From Candidatus Saccharimonadota bacterium (GTDB lineage: Bacteria > Patescibacteriota > Saccharimonadia > Saccharimonadales > Saccharimonadaceae), in NCBI GenBank assembly GCA_024699125.1, contig JAILQE010000010.1:1-51303 (forward strand): a stretch of DNA of 51,303 nucleotides. The letters are read 5' to 3'. The position numbers and the translations under genes were made by a program. Below the pieces are notes generated by a model. It was not told the origin of the DNA. It ran no database searches and saw only the letters and a list, made by a program, of their open reading frames with translations. The number at the start of each line of letters is the position of its first letter. Position 1 is the first letter of the stretch. This document shows, piece after piece, positions 1-51,303 of the stretch.

Positions 1-120
1 CAAACCATGAGAGTCACCAACACCCGAAGTCCGCCTCGGCGGCCTAAGGTGGGGGAGATGATTGGGGTTAAGTCGTAACAAGGCATCGGTACGAGAACGT
101 GTCGATGGATTACCTCCTTT
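1..120 (+). rRNA. rrs: 16S rRNA, 3' end (partial)
   Basis: This is the last ~120 nt of small-subunit rRNA. The conserved stretch AAGTCGTAACAAGG (from 70) and the terminal GGATTACCTCCTTT (107-120) are visible. The anti-Shine-Dalgarno core CCTCC is intact, which fits the AGGAGG-type sites seen before several genes here. The usual GGATCACCTCC reads GGATTACCTCC. The 5' part lies outside the window. The 3' end is placed by analogy with other bacteria and could be off by 1-2 nt. Confidence 0.97.
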
Positions 121-282
121 CTTGAGAAGGATTTGATGCGCTTATCTCCCGCAAGGGAATAAGTAGCTAGGTCGGTTACGGTTATGTCGAGTAAGCTTAG
201 GACATAACACATCTTTTTAAGACGTAACGATAGCTTAACAACACGACTTTCGATGAAGATTGCACAACTAAGTTGTTAAACC
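121..282 (+). other. 16S rRNA trailer with three hairpins; no 23S or tRNA
   Basis: The DNA behind the 16S gene holds three stems. They are CTTAT/ATAAG with TCCC-GCAA-GGGA (141-163), GTTATGTC/GACATAAC (181-188 with 201-208), and TTAACAAC/GTTGTTAA (235-242 with 272-279). They look like processing stems or spacer remnants. No 23S, 5S or tRNA sequence follows before the terminator at 283. Confidence 0.6.
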
Positions 283-306
283 AAACCGCTTCAAGGGCGG
301 TTTTTT
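283..306 (+). terminator. intrinsic terminator of the 16S transcript
   Basis: The stem AAACCGC/GCGGTTT (283-289 with 297-303) runs into a T-tract (301-306). It ends the rRNA transcription unit right after 16S. Confidence 0.8.
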
Positions 307-341
307 GGTGGTTTATATGGGGCGAGTGCTTATGCTTACCC

Positions 342-370
342 TTGATTTTTTGCCAATTCTGTGGTAAAAT
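342..370 (+). promoter_or_regulatory. promoter of the Thr/Pro-rich lipoprotein-like gene
   Basis: TTGATT (342-347), a 17-nt spacer and TAAAAT (365-370), with an extended -10 TGG directly upstream. Transcription should start near 377, leaving a leader of about 70 nt. Confidence 0.65.
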
Positions 371-383
371 ATAGATATGGCCT

Positions 384-413
384 TTATCCGGCCAAATACA
401 AAAAGCCGGATAA
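384..413 (+). promoter_or_regulatory. 5' UTR hairpin
   Basis: A perfect 9-bp stem, TTATCCGGC (384-392) with GCCGGATAA (405-413), and a 12-nt A-rich loop. It lies between the promoter and the ribosome binding site of the 447 gene. It has no T-tract, so it is more likely a leader stability or translation element than a terminator. Confidence 0.55.
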
Positions 414-446
414 CCGGCCAAATCTATGCGAAAGGGGGCCTGTACC

Positions 447-1346
447 ATGAAACAGGGCAAGAACTTTAATAAGAGAGTGGTTTTTATGACTCTCGGTATT
501 TTGGTAGTGGTAGCGATTGCAATTTTGATCGCTTGTTGCTCCAATAATAACGGCGGTGTGGGGAATCCGACAGGAACCCCTACAACCACAGTTACGACGG
601 TGACTTCGATACCTACGCAAGTAGTGACGAACACGCCGACAAATACGGTGACGGTAGCCCCGACGAATACGCCTACAGAGGCGCCGACGAGTACACCTGA
701 ACCGACCGAGATTCCGACTCCGGAACCGACGGAAACGTCGACACCTACGGCTACGAGTACTCCGACGGTAACTCCTACGAGCACACCTACGAGTATTCCG
801 ACCGCGACACCGACGTCAATACCCAGGCCGACGGCGATTCCGAAGCCGACGAGTACGCCAACCCAGAAGCCGGCAACCCCGACTCCGGCACCGGCGACTC
901 CGACGCCGACTCTGGCACCGGCGACTCCGACGCCTACTACGGCACTGGAAAAACCCACGAATACTCCTACCCCGACACCTATTCCTGAACCGACAGTTGC
1001 TCCGGGTATGGATATCGATACCTACGTTAGCAAACTCCAGACTACTCACATTACTCCTTTTCTTGGTGGATACACCATTGAATCGAGGAACGTGACTTTT
1101 ACTGGACGTTATGCTAGTGAGGGTATTGGTTCTTATCTTGTGGAATACAGCTGTGTAAATGGCGATCGGAAGGTTTCTTTTGGTTTCTACACAACCGTTT
1201 TATCGTATAACTGCGATAAAGTTAGTGACGAAATAAACTTTGACTATATTAAGAATTCTGAGTTTATTTCAGACGACAGTGGAAGTGGTTGGGAACCAGT
1301 ATCGGTCTATCGTGGCGTGATTGGGTTGAAAGGGCATATAAACTAA
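447..1346 (+). CDS. putative Thr/Pro-rich surface lipoprotein
   Basis: The product is about 299 aa. The N-terminus is basic, then a hydrophobic segment (about residues 11-29) ends in LIAC, which fits a lipobox. About 145 residues of TPT/PTPT-type low-complexity linker follow. The C-terminal domain of about 110 aa carries two cysteines and looks globular. The layout suggests a membrane-tethered protein held away from the cell by a rigid, possibly O-glycosylated stalk. I do not recognise the C-terminal domain. The start at 447 is preferred over an in-frame ATG at 426 because AAAGGGGG lies about 8 nt upstream. The gene is monocistronic, with its own promoter and terminator. The lipoprotein call is an inference; the segment could instead be a plain signal anchor. 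Confidence 0.7.
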   Translation: MKQGKNFNKRVVFMTLGILVVVAIAILIACCSNNNGGVGNPTGTPTTTVTTVTSIPTQVVTNTPTNTVTVAPTNTPTEAPTSTPEPTEIPTPEPTETSTPTATSTPTVTPTSTPTSIPTATPTSIPRPTAIPKPTSTPTQKPATPTPAPATPTPTLAPATPTPTTALEKPTNTPTPTPIPEPTVAPGMDIDTYVSKLQTTHITPFLGGYTIESRNVTFTGRYASEGIGSYLVEYSCVNGDRKVSFGFYTTVLSYNCDKVSDEINFDYIKNSEFISDDSGSGWEPVSVYRGVIGLKGHIN

Positions 1347-1361
1347 CTCTCACAAAGTATT

Positions 1362-1384
1362 AAGCCGCCTTCGGGCGGCTTTTT
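1362..1384 (+). terminator. intrinsic terminator
   Basis: AAGCCGCC-TTCG-GGCGGCTT (1362-1381) followed by TTT. An 8-bp GC-rich stem with a stable TTCG tetraloop. Confidence 0.9.
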
Positions 1385-1399
1385 ACTGTCTATTCTTCG

Positions 1400-1428
1400 T
1401 TGATTTTTATAGTTGTTACGCTTATAAT
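1400..1428 (+). promoter_or_regulatory. promoter of the giant secreted protein gene (leaderless)
   Basis: TTGATT (1400-1405), a 17-nt spacer and TATAAT (1423-1428). The start codon at 1435 is exactly 6 nt downstream, where transcription should begin. There is no room for a Shine-Dalgarno site. Confidence 0.75.
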
Positions 1429-1434
1429 ATATAT

Positions 1435-4400
1435 ATGCATAAAAAAGGTGGACTCTATAAATTCTTAGGGAGTTTATTGGTGATCTTTTTTGCGTTGGTC
1501 GTAAATATTATTTCTGTTTCCGATGTAAAAGCAGAATATGGAGTTGGCACTGGTGTAAATACGTCTGGTGGTGGGTGTAAGGTAAATAGTAGCGGTTTTG
1601 TAACCAACGCTAACCAATGGTGGGACACTTGTTATGGGCTTGCTTGGCACTATTATGAGTGGCCAACGAATTCTGATGGCACGCCAGTTAATTCAGACAT
1701 CGAGTTTCACTGTACTTCGGCCACTTGTGGTGGTAGTACTGTGAAAAATAAGGTTTCTAAGGAATGTGGCAAACCAGAGTATGGTGGTGGTTTTTGGTAC
1801 CTTGGTTATGAGGTTTACAGCCCAGACAGTAGCCTAGATGGCCCGAATGATGCTCATAACATTGGTGTGCCAGTTGGCAAGCCGAGGGTGGATTTTTTGC
1901 CGGCATGGGTTAGTGTTCCTGGCGTTATTAAAAACACTAGCGTAACGGCGGGGCTTTATCCATTTGGTGCGAAGGATAACGCAAATAATGATGTATACAA
2001 TATTAGTACACTAAAGAACAAGGATTATATAGATATTGATCATACCGGCATTAAAAAAGCTAATGGTACAGCATATGTTCCTGGCAGATGTTCAAATTAT
2101 AGCTGGATTGGGAACGATAAAGCGCGATGTGTGAGGGATTTTCTTTTTTGGCCAAAGATTTCAATTAATGGTACTTATTATGCGGTTGAAAGTAAATATT
2201 ATGGGACAACATATGAAGCTTGGAATGCGTTCCAACGTATCGGTGATTTAGTCTCTGGCGGTGGTGCAACTACGTTTGGTGCAGTGAACTGGTTTTGCTC
2301 TGGTGAAACCGGCGATCTTTCTGGGCGTTCTGGCGTACAGGTTAATTCCGGTGGTACGGAATATACAGGCTGGACAAATAATTCAGCAAATAACTCAACT
2401 ACAAAGGTGACTAGCTCGTCTTCGCCAGTGACGGTTACTGGTAATGTAACGGTGACCTTTTATCACGAAGTAAAGGGTGCAGGGAACACCAAGGTTAAGG
2501 CTGAAATTAATCAGAGCTCACTAAAGAATAATGGTTGGGGCGATTTGTCTCGGAATTATTCTGGCACAAGTTCGAGCGATTCAAATACATGGTCACGTCA
2601 ACGTGTAGTTTCTGCATCCGAAATTAGTAGTTCTGGCACTACGGTTTGCGACACAATGACTTTTGAAGGAAATATTCAGAGCACCGCTTGCGTTACGTTG
2701 AAGGCGCAGGTTGATATTCCGAAAAACAATGTAAACGGCAAGAGTACGGTGTCGGCGGGTGGTAGCTCGGCGATAAGCGAGGCTGCGAATGGTGGCAACG
2801 GCGCGAGTAAGACCATAATAGTGCATGTGCCGGTAATTAAGAATAGCGAGTCTATTAATGTCGCGTTTACTCATGGTATTACCGCGACGAAATCGGTGAG
2901 TGGGGTGACACAAACTGCAAATGGCGTACAATATAGCGTTGCGCAAAGTACGAGTGGCACTGCGGGTGGCGCAGGAGTGAGTGCATATTCACTAGGTACA
3001 ACTTCAAGTAATATTACTGTGGCAGCAGCATCTCCATCGAGTGTGTTGTCGGTGGCTACACCAACGGTTACAGTGAGTGGTATTACGGCAAGCACAGATT
3101 ATACGGTTTGCCAGACTTTGTCGATGACATATGGTGGCGGTGGCGCTAGAACTACGCAGGTTTGCGCCAGGATTATTGGGCATCAGATTTCGAGCAAGAG
3201 CACCATCAAAAACACAGGATCGGGAGCAACTACAAATACGAGCACCGATGGTGGTACGGCTAGTTTGACTGCAACCGATGTGGTAGTGCAAAGCGGTACA
3301 AAAACCGTTACGCTCAACTTTGCGCATGAATTATCGATGGCTCGCCATAGTGGTACTTCTGGGGCGATTAGTACTAACGTAAGTTACGAGGTTACGCAGA
3401 CTACTAGCGGCAAGAATGCGACGGCTTCATCGTTCAGTACGGCCACCGGTACTAAAACCGTAACGATAGCAAATGGAGCAAATTCCGGTTCTGTTACTGC
3501 GAGTTCTGGCAATATTACTGTAAGTAATATTACTGCGAGCACGGATTTTACAGTTTGCCAGACTTTGAAAGCTACTTATAGTAGCAAAACGCGCACCACT
3601 GCGGTTTGTGCTAGGATAGTGGGTAGCTCGGTTTCGAGTTATAGCAGCGTAAAGTATGGTAGTAATTCAGCTAAATCCACTAGTGTAAATAATGCTACGG
3701 CTACAGAAACCATCAATATAACAGTGGCAAATGGTGGTACTACGTCGGTGAAGGTTAATTTTGAACACGGTATTAGCTATAGTTCGGCAGTTTCTAGCGA
3801 CTTAAGCTCAACTACGTCTTATACGGTGACTCAAAAGCGCGATAGCGGATCAGCGACAACTGTTGCAAGTGGCAGCAAGACTTTAACTATGAAACCGGCT
3901 GCACCGGCACCATCTGCTACGGTAAGTAGTGGTGAAGTCACGATAAATAATATCACGAATTCTACCGATACTACCGTGTGCCAGACTTTGGTGGCAGTAA
4001 GAGATGGCAATACGCGCACCACTACGGCTTGCGCCAGGGTTGTAGGCAACCCAGTTACGGGTTACAGCGCAGCTTCGCATACGCAGGCGGGCAATATTAC
4101 GTCGTCGGCTCATAGCGGTACACAGACGCTTGGTCCAGTGTATGTGACGGTGAAACCGGGTGCTAGCGATGGTTCTGCCATAGTGACGTTTACTCACACG
4201 GCCAAAATTACTCGTACCAAAAATGATTCTGGTACTATTACTACCGGTAACGTACCATATACGATTGAGCAAACTTTGGATGGGCTTGCGACTGCTAATG
4301 TGACAGCATTTAGCACAGTAAGCAGTAATGTGAATTTGACTTTGGCGGCATCTACGCCTTCGGCAACTTCGCAACTGAAGTCTACTAATATTACAGTGAG

Positions 4401-7400
4401 CAATATTACACCAAGTACGGATGGCAAGGTTTGCCAGAAGCTGACAATTTCAAGCTATGTAACCACGGTTTGCGCGCGCATTAAGGGGCGTAGCTTTGTG
4501 GTGAGGGGTCAAAGTCAGGTAGGAAATAGTTCCACCGACATCAAGAAATATACTGGTTGGGTAAGTGATGCTACGAAGGTCACGGCTGATCTTGGCAGTG
4601 TGTATACGCCATATGGCGGTACGAGTACAAAAAATGTGTACTTTGATCACGCGCTTTGGGCGCAGTTGAGCGGTAATACCTATGCCAATGTTGATACCGG
4701 AAACATTACTTATACAATTTCACGTACTCCGGGCGGTAATGTATCTGCTAACCAGACCAAGTCCTTTACGGTCTCGAACGATAGCGCAACTTCGGCTAGT
4801 GTTTGGAATGGTACGTTGGCAGCCTCGGTAGGGAATGGTGGTAATACGATTTGTCAAAAGATCAGCTTTAGCTATGGTACTACAAGCGGCGGGCCGGAGG
4901 CTTGTGCGACGATTACTGGTGTGCCGCCATCTTTTACTGGTAAAAGTACAGTAACGGCAAATGGTACGAGTGTTGAAACTACCACTAATAATCAAACGGT
5001 GAATTTGCCAGAGATTAAGCTTAATGTTGCCTATACTAAGACCGTAACGCAGAGAATTACTTTTGGTCATAACATGACGGCGACTTCTGACCGTGATGAT
5101 GCTAAGGGCAAGGCTACGGGCACGATGCCGTATACGATTTCGAGAGATTATGGGAATAATACTACGGGCAACTTTAGCGGCACTTTCCCAAGCAACGCAA
5201 CTACTTATACTGGTGCGGTGGGTACGAGCAATGATTATGTTGATGTTACGGTGGGTCCGGGTGAATCTAAGACAGTCTGCCAAACCATCACCTTTAGCGG
5301 CTGGAGCACTAAAGCCTGCGCCAAGGTGACCGGTGTATTGGTGCTGCCTGATTTAAGCAGCCAAAGCTCGATTATGTATGAGACTTCCAGCAATACCCGT
5401 ACGGCTACTACCGAATGGGCTAATAAAAATAGCAGCACGAAGTCTGCCGAGATCGGCACTAAGATTTATTTGCCGGTACGTGAGGTAGAAGATGCCAATG
5501 GTGGTAGGGAAATGAGCTTAAAATTTGTGCACAATTTGATGGCTGCATTAGTTGAAAACATGACGTGGCTGAATACTGGTGATGTGAACTATTCAATTGT
5601 GACTACACATAACGGAACAACGGTTGATACGTTAAATGATTCCTTTAATCATACAGTAACTTCAGCCAACGTTTTGTCCGTAAAAAATATTAGTACTAAT
5701 ACGCACGCATTTAAGGTAAAGATTAACGAAGAAATAAGGGTTTGCCAAGCCTTTACCTTTAGTTATAAGGGCGCTAACTTTAGTACTACGGTTTGCGCAA
5801 ACGTTTATGGCATTCCATCGGATCCGGGTGGGCGCAGCACGGCTAAAATTACTGGTTACGAAGGGGTAGCCGATACTGAATGGGTGAACGGTAGAGTTTC
5901 TAGGGTGACGCTAGAAGTTGATAAAAGTACGATCAAGGGTAGCGACGTAGTATTTAACCACTTTGTACGTATTGCTGGCAAACGCACTCTGCGTGTTGAA
6001 GGTTATACGATTACCAATGATTATAGCAGTGAATACAATACTAATTTTACTGGCACTCTCGAGATTGAGGGGCATAGCGACAACTCTTACACGATATATT
6101 CTCTTTATACAAATGGGCGCGGAAAAGATATTACGACGGCTGATGCGCAGGGCATGTACGACAAAGGTTCAGCCTGTGAGACTTTGAGCTTTGACTTTGA
6201 AGGCATTAATTATACTTCTACGTCCTGTATCGATTTCAAGAAAAAACCACCAATTGAAAACGAAGATGATTGTCCGGACCTTACTAGCTACCATGCTTTG
6301 AACGGCGGTGAAACGGTTAGCTATAGCTATGTAAAGAGTAATGTGAAGTCGGGAGATTATCAGACATTGATTTATGCTAAACCAACTGACGTTATTAAGT
6401 TTACGCACTGTTATTATCCAGGTGCGCAAGAGACACGTTACACTAATGCTGACGAAAACCCTTACAAGGTATCGACTAACAATGGTAAGACGGTGATTAT
6501 TCCGGTGCGCAATGCGTATATCGAATCGGCTAATGATATCGAAATCAAAGATAAGGAAGGCACGGATTCGTTCGTTGGTAACCGTAACGAATATAACTTT
6601 GATCTCTACGGCCAAATCTTAAGCCAAAACGGTAGGGTCTTTAGTGGCGTAGTAGGAAACTACAACTACACGATGTTCCTCTCTAGCGAAACGGCAGTTA
6701 ATAGCAATGCTGTGGGTGGTGTTATCGAACAGTCTTTGTGGTCTTACCATGGCAACAACGCAACTTTAGGTCACGATAGGGCAAACTGTGGCTCTAACTG
6801 CTTGGTATATTACAAGAATGGTGACGACAATAACTGGTATAACATTTCTGCTAAGAATACGACTTCGGAGCGTGGCAAGAGCTCGGCAGCGCAGGTTATT
6901 GTGCCTTACAACTATGTAACAGTAGGCAAGATTAATAATAGTAGCGATGTGGTTTATCCGGGTGAGAGCATGTCTGGTGGTGATGTAAAGATCGACGTAA
7001 ACAAACGCTATAATAGCGCGGTGGGCGAAGAATATGCCACCAAGACGGCTCCTTCTGTGATCAGGCTTTACACTTTCTATACTGAAAACAGTGGCGCTTC
7101 TGAAGGCGCTGATCACCAAACTGCTGGTAGTGACGTGAATGCTTGTAGTTATTACAATGGGCTCGGCTTCGGTAATACCTGTGCGAAGATTGGCGAAGTA
7201 AATGACCGGGTATTCAACTCGCAGAGTAAGATTCAAGGTGAAATCAACGAAGCGGTGTCTGGCTTTGAAGCTAGTTACAACGTGCCGGATTTGCCGGCTG
7301 GCTCGAAGGTATGTTTGGGTGTGTCCGTTTATCCGGCCGCTTCTACCGATACCGAACCTTCAAATGGCAACACCTTTGTATCGAAGGCGTATTGCCGCAC

Positions 7401-8499
7401 GATCGCCAAGAAACCTTCCTTCCAGATTTGGGGTGGTAGCTTGTTTGCAGCCGGTGATGTGCTTGGTACGGTGGCAACCAAATATACGATCAAAGGCGTG
7501 AACGATGCAGATTACTCTCCATTTAAGGAACAAGGCAAAAACAGTGTGAACTTTGGTTCATGGGTTGAACATGCAATTATGGCTAACGGTAGAATCAACA
7601 ACGTATCTTCTGGTGCTGGCACTGGTTATGGCCAAACCGGAATGGTTGTGGATGTAGAACATCCTGGTGGCGCCGTGGTGTCTGGTAGTTTAACTCATAC
7701 GGATTTCTGCAATCGTAGTAGACTCAGCTTCGCTAATACGAACTGTGTGTCTGGCTATGCGGGTCGCTTTGGTGCTGGTGGTGTAACCTATACCAAGACC
7801 ACTTTGCGCCAAGAATTTGCCGAGAAAGCCGAGGCTAAAGAAAAGGCTGCGGGAGTTTCTCGCAAGACCAGCGCCAACTGGACCGTTCTTGACCTGAGTT
7901 CGCCAGCGAATTATACCCAAATTGATAACGTGCGTTATACCTTTGTTGAATATGGCAATGTGGCGATTACGGCTTCGGCTGAGCTTGAGCCGGGAATCAC
8001 GCACATTGTTTATGCCAAAGAGAATGAAAATGATCATGTTGGCGGTAGCGTCGTGATTTACGGCAATGGTACGGGGCTTGGTTATGGCGATGGCGCCTAT
8101 CAAACGATTGGCGAGATTCCACAATATGTGATTATCGCCGACAAGAATCTTTATATTGATCGCCTCGTGACGCGCGTAGATGCGATTCTAGTGGCTGGTG
8201 GCACAATCAACTCCTGCGCAAAGTATGTTGGTGACGATGTGACTGCGGCTACGAAAGATGCAAAGAACGAAATCCAAGATGTTTACTGTAACCAACAACT
8301 ACGCATTAACGGTGTGGTGATTGCGGACGCGATGAAACTTTACCGTATTTACGGCGCTTCGTCTGGGCTCGATTCGATTACTCCGGCCGAGGTGATTAAC
8401 TACTCGCCAAGCGTTTATATGTGGGGTGACGACAGCGCTTCTACGGGCTCGCCACAAGTGTATACTACATATCTTCGTGAACTGGCGCCAAGGCAATAG
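1435..8499 (+). CDS. giant secreted repeat protein with paired cysteines (2354 aa)
   Basis: The N-terminus is a signal peptide (basic MHKKGG, hydrophobic core about residues 10-27, cut probably after VKA). A Cys-containing N-terminal domain of about 320 aa follows. Then come about nine repeats of 120-160 aa, each ending in a motif of the form TVCQTL...TTxVCARVxG. The two cysteines per repeat probably form a disulfide. The repeats are Ser/Thr/Asn-rich and beta-strand-like. The last ~550 aa are a different, non-repetitive domain (for example VVIYGNGTGLGYG and IIADKNLYIDRLVTRVDAIL). There is no sortase motif or C-terminal membrane helix. It is probably a cell-surface adhesin or host-contact protein, which is an inference. 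Expression is predicted leaderless. Confidence 0.8.
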   Translation: MHKKGGLYKFLGSLLVIFFALVVNIISVSDVKAEYGVGTGVNTSGGGCKVNSSGFVTNANQWWDTCYGLAWHYYEWPTNSDGTPVNSDIEFHCTSATCGGSTVKNKVSKECGKPEYGGGFWYLGYEVYSPDSSLDGPNDAHNIGVPVGKPRVDFLPAWVSVPGVIKNTSVTAGLYPFGAKDNANNDVYNISTLKNKDYIDIDHTGIKKANGTAYVPGRCSNYSWIGNDKARCVRDFLFWPKISINGTYYAVESKYYGTTYEAWNAFQRIGDLVSGGGATTFGAVNWFCSGETGDLSGRSGVQVNSGGTEYTGWTNNSANNSTTKVTSSSSPVTVTGNVTVTFYHEVKGAGNTKVKAEINQSSLKNNGWGDLSRNYSGTSSSDSNTWSRQRVVSASEISSSGTTVCDTMTFEGNIQSTACVTLKAQVDIPKNNVNGKSTVSAGGSSAISEAANGGNGASKTIIVHVPVIKNSESINVAFTHGITATKSVSGVTQTANGVQYSVAQSTSGTAGGAGVSAYSLGTTSSNITVAAASPSSVLSVATPTVTVSGITASTDYTVCQTLSMTYGGGGARTTQVCARIIGHQISSKSTIKNTGSGATTNTSTDGGTASLTATDVVVQSGTKTVTLNFAHELSMARHSGTSGAISTNVSYEVTQTTSGKNATASSFSTATGTKTVTIANGANSGSVTASSGNITVSNITASTDFTVCQTLKATYSSKTRTTAVCARIVGSSVSSYSSVKYGSNSAKSTSVNNATATETINITVANGGTTSVKVNFEHGISYSSAVSSDLSSTTSYTVTQKRDSGSATTVASGSKTLTMKPAAPAPSATVSSGEVTINNITNSTDTTVCQTLVAVRDGNTRTTTACARVVGNPVTGYSAASHTQAGNITSSAHSGTQTLGPVYVTVKPGASDGSAIVTFTHTAKITRTKNDSGTITTGNVPYTIEQTLDGLATANVTAFSTVSSNVNLTLAASTPSATSQLKSTNITVSNITPSTDGKVCQKLTISSYVTTVCARIKGRSFVVRGQSQVGNSSTDIKKYTGWVSDATKVTADLGSVYTPYGGTSTKNVYFDHALWAQLSGNTYANVDTGNITYTISRTPGGNVSANQTKSFTVSNDSATSASVWNGTLAASVGNGGNTICQKISFSYGTTSGGPEACATITGVPPSFTGKSTVTANGTSVETTTNNQTVNLPEIKLNVAYTKTVTQRITFGHNMTATSDRDDAKGKATGTMPYTISRDYGNNTTGNFSGTFPSNATTYTGAVGTSNDYVDVTVGPGESKTVCQTITFSGWSTKACAKVTGVLVLPDLSSQSSIMYETSSNTRTATTEWANKNSSTKSAEIGTKIYLPVREVEDANGGREMSLKFVHNLMAALVENMTWLNTGDVNYSIVTTHNGTTVDTLNDSFNHTVTSANVLSVKNISTNTHAFKVKINEEIRVCQAFTFSYKGANFSTTVCANVYGIPSDPGGRSTAKITGYEGVADTEWVNGRVSRVTLEVDKSTIKGSDVVFNHFVRIAGKRTLRVEGYTITNDYSSEYNTNFTGTLEIEGHSDNSYTIYSLYTNGRGKDITTADAQGMYDKGSACETLSFDFEGINYTSTSCIDFKKKPPIENEDDCPDLTSYHALNGGETVSYSYVKSNVKSGDYQTLIYAKPTDVIKFTHCYYPGAQETRYTNADENPYKVSTNNGKTVIIPVRNAYIESANDIEIKDKEGTDSFVGNRNEYNFDLYGQILSQNGRVFSGVVGNYNYTMFLSSETAVNSNAVGGVIEQSLWSYHGNNATLGHDRANCGSNCLVYYKNGDDNNWYNISAKNTTSERGKSSAAQVIVPYNYVTVGKINNSSDVVYPGESMSGGDVKIDVNKRYNSAVGEEYATKTAPSVIRLYTFYTENSGASEGADHQTAGSDVNACSYYNGLGFGNTCAKIGEVNDRVFNSQSKIQGEINEAVSGFEASYNVPDLPAGSKVCLGVSVYPAASTDTEPSNGNTFVSKAYCRTIAKKPSFQIWGGSLFAAGDVLGTVATKYTIKGVNDADYSPFKEQGKNSVNFGSWVEHAIMANGRINNVSSGAGTGYGQTGMVVDVEHPGGAVVSGSLTHTDFCNRSRLSFANTNCVSGYAGRFGAGGVTYTKTTLRQEFAEKAEAKEKAAGVSRKTSANWTVLDLSSPANYTQIDNVRYTFVEYGNVAITASAELEPGITHIVYAKENENDHVGGSVVIYGNGTGLGYGDGAYQTIGEIPQYVIIADKNLYIDRLVTRVDAILVAGGTINSCAKYVGDDVTAATKDAKNEIQDVYCNQQLRINGVVIADAMKLYRIYGASSGLDSITPAEVINYSPSVYMWGDDSASTGSPQVYTTYLRELAPRQ

Positions 8500-8500
8500 A

Positions 8501-8528
8501 TTGACAAATTTATAATTTGTGCTATAAT
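8501..8528 (+). promoter_or_regulatory. strong promoter of the small orphan gene 8610
   Basis: TTGACA (8501-8506), a 16-nt spacer and TATAAT (8523-8528), starting one base after the stop codon of the giant gene. The expected start is near 8535, inside the left arm of the following terminator-like hairpin. Confidence 0.75.
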
Positions 8529-8532
8529 AAGA

Positions 8533-8564
8533 AACGTTAATCCAATAGTGGGTTAGCGTTTTTT
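8533..8564 (+). terminator. terminator-like hairpin placed just after a promoter (attenuator candidate)
   Basis: An 11-bp stem pairs 8533-8543 with 8550-8560, including two G-U pairs, and is followed by a T-run (8559-8564). It can end the giant gene's transcript. It also lies at the very 5' end of the transcript from the 8501 promoter, so that transcript would carry a terminator in its leader. Confidence 0.7.
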
Positions 8565-8589
8565 AGTTCGCTCAAGCGCAAGGCGAACT
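8565..8589 (+). promoter_or_regulatory. second leader hairpin upstream of the 8610 ribosome binding site
   Basis: A perfect 7-bp stem, AGTTCGC (8565-8571) with GCGAACT (8583-8589), ends 9 nt before the strong AGGAGG site (8598-8603). Confidence 0.55.
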
Positions 8590-8609
8590 CGCACATGAGG
8601 AGGTGGCAT

Positions 8610-8897
8610 ATGAAATACATTTTTGGTAAAGAAAGCATTGAGGCTTTGACGCATGATAATCCCACGACTGTTTCAGCAGTCGAAACCGAGATCCTTTGGG
8701 ATGACGTCTGCGGCGATATGCTGTATAAACATCGTCGTCCGGTGGTGATTTACGTCAAAACGCCCATTGTCATGACGGTTGACGGGTTGATCAGCTTTGA
8801 TGGCTGTATTGACGATGACAATCCGGAGGCCATTGTCAGATTCACGATCGATACAAGAGCTTATTGTATTGGCAATGCTGACAAACTGCCGACGTGA
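8610..8897 (+). CDS. hypothetical protein, 95 aa
   Basis: I do not recognise this protein. It is soluble, without a signal peptide or membrane helix, and rich in Asp and Val/Ile, with cysteines at about residues 34, 65 and 86. The start at 8610 is chosen over an in-frame ATG at 8595 because the AGGAGG at 8598-8603 sits 6 nt before it. The gene has its own strong promoter, a leader with two hairpins and its own terminator, so it is an independent, possibly regulated unit. In this design it resembles the orphan genes at 12938 and 22303. Confidence 0.65.
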   Translation: MKYIFGKESIEALTHDNPTTVSAVETEILWDDVCGDMLYKHRRPVVIYVKTPIVMTVDGLISFDGCIDDDNPEAIVRFTIDTRAYCIGNADKLPT

Positions 8898-8916
8898 ATT
8901 TCTCCCCCACACGAAG

Positions 8917-8948
8917 CCCTGGGCAAACGCCCAGGGTCTTCTTTTTTT
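8917..8948 (+). terminator. intrinsic terminator of 8610
   Basis: CCCTGGGC-AAAC-GCCCAGGG (8917-8936) followed by a T-rich tract reaching the stop codon of the convergent TrmB gene. Confidence 0.9.
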
Positions 8949-9723
8949 AATTTTTTTCTAGTTCGTCTTGGTTGGTGGACTTGCGAATGTATTTCTTGGC
9001 GAAGAGGAACATTTGCCTCATAGCATCGGCGATTTCTGGCGATTCAATGATGGTAGACATGCCATCTTTTGAGAAGTTAATGAAGGCAACGTTGTCTCCA
9101 AAAATATCGATTTCGATAGGGGAATCGTATTCGTTTGGCGGCAAAAGCGTGCGGGTGAGTAGGTATTTTTCGAGCATTTCTTTACTTTTGTTATCGGTAA
9201 ATTCTGATGCGGTGATGTCTTCTGATTTGATGCCGGCCTCGACGCGGGCATGCTTAAACTCTTGCAGCATTTCTTTATTTGCAATTACGTCGTAGCGACT
9301 GCGCACAAAGTAGAATGGTTTTTTGGTGGCGATCACCTTGTCCCAAATCATTTTGACACCTTCCTGACCATAAAAGGTGGTGGCGCCAGGAGTGTTTTGG
9401 CGTTCGTTGAAATAGTTGATCAGGGAAGGAAGGTTGCTCTCGAGGTTTTTGGCTTGTCTTGCTACCTTGCGCAAACGCTTTTCGGCGAGGCCTTCAAGAA
9501 CGGCCGGGTGATTTGGCACATAGGCGGCGATTTTGCCGCGGTCTTTTTGCGAAATGATTTCTAGAGCCTCGAGCTTTTCGGCGGCCGGATAGATGGTGGT
9601 ACGGTTTTCGCCGATGCCTTTTGCGATCTCGGTAGGAGTGCTTTGGCCGTGCTCAATTAGATATAAATAGATTTTTGCCTGGACTTCAGTAAGACCAGCT
9701 TGAATTAATAATTCGGTTTCCAT
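8947..9723 (-). CDS. TrmB-family transcriptional regulator
   Basis: A protein of 258 aa. Residues 1-70 form a winged helix-turn-helix of the TrmB/PF01978 type (LTEVQAKIYLYLIEHG, then EIAKGIGENRTTIYPAAEKL). A coiled-coil-like stretch (about 75-110) and an alpha/beta effector domain of the TrmB C-terminal kind follow. Such proteins are usually ligand-responsive repressors or activators, often of sugar uptake genes; the ligand here is unknown. A perfect 9-bp-arm palindrome (9741-9763) lies just upstream of its -10 element, which suggests autoregulation. The -10 TATAAT is 6 nt before the start codon, so the mRNA should be leaderless. It is divergent from the noncoding unit at 9847. Confidence 0.85.
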   Translation of the reverse strand: METELLIQAGLTEVQAKIYLYLIEHGQSTPTEIAKGIGENRTTIYPAAEKLEALEIISQKDRGKIAAYVPNHPAVLEGLAEKRLRKVARQAKNLESNLPSLINYFNERQNTPGATTFYGQEGVKMIWDKVIATKKPFYFVRSRYDVIANKEMLQEFKHARVEAGIKSEDITASEFTDNKSKEMLEKYLLTRTLLPPNEYDSPIEIDIFGDNVAFINFSKDGMSTIIESPEIADAMRQMFLFAKKYIRKSTNQDELEKN

Positions 9724-9740
9724 ACATTAATTATAACACG

Positions 9741-9763
9741 TTTGTCAATGTTAAATTGACAAA
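9741..9763. promoter_or_regulatory. perfect palindromic operator candidate
   Basis: TTTGTCAAT-GTTAA-ATTGACAAA has 9-bp arms and a 5-bp centre. It lies 6 bp upstream of the TrmB gene's -10 element, over its spacer and -35 region. A half site, ATTGACAAT, recurs at 9811-9819 across the -35 of the divergent noncoding transcript. The TrmB-type protein next door is the obvious candidate binder (inference). Confidence 0.7.
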
Positions 9764-9811
9764 AATTTCATAAAATTACCCCTGTAAAATTGGGTGGCTG
9801 GCGTTGTTTGA

Positions 9812-9840
9812 TTGACAATTAAGGCGTTTTTTTGTATAAT
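9812..9840 (+). promoter_or_regulatory. consensus promoter of a noncoding transcript
   Basis: TTGACA (9812-9817), exactly 17 nt, TATAAT (9835-9840). Both hexamers are perfect consensus, one of the strongest promoters in the window. Expected start about 9847. Confidence 0.85.
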
Positions 9841-9846
9841 AGTGGC

Positions 9847-10037
9847 AACAATTGAGCAAATATTGTGAAGCGTTTGTGAGATTGTTGAAAATAAGAATTA
9901 GAGAAAACAAACATTGCGCTCAGCTTGCTACGCATGGGCTGAGCCAAGGGAATAAGACTTACTCTTTCGGCTCTGCTCATGATATATGATTTTTTTGAGT
10001 TATCCCCCAGTTGGCAATTGCTGACTGGGGGATTTTT
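9847..10037 (+). ncRNA. putative structured ncRNA, ~190 nt, unknown class
   Basis: A promoter-to-terminator unit without a plausible ORF. A 5' stem pairs CAACAAT (9845-9851) with ATTGTTG (9881-9887) around a UGAG/UGAG internal loop that could form tandem G-A pairs. A second stem pairs GCTCAGC with GCTGAGC (about 9918-9944), and an alternative pairs GAGCC with GGCTC (about 9941-9973). The 3' end is a terminator: ATCCCCCAGT (10002-10011) with ACTGGGGGAT (10024-10033), then T5. Size and promoter strength resemble 6S RNA, but I see no 6S, tmRNA, SRP or RNase P signature. The first base of the 5' stem may precede the start site. Confidence 0.6.
10002..10037 (+). terminator. intrinsic terminator of the 9847 ncRNA
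   Basis: A 10-bp perfect stem (10002-10011 with 10024-10033) followed by TTTTT. It lies before the -10 element of the next gene (10050-10055), so the ncRNA and the methyltransferase gene are separate units. Confidence 0.88.
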
Positions 10038-10061
10038 CATGCTTGGTGTTATAATGGAGCT

Positions 10062-10583
10062 ATGGAAGATAATCGCAATTTGGTTGATGAATATAAGGGC
10101 CTGCCTAATGAACAAATTTTTGATTCACTAGCCAAAAAGCGAAACAGCTTGGAAGTTGCGATTGAAAATGTTGAACACGATTTTAATATTGGCACGATTG
10201 TCCGTAACGCAAATTCATTTAATGTGAACAAAGTTCATATTATTGGGCGTAAAAAATATAATCGTCGTGGGGCGATGTGTACCGATAAATATATAGAGGT
10301 GGTGCACCATGCTACCATCGAGGATTTTTTGGCGACACAGCAGGGGAGGGAACTTGTTGCAATTGAAAACAACACACCACGTGCATTACCATTAAATGAT
10401 AAAAAATTTGTACAAGAAACGACGCTGATTTTTGGCTCGGAGGGGGATGGAATTTCTTCGGAACTTTTGGAGAAGGCGCACGACGTCCGCTTTATTGAAA
10501 GCTTTGGTTCGACGCGCTCGGTAAACGTGGGAGTAGCCGCAGGAATTGCGATGTATGAGTGGACGCGTCAAAGGGTGCTTTGA
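10062..10583 (+). CDS. SpoU/TrmH-family RNA 2'-O-methyltransferase
   Basis: The product is 173 aa. The SPOUT knot motifs are visible: NIGTIVRNANSF (motif 1), LIFGSEGDGIS (motif 2) and STRSVNVGVAAGIAMYEW (motif 3, SAM-binding knot). The family methylates ribose in tRNA or rRNA with S-adenosylmethionine; the target here cannot be read from sequence. The start at 10062 is set by TATAAT at 10050-10055, exactly 6 nt upstream, with an extended -10 TGT, so the mRNA is probably leaderless. The last 29 nt overlap the deacetylase gene. Confidence 0.88.
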   Translation: MEDNRNLVDEYKGLPNEQIFDSLAKKRNSLEVAIENVEHDFNIGTIVRNANSFNVNKVHIIGRKKYNRRGAMCTDKYIEVVHHATIEDFLATQQGRELVAIENNTPRALPLNDKKFVQETTLIFGSEGDGISSELLEKAHDVRFIESFGSTRSVNVGVAAGIAMYEWTRQRVL

Positions 10584-11358
10584 TTCGGTTAACGCACGCT
10601 GGCCGTGGCTAAAAATCGCCCTGCCCGTCGTGATTATTTTAGTTTTTATTATTAGAACTCTAGCGCCGGTAGGTGATTATGATGCCGTGCGTTTGGCGCC
10701 AATGCAAACGCATGCAGAGGTACCGGCGCGTCCGGTGCGTAGTTTTGAAGGTAAGAAACTGGTGGCTCTTACCTTTGATGATGGTCCAAGCCCAGCCACT
10801 ACGCCGAGGCTACTTGATATTTTGAAAGAGCAGCAGGTGCCGGCGACCTTTTTTGAACTGGGTTCGCTGGTGAAACGCAACGCTTGGATTACGCAGCGCG
10901 CTTTAAAGGAAGGACACGAAATTGCTAGCCATACGATGTGGCACCAAAACCTGGCGCGGCTGTCGGCTAGCGCGGTGCAGAGTGATGTGAGTGAGGCCAA
11001 CGCGGCATTTGTTGCGGCGATTGGCTATGTGCCAGAGTTGGTGCGGCCGCCATACGGTTCAATTAATGGGGAAACTTGGAAGTATTTTGGTGGTGCAACA
11101 ATGATTTCATGGTCTGTAGATACGCTGGATTGGAAGTATCGCAACACGGAATCGATAATGAATTATTTGGTTAGTCAGGTTAGTGATGGTGCAATCGTAT
11201 TGATGCATGATATTCATGCTACTTCTGTAGATGCGGTGCCATCGGTAATCGTGAAACTTCGCGAAATGGGCTACGAATTTGTGACGGTTTCTGAGCTCAT
11301 CAAAATGCGCGGCGTTACCGTAGAACAGAGTAAAATGTATACAAATTTTGCACCTTAG
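10555..11358 (+). CDS. membrane-anchored polysaccharide deacetylase (NodB domain)
   Basis: A 267-aa protein with an N-terminal signal anchor (about residues 16-36) and a NodB/CE4 domain. The motifs are TFDDGPS (about 73-79), the metal-site HEIASHTMWH, RPPYG, SVDTLDW and LMHD. Family members remove N-acetyl groups from peptidoglycan or other cell-wall sugars outside the membrane using a divalent metal. The start is taken as ATG 10555 with AGGA about 10 nt upstream; a TTG at 10546 is also in frame. The gene starts inside the methyltransferase gene, which suggests translational coupling. It ends 4 nt inside the convergent 11355 gene. Confidence 0.88.
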   Translation: MSGRVKGCFDSVNARWPWLKIALPVVIILVFIIRTLAPVGDYDAVRLAPMQTHAEVPARPVRSFEGKKLVALTFDDGPSPATTPRLLDILKEQQVPATFFELGSLVKRNAWITQRALKEGHEIASHTMWHQNLARLSASAVQSDVSEANAAFVAAIGYVPELVRPPYGSINGETWKYFGGATMISWSVDTLDWKYRNTESIMNYLVSQVSDGAIVLMHDIHATSVDAVPSVIVKLREMGYEFVTVSELIKMRGVTVEQSKMYTNFAP

Positions 11359-11585
11359 TGGAAGAATAAACTGAGGATTGCGCCAAGTACAAGAGTGTGC
11401 AAATTGGCGGTTACTAAAAAGCCGACGATGATAGTAATAATACCAACGAGTTTAACGCGGTCGTAAGAGCGGACACCGCTTGCGAGGTTGTCGGAAATTT
11501 GGCGATAAAAAATTACGATGAGGCCACCCGCAATCAGAATTACTAGCCCACCGATAAACCAACCAAGGTCAAAAGTCCAGTTCAT
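11355..11585 (-). CDS. small two-helix membrane protein, 76 aa
   Basis: Two predicted membrane helices (about residues 7-27 and 46-72) are separated by a short polar loop with several Arg/Lys. I do not recognise a family. It overlaps the deacetylase stop by 4 nt and is divergent from the L,D-transpeptidase gene, sharing a palindromic promoter region. The -10 TATAAT is 6 nt before the start, so the mRNA should be leaderless. Confidence 0.65.
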   Translation of the reverse strand: MNWTFDLGWFIGGLVILIAGGLIVIFYRQISDNLASGVRSYDRVKLVGIITIIVGFLVTANLHTLVLGAILSLFFH

Positions 11586-11591
11586 AAGAAT

Positions 11592-11615
11592 ATTATAGCA
11601 GGTTTTTGCTATAAT
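11592..11615. promoter_or_regulatory. back-to-back palindromic promoters (11585- / 11622+)
   Basis: ATTATAGCA-GGTTTT-TGCTATAAT: two extended -10 elements (TGCTATAAT) face away from each other in one near-perfect palindrome. Each is 6 nt from its own start codon. RNA polymerase cannot occupy both at once, so the two genes may be mutually exclusive at initiation. Confidence 0.7.
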
Positions 11616-11621
11616 AATAAG

Positions 11622-12740
11622 GTGGACAGCAACGAGATAAACATAACAAAACCTAAGAAAAAGCGTGCAGTTAAGGTGATAATTTTGGTCACCATTTTTG
11701 CTGCGGTGGCTGCTGTAGCTTCGTTTGTGTTGATGTGGGTGTTTAGGCCAGTTCGTTACACGGTAAATACCGGTTTATCTTTTGAAGTGAAATCAAATCA
11801 GACAGCGAGCGCATTAATTTCTGAGATTTCGGATGGGGAAATGACTGATCCGGATGCGCAACTTGATACTGCTACGATTGGTGAGCATACTTCTAGTATT
11901 GAGCTTACGAGTGCGGCCGGCATCAAAGAAACCGTGGATGTATCTTATAGCGTGGTAGATACTACGCCGCCGGTGATTGAAGGTGAAGATGGAATCACGG
12001 TGTATAGGGGTAGTGAAAGTAATATCAAGACAGAATTCTTTATGGTTACTGATAACTACGACGAGGAAGTGCAAGTTGATTTGGTAGGTGATTACAACTA
12101 TCAGGCGGTGGGGGAATATGAGCTAGGGATTAAGGCTACAGATAAGAGTGGCAACGAAGCGATTAAGAATTTTAAGCTGAACGTGGTGGTTGATCCGAAT
12201 GAGGAAAAGGCCATCGTCGTGGGTTACTATATCAAGGTAAACCGCCGCCGTAATGTGGTGATGGTATATGGGATGAATAAGGATGGTGAGCTGATCAGCC
12301 TGGTGCGCACGATGGTTTCTTCGGTGGGGAGGGCCGATTCTGAAACGCCGCTTGGTAAATTCACGGTTTCGGACCGCTACGAGACTCTCTATCTGGTGGG
12401 CAACGTATGGGGGCGCTATGCTACGCGTATTAACGGGCCATATTTCTTCCATTCAGTGCCGTATTTTACCAAGGGTAACCCGCATTGGGACAATCTGGAG
12501 TATCTTGAATACAACAAGTTGGGCGAGCCGGCTTCGGCTGGCTGCGTAAGGTTACCGCTCGCGGATGCAGTTTGGATTTATCAAAATGTGAAGGCCGGCA
12601 CCGTGGTAGAGATTTATGATGATGATAATTTGCCGGCGGGCGTAGAGCAGCCAGCAATACCGGCCAGAATTGACGTGAATGACACCGTGAAACGGGGATG
12701 GGAACCAGCGGATTGGGACTCTGCTAGCCCGTGGAATTAG
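11622..12740 (+). CDS. L,D-transpeptidase (YkuD domain), membrane-anchored
   Basis: The 372-aa product starts with GTG. A Lys-rich cytoplasmic tail and a membrane helix (about 18-40) precede an extracytoplasmic part. That part has an Ig-like domain of the DUF5011 kind (DTTPPVIEG...GEYELGIKATDKSGN, about 108-185) and a C-terminal YkuD catalytic domain. The catalytic motif is HSVPYF...SAGCVRLP, with the nucleophile at about Cys308. The family makes 3-3 crosslinks in peptidoglycan or attaches proteins to it. TATAAT at 11610-11615 is 6 nt before the GTG, which supports the start and a leaderless mRNA. Confidence 0.9.
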   Translation: MDSNEINITKPKKKRAVKVIILVTIFAAVAAVASFVLMWVFRPVRYTVNTGLSFEVKSNQTASALISEISDGEMTDPDAQLDTATIGEHTSSIELTSAAGIKETVDVSYSVVDTTPPVIEGEDGITVYRGSESNIKTEFFMVTDNYDEEVQVDLVGDYNYQAVGEYELGIKATDKSGNEAIKNFKLNVVVDPNEEKAIVVGYYIKVNRRRNVVMVYGMNKDGELISLVRTMVSSVGRADSETPLGKFTVSDRYETLYLVGNVWGRYATRINGPYFFHSVPYFTKGNPHWDNLEYLEYNKLGEPASAGCVRLPLADAVWIYQNVKAGTVVEIYDDDNLPAGVEQPAIPARIDVNDTVKRGWEPADWDSASPWN

Positions 12741-12762
12741 GGTGTTTTAAGAGGTCATATTG

Positions 12763-12791
12763 TTGACAAAAATAAACATATGTGCTATAAT
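12763..12791 (+). promoter_or_regulatory. consensus promoter of the 12938 leader
   Basis: TTGACA (12763-12768), 17 nt, TATAAT (12786-12791). Expected start about 12798, leaving a leader of about 140 nt. Confidence 0.85.
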
Positions 12792-12797
12792 TAGAAG

Positions 12798-12937
12798 GTG
12801 TTAGGTTTTTATTGAGCCTAATAGAAGTTTAATTTTGAGATCAGTTTTCTCCTATGACTTCTGGCTCATTTTGGTCGGCTCTAAGAGGTGGCTAAAATGA
12901 GCTAGAAGCTCAAAAATACACATAAAGGAGAAAATGT
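12798..12937 (+). promoter_or_regulatory. structured 5' leader with an anti-Shine-Dalgarno element (riboswitch-like)
   Basis: Stem P1 pairs TTAGG (801-805 of 12k) with CCTAA (817-821). P2 pairs AGAAGT (12823-12828) with ACTTCT (12857-12862). P3 pairs GCTCATTTT (12864-12872) with AAAATGAGC (12894-12902). Within P2's loop, TTTTCTCCT (12845-12853) is a perfect 9-nt complement of AGGAGAAAA (12926-12934), the ribosome binding site of the next gene. That pairing crosses P2, so it is either a pseudoknot or an alternative fold. The layout is that of a translational switch. I cannot match it to a named riboswitch class. Confidence 0.65.
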
Positions 12938-13414
12938 ATGAGCGAAGAACGAAACATGAAGGTTGGGGTGGCTGTAGATTTGTTGTCAAAATTTGATTTT
13001 GGCAACGAGAACTACGACTACATGGTGGAATTTTTCTACCAGTATTACGCCGGTGGTGCTTATGTCTCTCGGGTGTCGAGCTTCGAGGAGAAGTTGCATC
13101 TTTGGGATGCTGACCAGTGGCGCCGTTTTGCTTCTACGTCTGGGTTTAACCTTTTCTCAATGCGGATCGTAATCTATCCGAAGAGTAAAGGACTTCTCCC
13201 CGCAGGGCTTGAGGCAACCAAGCTTGTCCTCGGTGAGCCGCACTTTGATCGCCTGATTTATAAAGACAAGGAAAAACATTCGTATCAGACTTGGCTTTTC
13301 CCGTGTCAGACGAGTAAGTTGTGTTCTGCTGAGGCTGTATTTAGCTATATCGGTACGATTGAGGACGGACAGTCTGAAAGAGTGCGGACCGATTTGGCCC
13401 TGGCTTTGGCGTGA
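12938..13414 (+). CDS. hypothetical protein, 158 aa, under a switch-like leader
   Basis: Unrecognised. It is predicted soluble, rich in aromatic residues (FFYQYYAGG around residue 32), with two cysteines near residues 128 and 134. It has no signal peptide or repeat. AGGAG at 12926-12930 with a 7-nt gap sets the start at 12938. A consensus promoter, a long folded leader and its own terminator make it a stand-alone regulated unit between cell-wall and transporter genes. Any function would be a guess. Confidence 0.65.
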   Translation: MSEERNMKVGVAVDLLSKFDFGNENYDYMVEFFYQYYAGGAYVSRVSSFEEKLHLWDADQWRRFASTSGFNLFSMRIVIYPKSKGLLPAGLEATKLVLGEPHFDRLIYKDKEKHSYQTWLFPCQTSKLCSAEAVFSYIGTIEDGQSERVRTDLALALA

Positions 13415-13436
13415 CCCTGCGTTTCTCTGATCTCTA

Positions 13437-13481
13437 CCCCCGGCTTTGCATACTTAGTATGCGGGCCGGGGTGCTTTTTTT
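13437..13481 (+). terminator. intrinsic terminator of 12938
   Basis: CCCCGGC (13437-13443) pairs with GCCGGGG (13465-13471), with an inner GCATAC/GTATGC stem, followed by a T7 tract. Confidence 0.88.
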
Positions 13482-13510
13482 ATCACGAAACTCCGTGATA
13501 TAATGGGGCT

Positions 13511-15322
13511 ATGAAAAAGCGTAAGACACGCAGGGCGGAGCCAAATTATCCGCGCATTTCGCTGAAGTCTATCTTTTATGTGACGCGTATTTATCACAAG
13601 GCTGTGGGGCCTAAGTCGATCTTTTTCGTGCTTTACCGGGTCTATAATTCGGTTTTGCCATCGGTAACGGCGGTGTTGGCTGGTCTTGTGGTGACGGCGA
13701 TTGCCGAGGCGATTGGTACGCATGATTTAACTAACGTTTTGATTTTTGTGGGGATCTTGCTGGGTGTACAACTTCTTAATACAGTGCTTGGGATGATTAA
13801 TGATTTTCTTTCGGTGCGCACGTTTGAGGACGTTTATATTTACGTCAATAAACAGGTAGCAACTAAGTATATTCAGATTCCTTTGAGGGTGCGCGAGAGC
13901 AGGGAATTTGCTGATAAATTTAACCGCGTGAGTGATTTTGCGGGGTCACTGCCTGGGATTTCGAATGAGATTATTAGTGCGATTTCGGCGGTAATTAGTT
14001 TGATTTCGGTGATGGTGGCTACGCTAACCATTTCGCCAGTCGTGACTCTAGTCGTGATGCTTTCGGCGATTCCATCTTCGGTGCTAGCGCTGAGATTGTC
14101 GTCGCGACGTCGTCGTAACTGGCGCGAATTCACCAAGGATCGCCGCGTAGCATTCACTATTAAAGAGAAGATTTTGAATTCTAACAACGCGCTTGAACTC
14201 GAGATGAACGGGCTTAGTAGTTATCTGGTAAATCGCATGATCAAGGCTAATCGTCATAGCCAGGAGCAGGATATTTTGGACCAAAAACGCTTTTTGTGGC
14301 CGCGCTTTGGATCGAATGCACTAGAGGTGGTGACGAATTTTGGCGTGATGCTGTTTGTGGCGGTTGAAATTATTTATGAAAAGCTGGCAATTGGTCAATT
14401 CTTCACGATTCGCACATTGCTTTCGCAGCTGAGCTCAAATATTTCGATGCTGTTTAGCGACATCGCCTATGTAAGTGAGAATTTGGTGAACGCCACGGAC
14501 TACATGGAGTTTATGGAAGCGCCGGTGAAGCCAAGCGGGGATATTAAAGTTGTGACGACGCCTAAAATTGAGTTTAAAAATGTATCGTTCAGCTATCCAA
14601 ATACTGATGTAAAGGCGCTTGATGATGTGAGTTTTACTCTGGAGCCGGGCGATTCGATGGCGATTGTGGGTGAGAACGGCGCCGGCAAGACTACGCTAAT
14701 TAAGCTTTTGATTGGGGCGTACGAGCCAACCGAGGGTGTGATTTTGGTCAATGGCGAGCCGTTTTCTAAGATTAATTATGAGAGCTATTTGGCGCAGCTT
14801 GGTACCCTGTTTCAGGAGTATCCGCGTTATGAGTTTGCGACTCTGGGTGAGAATGTTTGGTTTGGTGATATTAATAAGAACTATGATGAAAAGGCGGTGC
14901 AACATGCTTTGTCTCTAGCCGATCTAGAGAATTTGCCCGCGACTTACGATAAAGGCTTGAACCAGATTTTGTCGAAAGACTTTGATGAATCTTCGACCAC
15001 GGATCTTTCTGGTGGGCAGTGGCAACGCCTGGCGATTGCGCGGGTGCTGTTTAGAGCGCCTAACGTGCTACTTCTAGATGAGCCGACCTCGGCAATTGAT
15101 GCAAAGTCTGAACAAAAGATTTTAGGTAACGTGTTTGAAATCCAAAAAGGGAAGTCCACGGTGATTATTTCGCATCGCTTCTCGACCGTTCGTAAGGCTA
15201 AGCACATCATTGTGCTAGATCACGGAAAGATGATTGAATCTGGCACGCACGACGAGCTGGTTAAAAAACGCGGTGGGGTTTATAAGGCTTTGTTTGAGGC
15301 ACAGGCTGAAGGGTATAACTAA
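13511..15322 (+). CDS. ABC transporter, fused permease and ATPase
   Basis: A 603-aa half-transporter of the exporter type. Residues about 35-320 are an ABC transmembrane domain. The nucleotide-binding domain has Walker A GENGAGKTT, Q-loop LFQEYPRY, signature LSGGQWQRLAIAR, Walker B VLLLDEPTSAID and H-loop ISHRFSTV. It probably works as a homodimer exporting a lipid, peptide or drug; the substrate is unknown. TATAAT (13499-13504) is 6 nt before the start codon, so the mRNA should be leaderless. It stands alone between two terminators. Confidence 0.9.
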   Translation: MKKRKTRRAEPNYPRISLKSIFYVTRIYHKAVGPKSIFFVLYRVYNSVLPSVTAVLAGLVVTAIAEAIGTHDLTNVLIFVGILLGVQLLNTVLGMINDFLSVRTFEDVYIYVNKQVATKYIQIPLRVRESREFADKFNRVSDFAGSLPGISNEIISAISAVISLISVMVATLTISPVVTLVVMLSAIPSSVLALRLSSRRRRNWREFTKDRRVAFTIKEKILNSNNALELEMNGLSSYLVNRMIKANRHSQEQDILDQKRFLWPRFGSNALEVVTNFGVMLFVAVEIIYEKLAIGQFFTIRTLLSQLSSNISMLFSDIAYVSENLVNATDYMEFMEAPVKPSGDIKVVTTPKIEFKNVSFSYPNTDVKALDDVSFTLEPGDSMAIVGENGAGKTTLIKLLIGAYEPTEGVILVNGEPFSKINYESYLAQLGTLFQEYPRYEFATLGENVWFGDINKNYDEKAVQHALSLADLENLPATYDKGLNQILSKDFDESSTTDLSGGQWQRLAIARVLFRAPNVLLLDEPTSAIDAKSEQKILGNVFEIQKGKSTVIISHRFSTVRKAKHIIVLDHGKMIESGTHDELVKKRGGVYKALFEAQAEGYN

Positions 15323-15331
15323 TTTTGCAAT

Positions 15332-15365
15332 AAAAAGCCCTGCAGCAAACGCTGCAGGGTTTTTG
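15332..15365 (+). terminator. intrinsic terminator of the ABC transporter gene
   Basis: CCCTGCAGC-AAAC-GCTGCAGGG (15338-15359) followed by T5, with an A-run on the left. Confidence 0.9.
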
Positions 15366-15453
15366 TTAGGATCTCTTGGTGAATGCGGTACTGCTCCTGT
15401 GTGTTTTAAATATAAGCGTGTTATAATGAAAGTAGTAATAGGAAAGGATAACA

Positions 15454-16242
15454 ATGGAACAAGAGAAAAAGCCAGCCACGTGTGAGTGCGAGAAAGGCAA
15501 ATGCAAGTGCTGCAAATGTGGCAAAGGTTTGAAAATTGCCGTGGTGGTTACCACCATTTTGGCCCTTGCGGGTGCCGGATTTGGCGTTTATGGGATGTTT
15601 TTCAAGAAAAGCGCTCAGCCTGCGCCTGTCGCTAAGCCAGAGGCAGAAGTAGAAGAAGGTAAAGAGTGGGCAGAGCGGGTCCCAACTAGAATGACTGTTT
15701 CGTATGCGCAATACTTTTTGAACCAGAAGCTCAAGTTGCCAAAGTATTCTGGGGCTGGGGTGTTGTCTTATGGCGATACGTTGACCGAGAGCGACAAAGC
15801 AAAGATTATTCGTGAACTTGGTGATGCTAAGGAGACGAAAGACAAAGAATGCCAGACCGGAGCATATATCACTAGGGAAGAATACGAAACTCTATATAAA
15901 TCGTTGTTTGGGACGGATTTTGTATTTGATCCGAACGAAGCTTACGCTACGCGCACAGGCTACGGCTATTTCTCTGATAAACCATGCACCTGTGAAGAGA
16001 GTTGTGATGCAACCGCTGTTGAAAATGGCTATTTCCAATGGAATAACACCTTTATGGGTATTAGAGTCAACTACATCGTTGAAAGCGTAGACGAACACTC
16101 GATTTACGGCAAGACCTATACCCTTTATGATGGCCAGTTTGATGAGTCAAGCGAGCCGCAATTGTCAGGTAGATTTGAAATCAAATACGCCAAAAATGAT
16201 GACGGATACTACATTACTGCCATTAAAAAATTGGGTGAATAA
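15454..16242 (+). CDS. single-pass membrane protein with a Cys-rich cytoplasmic tail
   Basis: The 262-aa product begins with a short tail packed with cysteines (CECEKGKCKCCKCGKG, six to seven Cys within residues 10-23). A membrane helix (about 27-49), an acidic Pro/Ala linker and an extracytoplasmic domain of about 190 aa follow, with CTCEESC near residue 171. The tail looks like a zinc or other metal site on the inner face, joined to an outer domain I do not recognise. That combination could sense metal or redox state, an inference. GGAAAGGA precedes the start, with an extended -10 TGTTATAAT upstream. It is the first gene of a three-ORF operon. Confidence 0.75.
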   Translation: MEQEKKPATCECEKGKCKCCKCGKGLKIAVVVTTILALAGAGFGVYGMFFKKSAQPAPVAKPEAEVEEGKEWAERVPTRMTVSYAQYFLNQKLKLPKYSGAGVLSYGDTLTESDKAKIIRELGDAKETKDKECQTGAYITREEYETLYKSLFGTDFVFDPNEAYATRTGYGYFSDKPCTCEESCDATAVENGYFQWNNTFMGIRVNYIVESVDEHSIYGKTYTLYDGQFDESSEPQLSGRFEIKYAKNDDGYYITAIKKLGE

Positions 16243-16346
16243 TGAGCGCGGCTTTTGAGAATGATAATCCACTTAAAAAACAGATGGTGGAGCGCGAAAG
16301 ACGAGTACTTGAGATCATCAGGGAGGAAAAACATGGGCACGACTAA
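16242..16346 (+). CDS. 34-aa small ORF, coupled to both neighbours
   Basis: The start codon overlaps the stop of the preceding gene (TAATG at 16240-16244). The last 14 nt overlap the start of the next gene at 16333, whose GGGAGG site lies inside this ORF. The predicted peptide is highly charged (VEREERR-like stretch with Arg/Glu, ending EEKHGHD) and probably helical, with no membrane segment. It could be a real micro-protein or a translated linker that couples expression of the two membrane proteins. The layout argues that ribosomes pass through it. Confidence 0.5.
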   Translation: MSAAFENDNPLKKQMVERERRVLEIIREEKHGHD

Positions 16347-16779
16347 AAAAAATAAATCTTCGGTAGCAGGAAAGAAGAAAAAAGAAGCAAAAAGCTGGAA
16401 GAAAAGGATCATAGGCGGGTTTATTCAGCTTGGGATTCTTATTCTTATTGCTGCTATACTGTCGTTCGTGTCGGTTTATAGAAGGGATATGCCGGTGAGC
16501 AAGTACGTCCGTAACTACTTGTGGATGTTTGGCGTATGGTTTTTTGTGACGATAGTGGCTGCTTGGTTAATACAACTGGTGGTTAGATGGATCAGGAAAA
16601 GAGATGCCTCGCTTGACGCGAAACCGAAGGTGGTAACAGAGAAAAAGAGTAAGGGCCAAAAGGCTCTGTCGGCGGCGGGCAAGGGAACTAAATGGATTAT
16701 TTATATAGTAGGTATTTATTTTCTAGTGATGTTTTCGATAATGGCTGTAGCCTTTTCGTTGATAACCTTTAGCCATTAG
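16333..16779 (+). CDS. small basic membrane protein, 148 aa
   Basis: A Lys-rich N-tail of about 28 residues is followed by three predicted membrane helices (about 31-50, 65-87 and 119-146) with a basic loop between the last two. I do not recognise a family. The start at 16333 is chosen because GGGAGG lies 7 nt upstream; an upstream in-frame ATG at 16255 has no such site. It probably works with the Cys-tailed protein encoded upstream in the same operon. Confidence 0.7.
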   Translation: MGTTKKNKSSVAGKKKKEAKSWKKRIIGGFIQLGILILIAAILSFVSVYRRDMPVSKYVRNYLWMFGVWFFVTIVAAWLIQLVVRWIRKRDASLDAKPKVVTEKKSKGQKALSAAGKGTKWIIYIVGIYFLVMFSIMAVAFSLITFSH

Positions 16780-16832
16780 GGTGTTTTTGTCTGGTAAGCC
16801 CGCGCACTATTTTCGTGGTAGGTCGGCGCTCT

Positions 16833-16857
16833 AATAGCTCGCTTTAAGCGAGCTATT
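16833..16857 (+). terminator. hairpin after the 15454-16779 operon
   Basis: AATAGCTCGC (16833-16842) pairs perfectly with GCGAGCTATT (16848-16857). Only TTT follows, so it is a weak terminator or a transcript-end stabiliser. Confidence 0.5.
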
Positions 16858-16885
16858 TCGCTTGCCGCCCTTCCACACGAATCGG

Positions 16886-16909
16886 AGGTAGGCTTCGCCT
16901 ACCTCTTTT
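16886..16909 (+). terminator. plus-strand terminator
   Basis: AGGTAGGC-TTC-GCCTACCT (16886-16904) followed by CTTTTG. It sits inside the ACGAATCGG/CCGATTCGT inverted repeat (16877-16885 and 16939-16947), next to the minus-strand tRNA terminator. Confidence 0.6.
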
Positions 16910-16916
16910 GTTTGCA

Positions 16917-16938
16917 ACAAAAAACAGGCTACGCCTGT
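16917..16938 (-). terminator. terminator of the tRNA-Ala/tRNA-Ile transcript
   Basis: On the minus strand ACAGGC-GTA-GCCTGT (16938-16924) is followed by T6-G. It starts about 10 nt after the tRNA-Ile CCA end. Confidence 0.8.
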
Positions 16939-16948
16939 CCGATTCGTA

Positions 16949-17025
16949 TGGTGGGGATATCAGGACTTGAACCTGAGACCTCGTCATTATCAGTGACGCG
17001 CTCTAACCAGCTGAGCTATATCCCC
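16949..17025 (-). tRNA. tRNA-Ile(GAT)
   Basis: A full cloverleaf on the minus strand. The acceptor stem is GGGGATA/TATCCCC, the D-arm AGCTCAGCTGGTTAGAGC, and the anticodon loop CTGATAA gives GAU. The T-loop contains GTTCAAGTC. The discriminator is A and the CCA end is encoded (16949-16951). It is the downstream partner of tRNA-Ala in one transcript. Confidence 0.97.
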
Positions 17026-17080
17026 GGATTGTTAAATTTTGGTACGTCTTCCTTCCGACATTCGTCGGAAGTTTGCCGTT

Positions 17081-17107
17081 CCATGAATTGCCACAGGCAA
17101 TTCATGG
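17081..17107. repeat. perfect 12-bp inverted repeat that includes the tRNA-Ala CCA end
   Basis: CCATGAATTGCC-ACA-GGCAATTCATGG. The right arm contains the encoded CCA of tRNA-Ala (17105-17107). In the precursor the CCA would be base-paired. A second stem, CTTCCGAC-ATTC-GTCGGAAG (about 17050-17069), follows in the spacer before tRNA-Ile. Confidence 0.7.
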
Positions 17108-17181
17108 TGGAGTAACAGGGATTCAAACCCTGGACCTCTGCCTTGCAAAGGCAGCGCTCTAATCAGCTGAGCTATTACCCC
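17105..17181 (-). tRNA. tRNA-Ala(TGC)
   Basis: A full cloverleaf on the minus strand. The acceptor stem GGGGTAA/TTACTCC contains the G3-U70 pair that identifies tRNA-Ala. The anticodon loop TTTGCAA gives UGC, with a CTGCC/GGCAG stem. The discriminator is A and the CCA end is encoded. Confidence 0.97.
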
Positions 17182-17191
17182 AACTCCCCAT

Positions 17192-17220
17192 ATTTTACCA
17201 AAGATGGGTATTTTTTGCAA
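17192..17220 (-). promoter_or_regulatory. promoter of the tRNA-Ala/tRNA-Ile unit
   Basis: Minus-strand TTGCAA (17220-17215), 17 nt, TAAAAT (17197-17192), with an extended -10 TGG. The expected start at about 17185 is 4 nt before the tRNA-Ala 5' end. Confidence 0.8.
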
Positions 17221-17224
17221 GGGA

Positions 17225-17307
17225 AAAAGGAAAAATCGCTCCGTTAGGGGCGATTTTTCACAGGTCATACAACTTTAAGTAGCCTCGCAGTTTAATCTAC
17301 TTAAATT
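17225..17307 (-). ncRNA. putative two-hairpin sRNA, ~80 nt
   Basis: The transcript from the 17342-17314 promoter folds a perfect stem TTTAAGTAG/CTACTTAAA with a 14-nt loop (about 17304-17272). A single-stranded linker containing GUUGUAUGACCUGUG follows. It ends in a terminator, AAAAATCGC (on the transcript, 17258-17250) with GCGATTTTT (17239-17231), then CC and T5. No ORF is plausible. The unit ends just before the tRNA-Ala promoter. The layout of stem, linker and terminator is typical of bacterial sRNAs; the class is unknown. Confidence 0.6.
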
Positions 17308-17313
17308 ATGCTT

Positions 17314-17342
17314 ATTTTATATCATGGCGCGCATATTGTCAA
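17314..17342 (-). promoter_or_regulatory. strong promoter of the putative sRNA
   Basis: Minus-strand TTGACA (17342-17337), 17 nt, TAAAAT (17319-17314). A perfect DnaA-box-like TTATCCACA (17349-17357 on the plus strand) sits 6 bp upstream of the -35. Confidence 0.8.
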
Positions 17343-17420
17343 CATTTTTTATCCACAACCTGTGAAAAAAGTGTTCGGGTTCCTAAAAAATATTACAACA
17401 TAATTTTAAACAAAAACGTA

Positions 17421-17449
17421 TTGACAAAACTAAAGCGGTATGGTATAAT
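17421..17449 (+). promoter_or_regulatory. promoter of the KGG protein gene
   Basis: TTGACA (17421-17426), 17 nt, TATAAT (17444-17449), with an extended -10 TGG. The expected start at about 17456 gives a leader of about 58 nt. Confidence 0.85.
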
Positions 17450-17513
17450 TTAAAGCATAAGCCTGTGAAGGTGAGTTTTATTAATGTATATGGGTGGGCA
17501 GAAGGAGTTTCAG

Positions 17514-17717
17514 ATGTCTGGAACTAAAGCTGGTGGTATGAAAGCTGCCGCTACCAACAAGGCTAAATACGGTAAAGAATTTTACGCTCGTATCGGCCAA
17601 AAGGGTGGCCAAAACGGTCACACCGGTGGTTTTGCCGCTAACCCAGCACTTGCTCGTATCGCTGGTGCCAAGGGTGGACGTATTTCACGTCGCGGTCCTG
17701 CCAAAAAAGAGGCTTAA
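17514..17717 (+). CDS. KGG-motif (con-10-like) general stress protein
   Basis: A 67-aa basic, Gly/Ala/Lys-rich protein with repeated KGG units (IGQKGGQNGHTGG and AGAKGGRISRRG). This is the signature of the stress-induced KGG/con-10-like family, usually small, disordered, stress-linked proteins; the mechanism is not settled. AAGGAG with a 7-8 nt gap selects 17514 over an in-frame ATG at 17484. A near-consensus promoter predicts high expression. It is a single-gene unit with its own terminator. Confidence 0.8.
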   Translation: MSGTKAGGMKAAATNKAKYGKEFYARIGQKGGQNGHTGGFAANPALARIAGAKGGRISRRGPAKKEA

Positions 17718-17734
17718 TTTATCTGCCTAGAAGG

Positions 17735-17771
17735 ATATAGCGTAACCCGCAAGGGAAGCGCTATATTTTTT
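17735..17771 (+). terminator. intrinsic terminator of the KGG gene
   Basis: ATATAGCG (17735-17742) pairs with CGCTATAT (17759-17766), with an inner CCC-GCAA-GGG stem, followed by T6. It overlaps the last codons of the convergent peptidase gene. Confidence 0.85.
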
Positions 17772-18165
17772 GTTCGCAAAAGGGGCAGTGATATTTGCCA
17801 TCAGGGGTGGCAAAACGGGTGAGGCCGCATTTTTTGCACTTGGATTTGGCGTGAAGCCAGTCACGGTAGGTGTCTAGTTGATCCTCTATAAAGTCTTCGT
17901 CAATAGGGATGGAATACTTGGCGGCTAGCTCTTTAGCTTTGGCCCAGGCATCAGATTCCATGCGGAGGCGCTCAATATCGGTCTTAAATGTGCGGTGGCC
18001 AAGTAGGGCATGTGAAAGTTCATGCAAAAGCAGGAGCTCGGCTTGCGGTTCGTCACAGCCTAGAACAATTGTCTTCGGTGGTCTGAACAAAAATTTATCG
18101 CCGCCGGGTTTGAAATTAAAGTCTTTAAAATCAATTTTTAGCTGATTTAAGAGGGAATTAAGCAT
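17761..18165 (-). CDS. ImmA/IrrE-type zinc metallopeptidase with C-terminal zinc ribbon
   Basis: The 134-aa protein carries HELSHALLGH (about residues 48-57), the HExxH zinc site of the ImmA/IrrE/DUF955 group. A C-terminal zinc ribbon (CKKCG and CPFC, about 112-131) resembles SprT-type tails. ImmA/IrrE peptidases usually cut a repressor to release a stress or mobile-element response; no partner repressor is adjacent. No Shine-Dalgarno site is obvious. A TGCTATAAT -10 lies about 32 nt upstream of the start. Confidence 0.75.
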   Translation of the reverse strand: MLNSLLNQLKIDFKDFNFKPGGDKFLFRPPKTIVLGCDEPQAELLLLHELSHALLGHRTFKTDIERLRMESDAWAKAKELAAKYSIPIDEDFIEDQLDTYRDWLHAKSKCKKCGLTRFATPDGKYHCPFCEQKI

Positions 18166-18257
18166 AAGTTAGTTGAACAAATTTTTTATACAATTTGATT
18201 ATAGCACGGGCAAAACCGACGAGCTCAAAAATTGGGGTGGATTTTTAAGAGAAGGTA

Positions 18258-18324
18258 TGCTAAAATATAAGGAGTTTTTGGGTCCATTCAGAAGCTAGCC
18301 AACTAGTTGGTTTCTGAATGGGCC
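18258..18324 (+). promoter_or_regulatory. rpsA promoter and long leader hairpin
   Basis: An extended -10 TGCTAAAAT ends at 18266. The leader then forms a 13-bp stem, GGTCCATTCAGAA (18281-18293) with TTCTGAATGGGCC (18312-18324), including one G-U pair, capped by CCAA/TTGG. It lies before the AAGGA site of rpsA. S1 represses its own mRNA through leader structure in E. coli, so this may be an equivalent control element (inference). Confidence 0.6.
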
Positions 18325-18344
18325 TGAAAGAAAGGAAATATTAA

Positions 18345-19418
18345 ATGGCAACAACTGCCAAAAAAGTTACAATGGATGACCTCCTCGCAAGTGATGAGGG
18401 TTCATTCAAAAAAGTTATTGCAGGGGACACCGTAAAAGGTACTGTTATCTCTGTAAAAAAGCACGAGATTTTGATTGATCTTGGTGCTCAAGGTGTTGGT
18501 CTTGTACCACGCCGCGAAGCTTCGTTTGCTCGCAACTTGAACGTTGGCGACGAGGTTTCTGCCTCTGTTATCGAGGCCGAGATGGATGATGGCTACGTGC
18601 TATTGTCTCTCAGAAAAGCCGTAAAGGACAAAGGCTGGGATGAAATCCAAGCCAAACTCGACAACGCCGAGACGGTTGAAGTCACTCCGTTTGACGCTAA
18701 CCGCGGTGGTTTGCTCGTAGAATACGAAGGCATCCGTGGCTTCTTGCCAGTGTCTCAACTTTCTGCCGAACACTACCCACGCGTTGGTTCTGCCGATAAG
18801 GACGAAATTTTGCAACGCCTTAACTCTTTGGTTGGCAAATCTATCAAAGTTCGTATCCTTGACGCTATCAAGAAAGAAAACAAGCTTATCTTCTCTGAGA
18901 AGGAAGCCGTCAAAGATGGCCTCGCTGAGCGCTTTGCAGAGCTCAAAGTTGGCGACACCGTTAAAGGTATCGTTACTGGCGTGGTTGACTTTGGTGTATT
19001 CGTAAACGTTGATGGCATCGAAGGTTTGATCCACATTTCCGAGATCTCTTGGGAACGTGTCAACAATCCTTCCGACTATGTCAAAGTTGGCGAAACTGTT
19101 GAAGCTAAGATTATCGCTATTGATAAAGAACGCCTCAGTCTCTCGATGAAGCAACTCGTTGAAGATCCATGGATCTCCGAAGTTGAAGGCCTCAAAAAAG
19201 GCTCCAAAGTCGAGGGTACCGTCACCCGCATCACCCCATTTGGTGCATTTGTTCAGATTTCACCAGCTGTTGAAGCTTTGGTACACGTATCTGAGCTCGG
19301 TGAGGGTTCTGATGTAGACCCAGAGAAAGTCTTTACCTTAAACGAGCGTAAAGATTTTAAGGTGCTCGACATCGACAAAGAAGGTCGCAAGATCTCTCTT
19401 TCAATCGCTAAGAAATAA
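18345..19418 (+). CDS. rpsA: 30S ribosomal protein S1 (short form, four S1 domains)
   Basis: A protein of 357 aa with four OB-fold S1 repeats. The first is VKGTVISVKKHEILIDLG and the third VKGIVTGVVDFGVFVNVDG. The fourth is VEGTVTRITPFGAFVQISP, and the second is diverged. E. coli S1 has six repeats and is about 557 aa, so this is a reduced form as in many Gram-positive and CPR genomes. S1 binds mRNA at the small subunit and helps load structured or weak-SD messages, relevant where many mRNAs appear leaderless. AAGGA with an 8-nt gap sets the start. Codon use is more C/T-ending than in neighbouring accessory genes, which fits high expression. Confidence 0.92.
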   Translation: MATTAKKVTMDDLLASDEGSFKKVIAGDTVKGTVISVKKHEILIDLGAQGVGLVPRREASFARNLNVGDEVSASVIEAEMDDGYVLLSLRKAVKDKGWDEIQAKLDNAETVEVTPFDANRGGLLVEYEGIRGFLPVSQLSAEHYPRVGSADKDEILQRLNSLVGKSIKVRILDAIKKENKLIFSEKEAVKDGLAERFAELKVGDTVKGIVTGVVDFGVFVNVDGIEGLIHISEISWERVNNPSDYVKVGETVEAKIIAIDKERLSLSMKQLVEDPWISEVEGLKKGSKVEGTVTRITPFGAFVQISPAVEALVHVSELGEGSDVDPEKVFTLNERKDFKVLDIDKEGRKISLSIAKK

Positions 19419-19428
19419 GCATACAATT

Positions 19429-19460
19429 AAGCGCTTGGGGTTAAACTTAAGCGCTTTTTT
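19429..19460 (+). terminator. rpsA terminator
   Basis: AAGCGCTT (19429-19436) pairs with a second AAGCGCTT (19449-19456), followed by T6. The extended -10 of the next gene, TGCTATAAT, follows immediately at 19462-19470. Confidence 0.8.
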
Positions 19461-19490
19461 GTGCTATAATGGTGGTAAGGAGATTTTTTA

Positions 19491-21203
19491 ATGAAAAAAA
19501 ATGAATACGCCGAACGTCCATGGTTGAAGTATTATGAAGCCGAAAAAATTCCAGCTAATCTTGAATATCCAGATTGCTCGATGGTGGACATGGTTTTGCA
19601 AAGTGCCGAAAAGTGGCCAGACAACGTCGCCTACTCTTATTATGGGCACAAAGTAACCTTTAAGAATTTTGTTAAAAAGATCGAAAAAACTGCTCGCGCA
19701 CTCAAAAACTACGGTGTTAAAGAGGGCGATCGTGTGACAATTTGTATGCCAAATACGCCAGAAGCTCTCACGATGGTTTATGCCATCAATATGGTGGGCG
19801 CTGTGGCTAATATGGTGCACCCATTGTCATCCGAAAAGGAAATTGAGTATTACATTCGCGCCGCTGAGTCTCGCTATGTGTTGGTGTTTGACGCGATGTT
19901 TGATAAGGTTTATCGCTTGCGCGATTCTGCCAATCTCGAGCGCATTATTGTGGTGCGCCCATCCGATGGCCTCGGTTTCTTGAAAAAGAAAATGTACAGC
20001 CTCCTTCACGTTAAAAAGGTGAAACTCCCGATTAACGATGGTCGCGTGGTACTGTGGGAAGATTTTATTGCTAACTCTTATTTCTATCAGGGTAATTTCC
20101 ACGAAGAGCGTGGCGCAAACGACCTTGCTGCGATTCTTTACTCTGGTGGTACCACTGGTGCACCAAAGGGAATCATGCTCTCAAACCTCAACTTTAACGC
20201 TCTTGGCATGATGGCAACTACTGTGATTCGCCAGGCTCAGCCAGGTGCTTCGATTCTCGCGATTTTGCCAAATTTCCACGCCTTTGGCCTTGGCGTTTGT
20301 ATGCATACGCCACTTTCTAAAGGTATGACTTGTATCTTGATTCCGGTGTTTTCGCACAAACAGTTCGCGGATATCATTCGCAAAAACGAGCCAACCTTTA
20401 TCGCTGGCGTGCCAACCTTGTTTGAATCCTTGATTAACACCAAGCTTAAGGCGGACGATTTGAAATCCGTAGATGCCGTAATCTGTGGCGGCGATGCCTT
20501 GACTGCAACTTTGCGTGACAAGGTGAATGAATACCTCGAGGCGCATGGTTCGAAAGCTAAAATCCGTGTTGGTTTTGGTCTTACTGAGGCTTGTGGTGCT
20601 ACCTGTCTTTCACCGGAAAATTCCTTTAAGGACGGCATTATCGGTGCTCCTTTCCCGGATATGTATTTCAAGATCGTGAAAATCGGTACCTTTAAGAAGG
20701 CCGACGTGGGCGAAGACGGCGAGATTTGTATCTCTGGTCCGCTCGTGATGATGGGTTATCTCAACGACGACGCCGAGACGGCACAAGCTTTGCGCCTACA
20801 CGATGACGGTCGTGTATGGCTCCATACTGGTGATATTGGCTATCTTGGTGAAGATAACTTCATCTACTTCACTCAACGTCTCAAACGCATTATTATCTCT
20901 TCCGGTTACAACATTTATCCAACTTATCTCGAATCGATTATTAATTCGCACGAGGGCGTTTTGACCTCTACTGTGATTGGTATTGATCACCCACACAAGG
21001 GCCAGGTGCCAAAGGCGTTTATTGTGTTGAAGCCAGGCTACAAAGCTGGCAAAAAGATCGAACGTGAAATCCGTGAGCTTTTGCAACGTCACGTGGCAAT
21101 TTACGCCTTGCCGGTGGCTTATGAATTCCGCGACAAACTGCCACAAACCTTAGTTGGTAAAGTAGCATTCAAAAAGCTTGAAGAAGAAGAGAAGAAGAAA
21201 TAA
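19491..21203 (+). CDS. AMP-dependent acyl-CoA synthetase/ligase
   Basis: A full-length ANL-family enzyme of 570 aa. The phosphate-binding loop YSGGTTGAPKG (about 214-224), the GFGLTEACGA motif, HTGDIGYLG and the hinge/lysine motif LKRIIISSGYNIYP are present. The closest type is long-chain fatty-acid-CoA ligase, which activates a carboxylate through an acyl-adenylate. With no fatty-acid synthesis genes nearby, it could activate host-derived fatty acids (inference). GGTAAGGAG precedes the start. The single-gene unit ends in a bidirectional terminator shared with the FemX gene. Confidence 0.88.
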   Translation: MKKNEYAERPWLKYYEAEKIPANLEYPDCSMVDMVLQSAEKWPDNVAYSYYGHKVTFKNFVKKIEKTARALKNYGVKEGDRVTICMPNTPEALTMVYAINMVGAVANMVHPLSSEKEIEYYIRAAESRYVLVFDAMFDKVYRLRDSANLERIIVVRPSDGLGFLKKKMYSLLHVKKVKLPINDGRVVLWEDFIANSYFYQGNFHEERGANDLAAILYSGGTTGAPKGIMLSNLNFNALGMMATTVIRQAQPGASILAILPNFHAFGLGVCMHTPLSKGMTCILIPVFSHKQFADIIRKNEPTFIAGVPTLFESLINTKLKADDLKSVDAVICGGDALTATLRDKVNEYLEAHGSKAKIRVGFGLTEACGATCLSPENSFKDGIIGAPFPDMYFKIVKIGTFKKADVGEDGEICISGPLVMMGYLNDDAETAQALRLHDDGRVWLHTGDIGYLGEDNFIYFTQRLKRIIISSGYNIYPTYLESIINSHEGVLTSTVIGIDHPHKGQVPKAFIVLKPGYKAGKKIEREIRELLQRHVAIYALPVAYEFRDKLPQTLVGKVAFKKLEEEEKKK

Positions 21204-21232
21204 TAAAAAAGCGCCCCTCGGGGCGTTTTTTT
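21204..21232. terminator. bidirectional terminator
   Basis: CGCCC-CTCG-GGGCG (21212-21225) flanked by A7 on the left and T7 on the right. It serves the acyl-CoA ligase (+) and the FemX-like gene (-). Confidence 0.9.
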
Positions 21233-22178
21233 AGGCTTTAATTTTTCTAACTTTGAGATTTATGAAGCGAATAAAGCGGTAGAGGCGATATTTTGCGCCG
21301 CGGATTGGTAGGTCTAGCGTGCCGGAGTAGGCGCGAGCAAATCCGCCAAATGATTTTTTGAACTGGGTGAAACCGGCCCATGGATGACTGCTTTTGGCAC
21401 CTTCCGGGGCGATACCCCAGAAGTCGAAGGTTTCAAGGCCAGCGGCTTTAGCGTCAAAGATGGCGGTAGAAAGTAGGCCTACAGTTGCTGGGAGTTTTTT
21501 GTATTCTGGATCAGTAGCGGACTGCATATAAAAGCGGGTTTTCGCGTCTTGGTCGTCGAAGAACAGGGAAGCAGAAACGATCTTTTCTTTACCTTCGTCG
21601 TTGTAATGAACGAGATAAAGCGAAGCAAATGGCTGCTCGAGCTCGGTTTTAAGATAGGAATCAGCAAAGGTATTGATATGTTTGGCCTGTGCGAGCTTAT
21701 GCTGCAAGGTTATGAGATATTTGATGTCGTCTGGGTTTTTAGAAACAGATACTGTAAGACCTTTTTTCTCGAATTGGTTGTGACGCGTGCGGGTGCCTTG
21801 CGACATGTTGGTTAGGATTTCGGCTTGGTCTTGTTTCAGATCGAGTAGCCACGTATCGGCCGGGTTTAAGTCTTTGGATTTCTTCAAACCGAACTTGGCG
21901 AGATCCTTTTGATTAAAAGCAACAGTTGGCTCGATGCGAACAAAGATGCAGCCTTGTTTTTTGGCGAGAGCCTTAAGCGAGTCCAGAGCTTTTTTGAGAG
22001 ACTTTTTAGGGTTTTTTTCGTCTAGAGTTGGGCCATATGGAAGATACAGGTAGTTGCCCATTTTGGTTTTTTCGAGTACGGCAAGGTAGGAAAAATCTGG
22101 CTCAGACTCCTCAAAAACGGTCTTACCAAGGGCTAACTGGAAGTTTTTCCAGTCTTCGGACTGAAGAAAATGACGCAT
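21231..22178 (-). CDS. FemAB/FemX-type peptidoglycan bridge peptidyltransferase
   Basis: The protein is 315 aa from the start chosen here. It shows the double GNAT-like FemX fold. The N-terminal half has YLYLPYGPTLD and FVRIEPT, and the C-terminal half has TRHNQFEKKGLTV and FDFWGIAPEGAKSSHPWAGFTQFKKSFGG, cited in part. FemX enzymes use aminoacyl-tRNA to add interpeptide residues to lipid II. The reading frame extends upstream to 22355. TATAAT 6 nt before the ATG at 22178, with an extended TGC, marks the real leaderless start. It complements the dcw, Ldt and deacetylase genes in this window. Confidence 0.85.
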   Translation of the reverse strand: MRHFLQSEDWKNFQLALGKTVFEESEPDFSYLAVLEKTKMGNYLYLPYGPTLDEKNPKKSLKKALDSLKALAKKQGCIFVRIEPTVAFNQKDLAKFGLKKSKDLNPADTWLLDLKQDQAEILTNMSQGTRTRHNQFEKKGLTVSVSKNPDDIKYLITLQHKLAQAKHINTFADSYLKTELEQPFASLYLVHYNDEGKEKIVSASLFFDDQDAKTRFYMQSATDPEYKKLPATVGLLSTAIFDAKAAGLETFDFWGIAPEGAKSSHPWAGFTQFKKSFGGFARAYSGTLDLPIRGAKYRLYRFIRFINLKVRKIKA

Positions 22179-22214
22179 AGAAACATTATAGCATATGTGG
22201 GCGTGGGTGGGGAC

Positions 22215-22227
22215 CCCCGGCCAGGCG
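22215..22227. repeat. 13-bp direct repeat, copy 1
   Basis: CCCCGGCCAGGCG; the second copy is at 23189-23201. The pair brackets the orphan gene 22303-23085. The core CCCCGGCCAG also matches the 3' part of tRNA-Asn (23379-23389). Both copies lie in short GC-rich islands. Confidence 0.6.
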
Positions 22228-22251
22228 GCAGGTGCGGTATTATCTTGCCGA

Positions 22252-22277
22252 GAAAAAACCGCCCCAATTGAGGCGGC
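22252..22277 (-). terminator. terminator of the 22303 gene
   Basis: On the minus strand CCGCC (22276-22272) pairs with GGCGG (22263-22259) and is followed by T6 (22258-22253). Confidence 0.8.
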
Positions 22278-22302
22278 CCCCGTTAGGGGTTTAAGGCGGT
22301 GT

Positions 22303-23085
22303 TTATTCGGCCCAGCGGTTTGGGACGAAAATTTCCCAAGGTTGAACTTCGCCATTAACGAAGTTACCCTGCACGCAGTATTTGGCGAGACCTAATTGTT
22401 TTAATTCGTCTTTCTTTGAATAGAGTTCAAAGACGATTCTATCCATTAGGTCATCAATCAAATATCCGCTAAGCGACTGATAAGCCGCCGGAACACGTTT
22501 GTTGACTATGCAAGAGTCATAGGCGCAGTCATTAATTAGATAATCAATGCGCTCCTCTCTTTGCTTGGCGTATTCTTCTGGTGCGACAATGTATTTTCTG
22601 TACGAGGCAATGTTTTTGCTTGTAACAAAAAGCGTTTCGCTCCAGGGAATAACATAGCGTTCGTGCGTTGCCAGCCCATACGTCAATTCGTGTCCATCAA
22701 AGGCCTTGCCAACAAGCTCAATGATTACTACTTTATTCGGATCAAACAATACATTGAATCCGCCGTCGTAATCATAGCGGTACACGCTATCCTTCTTGGT
22801 TTTCATGAGAAGGACAACACTTTCTGGGCAATCTTGCTTGGCCCTCTTAATTAGGTGGGGAATATTATCCGGTTTGCCGTTTGTTCCATAGACTACCTTT
22901 GGCTTTGGTGTGCCAATCGGCCAGTCTACGCGTTGAAAAGCGAAGCCACTGTATTTTTCTTTCAGAGCTTCCCAATCCTCGAGCGAACTGATTATATCCA
23001 TATTTGCTATCGGCGTTACGTCTGGTAAAAACTTATTTAACAGCATAATGCCGCGGGCTTTTCCATACTTCATGGGATCTGTCAT
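22303..23085 (-). CDS. hypothetical protein, 260 aa
   Basis: Unrecognised. It is predicted soluble and alpha/beta, with no signal peptide. Recognisable stretches are YDYDGGFNVLFDPNKVVIIE (about 104-123) and a Tyr/Arg-rich C-terminal half. The start at 23085 is supported by AAAGGAGGTGATC, an almost complete complement of the 16S 3' end, about 9 nt upstream, giving one of the strongest translation signals here. An extended -10 TGCTATAAT lies about 50 nt upstream. It is flanked by 13-bp direct repeats and sits next to tRNA-Asn, so it may be an acquired cargo gene (inference). Confidence 0.65.
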   Translation of the reverse strand: MTDPMKYGKARGIMLLNKFLPDVTPIANMDIISSLEDWEALKEKYSGFAFQRVDWPIGTPKPKVVYGTNGKPDNIPHLIKRAKQDCPESVVLLMKTKKDSVYRYDYDGGFNVLFDPNKVVIIELVGKAFDGHELTYGLATHERYVIPWSETLFVTSKNIASYRKYIVAPEEYAKQREERIDYLINDCAYDSCIVNKRVPAAYQSLSGYLIDDLMDRIVFELYSKKDELKQLGLAKYCVQGNFVNGEVQPWEIFVPNRWAE

Positions 23086-23188
23086 GGGAGATCACCTCCT
23101 TTTAATCTGCGAATCCCCACCAAATTTATAATATTATAGCATAATTACAGAGAAAAGCAATCGGTGGATAAGGGGTGATTGTGTTAAT

Positions 23189-23201
23189 CCCCGGCCAGGC
23201 G
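23189..23201. repeat. 13-bp direct repeat, copy 2
   Basis: CCCCGGCCAGGCG, identical to 22215-22227. It is followed by a very GC-rich stretch (to about 23236) that can fold, for example GGGCGC/GCGCCC. Confidence 0.6.
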
Positions 23202-23238
23202 TCGGGCGCAGGGCGCCCTCTCTCGCGGCGTCGCCTCT

Positions 23239-23270
23239 AAAAAAAGAAAGCCCTTTGGCTTTCTTTTTTT
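23239..23270. terminator. bidirectional terminator-like hairpin
   Basis: AGAAAGCC-CTTT-GGCTTTCT (23245-23264) with A-rich left and T-rich right flanks. No plus-strand gene obviously feeds it, so it may insulate the region. Confidence 0.75.
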
Positions 23271-23273
23271 GTT

Positions 23274-23310
23274 CGGCTCCTGGCGAGACGAACTGGCTAA
23301 AGCCAGTTCG
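23274..23310. other. tRNA-Asn-like fragment and hairpin
   Basis: The stretch CGGCTCCTGGCGAGACGAAC, continuing into TGGC, resembles the complement of the tRNA-Asn 3' half (23376-23401). It shares GGCTCC and the T-arm segment GAACTGGC with it. The end forms a perfect hairpin, CGAACTGGC-TAAA-GCCAGTTCG (23289-23310). It may be a remnant of an integration or duplication at the tRNA. Confidence 0.4.
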
Positions 23311-23331
23311 CGACTTGGCCTCGAGGAAGGG

Positions 23332-23374
23332 AAGAATAAAAAATAATGCCTTTTAGGCATTCTTTTTTATTCTT
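23332..23374 (-). terminator. tRNA-Asn terminator starting at the CCA end
   Basis: A 19-bp inverted repeat with one mismatch (23332-23350 with 23356-23374). The arms are AAGAATAAAAAATAATGCC and its near complement around a TTTTA loop. It abuts the tRNA CCA and supplies a T-run on either strand. Confidence 0.8.
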
Positions 23375-23448
23375 GGCTCCCCCGGCCAGACTCGAACTGG
23401 CAACCTCGAAGTTAACAGCTTCTTGCTCCACCATTGAGCTACAGGGGA
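23374..23448 (-). tRNA. tRNA-Asn(GTT)
   Basis: A full cloverleaf on the minus strand. The acceptor stem is TCCCCTG/CGGGGGA, the anticodon loop CTGTTAA gives GUU, and the T-arm is GCCAG-TTCGAGT-CTGGC. The discriminator is G and the CCA end is encoded (23376-23374). Confidence 0.97.
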
Positions 23449-23546
23449 TTGTGGGTTTATTATAGCACATTTTTAGTATTTGTGGTAAAATTAAGAGAGA
23501 TATTTTTGCGTTTTTTGAACGCGTTAAAACCAAAAGAAGGAGCGCC

Positions 23547-25313
23547 ATGGAAGAGAAGACAATTCAGATTGCTGGTTCAATTACGGTTGATGAGCTTGCG
23601 AAAGCCCTTGGCCTTTCTGTGACGACTTTGATTGGTGAGCTTTTCAAGAACGGCATCGTGGCTACCATTAACCAACGTCTCGACTTTGAGACCGCCTCTA
23701 TTATTATTGACGAGCTTGGCCTTACCAACGTTAAGCTCGAGAAAAAGAATACTGCAACCAAGACTTCTAATTATAGCCATGAATTATCTGATAAAGCTGT
23801 GGGTCGCCCACCAGTGGTAGCGGTGATGGGTCACGTTGATCATGGTAAAACTACACTTCTTGATACTTTGCTTGGCAAAAAGACCGCCGAAGGCGAGGCT
23901 GGTGGTATTACTCAGCACATTTCGGCTTACCAATTAAAGCATGAAGATCGCTGGATTACTTTCCTTGATACTCCTGGCCACGAGGCCTTTGCTGCCATTC
24001 GCCAACACGGCGCCATGCTTACTGATATCGTTGTGATTGTGGTGGCTGCGGATGATGGCGTAAAGCCACAAACCGTAGAAGCCATTAAATTTGCCCAGAG
24101 CGCCAATGCTAAGATTATTGTTGCAATTAACAAGATCGACCGCGAGGGCGCCGATGTGCCACGCACCATGGCCGACCTTTCCCAACACGGTTTGCAGCCA
24201 GAGGAATGGGGTGGCGATATTACGATGGTGCCTATTTCTGCTAAGCTCGGCACCAACCTCGATCAATTGCTTGATATGATTCTGCTTACCGCTGATATCG
24301 AAGAGCTTAAAGCCGATATTGATATCCCGGCCGAAGGCCTCGTAATTGAATCTCATATGGAAACTGGTCGCGGCTCTGTAGTGAACTTGCTCGTGACCGG
24401 TGGCGAACTCAAAGTTGGCGAGTTTATTGTGGCTGGCTCAACCTTTGCTAAGATTCGTACGATGCTTGATTTCCGTGGTAAACCAAAGGGCAAGGCAACG
24501 CCTTCTGTCCCGGTTACTGTGACTGGTTTTAAAGATTTACCAAACTTTGGTGATCGCTTTGTAGAGGTTGCAGATGAGAAGACTGCGCGCAAGATGGCGC
24601 TTCTTAACGCCCAAGCTCTTGCCGATGAAACCGCTTCGGCTAACGTGACTTCTTCTGATCTCCTTCGTATGATGAACGTGGCCGACAATTCTAAGGTCTT
24701 TAATGTGATTATTAAAGGCGACGTGCTTGGCTCGGTGACTTCCGTAGTTGATTCTCTTAAAATGATTGATACTAAAGGCGAGGTCACACTCAACATTGTT
24801 TCAACTGGCGTTGGTGACATCAACGAAAACGATGTTTATATGGCTGCTGGTGGCAATACCGTGGTTTATGGCTTCAACGTTTCTGTGCCAATCAATATTT
24901 CTAAGATGGCTGCACGTGATGGTGTACCGATTAAGACTTACAAGGTGATTTATGAACTTCTCGATGATGCTAAACACGAGATGGAAAACTTGCTTGATGC
25001 CGAAATCGTTGAGAAAGACCAAGGCGAAATGAAAATTAAAGGCGTATTTAGGACCGAAAAAACTTCGATTATTGCTGGTGGCGAAATGCTAACTGGCATA
25101 GTACGCCCAGGCATGCTTGCTCGTGTGATTCGCGATAAAACTTATATTGGTGAAGTTGAAGTGTCATCCGTCCAAAAGGAAAAGATGGACGTAAAAGAGC
25201 TTGCCGCTGGTGAAACTGGTGGCTTGGCACTTAAGACTGAGCACAAGATTGCTGTAGAATTAAACGATCGCCTCAAATTCTTTACCCGCGAAAAACGTCG
25301 CAAAACTTTATAA
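23547..25313 (+). CDS. infB: translation initiation factor IF-2 (short form)
   Basis: A protein of 588 aa, short for IF-2 (often 700-900 aa), because the N-terminal domain is reduced to one IF2_N-like module (about 1-55). The GTPase domain has G1 GHVDHGKTT, G2 GITQHISAY, G3 DTPGH and G4 NKID. Domains II-IV with the fMet-tRNA-binding C2 region follow. IF-2 brings formyl-Met-tRNA to the ribosome, and in other bacteria its level influences leaderless translation. AAGGAG with a 4-nt gap to the ATG and an extended TGGTAAAAT -10 are upstream. Formylation genes fmt and def lie just downstream on the other strand. Confidence 0.95.
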   Translation: MEEKTIQIAGSITVDELAKALGLSVTTLIGELFKNGIVATINQRLDFETASIIIDELGLTNVKLEKKNTATKTSNYSHELSDKAVGRPPVVAVMGHVDHGKTTLLDTLLGKKTAEGEAGGITQHISAYQLKHEDRWITFLDTPGHEAFAAIRQHGAMLTDIVVIVVAADDGVKPQTVEAIKFAQSANAKIIVAINKIDREGADVPRTMADLSQHGLQPEEWGGDITMVPISAKLGTNLDQLLDMILLTADIEELKADIDIPAEGLVIESHMETGRGSVVNLLVTGGELKVGEFIVAGSTFAKIRTMLDFRGKPKGKATPSVPVTVTGFKDLPNFGDRFVEVADEKTARKMALLNAQALADETASANVTSSDLLRMMNVADNSKVFNVIIKGDVLGSVTSVVDSLKMIDTKGEVTLNIVSTGVGDINENDVYMAAGGNTVVYGFNVSVPINISKMAARDGVPIKTYKVIYELLDDAKHEMENLLDAEIVEKDQGEMKIKGVFRTEKTSIIAGGEMLTGIVRPGMLARVIRDKTYIGEVEVSSVQKEKMDVKELAAGETGGLALKTEHKIAVELNDRLKFFTREKRRKTL

Positions 25314-25351
25314 AGTTTACAAAAATATTACGCTTGTGTTAAAATCGAATT

Positions 25352-25642
25352 ATGGAATTCGATGACAAGTTTTTAGCTGACATGGGTTTGTCGGCGATGC
25401 CAGAAGAGCAAAAACGCGACTTTTTGGCATATGTTCAAGAAGAACTAGAAATCAGAATTGGTGAGCGCATTTCGCGTGGGCTTTCGCCAGCACAACTCAA
25501 TGAGTTTGATGCCATCACTGATCCAGTCGAAGCCGCCAAGTGGCTTGAAGCAAACCGCCCAGATTATCGCGAAATCGTTTCTCGCACCATTGCCGAGATG
25601 AAAGAAGAGATTCGCGAAAATCGCAGCCGTTTGATTAGATAA
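25352..25642 (+). CDS. DUF5663-like small acidic protein
   Basis: A 96-aa, acidic, all-helical protein (MEFDDKFLADMGLSAMPEEQ; EELEIRIGERISRGLS). It resembles the DUF5663 proteins common in Saccharibacteria and other CPR bacteria; function unknown. TAAAAT (25340-25345) with an extended TGT is 6 nt before the ATG, so the mRNA should be leaderless. Its stop abuts the fmt stop, with no terminator between the convergent genes. Confidence 0.7.
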   Translation: MEFDDKFLADMGLSAMPEEQKRDFLAYVQEELEIRIGERISRGLSPAQLNEFDAITDPVEAAKWLEANRPDYREIVSRTIAEMKEEIRENRSRLIR

Positions 25643-26413
25643 TTATTTGGCGTAGCCGTTTAAGAACGATTTGGCATCCATCGGTTTTTTGCCTGCCGGT
25701 TGGATGCTTTTTATTTGTAAGAATTTGCCATCTTTGCATTTGATAGAAAGTGGGGATGTTTCGCTTGCGGCTTCGGCTTCTAAAATGATGCATTCTTTAC
25801 CGTAGAATTCGTACTTGCTTTTTGGATAGCCAGCGTAGGCTACGACCTGGCGGAATAATTCTTCGGCGGTATATTCTTCTGGTTTCAACAAGGAAAGTGA
25901 CTTATCAAATTTGGTCGTAAAGGTGGCCTTTGAATCATCTTGCAATTTTGGTTCTGGTAGATTTTCGAGGTTTTTTACTATCCATTTAGCGCCAGCAGTG
26001 GCTAAGGTTTCGTAAATCGTTTCTTTATTTAATGGTAGATTGTCAAAAGTTTCTTGGTAGTAGAGCGGGCCGGCATCCATAGCTTTGACAAGCTTCATAA
26101 TTGAAACTGAAAAGCTGGTGTCACCATTTAAAATGGCGGTTTCGATCGGTGAGGCACCGCGATACTTTGGCAAGAGGGAAGGATGAATATTTAAAATGCC
26201 TTCTGGCTCAAAGAGCTCCAAAATGCTGGATTTTACGATGATGCCAAAGGATGCCAGCACGCCGTGTGCGGTTGGGTGGGTGGCTTTCATCTTTTTAACG
26301 AACCCTAAATCGTCTTTGGTTTTGGCGTGAAAAATAATCTCGAAGTGTTTTTCGAGTACTTTGAGGGCGTGTTCAGCTAGTGGTCCATTACCAAAAAAGA
26401 TAATTTTTTCCAT
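25643..26413 (-). CDS. fmt: methionyl-tRNA formyltransferase (short)
   Basis: A 256-aa protein against about 310 in E. coli, with a trimmed C-terminal OB domain. The formyltransferase core is clear: GVLASFGIIVKSSILELF, then NIHPSLLPKYRGASPIETAI with the catalytic Asn-His region, and the later Asp of AMDAGPLYYQE. It formylates initiator Met-tRNA using 10-formyl-tetrahydrofolate. It follows def with a one-base gap, and def itself follows priA, forming a priA-def-fmt operon. Confidence 0.92.
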   Translation of the reverse strand: MEKIIFFGNGPLAEHALKVLEKHFEIIFHAKTKDDLGFVKKMKATHPTAHGVLASFGIIVKSSILELFEPEGILNIHPSLLPKYRGASPIETAILNGDTSFSVSIMKLVKAMDAGPLYYQETFDNLPLNKETIYETLATAGAKWIVKNLENLPEPKLQDDSKATFTTKFDKSLSLLKPEEYTAEELFRQVVAYAGYPKSKYEFYGKECIILEAEAASETSPLSIKCKDGKFLQIKSIQPAGKKPMDAKSFLNGYAK

Positions 26414-26414
26414 T

Positions 26415-26987
26415 TTAGTCGTCCGGAAAGAGTTCTTTGTTATCTTTGATGTCTTTGTCGTAATCTAGTGGAACGAGATCGCCCTTGTCGTTCATTTCGT
26501 AGAAGGCTTTTTTCTCGTTTTTGATGTGGTCAATAAAGAGAATACCATTCAAGTGGTCGATTTCGTGCAGCAAAACGCGGGCTAAATCATCTTCGGCTTT
26601 GATGCGAACCTCGTTGCCATCCTCAAGTTTGGCTTTAATTTTGGCTTTGGTAGGGCGGGGAACTAAACCGTAGATTTTTGGCACCGAAAGACAGCCTTCG
26701 TAATCGGTTTTGATTTTGCCTTCGGTTTTAATAACCTCTGGATTGATTAAAGCGGTGAAGGTGGCGTTGCTTTTATCTTCCATGTCGTCGCGTATGATAA
26801 TAATACGTTTATTGACACCCATTTGTGGGGCGGCCATGGCGGCAGAAAGCTCGTATGGATGCTCAGCTTCCCAATCCAGGGAGAGCTTACGCATGTTTTC
26901 GATGATTTCTTTGATCTCATCATCAATAACACCGACTTTGGTCGATTTTTCGCGGAGTCTTGGATCTGGTGTAGTGATGATTTTCAT
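26415..26987 (-). CDS. def: peptide deformylase
   Basis: A 190-aa enzyme with all three deformylase motifs. They are AAMAAPQMG (variant of GxGLAAxQ), EGCLSVP with the metal-binding Cys, and HEIDHLNG with two His ligands and the catalytic Glu. It removes the formyl group from nascent peptides. A -10 TATAAT lies 6 nt before the start, so def can be transcribed leaderless from inside the operon, besides read-through from priA. Confidence 0.95.
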   Translation of the reverse strand: MKIITTPDPRLREKSTKVGVIDDEIKEIIENMRKLSLDWEAEHPYELSAAMAAPQMGVNKRIIIIRDDMEDKSNATFTALINPEVIKTEGKIKTDYEGCLSVPKIYGLVPRPTKAKIKAKLEDGNEVRIKAEDDLARVLLHEIDHLNGILFIDHIKNEKKAFYEMNDKGDLVPLDYDKDIKDNKELFPDD

Positions 26988-26999
26988 AAGAATATTATA

Positions 27000-28928
27000 T
27001 CATAAAATCGAAGGTGGGTCCAGGTAGAAGCGGGCGTTATCGTCTAGGTTTTCTATGGCTCCTAGCAAAGTTTTTCGTGACTTAGCGCGCACTATAAGTT
27101 GCCAGGTGAAGCCGCGGTTTTGACGTTCATGAAAGGCTGGAGTTGGGGCTGAAACTAAGAGGTCTGGCACGTTTTTTAGTGAGTTTTTAATATCGCGGAT
27201 TTTTTTAATGGCAAGGCTCTCGGTTTTATAAGCAACTTCGATTTTGGCCAAATAGTAATATGGTGGCAGGCCAGATTCGCGGCGTTCCTTTAAGGACCAA
27301 TCGGCAAATTCAAGATATTCATTATTAATGGCGTAGTTTAGAACTTTGGAATCTGGGCGGAAGGTTTGGATAAAGACTTCAGCTTTATCAATATGGCCGC
27401 GGCCAACGCGCCCCGTCACTTGGGTAATTAGCTCAAAAACACGCTCTTTACTGGAATAATCTGGTAGGGAAAGACCAGCGTCCGCTTGCACAATGCCGAC
27501 GGTGGCAAGCTTAGGGAGGTCTAGACCTTTGGCTACGGTTTGGGTGCCGATTATGATATCAATTTTGCCGGCCTTAACCTCGTCATACATGGCATTTAAG
27601 GTCTCGGCTTTAGTGTTGTCGGCATCAAAACGGGCGATGCTGGCGGTCTTAAAGAGACGTTTTAGTTCTGATTCAAGTAATTTGGTGCCAAAGCCTTTGT
27701 GCAAGATATTTGGAGAGCCGCATTCTGGGCAACTTTTGGGGACCTTTTCTTTGAAGCCGCAAGTATGGCAGATTAATTCGTAGGAATCGGAGTGCAAAGT
27801 GAGCGGCAAGAAGCAGTTTGGACAGGTAAGCTCGGCGCCGCAATCCTCACAAATTGACAGAGGTGCAGAGCCGCGACGATTATGAAAAATCAGGGTTTGG
27901 CGGTGATTTTTAAGATTGTCTTCGATTGAATCAAGCAGGGCAGAGCTAAAGTAGCGGTTTCTATCGAAACTGGCGCGATCTTTAAAGTCTACGATGTGGA
28001 CGTTTGGGGCGATGGCCTCTTTTTTGGCCTTTTCACTTAGGCTAACCAGGGATTGATGCTTTTTAGCCAGATAATAATCATTAATAGACGGCGTGGCGGA
28101 GCCTTCAATGCAGTCGATTTCTAGAGTGTTAGCAATGAAGCTAGCGACCCTTAGAGCCGAGTATTTTGGTGCGTTTTCTTGGAAATAACTTGATTCGTGG
28201 CACTCGTCGATAATGATGAGTCCAAGATTATTAACCGGTGCAAACAGGGCAGAACGTGGTCCGATAATAACTTTTGGCGTGTCACTCATCAGGATATTTT
28301 CCCAGATTTGGTGGCGTTCGGACTCGGTCTTTTGTGAGTGAATCAGCACGATATTTTGACCAAAAGCCTCTTCAAAAACCCGAACAAGTTGGCTAGTTAA
28401 AGCGATTTCTGGCACCAAAAGTATGGTTGATTTTTGCTGTTTAAAGGCATTTCTAGCCAATTCTAGGTAGATATTAGTTTTTCCGCTACCGGTCACACCA
28501 TGAAGCAGTTTTGTGTGTCCTGCGGCCTTCTGAAGGCCTAGAAGGGCACTTTTTTGGGCGGCATTAAGCTCAATTAGTGGCAATTTAGGGGTTTGTTCGG
28601 TTTTTGCGATGTTTTTGCGACGGTTTTTGGTGATGCCGATTGGCAGGAATAAATTAAGCGCCTGCGGTAATGGGATCAAATAATATTGGTTCAGCCAAAC
28701 GATAGTTTTTACGATGTGGCTTGGCAGTGGTTTTGAATACAGAATTTTCAAAATCTTTTTGGTAGGAAAATCTGGTTGAGCAACTTTTTTATAAATAATT
28801 CCTACCGTTGCGGTTTTCCCGAGGGGAATTGAAACGATTTGCCCAGGAGTAAGTTCGGTATCAGAGGCGTAAGTCAAAAAACCAGCGTGCTTAGAGAAAA
28901 GCTTGCCTGGTATCACCTCGTAAAACAT
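27000..28928 (-). CDS. priA: primosomal replication restart helicase PriA
   Basis: The product is 642 aa from the chosen start. Order: N-terminal 3'BD-like domain, helicase core with Walker A GVTGSGKT and an IIDECHESSYF box, then a zinc-binding insert with four CxxC pairs (CEDCG, CPNC, CHTCG, CPECG). The second RecA-like lobe follows, with TGRVGRG. PriA reloads the replisome at stalled forks. The frame is open to GTG 28943. TATAAT overlaps those codons and ends 6 nt before ATG 28928, so 28928 is taken as a leaderless start. Three to four genes follow on the same strand. Confidence 0.93.
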   Translation of the reverse strand: MFYEVIPGKLFSKHAGFLTYASDTELTPGQIVSIPLGKTATVGIIYKKVAQPDFPTKKILKILYSKPLPSHIVKTIVWLNQYYLIPLPQALNLFLPIGITKNRRKNIAKTEQTPKLPLIELNAAQKSALLGLQKAAGHTKLLHGVTGSGKTNIYLELARNAFKQQKSTILLVPEIALTSQLVRVFEEAFGQNIVLIHSQKTESERHQIWENILMSDTPKVIIGPRSALFAPVNNLGLIIIDECHESSYFQENAPKYSALRVASFIANTLEIDCIEGSATPSINDYYLAKKHQSLVSLSEKAKKEAIAPNVHIVDFKDRASFDRNRYFSSALLDSIEDNLKNHRQTLIFHNRRGSAPLSICEDCGAELTCPNCFLPLTLHSDSYELICHTCGFKEKVPKSCPECGSPNILHKGFGTKLLESELKRLFKTASIARFDADNTKAETLNAMYDEVKAGKIDIIIGTQTVAKGLDLPKLATVGIVQADAGLSLPDYSSKERVFELITQVTGRVGRGHIDKAEVFIQTFRPDSKVLNYAINNEYLEFADWSLKERRESGLPPYYYLAKIEVAYKTESLAIKKIRDIKNSLKNVPDLLVSAPTPAFHERQNRGFTWQLIVRAKSRKTLLGAIENLDDNARFYLDPPSIL

Positions 28929-29021
28929 ATCTATATTATACACGACTGGGGTGGCAAAAAACGTTGTATTTTTTACAGCTAGCCTGAAGTTTATGATATA
29001 ATCGATGAAAAGCGAGGAAAT

Positions 29022-29312
29022 ATGTTAGATATATTCGTGACTTCAAGGGTGCGCCGTAAAATTATTGTGGTATTTGCTAAATACCCTGATTTTAAGACTC
29101 ACGTAAGAGGCCTAGCGAAACTAATTAAAGAAGATCCAGGTAATATCCAGCGTGAGCTTACGCGCATGACCGAAGGCAACTTTTTGATTATGACCAAGAA
29201 GGGCAATACTAGGATTTATCAAACTAACAAACAATTTCCGATTTTGAAAGAGCTCCAGAGCATTGTGATTAAAACCCAAAAGGGAAGCAAACCAAACAAA
29301 ACTATCGGCTAA
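29022..29312 (+). CDS. small winged-helix DNA-binding protein
   Basis: A 96-aa protein built as one winged helix. The stretch TSRVRRKIIVVFAKYPD resembles the N-terminus of ArsR-like wHTH proteins. The recognition helix (PGNIQRELTRMTEGNFL) and a wing (KKGNTRIYQTNK) follow. The target is unknown. GAGGAAAT precedes the ATG and TATAAT lies about 24 nt upstream. recJ starts 12 nt after its stop, so the two are probably co-transcribed. Confidence 0.7.
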   Translation: MLDIFVTSRVRRKIIVVFAKYPDFKTHVRGLAKLIKEDPGNIQRELTRMTEGNFLIMTKKGNTRIYQTNKQFPILKELQSIVIKTQKGSKPNKTIG

Positions 29313-29324
29313 TTTCGGCTTTTG

Positions 29325-30920
29325 ATGAACAAAATTTTTATACAGTTAATGAAGCAGCGGGGAATTACAGAGGATTTTTTGCATCCAAAGTATGAGAATT
29401 TGGCGGACCCATTTTTGCTTCCAGATATGGAAAAGGCTATCGATCGTATTGTGCGGGCTATTGAAAATGAAGACCATATATTAATATATGGTGATTATGA
29501 TGTGGACGGTGTGACGGCGAGTACTGTGATGGAAGAGGCTTTGCGATTGGCTGGCGCTAAGGAAATCGACATTATGCTGCCGGATCGTTTTGCGGATGGT
29601 TATGGTATGAGTGCTCGCGTGGTAGAGCAGGCGAAAAAACTTGGCGTAAAATTGGTGGTAACCGTAGACTGTGGGTCTTCCAATAAAGAAATTGTGGCCG
29701 AATTAATATCTTCTGGAATTGACGTAGTGGTAACTGACCACCACGAAGTACCAGAGGAATTACCGGATGCGCCGGTGGTAAATCCGAAGCGCAAAAACTA
29801 CCAAGGTTTTCGCGATTTAGCTGGTGTAGGTGTAGCATTTAAGGTTGCGCAGGCGCTGGTTAAAAAAGGTTTAATCCCGGACGGACAAGAAAAATGGTTA
29901 CTTGATTTAGTACTAATTGGCACGATTTGCGACAATATGCCTCTGTTAGAGGAGAATAGAATCTTAAGCTATTATGGTCTAAAGGTTCTCGCAAAAACTC
30001 GAAGGCTTGGCCTGAGTGAGTTGATGCAACGAGCCGGCACAAAGTATTTAAACGCTGAGGCGATTGGTTTTCAAATTGGGCCACGACTAAATGCGGCGGG
30101 ACGCCTAGAATCGGCTGAGCTCGCACTGGAGCTTCTGCGCGCGAAGAATGTAGCTAAGGCTGCGCAAATTGCCGAAAATCTAGAAAACCTAAATAAGAAA
30201 CGTAAGATTGAACAGCGCACGGCCGTGGATGAAATCAGGGAACGCGGGGTTTCTGACGACCCGGTTTTAGTCGAAACTGGTAAATGGCACGAGGGTGTTC
30301 TTGGAATTGTGGCTGGTAAGTTGGTAGACGAATATAAGCGTCCGGCCTTTGTGTTGTCCAGAATTAGTGACGATGTTTATAAGGGCTCGGGGCGCAGCTT
30401 TGGCGAGTTCAATTTGGCGGCTGGTCTGGCGGCCTGCGAGGACACTATTATTAATGGTGGCGGCCATGCCTTGGCGGCTGGCGTTAAAGTTGCGGCGGAT
30501 AAAATCCAAGATTTTAAATCCGAAATAAACAAATATTATAATAGTTTGGGCCTCAAGGACCAGGAAAAATATTTGCGCGAGAGGGAAGACCTAGTGGTTG
30601 ATGGTCTTTCTGATGTCTCCCTAGACCTACTGGATGACCTAGAGCTTCTAGAACCATTTGGCGGTGGCAACGAAGAACCGATTTTTAAGCTAACAAATGT
30701 AGAAATTGCAGAGGCTAGGTTGCTGGGCGCCGATGGGCAGCATTTGGCGATCATAGTCGAAGACGATAAGGGACGACAGCTTAAGTTGCTAGCGTTTTTT
30801 GCTCCGGCTGAGTGGCTAAAAGTGGCGGTAAACGAGCGTCGAGATTTTCTTGTTAGATTTAGTAAAAATGAGTGGAACGGAAATATGTCGATCGAGGGTA
30901 AAATTTTGCAGATTTTTTAA
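29325..30920 (+). CDS. recJ: single-stranded-DNA exonuclease RecJ
   Basis: A 531-aa DHH-family nuclease. Motif I is YGDYDVDGVTA (D57, D59 and D61). The DHH motif is VVTDHHEVPEE (D138-H139-H140). The DHHA1 domain ends in GGGHALAAG (about residues 381-389), and a C-terminal OB-like domain follows. RecJ degrades single-stranded DNA 5'-3' in repair and recombination, using metal bound by the Asp/His motifs. ATG 29325 is used; a TTG just before it is also in frame. Confidence 0.93.
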   Translation: MNKIFIQLMKQRGITEDFLHPKYENLADPFLLPDMEKAIDRIVRAIENEDHILIYGDYDVDGVTASTVMEEALRLAGAKEIDIMLPDRFADGYGMSARVVEQAKKLGVKLVVTVDCGSSNKEIVAELISSGIDVVVTDHHEVPEELPDAPVVNPKRKNYQGFRDLAGVGVAFKVAQALVKKGLIPDGQEKWLLDLVLIGTICDNMPLLEENRILSYYGLKVLAKTRRLGLSELMQRAGTKYLNAEAIGFQIGPRLNAAGRLESAELALELLRAKNVAKAAQIAENLENLNKKRKIEQRTAVDEIRERGVSDDPVLVETGKWHEGVLGIVAGKLVDEYKRPAFVLSRISDDVYKGSGRSFGEFNLAAGLAACEDTIINGGGHALAAGVKVAADKIQDFKSEINKYYNSLGLKDQEKYLREREDLVVDGLSDVSLDLLDDLELLEPFGGGNEEPIFKLTNVEIAEARLLGADGQHLAIIVEDDKGRQLKLLAFFAPAEWLKVAVNERRDFLVRFSKNEWNGNMSIEGKILQIF

Positions 30921-30951
30921 GCAAAAGTTTTTTGTATGTTATAATTAGCTT

Positions 30952-33900
30952 ATGGTAAAAGGTCGTACGCGAAAGTTTCTGATTAGCGGCGTATTTGGAG
31001 CTATTTTGATGGCCGTTTTTGCGGCTACTTTCTCTCGTGGCGCCAATGCTACGCAGTTCGATATGTCCATCAGATCTTACATGACCGTAGACTTTCCGGC
31101 CTTTATTTTCATTGACGCTTCACCAAACTACGGCGGTATTCAAACTGCCGATGCCAAATTGCGCGTTTCGACCAACGAGGGTGGTTATGTTGCTATTGTA
31201 TCTGCCAATGGTAGCAGCGCTGGTGCGGACGATGTTTCTTATACTGATCTCGTGAATATTAGCGAGAATGCCAAGATTCCGACTTTGATTTCCAATAAAA
31301 CAAAACTAGATTTTCCAGTAGGTTATTGGGGTTATTCGTTGGATGGTGGCGAAAACTATCGTGGTATGGCCGCATATAACGACGAAAATCGTTTGATGCT
31401 TTCTTCTGAACAGGGTGCAGCCACTACTACTGACTTTACTTTTGGCGTAAGGGTTGACGATGTGCAACCGGCTGGTATTTATAACAATACTATCTTGGTC
31501 ACCGTGGTGCCAACAATGGAAGAAGTGCCAGATCCAACCGAGATTCGCGCGAAGGCATTGGTTGGTGCAAATGGTCACTTGGTATTTGTTTATGATGATA
31601 AGCACTACGAGACCGGAGATGCATATGTCACTGAGACCGTCAATACGGCAATCGAAGAGGTTTATTATGTGCCAACTATGGCGAATAGCACGGCTGACAT
31701 TGGCTGGAGGGGAAACACTAATGTTCAAACCGTTGACATCGAAGAGAGCTTTAAATATTTCAGCCCGCTTAATACAAATTATTGGTTCTATGGTTTAAGC
31801 AACTTGAATAAAATTAATAATATTAACTATATCGATATGGATAGAGTAACGAGCATTGCTTACATGTTCTCACAGGCTGGTTTCGCTGATGAAATCAAGG
31901 ACTTGAAGGTGGATAATGTAACAAACATGGCGTATGCATTTGAGCAATTTTGTTACAATGGTTGTGGCTCTCAATTCCTGGATCTTAGCCATTGGAATAC
32001 GGGTAATGTCACGAATATGGAAGGAATGTTTAGATATCTTAATGGTAGTTTAAGCTCAGGTTCTGTGGTCAGTTTTGCTTATGGCATAGAAAACTGGGAT
32101 GTTAGTAGCGTGACGAACATGTCCTATATGTTTGATCACGTTTATTATAGCACATCTGCTACTCCGAGCTGGTCATTTTATTTCGATATTTCAGCATGGG
32201 ATGTTAGCCGTGTTACGACGATGTCGTATATGTTCGCCAATATTGCTGGTAGCGTGAGAGATCGTTACAGCATCAGTGTTGGCGTCAATATGGATAATTT
32301 GGATATGCGCAACGTGCGCAACCTGAGCTATATGTTCTATGGGACTGCTAGTTCTGATAGCTTTAGCTTAATTGCGAATAATTGGCAGCTAGATAGTGCA
32401 ACTAATCTTGCGAACATATTCCGTGATAGCAGCCATGCGTTTGGTTCTTATATTTTACACCTACATGGGTGGAAGATTAGAAATAACGTGAACTCTTTTT
32501 CTATTGGTACTACATATGAGAACGGGGCAAATAGTGTAGATATTGACCTTAGCGACTGGGTAGTAGCCAACCCGAGCAATCTTATTAAGAGTCTAGTGTA
32601 TAAATCTGGTGATGCCAGTACGTGGAAGATGAACTTTAGTGGTTGGGATACTAGTGGGATAACCGATTTTGCTGATTTATTCTCGGGTATTGGGTATAAC
32701 GGAGGCTACACTCTTGTGCTGGACGTGACCGGTTGGGATACTAGTAATGTGACGACCATGGAGAACTTGTTCAATCGTTCTTTCTATAATAATGTTGAGG
32801 TTATCGGTATCGATGCGTGGAATACGAGTAAAGTTACAAATATGAAGAATGCATTTCGTGGCTTTGGCGGGAATAGTAGATATGAGTATTGGAGAAATGA
32901 GGGATGGAAGTGGTATGAAAGTGCTGGCAATTTCGATCCTTCAAACAGCTGGCTGAAATATGGTTTGGACAACTGGGATTTTAGCAAGGTCACTGATATG
33001 ACTGGCATGTTTGAGATGGCCGGAATCAATAAGCGTATAATGGATAAGATGGAAAGTAGTACTTGGAATGTTGGTAGGGTAGTTTCGATGTCGAGGATGT
33101 TTTATGAGGCCGGCCTTGATACTGAAGTAGATTTTGGCAACTGGAACGTTGCTAGCGTGGCGGATATGTCCGAAATGTTTTCGAAGGCCAGACTTATTTC
33201 TCTGTCTTTGTCTGGTTGGCATACCAATAGTTTAATGAATATGGATAAAATGTTCGCAGGAGCGACTATTCGTAATAGCGCCAAATACCACTATGAATAT
33301 CTTGATGGTAATTCTAATCATGAGATATTCGTACATGATGTTGATAGGGAGGTGGCTTCCGGTATCAATATGGATAATTTTGACGTAACGAGGATCACTA
33401 GTCTAAAAGAACTATTCAAAGGGCTTCAAACTTATAGCGGAGAAGTTTGTGGTAATAGTTGGAACGGTGCGTCTTATGATACGGTTTGTTATGTAAATTC
33501 AAAGGGGAATGCCACCATTAGCATGAACGATTGGGATATTAGAAATGTTCTTTATATGGATTATATGTTTAATGTAGCACAGAGCGGAGAACCGATTGCT
33601 CTTGATGGCTTTTCGGATTTGGATACTTCAAATGTGGTTAGCATGTCGCATATGTTTGAGAATTATATAGCTGATCAAGATGCATGGAACTACGACTTTT
33701 CAAATCTTGACACTGACAATGTACTGGATATGTCGTATATGTTTGCCAATATCGAATATCGTTCTTCTAATGTAAATATTGATCTGTCAACATTAGATAC
33801 TTCGTCAGTGTTGGATATGAATCATATGTTTAATAATGCCGGTAGTGAGGCAGCTACATTCCTAATCAACTTTGGCGGAGATTTTGACACTTCGTCTGTG

Positions 33901-34131
33901 CGCAATATGAGTTACATGTTTAATAACGCTGGTTCAAGTACTAACACATTCACACTTGACCTTAGTAGCTTTGACACTAGCAACGTACAAAATATGAGCT
34001 ATATGCTATTTAACGCCGGTAAGCTTGCTGCAAACTTCTCAGTGAATATTACTGGTTGGGATGTGTCTAACGTATACGAACGTGAATACTTCTGTGATAG
34101 GCTAGAGTTGATACAACCAAACTGGCAATAG
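30952..34131 (+). CDS. BspA/DUF285-type surface repeat protein (1059 aa)
   Basis: A signal peptide (about residues 1-34, basic start, cut near ANA) and a ~180-aa N-terminal beta-rich domain lead into many DUF285-type leucine-rich-like repeats. The core is W(D/N)xSxVTxMxxMF, with at least 15 copies such as WDTSNVTTMENLF and FDTSNVQNMSYML. Such repeats occur in Mycoplasma and oral-bacterial surface proteins thought to bind host molecules. It ends shortly after the last repeat without a sortase motif or membrane helix, so anchoring is unclear. TATAAT with an extended TGT is 6 nt before the start, so the mRNA should be leaderless. Confidence 0.88.
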   Translation: MVKGRTRKFLISGVFGAILMAVFAATFSRGANATQFDMSIRSYMTVDFPAFIFIDASPNYGGIQTADAKLRVSTNEGGYVAIVSANGSSAGADDVSYTDLVNISENAKIPTLISNKTKLDFPVGYWGYSLDGGENYRGMAAYNDENRLMLSSEQGAATTTDFTFGVRVDDVQPAGIYNNTILVTVVPTMEEVPDPTEIRAKALVGANGHLVFVYDDKHYETGDAYVTETVNTAIEEVYYVPTMANSTADIGWRGNTNVQTVDIEESFKYFSPLNTNYWFYGLSNLNKINNINYIDMDRVTSIAYMFSQAGFADEIKDLKVDNVTNMAYAFEQFCYNGCGSQFLDLSHWNTGNVTNMEGMFRYLNGSLSSGSVVSFAYGIENWDVSSVTNMSYMFDHVYYSTSATPSWSFYFDISAWDVSRVTTMSYMFANIAGSVRDRYSISVGVNMDNLDMRNVRNLSYMFYGTASSDSFSLIANNWQLDSATNLANIFRDSSHAFGSYILHLHGWKIRNNVNSFSIGTTYENGANSVDIDLSDWVVANPSNLIKSLVYKSGDASTWKMNFSGWDTSGITDFADLFSGIGYNGGYTLVLDVTGWDTSNVTTMENLFNRSFYNNVEVIGIDAWNTSKVTNMKNAFRGFGGNSRYEYWRNEGWKWYESAGNFDPSNSWLKYGLDNWDFSKVTDMTGMFEMAGINKRIMDKMESSTWNVGRVVSMSRMFYEAGLDTEVDFGNWNVASVADMSEMFSKARLISLSLSGWHTNSLMNMDKMFAGATIRNSAKYHYEYLDGNSNHEIFVHDVDREVASGINMDNFDVTRITSLKELFKGLQTYSGEVCGNSWNGASYDTVCYVNSKGNATISMNDWDIRNVLYMDYMFNVAQSGEPIALDGFSDLDTSNVVSMSHMFENYIADQDAWNYDFSNLDTDNVLDMSYMFANIEYRSSNVNIDLSTLDTSSVLDMNHMFNNAGSEAATFLINFGGDFDTSSVRNMSYMFNNAGSSTNTFTLDLSSFDTSNVQNMSYMLFNAGKLAANFSVNITGWDVSNVYEREYFCDRLELIQPNWQ

Positions 34132-34167
34132 CTGGCCTTAATCTTCTTAGCGTGGTATACTTAAGCC

Positions 34168-34698
34168 ATGAAGAAAGTGATTGTAAAATGCAAGCTCGCG
34201 GATCGTGAGCAGTTTGAAAGCAAGTTGGCGGAGATTGATTGCGATTTTTCGCCTGTCTATTGGCAACATGATCGTATTTATATTCCACGTGACTTTAAAC
34301 ACGGAGCAAATTTTCCGCGTCTGATTATGCGCACCGAAGTACGCGCTACGGATATGCCAGCTAAATATACTCTGATTTTGCGCCGTCATATTGAAGATTC
34401 TGGTGTTGATATGGTTGAGGCTACGCCAGTTACGAATTATGTTGAGATGGTAAATATTATTTTGCAACTTGGTTTTAAGCTCCAAACCGAGGTTTCGCGC
34501 CAGCGTCAGGAAATCCAAATGGATGACCAGAATGTGATCTATCTTGATGCGGTAGAGAATCACGATGGTTATTACGCTAAGATGGAATCTGTGCTTTCTG
34601 ATACGGATTCGGCTGAAGACGTTAGGGAAGAGCTTCGCAGAATGTTTGCTTCATTTGGCGAAAAGGACATCACTGAACTCGCCTATTCTGAGTATTAA
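34168..34698 (+). CDS. CYTH-like (adenylate cyclase/triphosphatase fold) protein
   Basis: A 176-aa protein with the general pattern of CYTH domains. It has an N-terminal basic strand (KKVIVKCKLADREQFESKLAE), QHDRIYIPRD, RLIMRTEV, and a late YLDAVENHDGYYAKMES strand; the first is cited in part. CYTH enzymes act on triphosphates or thiamine triphosphate, or make cAMP. The usual N-terminal ExExK is not intact here (VKCK), so catalysis is uncertain. TATACT is 6 nt before the start, so the mRNA should be leaderless. It converges on the KwaB-like gene across a shared terminator. Confidence 0.5.
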   Translation: MKKVIVKCKLADREQFESKLAEIDCDFSPVYWQHDRIYIPRDFKHGANFPRLIMRTEVRATDMPAKYTLILRRHIEDSGVDMVEATPVTNYVEMVNIILQLGFKLQTEVSRQRQEIQMDDQNVIYLDAVENHDGYYAKMESVLSDTDSAEDVREELRRMFASFGEKDITELAYSEY

Positions 34699-34702
34699 AG
34701 AT

Positions 34703-34733
34703 AAAAAAACTGCCTTAAAACGGCAGTTTTTTG
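34703..34733. terminator. bidirectional terminator
   Basis: AACTGCC-TTAAAAC-GGCAGTT (34708-34728) with an A-run before and a T-run after. It separates the CYTH-like gene (+) from the KwaB-like gene (-). Confidence 0.85.
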
Positions 34734-34738
34734 TTGGT

Positions 34739-35716
34739 TTAGCCGCGTGGCGGTTCGCCGTCTGGCTCGCCGAGTAGTTTTTTGGATTTGATTTCGTAAC
34801 GGCGGCCGTTGACCGGTGATACATAGTAATCTTCGTTCAAAAGATTTACGAAAGTGGTTAAATCTTTGTCGTCCATGATAATAATGGAACCATCGTCGTC
34901 TGTCATGAGATCTAACTGCATTTCGTCTGCATAATTAATGAGATCTTTTTGAGACATTTCTTCGGCGATATCCATGGCTTGGAGTTTCTTTAGGACTGGT
35001 TTTTTATCTTGGAGCAGGGAATTAAGAGTCAAACCTTCAGCGAAGGAGAGTTTATACTTTTCACTGAGCTCTTTAGCCTTTTCTTCGGCGATGACTTGAG
35101 ATTTGTAGTCATATTGGAAGAGATTCTCGAACTTAGACTGGTTAAATACTACGATAGTTTTATCGATGATAGCGACTTGGTTATCATCAGGCATCTTGAT
35201 GGCGACTTCAGCAGAGAATGGCTCGAAGCTTTCGCCATTGATTTCCCAGGAAGAGGCGCCTTTTAGCGCGCTAGAAGCAGAGATAGCCTTGGCAATGTAG
35301 AAGGTTTTGGTGCCATCTTCGCCGCCTGGATAAGTAAATTTTGCGATGATGCCTTTGATCTTTTTGAATTCGTATTCGTTTTCGGAGAAATAATTGATGT
35401 CTTTGTATTCGTTCTCGATGAGGTGAATGAGGGTTTCGGCACGGCCGACTTTATCAAGATCGGTGTGATAGATAACATTTTCTTCGCCGTCGGCTTTTTC
35501 GTATTCGCGACATTCGAGGCCTTTGTCGGCGCCTTCGATAATGAACTTAGCAGCGTTCTGCATGAATAAACTTTTTACACTGCTTGTTAACTGATCTGAG
35601 TACTTAATTTTGAAAGGTGTATAATTTTTGTTAAACAAAAATAGCTCAGCGCTAACGTTGTTCTTGATTTCGTCAATTTCATTGGCCCACAGGAAGACAT
35701 CGAATTTTTCTTGCAT
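34739..35716 (-). CDS. KwaB/DUF4868-like protein (Kiwa defence-related)
   Basis: A 325-aa acidic, soluble protein. Its pattern fits the DUF4868 family, the KwaB subunit of the Kiwa anti-phage system. ENVIYHTDLDKV (about 80-91) is followed by KIKGIIAKFTYPGG. Then come a central KTFYIAKAISASSALKG and the characteristic VAIIDKTIVVFNQSKFENLF (about 180-199). A helical part ends in residues read as YYVSPVNGRRYEIKSKK. Kiwa normally pairs it with a small membrane protein, KwaA; none is adjacent. GAGGAAAT precedes the start. The assignment rests on pattern memory and needs a profile search. Confidence 0.5.
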   Translation of the reverse strand: MQEKFDVFLWANEIDEIKNNVSAELFLFNKNYTPFKIKYSDQLTSSVKSLFMQNAAKFIIEGADKGLECREYEKADGEENVIYHTDLDKVGRAETLIHLIENEYKDINYFSENEYEFKKIKGIIAKFTYPGGEDGTKTFYIAKAISASSALKGASSWEINGESFEPFSAEVAIKMPDDNQVAIIDKTIVVFNQSKFENLFQYDYKSQVIAEEKAKELSEKYKLSFAEGLTLNSLLQDKKPVLKKLQAMDIAEEMSQKDLINYADEMQLDLMTDDDGSIIIMDDKDLTTFVNLLNEDYYVSPVNGRRYEIKSKKLLGEPDGEPPRG

Positions 35717-35751
35717 ATTTCCTCACTTATTTATAGAGTAATTGTAGCATA

Positions 35752-36543
35752 TTAAGAGGAAATATCAAAAAGTTTCTGGAGAGCCTTACGGTAAATATTT
35801 TTGGCAATTTCTTTGCCGCCTGGGACGGTTTTAGCAAAAATTCCGGCACATACACCCTGGTTGATTTCTAATACTTTTGGCCCATCCGCGGTCTCTAACA
35901 TGTCGACGGTGGCAAACCTTAATCCAAGGGCTTTGCCGGCGGCGCTAGCAAGGGCAGAAAGGGAACGGTAGAGTTCAGAATCTTGGTCTATAGGCTCTGG
36001 ATGAGCACCTCCGGATAAATTATGGCGAAAAGAGCCTTCTGGGCGGGTTTTACGGTAAATATAGAGGATTTCGCCGTCCAAAAAGAAAGCACGGTATTCG
36101 TAGGTAGAATCGACAAAGGGGCTAAGACAGGCGGCGCCTTCAGATTTAATAAGCTTCATGGCTGCGTTATTGATTTCGGTTTGATTATTGCAAAGTGTGA
36201 CGCTACGCCCACTATTGCCGCGGTTTGGTTTAACTACGACAGGGAAGGACGAACAGGGATTTTTAAGAAGATCAAGGTTGGTGAAGGGGCGACCATGCGA
36301 AAAACCAGTATTCATAACTAAATAATGTGGGATAGCGGGGATTTTGGCTTCATTTAGGACGGAATAAGTGGCCACTTTATCATCTGCAATAGAAGCGCTA
36401 GCGGCGTTATTGAGGTCGAAACGGGCGCTAATGATAAAACGAGTTTGATTTTTATATGTTAAAACATGTACCCAATTATCAGAAAGATTCATGCATTTAA
36501 TGCCAAGTTCAGCGCAAAGCTCAGCCAAGATTATTTTAAACAT
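35752..36543 (-). CDS. RimK-like ATP-grasp ligase
   Basis: A 263-aa ATP-grasp protein. FPVVVKPNRGNSGRSVTLC (about 100-118) carries the phosphate-binding lysine and glycine loop. STYEYRAFFLDGEILY and the metal site VLEINQGV (about 231-238) follow. The family joins a carboxylate to an amine via an acyl-phosphate, for example amino acids to a protein or peptide. Neither substrate nor partner is visible. TATAAT with an extended TGT is 6 nt before the start, so the mRNA should be leaderless. It is 35 nt upstream of the KwaB-like gene on the same strand, but that gene has its own -10. Confidence 0.8.
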   Translation of the reverse strand: MFKIILAELCAELGIKCMNLSDNWVHVLTYKNQTRFIISARFDLNNAASASIADDKVATYSVLNEAKIPAIPHYLVMNTGFSHGRPFTNLDLLKNPCSSFPVVVKPNRGNSGRSVTLCNNQTEINNAAMKLIKSEGAACLSPFVDSTYEYRAFFLDGEILYIYRKTRPEGSFRHNLSGGAHPEPIDQDSELYRSLSALASAAGKALGLRFATVDMLETADGPKVLEINQGVCAGIFAKTVPGGKEIAKNIYRKALQKLFDISS

Positions 36544-36692
36544 AGGTTAATTATAACACGATTCTAACAGGTTGGTGTTCGGTTGCTACAACATAATTTG
36601 TGCAAAAAATAAATAGCCACATGTTCGGTTTTTAAGGGGAAAGTTTTCCACAATGTGGGGAAAAATGCTTGTGAAAAAGCCGAAAAAAGCAC

Positions 36693-36721
36693 TTGCATTT
36701 TTGTCAAAAATAGTCTAAACT
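36693..36721 (+). promoter_or_regulatory. promoter upstream of the dcw cluster
   Basis: TTGCAT (36693-36698), 17 nt, TAAACT (36716-36721). Its transcript would run through ~310 nt before rsmH. A second -10 (TATAAT 37030-37035) lies 6 nt before the rsmH start. A DnaA-box-like TTTTCCACA lies upstream near 36650. Confidence 0.6.
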
Positions 36722-36727
36722 GAGGGT

Positions 36728-37041
36728 AGTGGAAGCACATACAAAAACCACAAAATAAAAATGCACCTTAAAAAGGTTTGAGATCGACCAACTAGGAGTT
36801 TCGGCGCGCGTTAAATTTTAGCAGGACGCGTCAAAGCAACTGTGTGTACATTCTCTAAAACACACCTCCCAATAAAAACTCTATAAATAAAACACAATAA
36901 GTCTCTCAACGGCTGCGATATATGATTAGCTTCGCGCTGGTAAAATCGTGGTGGATAAATTGTGATCAAACAAAAACCAAAGCAAAAACAAAACCGCTGA
37001 AGTTTCTAGTTGAACGATCTCAAACGATGTATAATCAATAT
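36728..37041 (+). other. 314-nt A-rich leader before rsmH, no convincing ORF
   Basis: It is noncoding as far as I can see. It holds small hairpins (ACCTT/AAGGT near 36771; CGCGT/ACGCG near 36806-36830; GTGTGT/ACACAC at 36842-36865) and CA/AAC-rich single-stranded stretches. There is no mraZ gene, which often opens dcw clusters. It could be a leader or a separate small RNA; no terminator is evident. Confidence 0.45.
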
Positions 37042-37911
37042 ATGGGGAAACAACATATTCCTGTATTATTGTCGGAAGTCTTAGCAAACCTTAATCCGAA
37101 GCCTGGGGAATCATACCTTGATTTAACCGCGGGTTACGGTGGGCACGCTAAGGAGATTTTGGATGCAACACAGAATTATAAAGATTCCGTTCTGGTAGAT
37201 CGCGATATTAACGCGGTCAACGTATTAAAAGAACAATTTAATACGATCAAAATTATGAATACGGATTTTTACGATGCGGTGCTGCAGTTAATCGAGTGTG
37301 GAAACGCTTTCGACCTAATACTTGCGGATTTTGGAGTTTCTTCTCCGCAACTAGACATTGCTGAACGTGGCTTTTCTTTTGCTAAAGATGGGCCGCTTGA
37401 TATGAGAATGGATCAACGGCAGGAGTTGACTGCGGCGACGATTATCAACAAGTGGAGCGAACGCGAGCTTGCAGAAATTTTTGAACGCTATGGTGAAGAA
37501 AAACCAGGGCGCGCAAAAATGTTAGCGCGCGAAATTGTACACGCTCGCCCGATTGAGGGAACTAAACAACTTGCTGAAATCATTGCGAGTAAGTCAAAAC
37601 ATAGCCGGGTACATCCAGCTACGCGGATTTTCCAGGCGATTAGAATTGTAGTAAACAAAGAGCTCGAGGAAATCGAGAAGACTTTGCCGCTGCTACCTAA
37701 AATTCTCAAGCCGGGTGGACGCGTCGCTATCATTACTTTTCATAGTCTAGAAGATCGATTGGTGAAAGATTATTTTAAAGATGCGAGTAGTTATGGTGAA
37801 GAGTCGGAGTTAAAAATCTTAACTAAAAAACCAATTATTGCGGAGAGTGAGGAGTTAGTTATCAACCCGCGCAGCCGCAGCGCAAAATTACGCGTGGCAG
37901 AGCGGAATTGA
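37042..37911 (+). CDS. rsmH: 16S rRNA (cytosine1402-N4)-methyltransferase RsmH
   Basis: The product is 289 aa from the chosen start. SAM-binding motif YLDLTAGYGGHAKEIL, then DLILADFGVSSPQLD, FSFAKDGPLDMRMD, and the C-terminal IITFHSLEDRLVK are all diagnostic. It methylates C1402 of 16S rRNA in the ribosomal P site. The open frame extends upstream to 36922. TATAAT (37030-37035) 6 nt before ATG 37042 marks the likely leaderless start, and MGKQHIPVLLSEV is the usual family N-terminus. It is the first gene of the dcw cluster. Confidence 0.95.
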   Translation: MGKQHIPVLLSEVLANLNPKPGESYLDLTAGYGGHAKEILDATQNYKDSVLVDRDINAVNVLKEQFNTIKIMNTDFYDAVLQLIECGNAFDLILADFGVSSPQLDIAERGFSFAKDGPLDMRMDQRQELTAATIINKWSERELAEIFERYGEEKPGRAKMLAREIVHARPIEGTKQLAEIIASKSKHSRVHPATRIFQAIRIVVNKELEEIEKTLPLLPKILKPGGRVAIITFHSLEDRLVKDYFKDASSYGEESELKILTKKPIIAESEELVINPRSRSAKLRVAERN

Positions 37912-37946
37912 TAAAAATAAAAACAAAACAAAAAAAAGGAGGCAAT

Positions 37947-38012
37947 ATGCCAAAGCAAATTATTGTTGCGAGCAAATCTCGCGTTCAAACCGTTAAGGTT
38001 AATTTCCGCTAA
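37947..38012 (+). CDS. 21-aa basic micro-ORF inside the dcw cluster
   Basis: A 22-codon ORF (21 aa plus stop) begins MPKQIIVASKSRVQTVKVNF. AAAAGGAGG lies 6-7 nt upstream of the ATG, the strongest ribosome site in the cluster. It is basic, with no acidic residue, and shows an alternating pattern that could form two strands. It lies 35 nt after rsmH and just before a perfect GNRA-capped hairpin. It may be a real micro-protein or a leader peptide controlling the genes downstream. No homologue comes to mind. Confidence 0.5.
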   Translation: MPKQIIVASKSRVQTVKVNFR

Positions 38013-38233
38013 AGTCCTTTGACCTCCTGGGAGTGAGCGATCACTCCCAGGATTTAAGGGCGGGCGATCGACATGGGCCGATAAGGCTCACCAATTTAGA
38101 GTTTCACAGAGAGTGTGAAGTGTATGACCTTCCCGGAACCGCGATATAAAGTTACTTATAGCTCTGCTTTATATCGCCTCCGGTCTATGGAACTAAAACA
38201 TCAAAATAAAAATCATCAGCGAGGAAAAAATTA
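38013..38233 (+). ncRNA. structured RNA segment between the micro-ORF and ftsL-like gene
   Basis: Three stems are clear. TCCTGGGAGTGA-GCGA-TCACTCCCAGGA is a perfect 12-bp stem with a GNRA loop (38025-38052). TTCACA-GAGAG-TGTGAA lies near 38103-38119. GCGATATAAAG (38141-38151) pairs with CTTTATATCGC (38167-38177), extended by CCGGA/TCCGG (38133-38137 with 38179-38183). Between them is a G-rich stretch, GGGCGGGCGATCGACATGGG. The first stem has only TTT behind it, so it is at most a weak terminator. This could be a cis-regulatory leader or a processed RNA of unknown class. Confidence 0.5.
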
Positions 38234-38581
38234 ATGAGAAGTCAAATTTATACAACGAGGCGCGCGGTATCCAGTGTCAGTTTTGCGCGTAATCGCAACA
38301 TCGTACGTCATTCCGTACGTGGACTTGGCTCGATTTCTCAAATCGTGATCGTTGGTATGATTACTTTAGTATTTGGCTTGATTTATGTGGCTGAGGGAAC
38401 TAAAGCCACGGGTTATGATTACAAGATTTCGGAAGTAGAAACTGAAATTGCTGAAATGACAGCAAAAAAAGAAGACTTGGCGGTTGAAAAAGCACGTCTT
38501 ACTTCGATTGCAACAGCTAAAAATAGTGCCGTAGCGGCATCCATGGAAAATGCTGTTGTAACTGGTTATGCTACTGAATAA
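38234..38581 (+). CDS. FtsL/DivIC-like division protein
   Basis: A 115-aa bitopic protein with a basic N-terminal tail, one membrane helix (about 36-55) and a coiled coil (about 60-95, YKISEVETEIAEMTAKKEDL). Sequence identity to FtsL is normally low. The call rests on this architecture plus position between rsmH and the division transpeptidase. FtsL and DivIC-type proteins scaffold the FtsW-FtsI complex. GAGGA lies about 8 nt before the start. Confidence 0.75.
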   Translation: MRSQIYTTRRAVSSVSFARNRNIVRHSVRGLGSISQIVIVGMITLVFGLIYVAEGTKATGYDYKISEVETEIAEMTAKKEDLAVEKARLTSIATAKNSAVAASMENAVVTGYATE

Positions 38582-38601
38582 ATGCTATAATTTATTTAGT
38601 T

Positions 38602-40332
38602 ATGTCACGAATTAAAGCATTAAGATATTTGGTTTTGGCTGCACTAGGCATTATCGTAGTGCGGCTATTTTTTATCCAAATTATCGAGCATGGTAAATGG
38701 GTAGAGCAGGCCAATGTGCAACACACGATGCTTGAAACGATCGTGGCGGACCGCGGCGAAATATATATGATGGATGGCGACACACCGGTGCCGGTAGTAT
38801 TAAACCAAACCGTATATTCAATTATTATTGACCCGGCCGTGACAAATAAAGACCGCTTGAAAGAATTACTTGAGAAATACGCGAAGGAGAATATAACGGC
38901 GGATATCGACGAGATTTATGATATTGAAGGCCTGCGTTATTTCGTGATTGCCAGAAATATCACGCGCGAAATGGCGGACCAAATAGCAAAAGAGGGTGTG
39001 GGCGGAATTTGGTTCCAGGAAAATAACCGCCGCGTGTATCCAGAAGGAGAGATGGCCTCGGCGCTGCTTGGATTTGTAAATGCGGATGGTATTGGCCAAT
39101 ATGGTGTTGAAGGCTCATTAAACGATACATTGAGGGGCACTGACGGGCTTTTGAAGTCGATTTCGGATGTTAATAATGTGGCGCTTTCGATTGGTAATGA
39201 CAATGTCAAAATTCCGGCCGTGGATGGCGAAACCGTAGTGCTCACGATTGATCGTGGTATGCAAAAAGGTGTTGAAGAGCTTATGGCGCAAATGGTGGCA
39301 AATACGCCAGCCACTAATATGTCGGCAATTGTGATCGATCCAAATAACGGCAAGGTTCTAACGATGGCGAATTATCCGAATTATAACCCGGCACAATATG
39401 ACAAAGTTGAGGATGCGTCGCTGTTTGTTAACTACGTAACTGAAGTGCCATATGAACCAGCTAGTACGTGCAAGACCTTTGCTTTTTCGGCAGCAATTAA
39501 TGAAGGTAAAATGACTGCTGATACTACATATTATAATGCTGGTTACACGATAGTTGATGGCTGGACAATTAAGAATGCAGAGCAAAGAAGTTCGCTTCTT
39601 GGTACGCTTGATATGCGTACGGCTTTGTATTGGTCGCTCAATACTGGCAGTATTCAATCGTTGCGGTTGCTCGGCGATAACCCAGACCAAATTACACAGG
39701 TGGGCAGGGAAAGACTATATGATTATTACTATAATAAGTTTGGCTTGGGTCAAAAGACTGGTATCGAAATATCCGAAGCTGAAGGTCTAGTGCCGGATCC
39801 AAACGAAGGTTATGGTCGTGATTCGGTTTATGCCAATATGACTTTTGGTCAAAACGTGTATCTTACGATGATTCAGGTGGCGTCGGCCTTTTCGGCAATC
39901 GTGAACGGTGGTTATTATCATACACCAACAATAGTTGCGGGCACTCTTAAGGATGGAGTGTTGATTCCAGCTGAACAAAAAGATAATACACGCCAAATTT
40001 TGTCTGAATATACGAGTAATACAATGCGCGATTTGTTACTTAATAACCGTAACTATAAGAAAAGGCAGGGAATTGATAGATATGGTTATGGTGTAGGTGG
40101 CAAGTCTGGTACCGCACAGGTAGTGCGCAACGGTGGTTACGATAATACGATGTCTGAAACCGTGGCCTCTTATATTGGTTTCGGTGGCACAGAAGGGGAG
40201 TTGCCAAAATATGTAATTATGGTTAAAATGTGGGGGGAGGGACAGCAAATGGACGGAAGTTCGCACGGTTCAGCTGCTTTCGATTCTATTTCAAACTTCG
40301 TAATTGATTATTTAAAAATAAAACCGAGATAA
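38602..40332 (+). CDS. ftsI: division-type penicillin-binding protein (FtsI/PBP2 class)
   Basis: The 576-aa protein has an N-terminal membrane helix (about 8-27), a PBP dimerisation domain and a transpeptidase domain. The active-site motifs are S288-TC-K291 (PASTCKTF), S345-L-N347 (YWSLNTG) and K501-S-G503 (GGKSGTAQ). It crosslinks septal peptidoglycan together with FtsW. TATAAT with an extended TGC lies 10 nt before the start, giving a very short or no leader. The name ftsI rests on dcw context; it could equally be called pbpB. Confidence 0.9.
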   Translation: MSRIKALRYLVLAALGIIVVRLFFIQIIEHGKWVEQANVQHTMLETIVADRGEIYMMDGDTPVPVVLNQTVYSIIIDPAVTNKDRLKELLEKYAKENITADIDEIYDIEGLRYFVIARNITREMADQIAKEGVGGIWFQENNRRVYPEGEMASALLGFVNADGIGQYGVEGSLNDTLRGTDGLLKSISDVNNVALSIGNDNVKIPAVDGETVVLTIDRGMQKGVEELMAQMVANTPATNMSAIVIDPNNGKVLTMANYPNYNPAQYDKVEDASLFVNYVTEVPYEPASTCKTFAFSAAINEGKMTADTTYYNAGYTIVDGWTIKNAEQRSSLLGTLDMRTALYWSLNTGSIQSLRLLGDNPDQITQVGRERLYDYYYNKFGLGQKTGIEISEAEGLVPDPNEGYGRDSVYANMTFGQNVYLTMIQVASAFSAIVNGGYYHTPTIVAGTLKDGVLIPAEQKDNTRQILSEYTSNTMRDLLLNNRNYKKRQGIDRYGYGVGGKSGTAQVVRNGGYDNTMSETVASYIGFGGTEGELPKYVIMVKMWGEGQQMDGSSHGSAAFDSISNFVIDYLKIKPR

Positions 40333-40334
40333 TA

Positions 40335-41357
40335 ATGAAAATAAACGATGAAATGTTTTACGGATTATTGCTTGCAGTAGCAGCTTTTTTGCTTGCTATG
40401 GCAATGACGCCATTTTATACACACTTTGCTTATAAATATAAGTTTTGGAAAAAGCAAAAGAAAACTACAGTAGATGGCGAGGCTTTACCAATCATGACGA
40501 AGCTTCACGAGCACAAATTTAAACGCGCTTTTCCAACGATGGCGGGCATTGTTGGTGTTGTAGCCGTTACGGTCGTAACGTGGGCATTTAATTTGGATCG
40601 TGGTCAAACCTGGTTGCCGTTAGTTGGTTTTATTGGTGGTAGCGTAGTGGGTGCGATCGATGATCTAATTAACGTATTTGGTTCTGGTAGGGGAGCAGCA
40701 GGACTTCGCGGGCCAGTGAAATTCTTCCTAATTACAATGGTGGGCGCAGCGCTCGGTTGGTTCTTCGCTGTAAAACTTGGTTGGACGGCAATTGACATTC
40801 CGTTTATGGGCGATTTGAATATCGGTGTTGTTGGCATGATAATTGTGTTTACTTTCGCGGTTGTAGCAACTTCTAATGCCGTGAATATTACTGATGGTCT
40901 AGATGGCCTTTCTGGTGGTCTCGCTATGCTCGCTTATGGTGCATTTGGTGCAATTGCATTGTTGCAAGGTAAAATGTTATTATTTGGCTTTTGTATGACG
41001 GTTGTAGGTTGGTTACTTAGCTACATTTGGTTTAATGTACCACCAGCTCGTTTCATGATGGGTGATGTTGGCTCGTTTGCGCTTGGTGCGGGGCTTGGCG
41101 TAGTTGCTATGATGACAAACTCATTCTTGCTCCTACCTGTGATTGGCTTGATGTTTGTAGTGGAGACTGGATCAAGCTTGATTCAATTAATGTCGAAGAA
41201 GTTTTTAAAAAGAAAGATATTTATTTCGGCGCCTTTGCATCATCACCTTGAAGCAAAGGGTTGGGGGGAAGCAAAGATTGTAATGAGATTTTGGATTATT
41301 GCTGGCGTTTGCGCAATCTTGGGCGTCTTTTTGGCCGCGATTAGCGGAGTCTTGTAG
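40335..41357 (+). CDS. mraY: phospho-N-acetylmuramoyl-pentapeptide-transferase
   Basis: A 340-aa membrane enzyme with about ten helices. Family motifs are VVGAIDDLINVFG, NITDGLDGLSGG (catalytic Asp region), FNVPPARFMMGDVGS and the histidine motif APLHHHLEAKGW. It makes lipid I from UDP-MurNAc-pentapeptide and undecaprenyl phosphate. It begins 2 nt after the PBP stop, so it is translated from the operon mRNA. Confidence 0.95.
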   Translation: MKINDEMFYGLLLAVAAFLLAMAMTPFYTHFAYKYKFWKKQKKTTVDGEALPIMTKLHEHKFKRAFPTMAGIVGVVAVTVVTWAFNLDRGQTWLPLVGFIGGSVVGAIDDLINVFGSGRGAAGLRGPVKFFLITMVGAALGWFFAVKLGWTAIDIPFMGDLNIGVVGMIIVFTFAVVATSNAVNITDGLDGLSGGLAMLAYGAFGAIALLQGKMLLFGFCMTVVGWLLSYIWFNVPPARFMMGDVGSFALGAGLGVVAMMTNSFLLLPVIGLMFVVETGSSLIQLMSKKFLKRKIFISAPLHHHLEAKGWGEAKIVMRFWIIAGVCAILGVFLAAISGVL

Positions 41358-41366
41358 GAGTAAAAA

Positions 41367-42584
41367 GTGGTGGTGAAAACGCGAAAACATAAAAGCGACC
41401 TACTAATTTTGTTTTCGGCACTTGGTTTGATGGGTCTTGGTTTGATCGTAATTTACGCAATTGGTCCGATGCGCGCGAACGTTTTGAATTCGGCTTACGG
41501 GGCGGATTATGATCCGAACTATTTCTTTATCCACCAATTAATCAGCGTAGGGATTGCTCTCGCGGCATTCTTTGCGGCATTTAAAACTCCATACGAAACC
41601 TTGAAAAAAGTTTCAAAATGGGTGATGATTTTGGGGCTGTTTCTTTGTGGCTTGATGTGGGTATTGTCGCTTGCCCATAGTTCCATGGTAAGTTGTGAGC
41701 TTGGCGCATGTCGCTGGTTTGCAGTGGGTGGCGTAAGCTTTCAGCCGGCTGAGTTTTTGAAATTAGGCTTGGTTTTGTATCTCGCGAACTTAATTGGACG
41801 TAAAAAAGAAGAGGGAACTATTGGCTCTTTGAAGGAGTTTTGGTTGCCGGTTGGCGTGATGAGCGGTTTGTCGCTAATCTTTGTAGTATTTTTACAAAAA
41901 GATTTGGGCACAGGATTAGCGCTACTTGCAATTATCGTGAGTATGATTTTGATTTCAGGCGTTTCGATGAAACAGTTCTTGATTATGATTGCGGCGGTGG
42001 TAGTTCTTGGTGTGGGCTCGGTTGTACTATCTGCGCACCGTATGGAACGTCTGCAAACTTTCTTTGGCGGTGGCGATTCGGACGCTAGTTATCACGTAGA
42101 AAACGCTATGCTCGCGATTGGTACGGGTGGAATGTTTGGCGTTGGCATTGGCAATAGTGTGCAGGCTACCGGTTATTTGCCGGAGTCGATTAACGACTCG
42201 GTGTTTGCCGTGATGGGTGAGACATTTGGTTTTGTGGGATTATTCGTTGTAGTTGGTGTATTTGCTATTATGCTGTTTAGGACATTAAAAATTGCCGAAT
42301 ACACTGGCGACCTAGAGAGGCGCTTGGTGGTGACCGGTGTTTTTGCCTGGCTTGCTACACACACAGTCGTGAACATTATGGCCATGACTGGCTTGATGCC
42401 GGTGACGGGAATTACTTTGCCGCTTTTGTCTTATGGTGGTACGAGTATTTTCTTTGTCGCTTTTGGTTTGGGCCTCGTTTGGCAGTTTTCGTGTTATACT
42501 GAAAGAGAGGTAAATAATGAAGATACTAGTAGTGGGCGGGGGGTCCGGAGGACATATCACTCCAGCCGTCGCCGTAGTTCGTGA
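41367..42584 (+). CDS. ftsW: FtsW lipid II polymerase (SEDS family)
   Basis: A 405-aa SEDS protein with about ten membrane helices. Diagnostic stretches are CRWFAVGGVSFQPAEFLKL, QKDLGTGLALLAI and TGITLPLLSYGGTSIFFVAFG; the last is cited in part. It polymerises lipid II at the septum with the PBP encoded two genes upstream. Two GTG codons (41367 and 41370) are possible starts, with GGAG about 10 nt upstream. Its last 68 nt overlap murG in another frame. That overlap codes for a hydrophilic Ser/Arg-rich tail. Confidence 0.94.
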   Translation: MVVKTRKHKSDLLILFSALGLMGLGLIVIYAIGPMRANVLNSAYGADYDPNYFFIHQLISVGIALAAFFAAFKTPYETLKKVSKWVMILGLFLCGLMWVLSLAHSSMVSCELGACRWFAVGGVSFQPAEFLKLGLVLYLANLIGRKKEEGTIGSLKEFWLPVGVMSGLSLIFVVFLQKDLGTGLALLAIIVSMILISGVSMKQFLIMIAAVVVLGVGSVVLSAHRMERLQTFFGGGDSDASYHVENAMLAIGTGGMFGVGIGNSVQATGYLPESINDSVFAVMGETFGFVGLFVVVGVFAIMLFRTLKIAEYTGDLERRLVVTGVFAWLATHTVVNIMAMTGLMPVTGITLPLLSYGGTSIFFVAFGLGLVWQFSCYTEREVNNEDTSSGRGVRRTYHSSRRRSS

Positions 42585-43761
42585 GATTTTGAATTTAAAA
42601 CCGCGTACGCGGGTAGAATTTTGGACAGATTTTAAGTATTACAAAAATGTCACTAAGCTAACTACTGAACTTGGTGTTTCTTGGGGCGAAGAGGAAAGAA
42701 CAACGCTTAAAAAACGCGAGCCATATATTAGGGTGCGTCGGGTTTTGTCTGGCAAATTCCATCGTTATGCTAACTGGAAGTTTTCAGATTATTTTAGGCA
42801 CATTGATATTACGCTTAAAGATTTAATCTTCGGAAATCTTATTGGCTTTTTTGGTTTTATTGGCGGTTTAATTTTGAGCTTCTTTAGGCTTTTGCCGAAG
42901 AAAAAACGCCCAGACGTGATGTTTTTGAAGGGTGGTTTCGTATGCTTGCCGGTAGGTTTAGTTGCGAGATTATTTAAGATCCCATACGTGATTCATGAGT
43001 CGGATACTGTGGCAGGATTGGCTAACCGAATTTTGATGAAAAAAGCGCATACGGTGGCGTTTGGTATGCCACTCAGCGACGAGGTGATGGCAAAGCATCC
43101 GAACTATGTTTGGACTGGTGTGCCAGTGGGGAAAGAGTTTAAGCACGTAAATGGAAAGCACCAGGAATTACTTAAAAAGGCTTTTTCTTTTACTGCGAAT
43201 AGGCCACTAGTCGTGATTACTGGTGGTAGCCAGGGCGCAGAAAACTTGAATTTAGCAACGCGTGAGATTTTGCCGGAACTTTTGAAATTCACATCAGTAG
43301 CATTGGTGGCCGGTAGAAAACATTATGAAGATATGGTGGACTTAAAGCGCTATGAAAATTGGGAAAAAGCTAGTCTCGAATCCAACTTTAGGATGTTTGA
43401 GTTTAGCACTGTGATGGATGAATTAATGGGCGCAGCGGATGTTGTGGTGTCGCGTGCTGGGGCAACTACGATTGCTGAGCTTGCAGCGCTTGGTAAGGCT
43501 ACTGTTCTTGTGCCGTATGAGCGTTTGCCTGGTGCACATCAGGTGAAAAACGCGGAGCGTCTAGATGCGGCAGGCGCAGCGATGATGATTAAGGATTCTG
43601 ATATGACGAACGATCCTAAGAAGTTGCTTGAGATGATCCGTTCTTTGATTAGAAGTCCAAAAAAGCGAACAGAGATGGCAGAGAAGATTCATACTGAGGC
43701 CAAATCAGATGCGGCAAGGGAATTAGCTGATATTATTCTAGAGGTAAAAACAGGGAATTAA
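42517..43761 (+). CDS. murG: UDP-GlcNAc:lipid I GlcNAc transferase MurG
   Basis: A 414-aa enzyme, longer than the usual ~355 aa. It starts with the glycine loop GGGSGGHITPA. Later motifs are ESDTVAGLANRI, ITGGSQGAENLN and the UDP-GlcNAc site SRAGATTIAELAALG. The extra length is an insertion between about residues 40 and 130, including a hydrophobic stretch (IGFFGFIGGLILSFF). That stretch could be a membrane-associating hairpin. GAGAGG lies about 8 nt before the ATG, inside ftsW, so the start is well supported despite the 68-nt overlap. Confidence 0.93.
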   Translation: MKILVVGGGSGGHITPAVAVVREILNLKPRTRVEFWTDFKYYKNVTKLTTELGVSWGEEERTTLKKREPYIRVRRVLSGKFHRYANWKFSDYFRHIDITLKDLIFGNLIGFFGFIGGLILSFFRLLPKKKRPDVMFLKGGFVCLPVGLVARLFKIPYVIHESDTVAGLANRILMKKAHTVAFGMPLSDEVMAKHPNYVWTGVPVGKEFKHVNGKHQELLKKAFSFTANRPLVVITGGSQGAENLNLATREILPELLKFTSVALVAGRKHYEDMVDLKRYENWEKASLESNFRMFEFSTVMDELMGAADVVVSRAGATTIAELAALGKATVLVPYERLPGAHQVKNAERLDAAGAAMMIKDSDMTNDPKKLLEMIRSLIRSPKKRTEMAEKIHTEAKSDAARELADIILEVKTGN

Positions 43762-43762
43762 G

Positions 43763-44380
43763 GTGGGAATTGTGGGCAAGAAAGAAAAGCCAGAGCAGGC
43801 ACCGAGGCTTGCAAAGAGATCACTTAACAAAAAGTCCAAGATAAAGATTGGGCGAGCGATTGTTGAAAAAAGAGAACGACTGGAAACGGCGTCTGAGCGG
43901 GTTGCTGCGCGCAAAAAAGGGAAGAGGCAGAAGGTTTTAAGAGTCATTTTGGTTATTATCGGGTTTTCGCTCATTGTTGGCACGATTGTAGCCATTGTTA
44001 AAAATGTTATTAGTGGCGAAGAAGGTGGCGGATTAACGGAGACAATTGTTTTGCCATATGAGCCGACGATTGAACTTGTGGATGAAGCGGCCGGAAATCA
44101 CAAGATTTCCAGCCGGATGCGCGAATATGTGGGGCAAGCTGAGAGTGATTTTAGAGATCTTGGCTATACGCCGCTTCGGGCGGTGATTCCGGCGGGCGCA
44201 ATTAGAGAGGTGGATTTCTATCTTTCCGGGTGGAATGGCAGGATTAAGTTGACGATTGATCGCGAAACGGCGGTGTCCGTAGAGGATGCAGACAGAATGC
44301 TAAGGTATTTACAGGGAATTGGTGTATCTGAATTTGAGTATATCGATGTACGGGTGGAAGGGAAAGGATACTGGAAATAA
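43763..44380 (+). CDS. FtsQ-like division protein
   Basis: A 205-aa bitopic protein with a long basic cytoplasmic tail (about 1-60), one membrane helix (about 62-82) and an extracytoplasmic domain of about 120 aa. It is assigned FtsQ-like by position after murG and by topology. A POTRA domain cannot be confirmed by eye. GTG 43763 or GTG 43772 may be the start; AAGGTGGG fits better with the second. Its stop runs directly into an array of AACAGGGG repeats. Confidence 0.6.
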   Translation: MGIVGKKEKPEQAPRLAKRSLNKKSKIKIGRAIVEKRERLETASERVAARKKGKRQKVLRVILVIIGFSLIVGTIVAIVKNVISGEEGGGLTETIVLPYEPTIELVDEAAGNHKISSRMREYVGQAESDFRDLGYTPLRAVIPAGAIREVDFYLSGWNGRIKLTIDRETAVSVEDADRMLRYLQGIGVSEFEYIDVRVEGKGYWK

Positions 44381-45475
44381 CAGGGGTGCAACAGGGGTAG
44401 AACAGGGGTGATTCTGCTCTTCTGATGGTTCTCTACCCTATTGTTCGGTTTTTGTTCTGTATGGGTTTTCGGCAAATATGCACGCGCTGGAGTAGGGGAT
44501 TAACAGGGGAAAATACATAATAGGGAAACATAAATGGGGAAAAGTCAAATCCGAAAATCCGGGGCCGTGAAAAGTGGCGTGAAAAGTAAATCCCACAATG
44601 AACCTGTGGAAAAGTCAAACAAGCACCTCGTAAAACACATATTAGTATTTTATTAAGACATCTTCTAAAATGCCCAGTGGATCCAGCTTTAGTTAGCGGT
44701 TATATAATAGGGTTCTTTTAGTCTTAATTAAATACTAATTTGTGTTTTAAAAGATCATCATTTGGCATTTACCACAGAACCCTGGAGTGATTCTCTCCTA
44801 TTATAGGAGAATTATGGGTGGAGCGGGTGGATGTTTATATATCCCGGCAGCTGCTTCTTTAATGTCTTAAAATATGTATTGTACGACATTAGACTTGTAA
44901 ATGAAAGTCGATTGACTTTGCGTCTTTTTGCCGTGGTTTTTATTCTGCTTATGGTTTTTTTCGAATAATTCCCCATTTTGTTTGTGGGTCTTCTACGTTT
45001 CTGGGCCTTTAATTCTATATTTGTGCGTTTTTTGGCTTTTACAGGGGCCGCCAGGGGTTTTATAGGGGCGTAACAGGGGTGGTATAGGGAGATAATAGAC
45101 ATATAACAGAGGCGAAACAGGGGAGCATAGGGTATAAACAGTGCTATACTGGCGTTTTGACGGTCAAAAAGCCCCTGTTATCAGAGAGGGAACAGGGGTA
45201 GATTTGTTAATTCCCTTTTAATTCTTAGGGGAATTATTAAATTTGCGTTTTTTATTGAAGTTCTTTTTAGGTTTTTCTTGATCGTTTTTCCCTGCTTCTT
45301 GTTCCTTTTCGGCTACGAGCTTGGCCAAATCTTTTAAGCCCATTCTTTCTTTACCTTCAGCGGCGTTTGGGCTGAGGTTTTGCTTTTTGAAGTCATCTTT
45401 AGCGGTCTTTGGGAACTTAGGCTTGTAGGCAAAGTTCGGTTTTTGTTCGTTTCTAACAGGGGTGAAAACAGGGGT
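44379..45475. repeat. AACAGGGG(T/A) repeat array
   Basis: Three copies of AACAGGGGT lie at 44379, 44390 and 44401, exactly 11 bp apart. Further copies are at 44502, 45072, 45116 and 45191, and one is inverted at 45172-45179. Two more (45455 and 45467, 12 bp apart) lie inside the tail of the downstream ATPase gene. Degenerate forms (TATAGGGG, TACAGGGG, CCAGGGGT, AACAGAGG) occur between 45039 and 45110. The inverted and direct copies at 45172 and 45191 can form a hairpin. It looks like an iteron-type or multi-site protein binding region. Confidence 0.75.
44381..45217. other. 837-bp intergenic region after the dcw cluster
   Basis: This is the longest gene-free stretch of the window. Besides the AACAGGGG array it holds TGTGGAAAA (a DnaA-box-like TTTTCCACA on the minus strand, near 44605) and an AT-rich middle (about 44635-44790). 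It also holds a perfect CTCCTA-TTA-TAGGAG hairpin (about 44796-44810) just before a doubtful 18-codon ORF (44814-44870). The palindrome TTTTGACGGTCAAAA (45155-45169) completes it. A basic 96-aa minus-strand ORF (44812-45102) exists, but I cannot support it as a gene. Confidence 0.6.
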
Positions 45476-47944
45476 AGAATCTTCTGGTTGGCGACCGGAG
45501 TCTGAGAGTTCTTTCTTGTATTTTTCGGATTGCTCGATGGTTTCGCGGATTTCGGCTTCTACGGAAGCGCGAGAGCGGGCGTATTTAGCGCGGGAGGCAG
45601 CAATAATGGCGTCGAAATTATCCTTTGGAGACTTCGGAATTGACAAGGTGGTAGCCGAGAAGGCTGGGACTTTTTCGCCGTTGATAATCATTGAAATAAC
45701 AAAGTGACGGTTGTTAAGCTGGATGATATCAGACTCTTCGAAGGTTGGCTCAAACTGCTTAATGAGGACTGGAGCATCATCGGCGGAGACGCGGAATGAG
45801 ATGGTGGTACCGACGTTGCCGAATACTGCATCGCGTACGGAATCAGTCATCTGGGCTACGTATTGGTTAGCTACGGTAAGGTTAAGACCGTATTTGCGAG
45901 CCTCAGAAAGAATTACGGCGAAGGAATCGGTAGCGAAGTTTTGGAACTCATCTACGTAAAGATAGAATGGGCGGCGATCTTCAATATTGGCGATGTCGGA
46001 ACGCGACATAGCTGCAAGCTGAACTTTAGTCACGAGGAAGGCACCAAGGATACTGGCGTTATCTTCGCCAATGAGACCTTTTGATAGGTTGACGACGAGG
46101 ATTTTACCTTCGTCCATAATCTTGCGGATATCAAACGAAGACTTTGGTTGGCCGATGATATTACGAATGATTGGGTTTGCGGTAAAGGCACCCACCTTGT
46201 TAAGTACTGGAGCGATAGATTCGTTGATTTGTTTATCATTCCATTGGCCGAACTCGTGTTTCCAGAATTGAAGCACGGTGACATCCGTACAATAATCGAG
46301 GGTTTCTTTACGAAAATCTTTATCGGTAAGCATACGGGAAATATCAAGAAGGGTGGTTTCTGGGCGATCAAGCAAGGCGAGAAGGGTATAGCGAAGGATG
46401 TGCTCAAGACGAGGGCCCCAAGAATCGCCGAACATACGTTTAAGGACGCCGATAACCTCAGAGCAAATGTTTGGTTTGCGGCTTGGATCGGAGACTTCAA
46501 GTGGGTTGAAGGCTACTGGATAGGCCGTATCGGCTGGGTTGAAGTAGACAACATCCTTAATACGAGACTCTGGCACGAAACGCAAGTTATCAATGGCAAA
46601 GTCGCCGTGCGGATCGATAATACAATAGCCGTGATTATAGAAAGTATCAGAGAGCGCAAGAAGTTCTAGAAGGCCGCTTTTCCCTGCCCCGGTTTGACCA
46701 ATAATATATAAATGACGCGAACGATCGCGACGGAGTAAGCCGAATTGGTGGTTGATGCCGCGGAAGTTGGTAAGACCAAAAGCGGAGATGTTTTCGTCGA
46801 TACTTGGCGTGCCGGTAAGAACCGGAAGCTTGGCTGGTGGCTCGGCAGTTTTGGAGTTGGCCCAGACGATATTAGGGGTTTCCACAGAGGTGTGCGGCAA
46901 GTGATATACCGAAGCGAGCTCAGAGATATTCAAGATAAAGCCGCGATCGGTGAATTGGCGCATCTTGTAAGCGTTGAGATCGTTTGGATTGAAGCTGCCG
47001 CCGGACATCTTGAAACCGTTGAGGTTGGTTGAGTTGAACTGTTTGAAGGTACCGACGAGAGCTTGCATGTTGAGCTTAGCATCCACATCGGATTTACCGA
47101 GGTAGGCAAGGCGGATTTTAACTTCGTAGCCAAGCTTGGTAGCTTTTTCTTCAGCCTTTTCGATACGGGTTTTGTCGCGTTCGGAGAGCTCAATTTTAAC
47201 TTCAGAATTGGTACCGCCGGCTGGTGGGCGGAAAAGCGCACCGAGCGCCTCAACGAGCCAACTCCAGTCGATGCCAGTAGAGGTAAAGAAGCCACTTTTG
47301 CCGCCGGCTTTGACTTTCTTAACCCATTTATCGGTGGTGTCTTTGTGCCAATCGTCTGGAATTGGGCGGGTGAGAATTTGGATCCAGAGTTCTTCGGAAT
47401 TATCTGGATCGAGTTTAGCAAGTGTACCAGTGATGCCGGCAAGTGGATCGACTTCGAACGTGTCGAAGGTTTTAATTGGCAATACTTCGTTGTCGGTCAA
47501 TGAAAGTTCGGTTGAATATATAACAGGATATTTAGAACGGTTGTCGACATAATCTTCGTTCATGCGATAAATTTGCACGGTTGGGTATTGGGAATAAATT
47601 TGGCCCTCTACGAAGCTTTGCAAAACCTTTGGCACCCATACATAAAAACGAATTTGGCCAGCGGTAGAAACGATTTCAAATGACAAATGCTCTTGCACGC
47701 CGCCGGAATTTCTAAGTTCGGCTTTGTCGCGCAAAATACCATGAAGTGAAGCAAAAAGCTGCTCGGCCGCGAGCTCTTTTTTGTCGTTGGCGCGCGGGAT
47801 TTCAAGCATCAAAAGTACAGAATCAACATTTAAGACTTTGATTTTATTGAGTTTTTTATAGTTGCGATAAGTTAGATAGGCTAATAAAAGAACAACCGGA
47901 ATCCAAAATATTGGCATTAGAATAAATTGTATGACGCTGTCCAT
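45218..47944 (-). CDS. type IV secretion/conjugation-type ATPase (VirD4/TraG/HerA-like)
   Basis: A 908-aa protein with an N-terminal membrane helix (about 6-26), a ~380-aa region of unclear fold and a P-loop motor. Walker A is IGQTGAGKSGLLE, then IIDPHGDFA, Walker B FYLYVDEFQNFATDS and VANQYVAQM. This is the pattern of coupling-protein or HerA/VirB4-type ATPases with a TraM-recognition-like part. The last ~130 residues are charged and low-complexity, and carry two AACAGGGG repeats in the DNA (TPVFTPVRNE). It may power DNA or pilus traffic across the membrane. TAAAAT is 6 nt before the start, so the mRNA should be leaderless. Confidence 0.7.
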   Translation of the reverse strand: MDSVIQFILMPIFWIPVVLLLAYLTYRNYKKLNKIKVLNVDSVLLMLEIPRANDKKELAAEQLFASLHGILRDKAELRNSGGVQEHLSFEIVSTAGQIRFYVWVPKVLQSFVEGQIYSQYPTVQIYRMNEDYVDNRSKYPVIYSTELSLTDNEVLPIKTFDTFEVDPLAGITGTLAKLDPDNSEELWIQILTRPIPDDWHKDTTDKWVKKVKAGGKSGFFTSTGIDWSWLVEALGALFRPPAGGTNSEVKIELSERDKTRIEKAEEKATKLGYEVKIRLAYLGKSDVDAKLNMQALVGTFKQFNSTNLNGFKMSGGSFNPNDLNAYKMRQFTDRGFILNISELASVYHLPHTSVETPNIVWANSKTAEPPAKLPVLTGTPSIDENISAFGLTNFRGINHQFGLLRRDRSRHLYIIGQTGAGKSGLLELLALSDTFYNHGYCIIDPHGDFAIDNLRFVPESRIKDVVYFNPADTAYPVAFNPLEVSDPSRKPNICSEVIGVLKRMFGDSWGPRLEHILRYTLLALLDRPETTLLDISRMLTDKDFRKETLDYCTDVTVLQFWKHEFGQWNDKQINESIAPVLNKVGAFTANPIIRNIIGQPKSSFDIRKIMDEGKILVVNLSKGLIGEDNASILGAFLVTKVQLAAMSRSDIANIEDRRPFYLYVDEFQNFATDSFAVILSEARKYGLNLTVANQYVAQMTDSVRDAVFGNVGTTISFRVSADDAPVLIKQFEPTFEESDIIQLNNRHFVISMIINGEKVPAFSATTLSIPKSPKDNFDAIIAASRAKYARSRASVEAEIRETIEQSEKYKKELSDSGRQPEDSTPVFTPVRNEQKPNFAYKPKFPKTAKDDFKKQNLSPNAAEGKERMGLKDLAKLVAEKEQEAGKNDQEKPKKNFNKKRKFNNSPKN

Positions 47945-47964
47945 AGATTAATTTTAGCACAAAT

Positions 47965-48993
47965 TTAGGCCAAAGTATAAGAGTTTTTGTCGATCTTTTT
48001 GAAGAGTTTTTTGTTCTGAAGATTGAGCAAAATGGTGGTCTCTTTAACTTTGCGGGTTTTGAGCACCTGTTTAACAATTTCTTCGCGGGTCAAAGGTTTT
48101 TCAGATTTTTCAAGGATAGCTTTGATGATATCAGAAACGGTTCCCTTGCTGTAGCCCCAAGTGCTAAGAGCATAGATACCGCGGCCGATCAAAACAAAGC
48201 GAGAATCTTTGATGAGTTCGTTGTGAATAGCTTGAATAGTGACATTCTTGCGTTTGAATTTAGAATCAGCAATTCCCTTTGCGATTTCGGAGAAGTGCAT
48301 CGGTTCTTTCTTAGCTTCGAGAATTACGAAGATCTTGTCACGGATGTTCTTTGGGTTGACTGAAGGCCATTTAGCAAGACCCCAGATGCCATTAAGGCTG
48401 GCGAGAAGTTTAGAAATTGACGCCACGGCTTTAATGTGGTCAGGATGTTCATAATTTAGTTTATTGTCAAGCTCCTCGATCGTCATAGGCTTTTTGTTCT
48501 CTTTGACGATAGAGACGATTTCGTCTACTTTGCCACGGATGGTTTTTTCGTCGCCATATTCAGCGATGCCAACAGCGGCATTATATTTGTCGTTTTCTTC
48601 AATAACGGTAAGATTGTTCGAAAAAGTGGCAATGAAATATATGCCAGTACGTTCTTTATTAGTGGTTGCCTTGCCGTAAACTTTGTCGGCGAGGTCTGAG
48701 ATTTTGGCGATGCGGCCCATCTCGGTAAGATTGCGAATAAGGATTTTTTCAGCGGCGGTCAGCTCGGGTATTTTGTTCTCCTCAGCGGAAATTTGGAGAC
48801 GAATTAAAATAGCCTTCTCTAGTTGACGCACGCGCTCACGAGTAATCGACAACATTTCGCCAATTTGCTCGAGCGTTTCTTTAGTTCCGGATAAACCGAA
48901 GCGTCGAGAGATAATTTCTTTTTCGCGATCTTGCTCAATGATTTTGAGGCTGCCCGCGATTGCATTTTTTAGGATTTCCGCATTTTTGTCCAT
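47965..48993 (-). CDS. sigma-region-4-like/HARE-HTH transcription protein
   Basis: A 342-aa protein. Residues about 15-70 match sigma70 region 4 (REKEIISRRFGLSG, then LEQIGEMLSITRERVRQLEK), the part that reads the -35 element. No region 2 precedes it. Further on are HARE-HTH/RpoE-delta-like winged-helix modules, at least two (KKEPMHFSEIAKGIADSKFK and KPLTREEIVKQVLKTRKVKE). It could be an RNA-polymerase-associated regulator that binds -35-like DNA without melting it. The promoter TTGACG-N17-TATTAT and a weak AAGGA site lie upstream. It sits 20 nt before the ATPase gene. Confidence 0.75.
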   Translation of the reverse strand: MDKNAEILKNAIAGSLKIIEQDREKEIISRRFGLSGTKETLEQIGEMLSITRERVRQLEKAILIRLQISAEENKIPELTAAEKILIRNLTEMGRIAKISDLADKVYGKATTNKERTGIYFIATFSNNLTVIEENDKYNAAVGIAEYGDEKTIRGKVDEIVSIVKENKKPMTIEELDNKLNYEHPDHIKAVASISKLLASLNGIWGLAKWPSVNPKNIRDKIFVILEAKKEPMHFSEIAKGIADSKFKRKNVTIQAIHNELIKDSRFVLIGRGIYALSTWGYSKGTVSDIIKAILEKSEKPLTREEIVKQVLKTRKVKETTILLNLQNKKLFKKIDKNSYTLA

Positions 48994-49121
48994 GAAAAAT
49001 TTCCTTATCCCACCTCTGTTAATGATTAGAATTTATATTATAATATCATAAATGTGCACTTACGTCAACTATAAAAATCGACTTTCAATAACATTATTGT
49101 AGCATATTTTTTACAATACGC

Positions 49122-49150
49122 GAAAAAAATATAGTAGCTATAGCGCTACT
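49122..49150 (-). terminator. topA terminator
   Basis: On the minus strand AGTAGC-GCTATA-GCTACT (49150-49133) is followed by ATATTTTTTTC. It separates topA from the sigma-like gene. Confidence 0.75.
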
Positions 49151-49178
49151 GTATATTTTTTATTGAAACTCACAATAA

Positions 49179-51303
49179 TTATTTCTTTTTAGTTCTAGTA
49201 GTGCGTTTGGCGTGGCGAGCGACTTTTGGCTTGTTTGCCAACATTTCGGCTGCTGCTTCTTTAGTGATGGTCTTTGGATCTTGATCTTTTGGAATCTTAA
49301 CGTTGTTGCGGCGGCCTGGCCCTTTAATATATGGGCCGTAGGCGCCGTTAATAATCATAATATCGCCCCAGTCTGCAATGATGGAATTGACTTTGGCTTC
49401 GTAAAGCGGCAAGGCTTCGTCAAACGAAATTGTATATGGGTCATAATCCTTGATTGGAATATTATATTTGCCACCTTTAAGATATGGGCCGAATGGGCCG
49501 CTGGCTGCAATTAACTCAACGCCATCTTTAGTGGTGCCAAGCGTGCGTGGCAAGGATGGCAGGGCGAGTTGCTTCAAAGCAAGCTCCAAAGTCACAGTTT
49601 TTACAGATTTTCGCTTTGGTAAAGGTGCAAAGCGTGGTTTTTCGCCAGAGGATTTTTCGTTGTCACCAAGCTGGATGAAACCGCCGTTCTTGCCAACTTT
49701 GGCATAGATTGGCTTGCCAGTTTCTGGGTCGTGGCCAAGTAATTTGGCATTATTGTAGCGCTCGATTCCCTCTGACGCGAGCACAGTGTTCCTGAATGGA
49801 CCGTAGAAGTCGCGTAGCATTTTGACGCGTTCGAGTTTGGCTTCGGCTACAAGGTCGAGATCTTTTTCGATATTGGCGGTAAATTTATAATCGACGATGT
49901 TCTTAAAATTATCGACTAAAAAGCCAGAAACGAGTTCGCCGATTGGGGTAGGAAGAAGTTTTCCTTTGTTTGCGCCGAATTTTTCGGTTGACTTTCTTTC
50001 TTTAATTTCGTTGTTTTTCAGTTCAATTTCAATAATCTCGCGTTCTTCGCCTTCGGAGTCGCCTTTCACTACATAATTTCTGGTTTGGATCGCGGAGAGA
50101 ATTGTGGCGTAAGTCGAAGGACGGCCGATGCCGAGTTCTTCGAGTTTTTTGACGAGAGAGCCTTCCGTATAACGAGCTGGAGCTTTCCCAAAGGTTTGCT
50201 TCGCAATAATCGATATTGGTTTTAGACTTTCGCCGACTTTTAAATTAGGGAGGAGAAGGTCTTTTGAGTTGCCATAGACTTTCAAAAAGCCGTCGAAAAC
50301 GACAATTTCGCCTTTTCCTTCGAAGAGATATTCTGTTGGCGTTGTAATTTTTACAACAGTTTTAGCAACTTTGGCGTTTGCCATTTGGGTAGCAAGGGTG
50401 CGATTTCTAATTAGATTATAGAGACGCTTTTCGTAGTCATTCTTCCCTGCTGAGGCGAGTTCGATGTTTGTTGGGCGAATAGCTTCGTGGGCTTCTTGGG
50501 CGGAAGCGTCTTTGGTTTTAAAATGGCGAACATGGAGATAATCTTTGCCGAAGGTGTTTTCAATATATTTGGCGATGCTTGTGATGGCTTGGGAGCTAAG
50601 GTTTAAGGAATCGGTTCGGTGGTAAGTGATAAGACCGGCCTGATAGAGGCCTTGGGCGGCAGACATTGTTGTTTTTGAAGAAAAGCCGAGTTTGGCGTTT
50701 GCTTCGATCTGGAGGGCGGCGGTAGTCAGGGGGACAGGATTGGCTTTTGTGCCATCGGATTTTTCAATATCTTTTACCTTAAAATCGGCGTTTTTTAGCT
50801 TTTCAAGAAAGGATTTTGCTTTTTCTTTTGTTTCGAAGGTGGTATTTAAAGTGGTTTGGAAGCCAAAATCACCAGAAACTTTATATGAACATTTTTGGTC
50901 GTGCCTTTCGATTTCTTTTTCGCGCTCGACGATGAGACGGAGAGCCGGGGATTGGACGCGTCCCGCGGAAATAGCTCCTGGAACTTTTTTACGGACGATG
51001 CCGGAAAGGTCAAAACCGACAAGCATGTCGAGGGTTTGGCGAGCTTGTTGGGAAGAAACCATATCCATATCGACAGTACGGGGAGATTTTATAGCGGATT
51101 CGAGGGCGGATTTTGTAATTTCATGGAAGGTAATGCGGGCGGTATTTTTTGGAAGATTTAAAACTTCTTCAAGATGCCAAGAGATCGCTTCTCCTTCGCG
51201 GTCTTCATCGGTTGCGAGCCAGACTTTGTCGGCAGATTTGGCGGCTTTTTTTAGTTCAGAGATGATTTTTTTGTGATCTTCGTCGATTTCGTAAGTAACG
51301 TCA
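49179..51303 (-). CDS. topA: DNA topoisomerase I (N-terminus outside window)
   Basis: At least 708 codons are present and the frame is open to the window edge; the first full codon is at 51302. The TOPRIM acidic motif ATDEDREGEAIS is near 51220. The CAP-like region GAISAGRVQSPALRLIVERE follows. The catalytic Tyr lies in GLITYHRTDSL, where most enzymes have YMRTDS. The C-terminus carries topo-I repeats (GKPIYAKVGKNGGFIQLG) and a Lys/Arg-rich tail instead of CxxC zinc fingers. It relaxes negative supercoils by single-strand passage. An internal ATG at 51068 is not the start. Confidence 0.95.
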   Translation of the reverse strand, partial: DVTYEIDEDHKKIISELKKAAKSADKVWLATDEDREGEAISWHLEEVLNLPKNTARITFHEITKSALESAIKSPRTVDMDMVSSQQARQTLDMLVGFDLSGIVRKKVPGAISAGRVQSPALRLIVEREKEIERHDQKCSYKVSGDFGFQTTLNTTFETKEKAKSFLEKLKNADFKVKDIEKSDGTKANPVPLTTAALQIEANAKLGFSSKTTMSAAQGLYQAGLITYHRTDSLNLSSQAITSIAKYIENTFGKDYLHVRHFKTKDASAQEAHEAIRPTNIELASAGKNDYEKRLYNLIRNRTLATQMANAKVAKTVVKITTPTEYLFEGKGEIVVFDGFLKVYGNSKDLLLPNLKVGESLKPISIIAKQTFGKAPARYTEGSLVKKLEELGIGRPSTYATILSAIQTRNYVVKGDSEGEEREIIEIELKNNEIKERKSTEKFGANKGKLLPTPIGELVSGFLVDNFKNIVDYKFTANIEKDLDLVAEAKLERVKMLRDFYGPFRNTVLASEGIERYNNAKLLGHDPETGKPIYAKVGKNGGFIQLGDNEKSSGEKPRFAPLPKRKSVKTVTLELALKQLALPSLPRTLGTTKDGVELIAASGPFGPYLKGGKYNIPIKDYDPYTISFDEALPLYEAKVNSIIADWGDIMIINGAYGPYIKGPGRRNNVKIPKDQDPKTITKEAAAEMLANKPKVARHAKRTTRTKKK

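Follow-up and report, generated by a model that had tools for sequence, protein, structure and literature searches.

Background

Fused chromosomes are separated by the Xer recombinase at the dif site, towards which the FtsK pump is guided. The guiding words (KOPS or SRS) are read by the gamma domain of FtsK or SpoIIIE and include GGGNAGGG in Escherichia coli and Vibrio cholerae, and GAGAAGGG. Short repeats also serve another translocase, TraB of Streptomyces, which recognises 8-bp repeats (clt) of plasmids. Described dif sites of bacteria and archaea (E. coli dif, difH, difSL and archaeal dif) have a 28-bp core, in which two 11-bp partly palindromic arms enclose a 6-bp centre, and occur once per chromosome where the FtsK-guiding polarity inverts. 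A position at the GC-skew shift opposite the origin is their usual correlate and no requirement (PMC3025954). At the plasmid Xer sites cer and psi, accessory proteins (PepA, ArgR, ArcA) bend or bundle the DNA, on a protein-binding sequence of about 180 bp beside the Xer core (PMC5357621).

The locus studied here lies in a window (the whole stretch of DNA that was analysed, 51,303 nucleotides, contig C2) of a genome of 765,546 bases in 13 contigs, with an assembly about 99% complete. Among named genomes its nearest relatives are MAGs that carry the label Candidatus Saccharibacteria and come mainly from ruminant and other animal guts; the collections searched likewise comprise MAGs, which may be incomplete or misjoined, and all of the evidence below is drawn from sequence. 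The locus shares with known dif sites the core anatomy, the single occurrence and the position at a polarity inversion, and with the XerH, XerS and XerA systems the finding of one tyrosine recombinase (PMC5357621, PMC2958812). It differs from them in the AACAGGGG and GTTC direct-repeat arrays and the long hairpin around dif, in a GC skew that keeps its sign there, and in a recombinase gene that is not next to dif (it lies on contig C9), unlike those of XerS and XerH. Its array lies at a distance from the core comparable to that of the accessory sequences of cer and psi, but it accompanies a chromosomal dif, and the likeness is one of position and phasing. With TraB and clt it shares repeated 8-bp words near a DNA-translocase gene; here, however, the ATPase is TrwB/HerA-like rather than FtsK-like, is chromosomal and stands next to dif, and it is a candidate for recognising them. 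Among the words of these bacteria, AGGGAA in this genus and GGGNAGGG in other Saccharibacteria families act like KOPS, whereas AACAGGGG has the opposite orientation right of dif and forms a local array, not a chromosome-wide word. The analysis places a putative dif and an apparent FtsK-guiding word in tiny host-dependent bacteria. The papers searched report neither; nothing relevant on dif or KOPS in Saccharibacteria, or on the word AACAGGGG, was found in those under open licence.

The repeat array

Ten exact copies of AACAGGGG were found in the window, all within 44379-45474 and none elsewhere, against 0.86 on average and at most 4 in shuffled windows. An earlier note on this DNA had described a near-identical repeat array seen nowhere else in the window; that observation is confirmed, and its interpretation is partly supported. 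Nine copies are on the forward strand (44379, 44390, 44401, 44502, 45072, 45116, 45191, 45455 and 45467). Exact-match counts and a repeat search defined a left cluster of three forward units (44379..44408) in exact 11-bp steps, as the note had it, the first of which overlaps the TAA stop codon of the ftsQ-like gene. The copy at 44502 belongs to a left element, AACAGGGGAAAATACATAATAGGGAAACATAAATGGGGAAAAGTCAAA (44502..44549, forward strand), that is kept among loci and contains a KOPS-like AGGGAA at 44522; its words ACAGGGAA, GGGAAATA and TGTCAAAT were among the commonest left of dif in 41 loci. The right cluster (45041..45135, forward strand) held about eight units with the consensus WAYAGGGG, two of them exact (45072 and 45116), and formed a degenerate run in an 11-bp register (spacing 11, 11, 11, 11, 11, 11).

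Further right, a TTTTGACGGTCAAAA palindrome (45155-45169) is followed by the one inverted copy of AACAGGGG (45172..45179, reverse strand), by a forward copy at +330 from dif (45191..45198) and by a forward pair 12 bp apart (45455..45474) in the coding tail of the ATPase gene, where the reverse strand reads STPVFTPVR. The inverted copy, the palindrome, a DnaA-box-like TGTGGAAAA (44605-44613) and the two copies in the C-terminal coding tail (45455 and 45467) had all been listed, and all are present. The same holds for the 837-bp intergenic stretch, which extends from the ftsQ-like stop at 44380 to the ATPase stop at 45218.

Tandem copies were almost confined to the dif locus, unlike single copies. 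Of the nine tandem matches in the genome (AGGGGN5-8AGGGG), seven sat in this locus, and a second pattern (CAGGGGN3-5ACAGGGG), compared with the ATPase positions in the genus genomes G000-G035, gave 21 of 23 matches at the same place. The genome as a whole has 28 copies of AACAGGGG in 765,546 bases, so single copies are scattered, and those outside the dif locus are often intergenic.

A dif-like site in the array

Overlooked by the earlier note, a dif-like Xer site, AATGTCTTAAAATATGTATTGTACGACATT (44861..44890, forward strand), lies at the centre of the array, and we regard it as a putative dif. Its 28-bp core (44862-44889) consists of two 11-bp partly palindromic arms, ATGTCTTAAAA and TTGTACGACAT, around the 6-bp centre TATGTA; the genus consensus is AATGTCgTAAAATaTgTATTGTGCGACATT. 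The site keeps this place in 41 distinct loci of the genus, and many other families of Saccharibacteria have it there as well. With up to 8 mismatches allowed, the genome gave no further match except the reverse strand of the site itself. The core agreed with E. coli dif, taken as its reverse complement, at 15 of 28 positions. In archaea, sites that agree with the bacterial consensus at 14-18 positions have been accepted as dif (PMC2958812). The genome yielded a single tyrosine recombinase (G000:C9:86596-87129).

In many Saccharibacteria families dif was found 0.3-2 kb downstream of the same ATPase gene, in a widely kept gene order of topA, winged-helix protein, ATPase, dif, ftsQ, murG and ftsW. 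A Berkelbacteria locus (L149) has a dif-like TATGTCGCATAATGTATCTTATGCGACATT at 7285, roughly 1 kb downstream of its copy of this ATPase gene (4001-6289).

FtsK-guiding polarity and GC skew

When a relative assembled in three contigs (G034) was searched for words that reverse at dif, AGGGAA stood out clearly from the rest, with 58:1 copies in the two orientations left of dif and 3:51 right of it. The corresponding counts were 38:0 and 1:7 in the window, where the flip occurs within about 0.7 kb, and 94:8 and 18:125 when 19 same-genus loci were pooled. AGGGAA points towards dif on both sides, as a KOPS does, and its polarity is independent of gene strand; since it holds on genes of both strands, it is no coding effect. 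The putative dif lies at this inversion in both the window and G034, and gene direction also reverses there. The diverging pole is elsewhere, at about 65-70 kb of contig C9, which carries dnaA at 31.8 kb.

In 19 loci of other families it is GGGNAGGG that behaves as a KOPS (13:0 left of dif, 1:14 right). The FtsK gamma domain scored about 95-106 bits in other families versus 33-42 in this genus, in which the recognition helix is replaced throughout (GKGHGFVSGLAIWFEE in place of RVGYARAARLIETMEE). The gamma domain of the present genome is at G000:C9:74280-74459; its sequence had no match in a sequence search of the PDB. It appears that the predicted KOPS word of the genus and the recognition helix of FtsK changed together, the word from GGGNAGGG to AGGGAA. 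Such a switch would offer a natural experiment in the joint change of a chromosome-wide signal and its reader.

GC skew, which the earlier note had suggested as a check for an origin or terminus, kept its sign across dif in the window (1-51303) and in G034 (G034:C2 and G034:C3). With the sign constant at the array, it seems that replication forks neither start nor stop there. About 170 kb past dif, the skew of G034 has fallen to roughly zero. The window also contains, close to the left end of the contig, a 2354-aa reading frame (1435-8499) in an area where this assembly and that of G034 both appear to break.

Conservation of the array and selection on the DNA word

AACAGGGG ranked first among the octamers of the 420 bp right of dif. 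It was found there in 38 of 41 distinct same-genus loci, at 190-400 bp from dif; the other three had no exact copy on the right. The background expectation for this interval is 0.7% per locus, and a control window inside the ATPase gene gave 0/41. Copies right of dif were strongly biased in strand (86 vs 2), and they occupied the interval from +190 to +400 whether or not the ATPase gene extends into it. Outside that gene neighbouring copies were mostly 11, 22, 33 or 44 bp apart; inside it 12 bp was the commonest spacing, 12 being the multiple of three closest to 11. Species differed in the number of copies and in their exact position. The 41 loci are kin, and p-values accordingly overstate their independence.

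The copies in the coding tail allow the DNA word to be told from the peptide. In the xPV triplets of the ATPase tail, proline was encoded by CCT in 73 of 77 cases (15% genome-wide), and the full form NNC-CCT-GTT occurred in 56/77, compared with 17/345 genome-wide (p ~1e-36, kinship of the loci ignored). As these codons are rare elsewhere, the simplest reading is that selection acts on the DNA word rather than on the peptide, which is what the earlier note had suggested. The coding copies were all in one frame (59/59). We set this aside as a protein-level signal because only that frame gives acceptable residues (PV), and the frame recurs in other genes; the test that carries information here is codon usage.

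In many other families dif is retained with no AACAGGGG nearby. Five loci of other families had one copy 37 or 47-48 bp left of dif, pointing away from it, and these two distances differ by one helical turn. Three further loci (L113, L114 and L118) had two copies 10-11 bp apart at about +200 from dif. The phasing of the nearest AACAGGGG to dif was weak (R 0.38, p ~0.004 before correction).

Neighbouring genes

The array runs into the 3′ end of a gene for a TrwB/TraG/HerA-like ATPase of 908 aa (45218..47944, reverse strand), whose hydrophobic N-terminus is a probable membrane anchor. The ATPase was found in 60 of the 60 genomes searched, including families without the array. TrwB_AAD_bind, DUF87 and TraG-D_C matched it narrowly above the Pfam cut-offs, and all NCBIfam matches were far below cut-off; no DNA-recognition domain was seen in its tail. 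In most loci the gene directly upstream of it encodes a 342-aa protein (47965..48993, reverse strand) in which a sigma-70 region 4 precedes a row of winged helices (HARE-HTH). The model of this protein had a mean pLDDT of 91, and its closest folds were the SelB winged-helix chain and sigma region 4. This linkage of ATPase, winged-helix protein and dif is seen across families of Saccharibacteria and at one locus from Berkelbacteria. On the other side of the array, convergent with the ATPase gene, is the last gene of the dcw cluster (43763..44380, forward strand); its 205-aa product had no family match, and it is called ftsQ-like by its position.

Proposed role and alternative explanations

On balance we favour the reading that the AACAGGGG array consists of predicted binding sites, in tandem and in helical phase, for a sequence-specific DNA-binding protein, and that it forms part of the chromosomal dif (terminus) locus. 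Lying on both sides of dif, it looks like a terminus or segregation element and not like an origin of replication or transfer. The earlier note had proposed a helically phased protein-binding array, selection on the DNA within the coding tail and, among other roles, a segregation site. All three proposals are strengthened by the dif-like site in the middle, the conservation in 38 of 41 loci and the codon usage. A protein bound to the array would bend, bundle or anchor the DNA beside dif, and would thereby give Xer recombination and the last step of chromosome separation their correct position and geometry. A DNA-bending or -bundling protein would be well matched to tandem sites spaced by one helical turn near a recombination site, as at cer and psi. 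One guess at the reader of the array is the five-module helix-turn-helix protein encoded nearby (47965-48993), which might hand the site to the co-encoded ATPase; the confident chain of sigma region 4 and winged helices in this 342-aa protein would suit tandem sites. The association of the array with these genes may reflect no more than a conserved gene order. A broader proposal is more speculative, and we consider it rather unlikely as it stands: that Saccharibacteria have a dif-linked accessory system in which the multi-winged-helix protein and the TrwB/HerA-like ATPase recognise the phased AACAGGGG array (and the GTTC repeats) and serve, alongside FtsK, as a second motor or anchor at the terminus. 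No system of this make-up was described in the papers searched. The conserved array at dif means that its binding protein can now be sought.

The G-rich octamer adjoins dif and has AACAGGG in common with KOPS-like words on the left side such as AACAGGGAA, which might make the array (AACAGGGG, AACAGGGGT) an FtsK-loading sequence that steers FtsK to dif. We consider this improbable. A KOPS should point towards dif on both sides, and right of dif 86 of 88 copies point away and only 2 towards, opposite to AGGGAA there; on this orientation the KOPS reading of AACAGGGG was rejected. AGGGGT, moreover, does not reverse at dif in G034, and the array is also present in L113, L114 and L118, whose nearest sampled families by ATPase identity (G037 and G049) have a canonical FtsK gamma domain. 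Recognition of the array by the TrwB/HerA-like ATPase, with the winged-helix protein, for loading or transfer would account for the copies that extend into the 3′ end of the ATPase gene and for the linkage of both genes to dif, and it agrees with the weak TrwB, TraG-D_C and HerA matches. The ATPase, however, also occurs in families that have no array, and its tail shows no recognition domain; we think such a coupling-type site possible but unlikely. A search for the MOBP-type relaxase family PF03432 found no member in five genomes, and this absence, with the weak matches to coupling proteins, makes the transfer origin suggested in the earlier note unlikely. The same note had offered an iteron-type origin, for which phased repeats, an AT-rich stretch, the DnaA-box-like TGTGGAAAA and a long hairpin could be cited, as they could for a replication-fork trap. 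Since AGGGAA and gene polarity converge here and diverge elsewhere, and dnaA is on another contig, an origin is not supported; the unchanging GC skew also speaks against it, and we regard an origin or fork trap as very improbable.

At the level of RNA, the repeats read as CCCCUGUU at the 3′ end of the ATPase transcript, C-rich on the sense strand and spaced by 11-12 nt, and could form a Rho-dependent or other terminator that shields dif from transcription. The Rho RNA-binding domain (PF07497) was found in none of five nearly complete genomes (G000, G034, G001, G009 and G040), with 9 of 14 control genomes positive, so a Rho site was ruled out. A rut site would not be expected to be a strict octamer in any case, and other families carry the motif on the other strand and on the other side of dif; we consider an RNA-level element very improbable. 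That the copies are transcription-factor sites, or neutral repeats gathered by chance in a large intergenic region, would fit the further intergenic copies in the genome. Tandem copies are nevertheless almost confined to the dif locus; because the region is convergent, no promoter of either neighbour is expected in it, and the codon-level selection argues against neutrality. We give this reading little chance. A G-quadruplex was also considered and rejected, as many loci hold just one or two copies and the AACA part would be superfluous.

Further elements around dif

Candidate recognition words of the locus are the AACAGGGGTAG repeats, AGGGAA and GTTCGGTTTTTGTTC, an 11-bp direct repeat that occurs exactly twice in the whole genome, flanking dif. 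Its left copy (44443..44457, forward strand) was present in 35 of 41 loci and its right copy (45434..45448, forward strand) in 22 of 41; pairs of GTTC-type direct repeats flank dif in other families too. An inverted-repeat search found a long imperfect hairpin after the DnaA-box-like TGTGGAAAA (44605..44770 together; arms 44610-44659 and 44721-44770), placed between dif and the left elements. Its folding z-score was about -5 on both strands. A consensus fold of 14 sequences (MAFFT and RNAalifold) revealed no shared structure, for which excessive divergence of the sequences may be the reason, and Rfam had no match at gathering score in the region or in 15 relatives. Of the 14 species folded at this place, most had strongly negative z-scores, and the sequence of the hairpin changes rapidly. 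Many species of the genus (e.g. L031, L036 and L047) have palindromes like AGACGATTGTCTAATCGTCT at a distance of about 15 bp from dif, on one side or on both; in the window they are degenerate.
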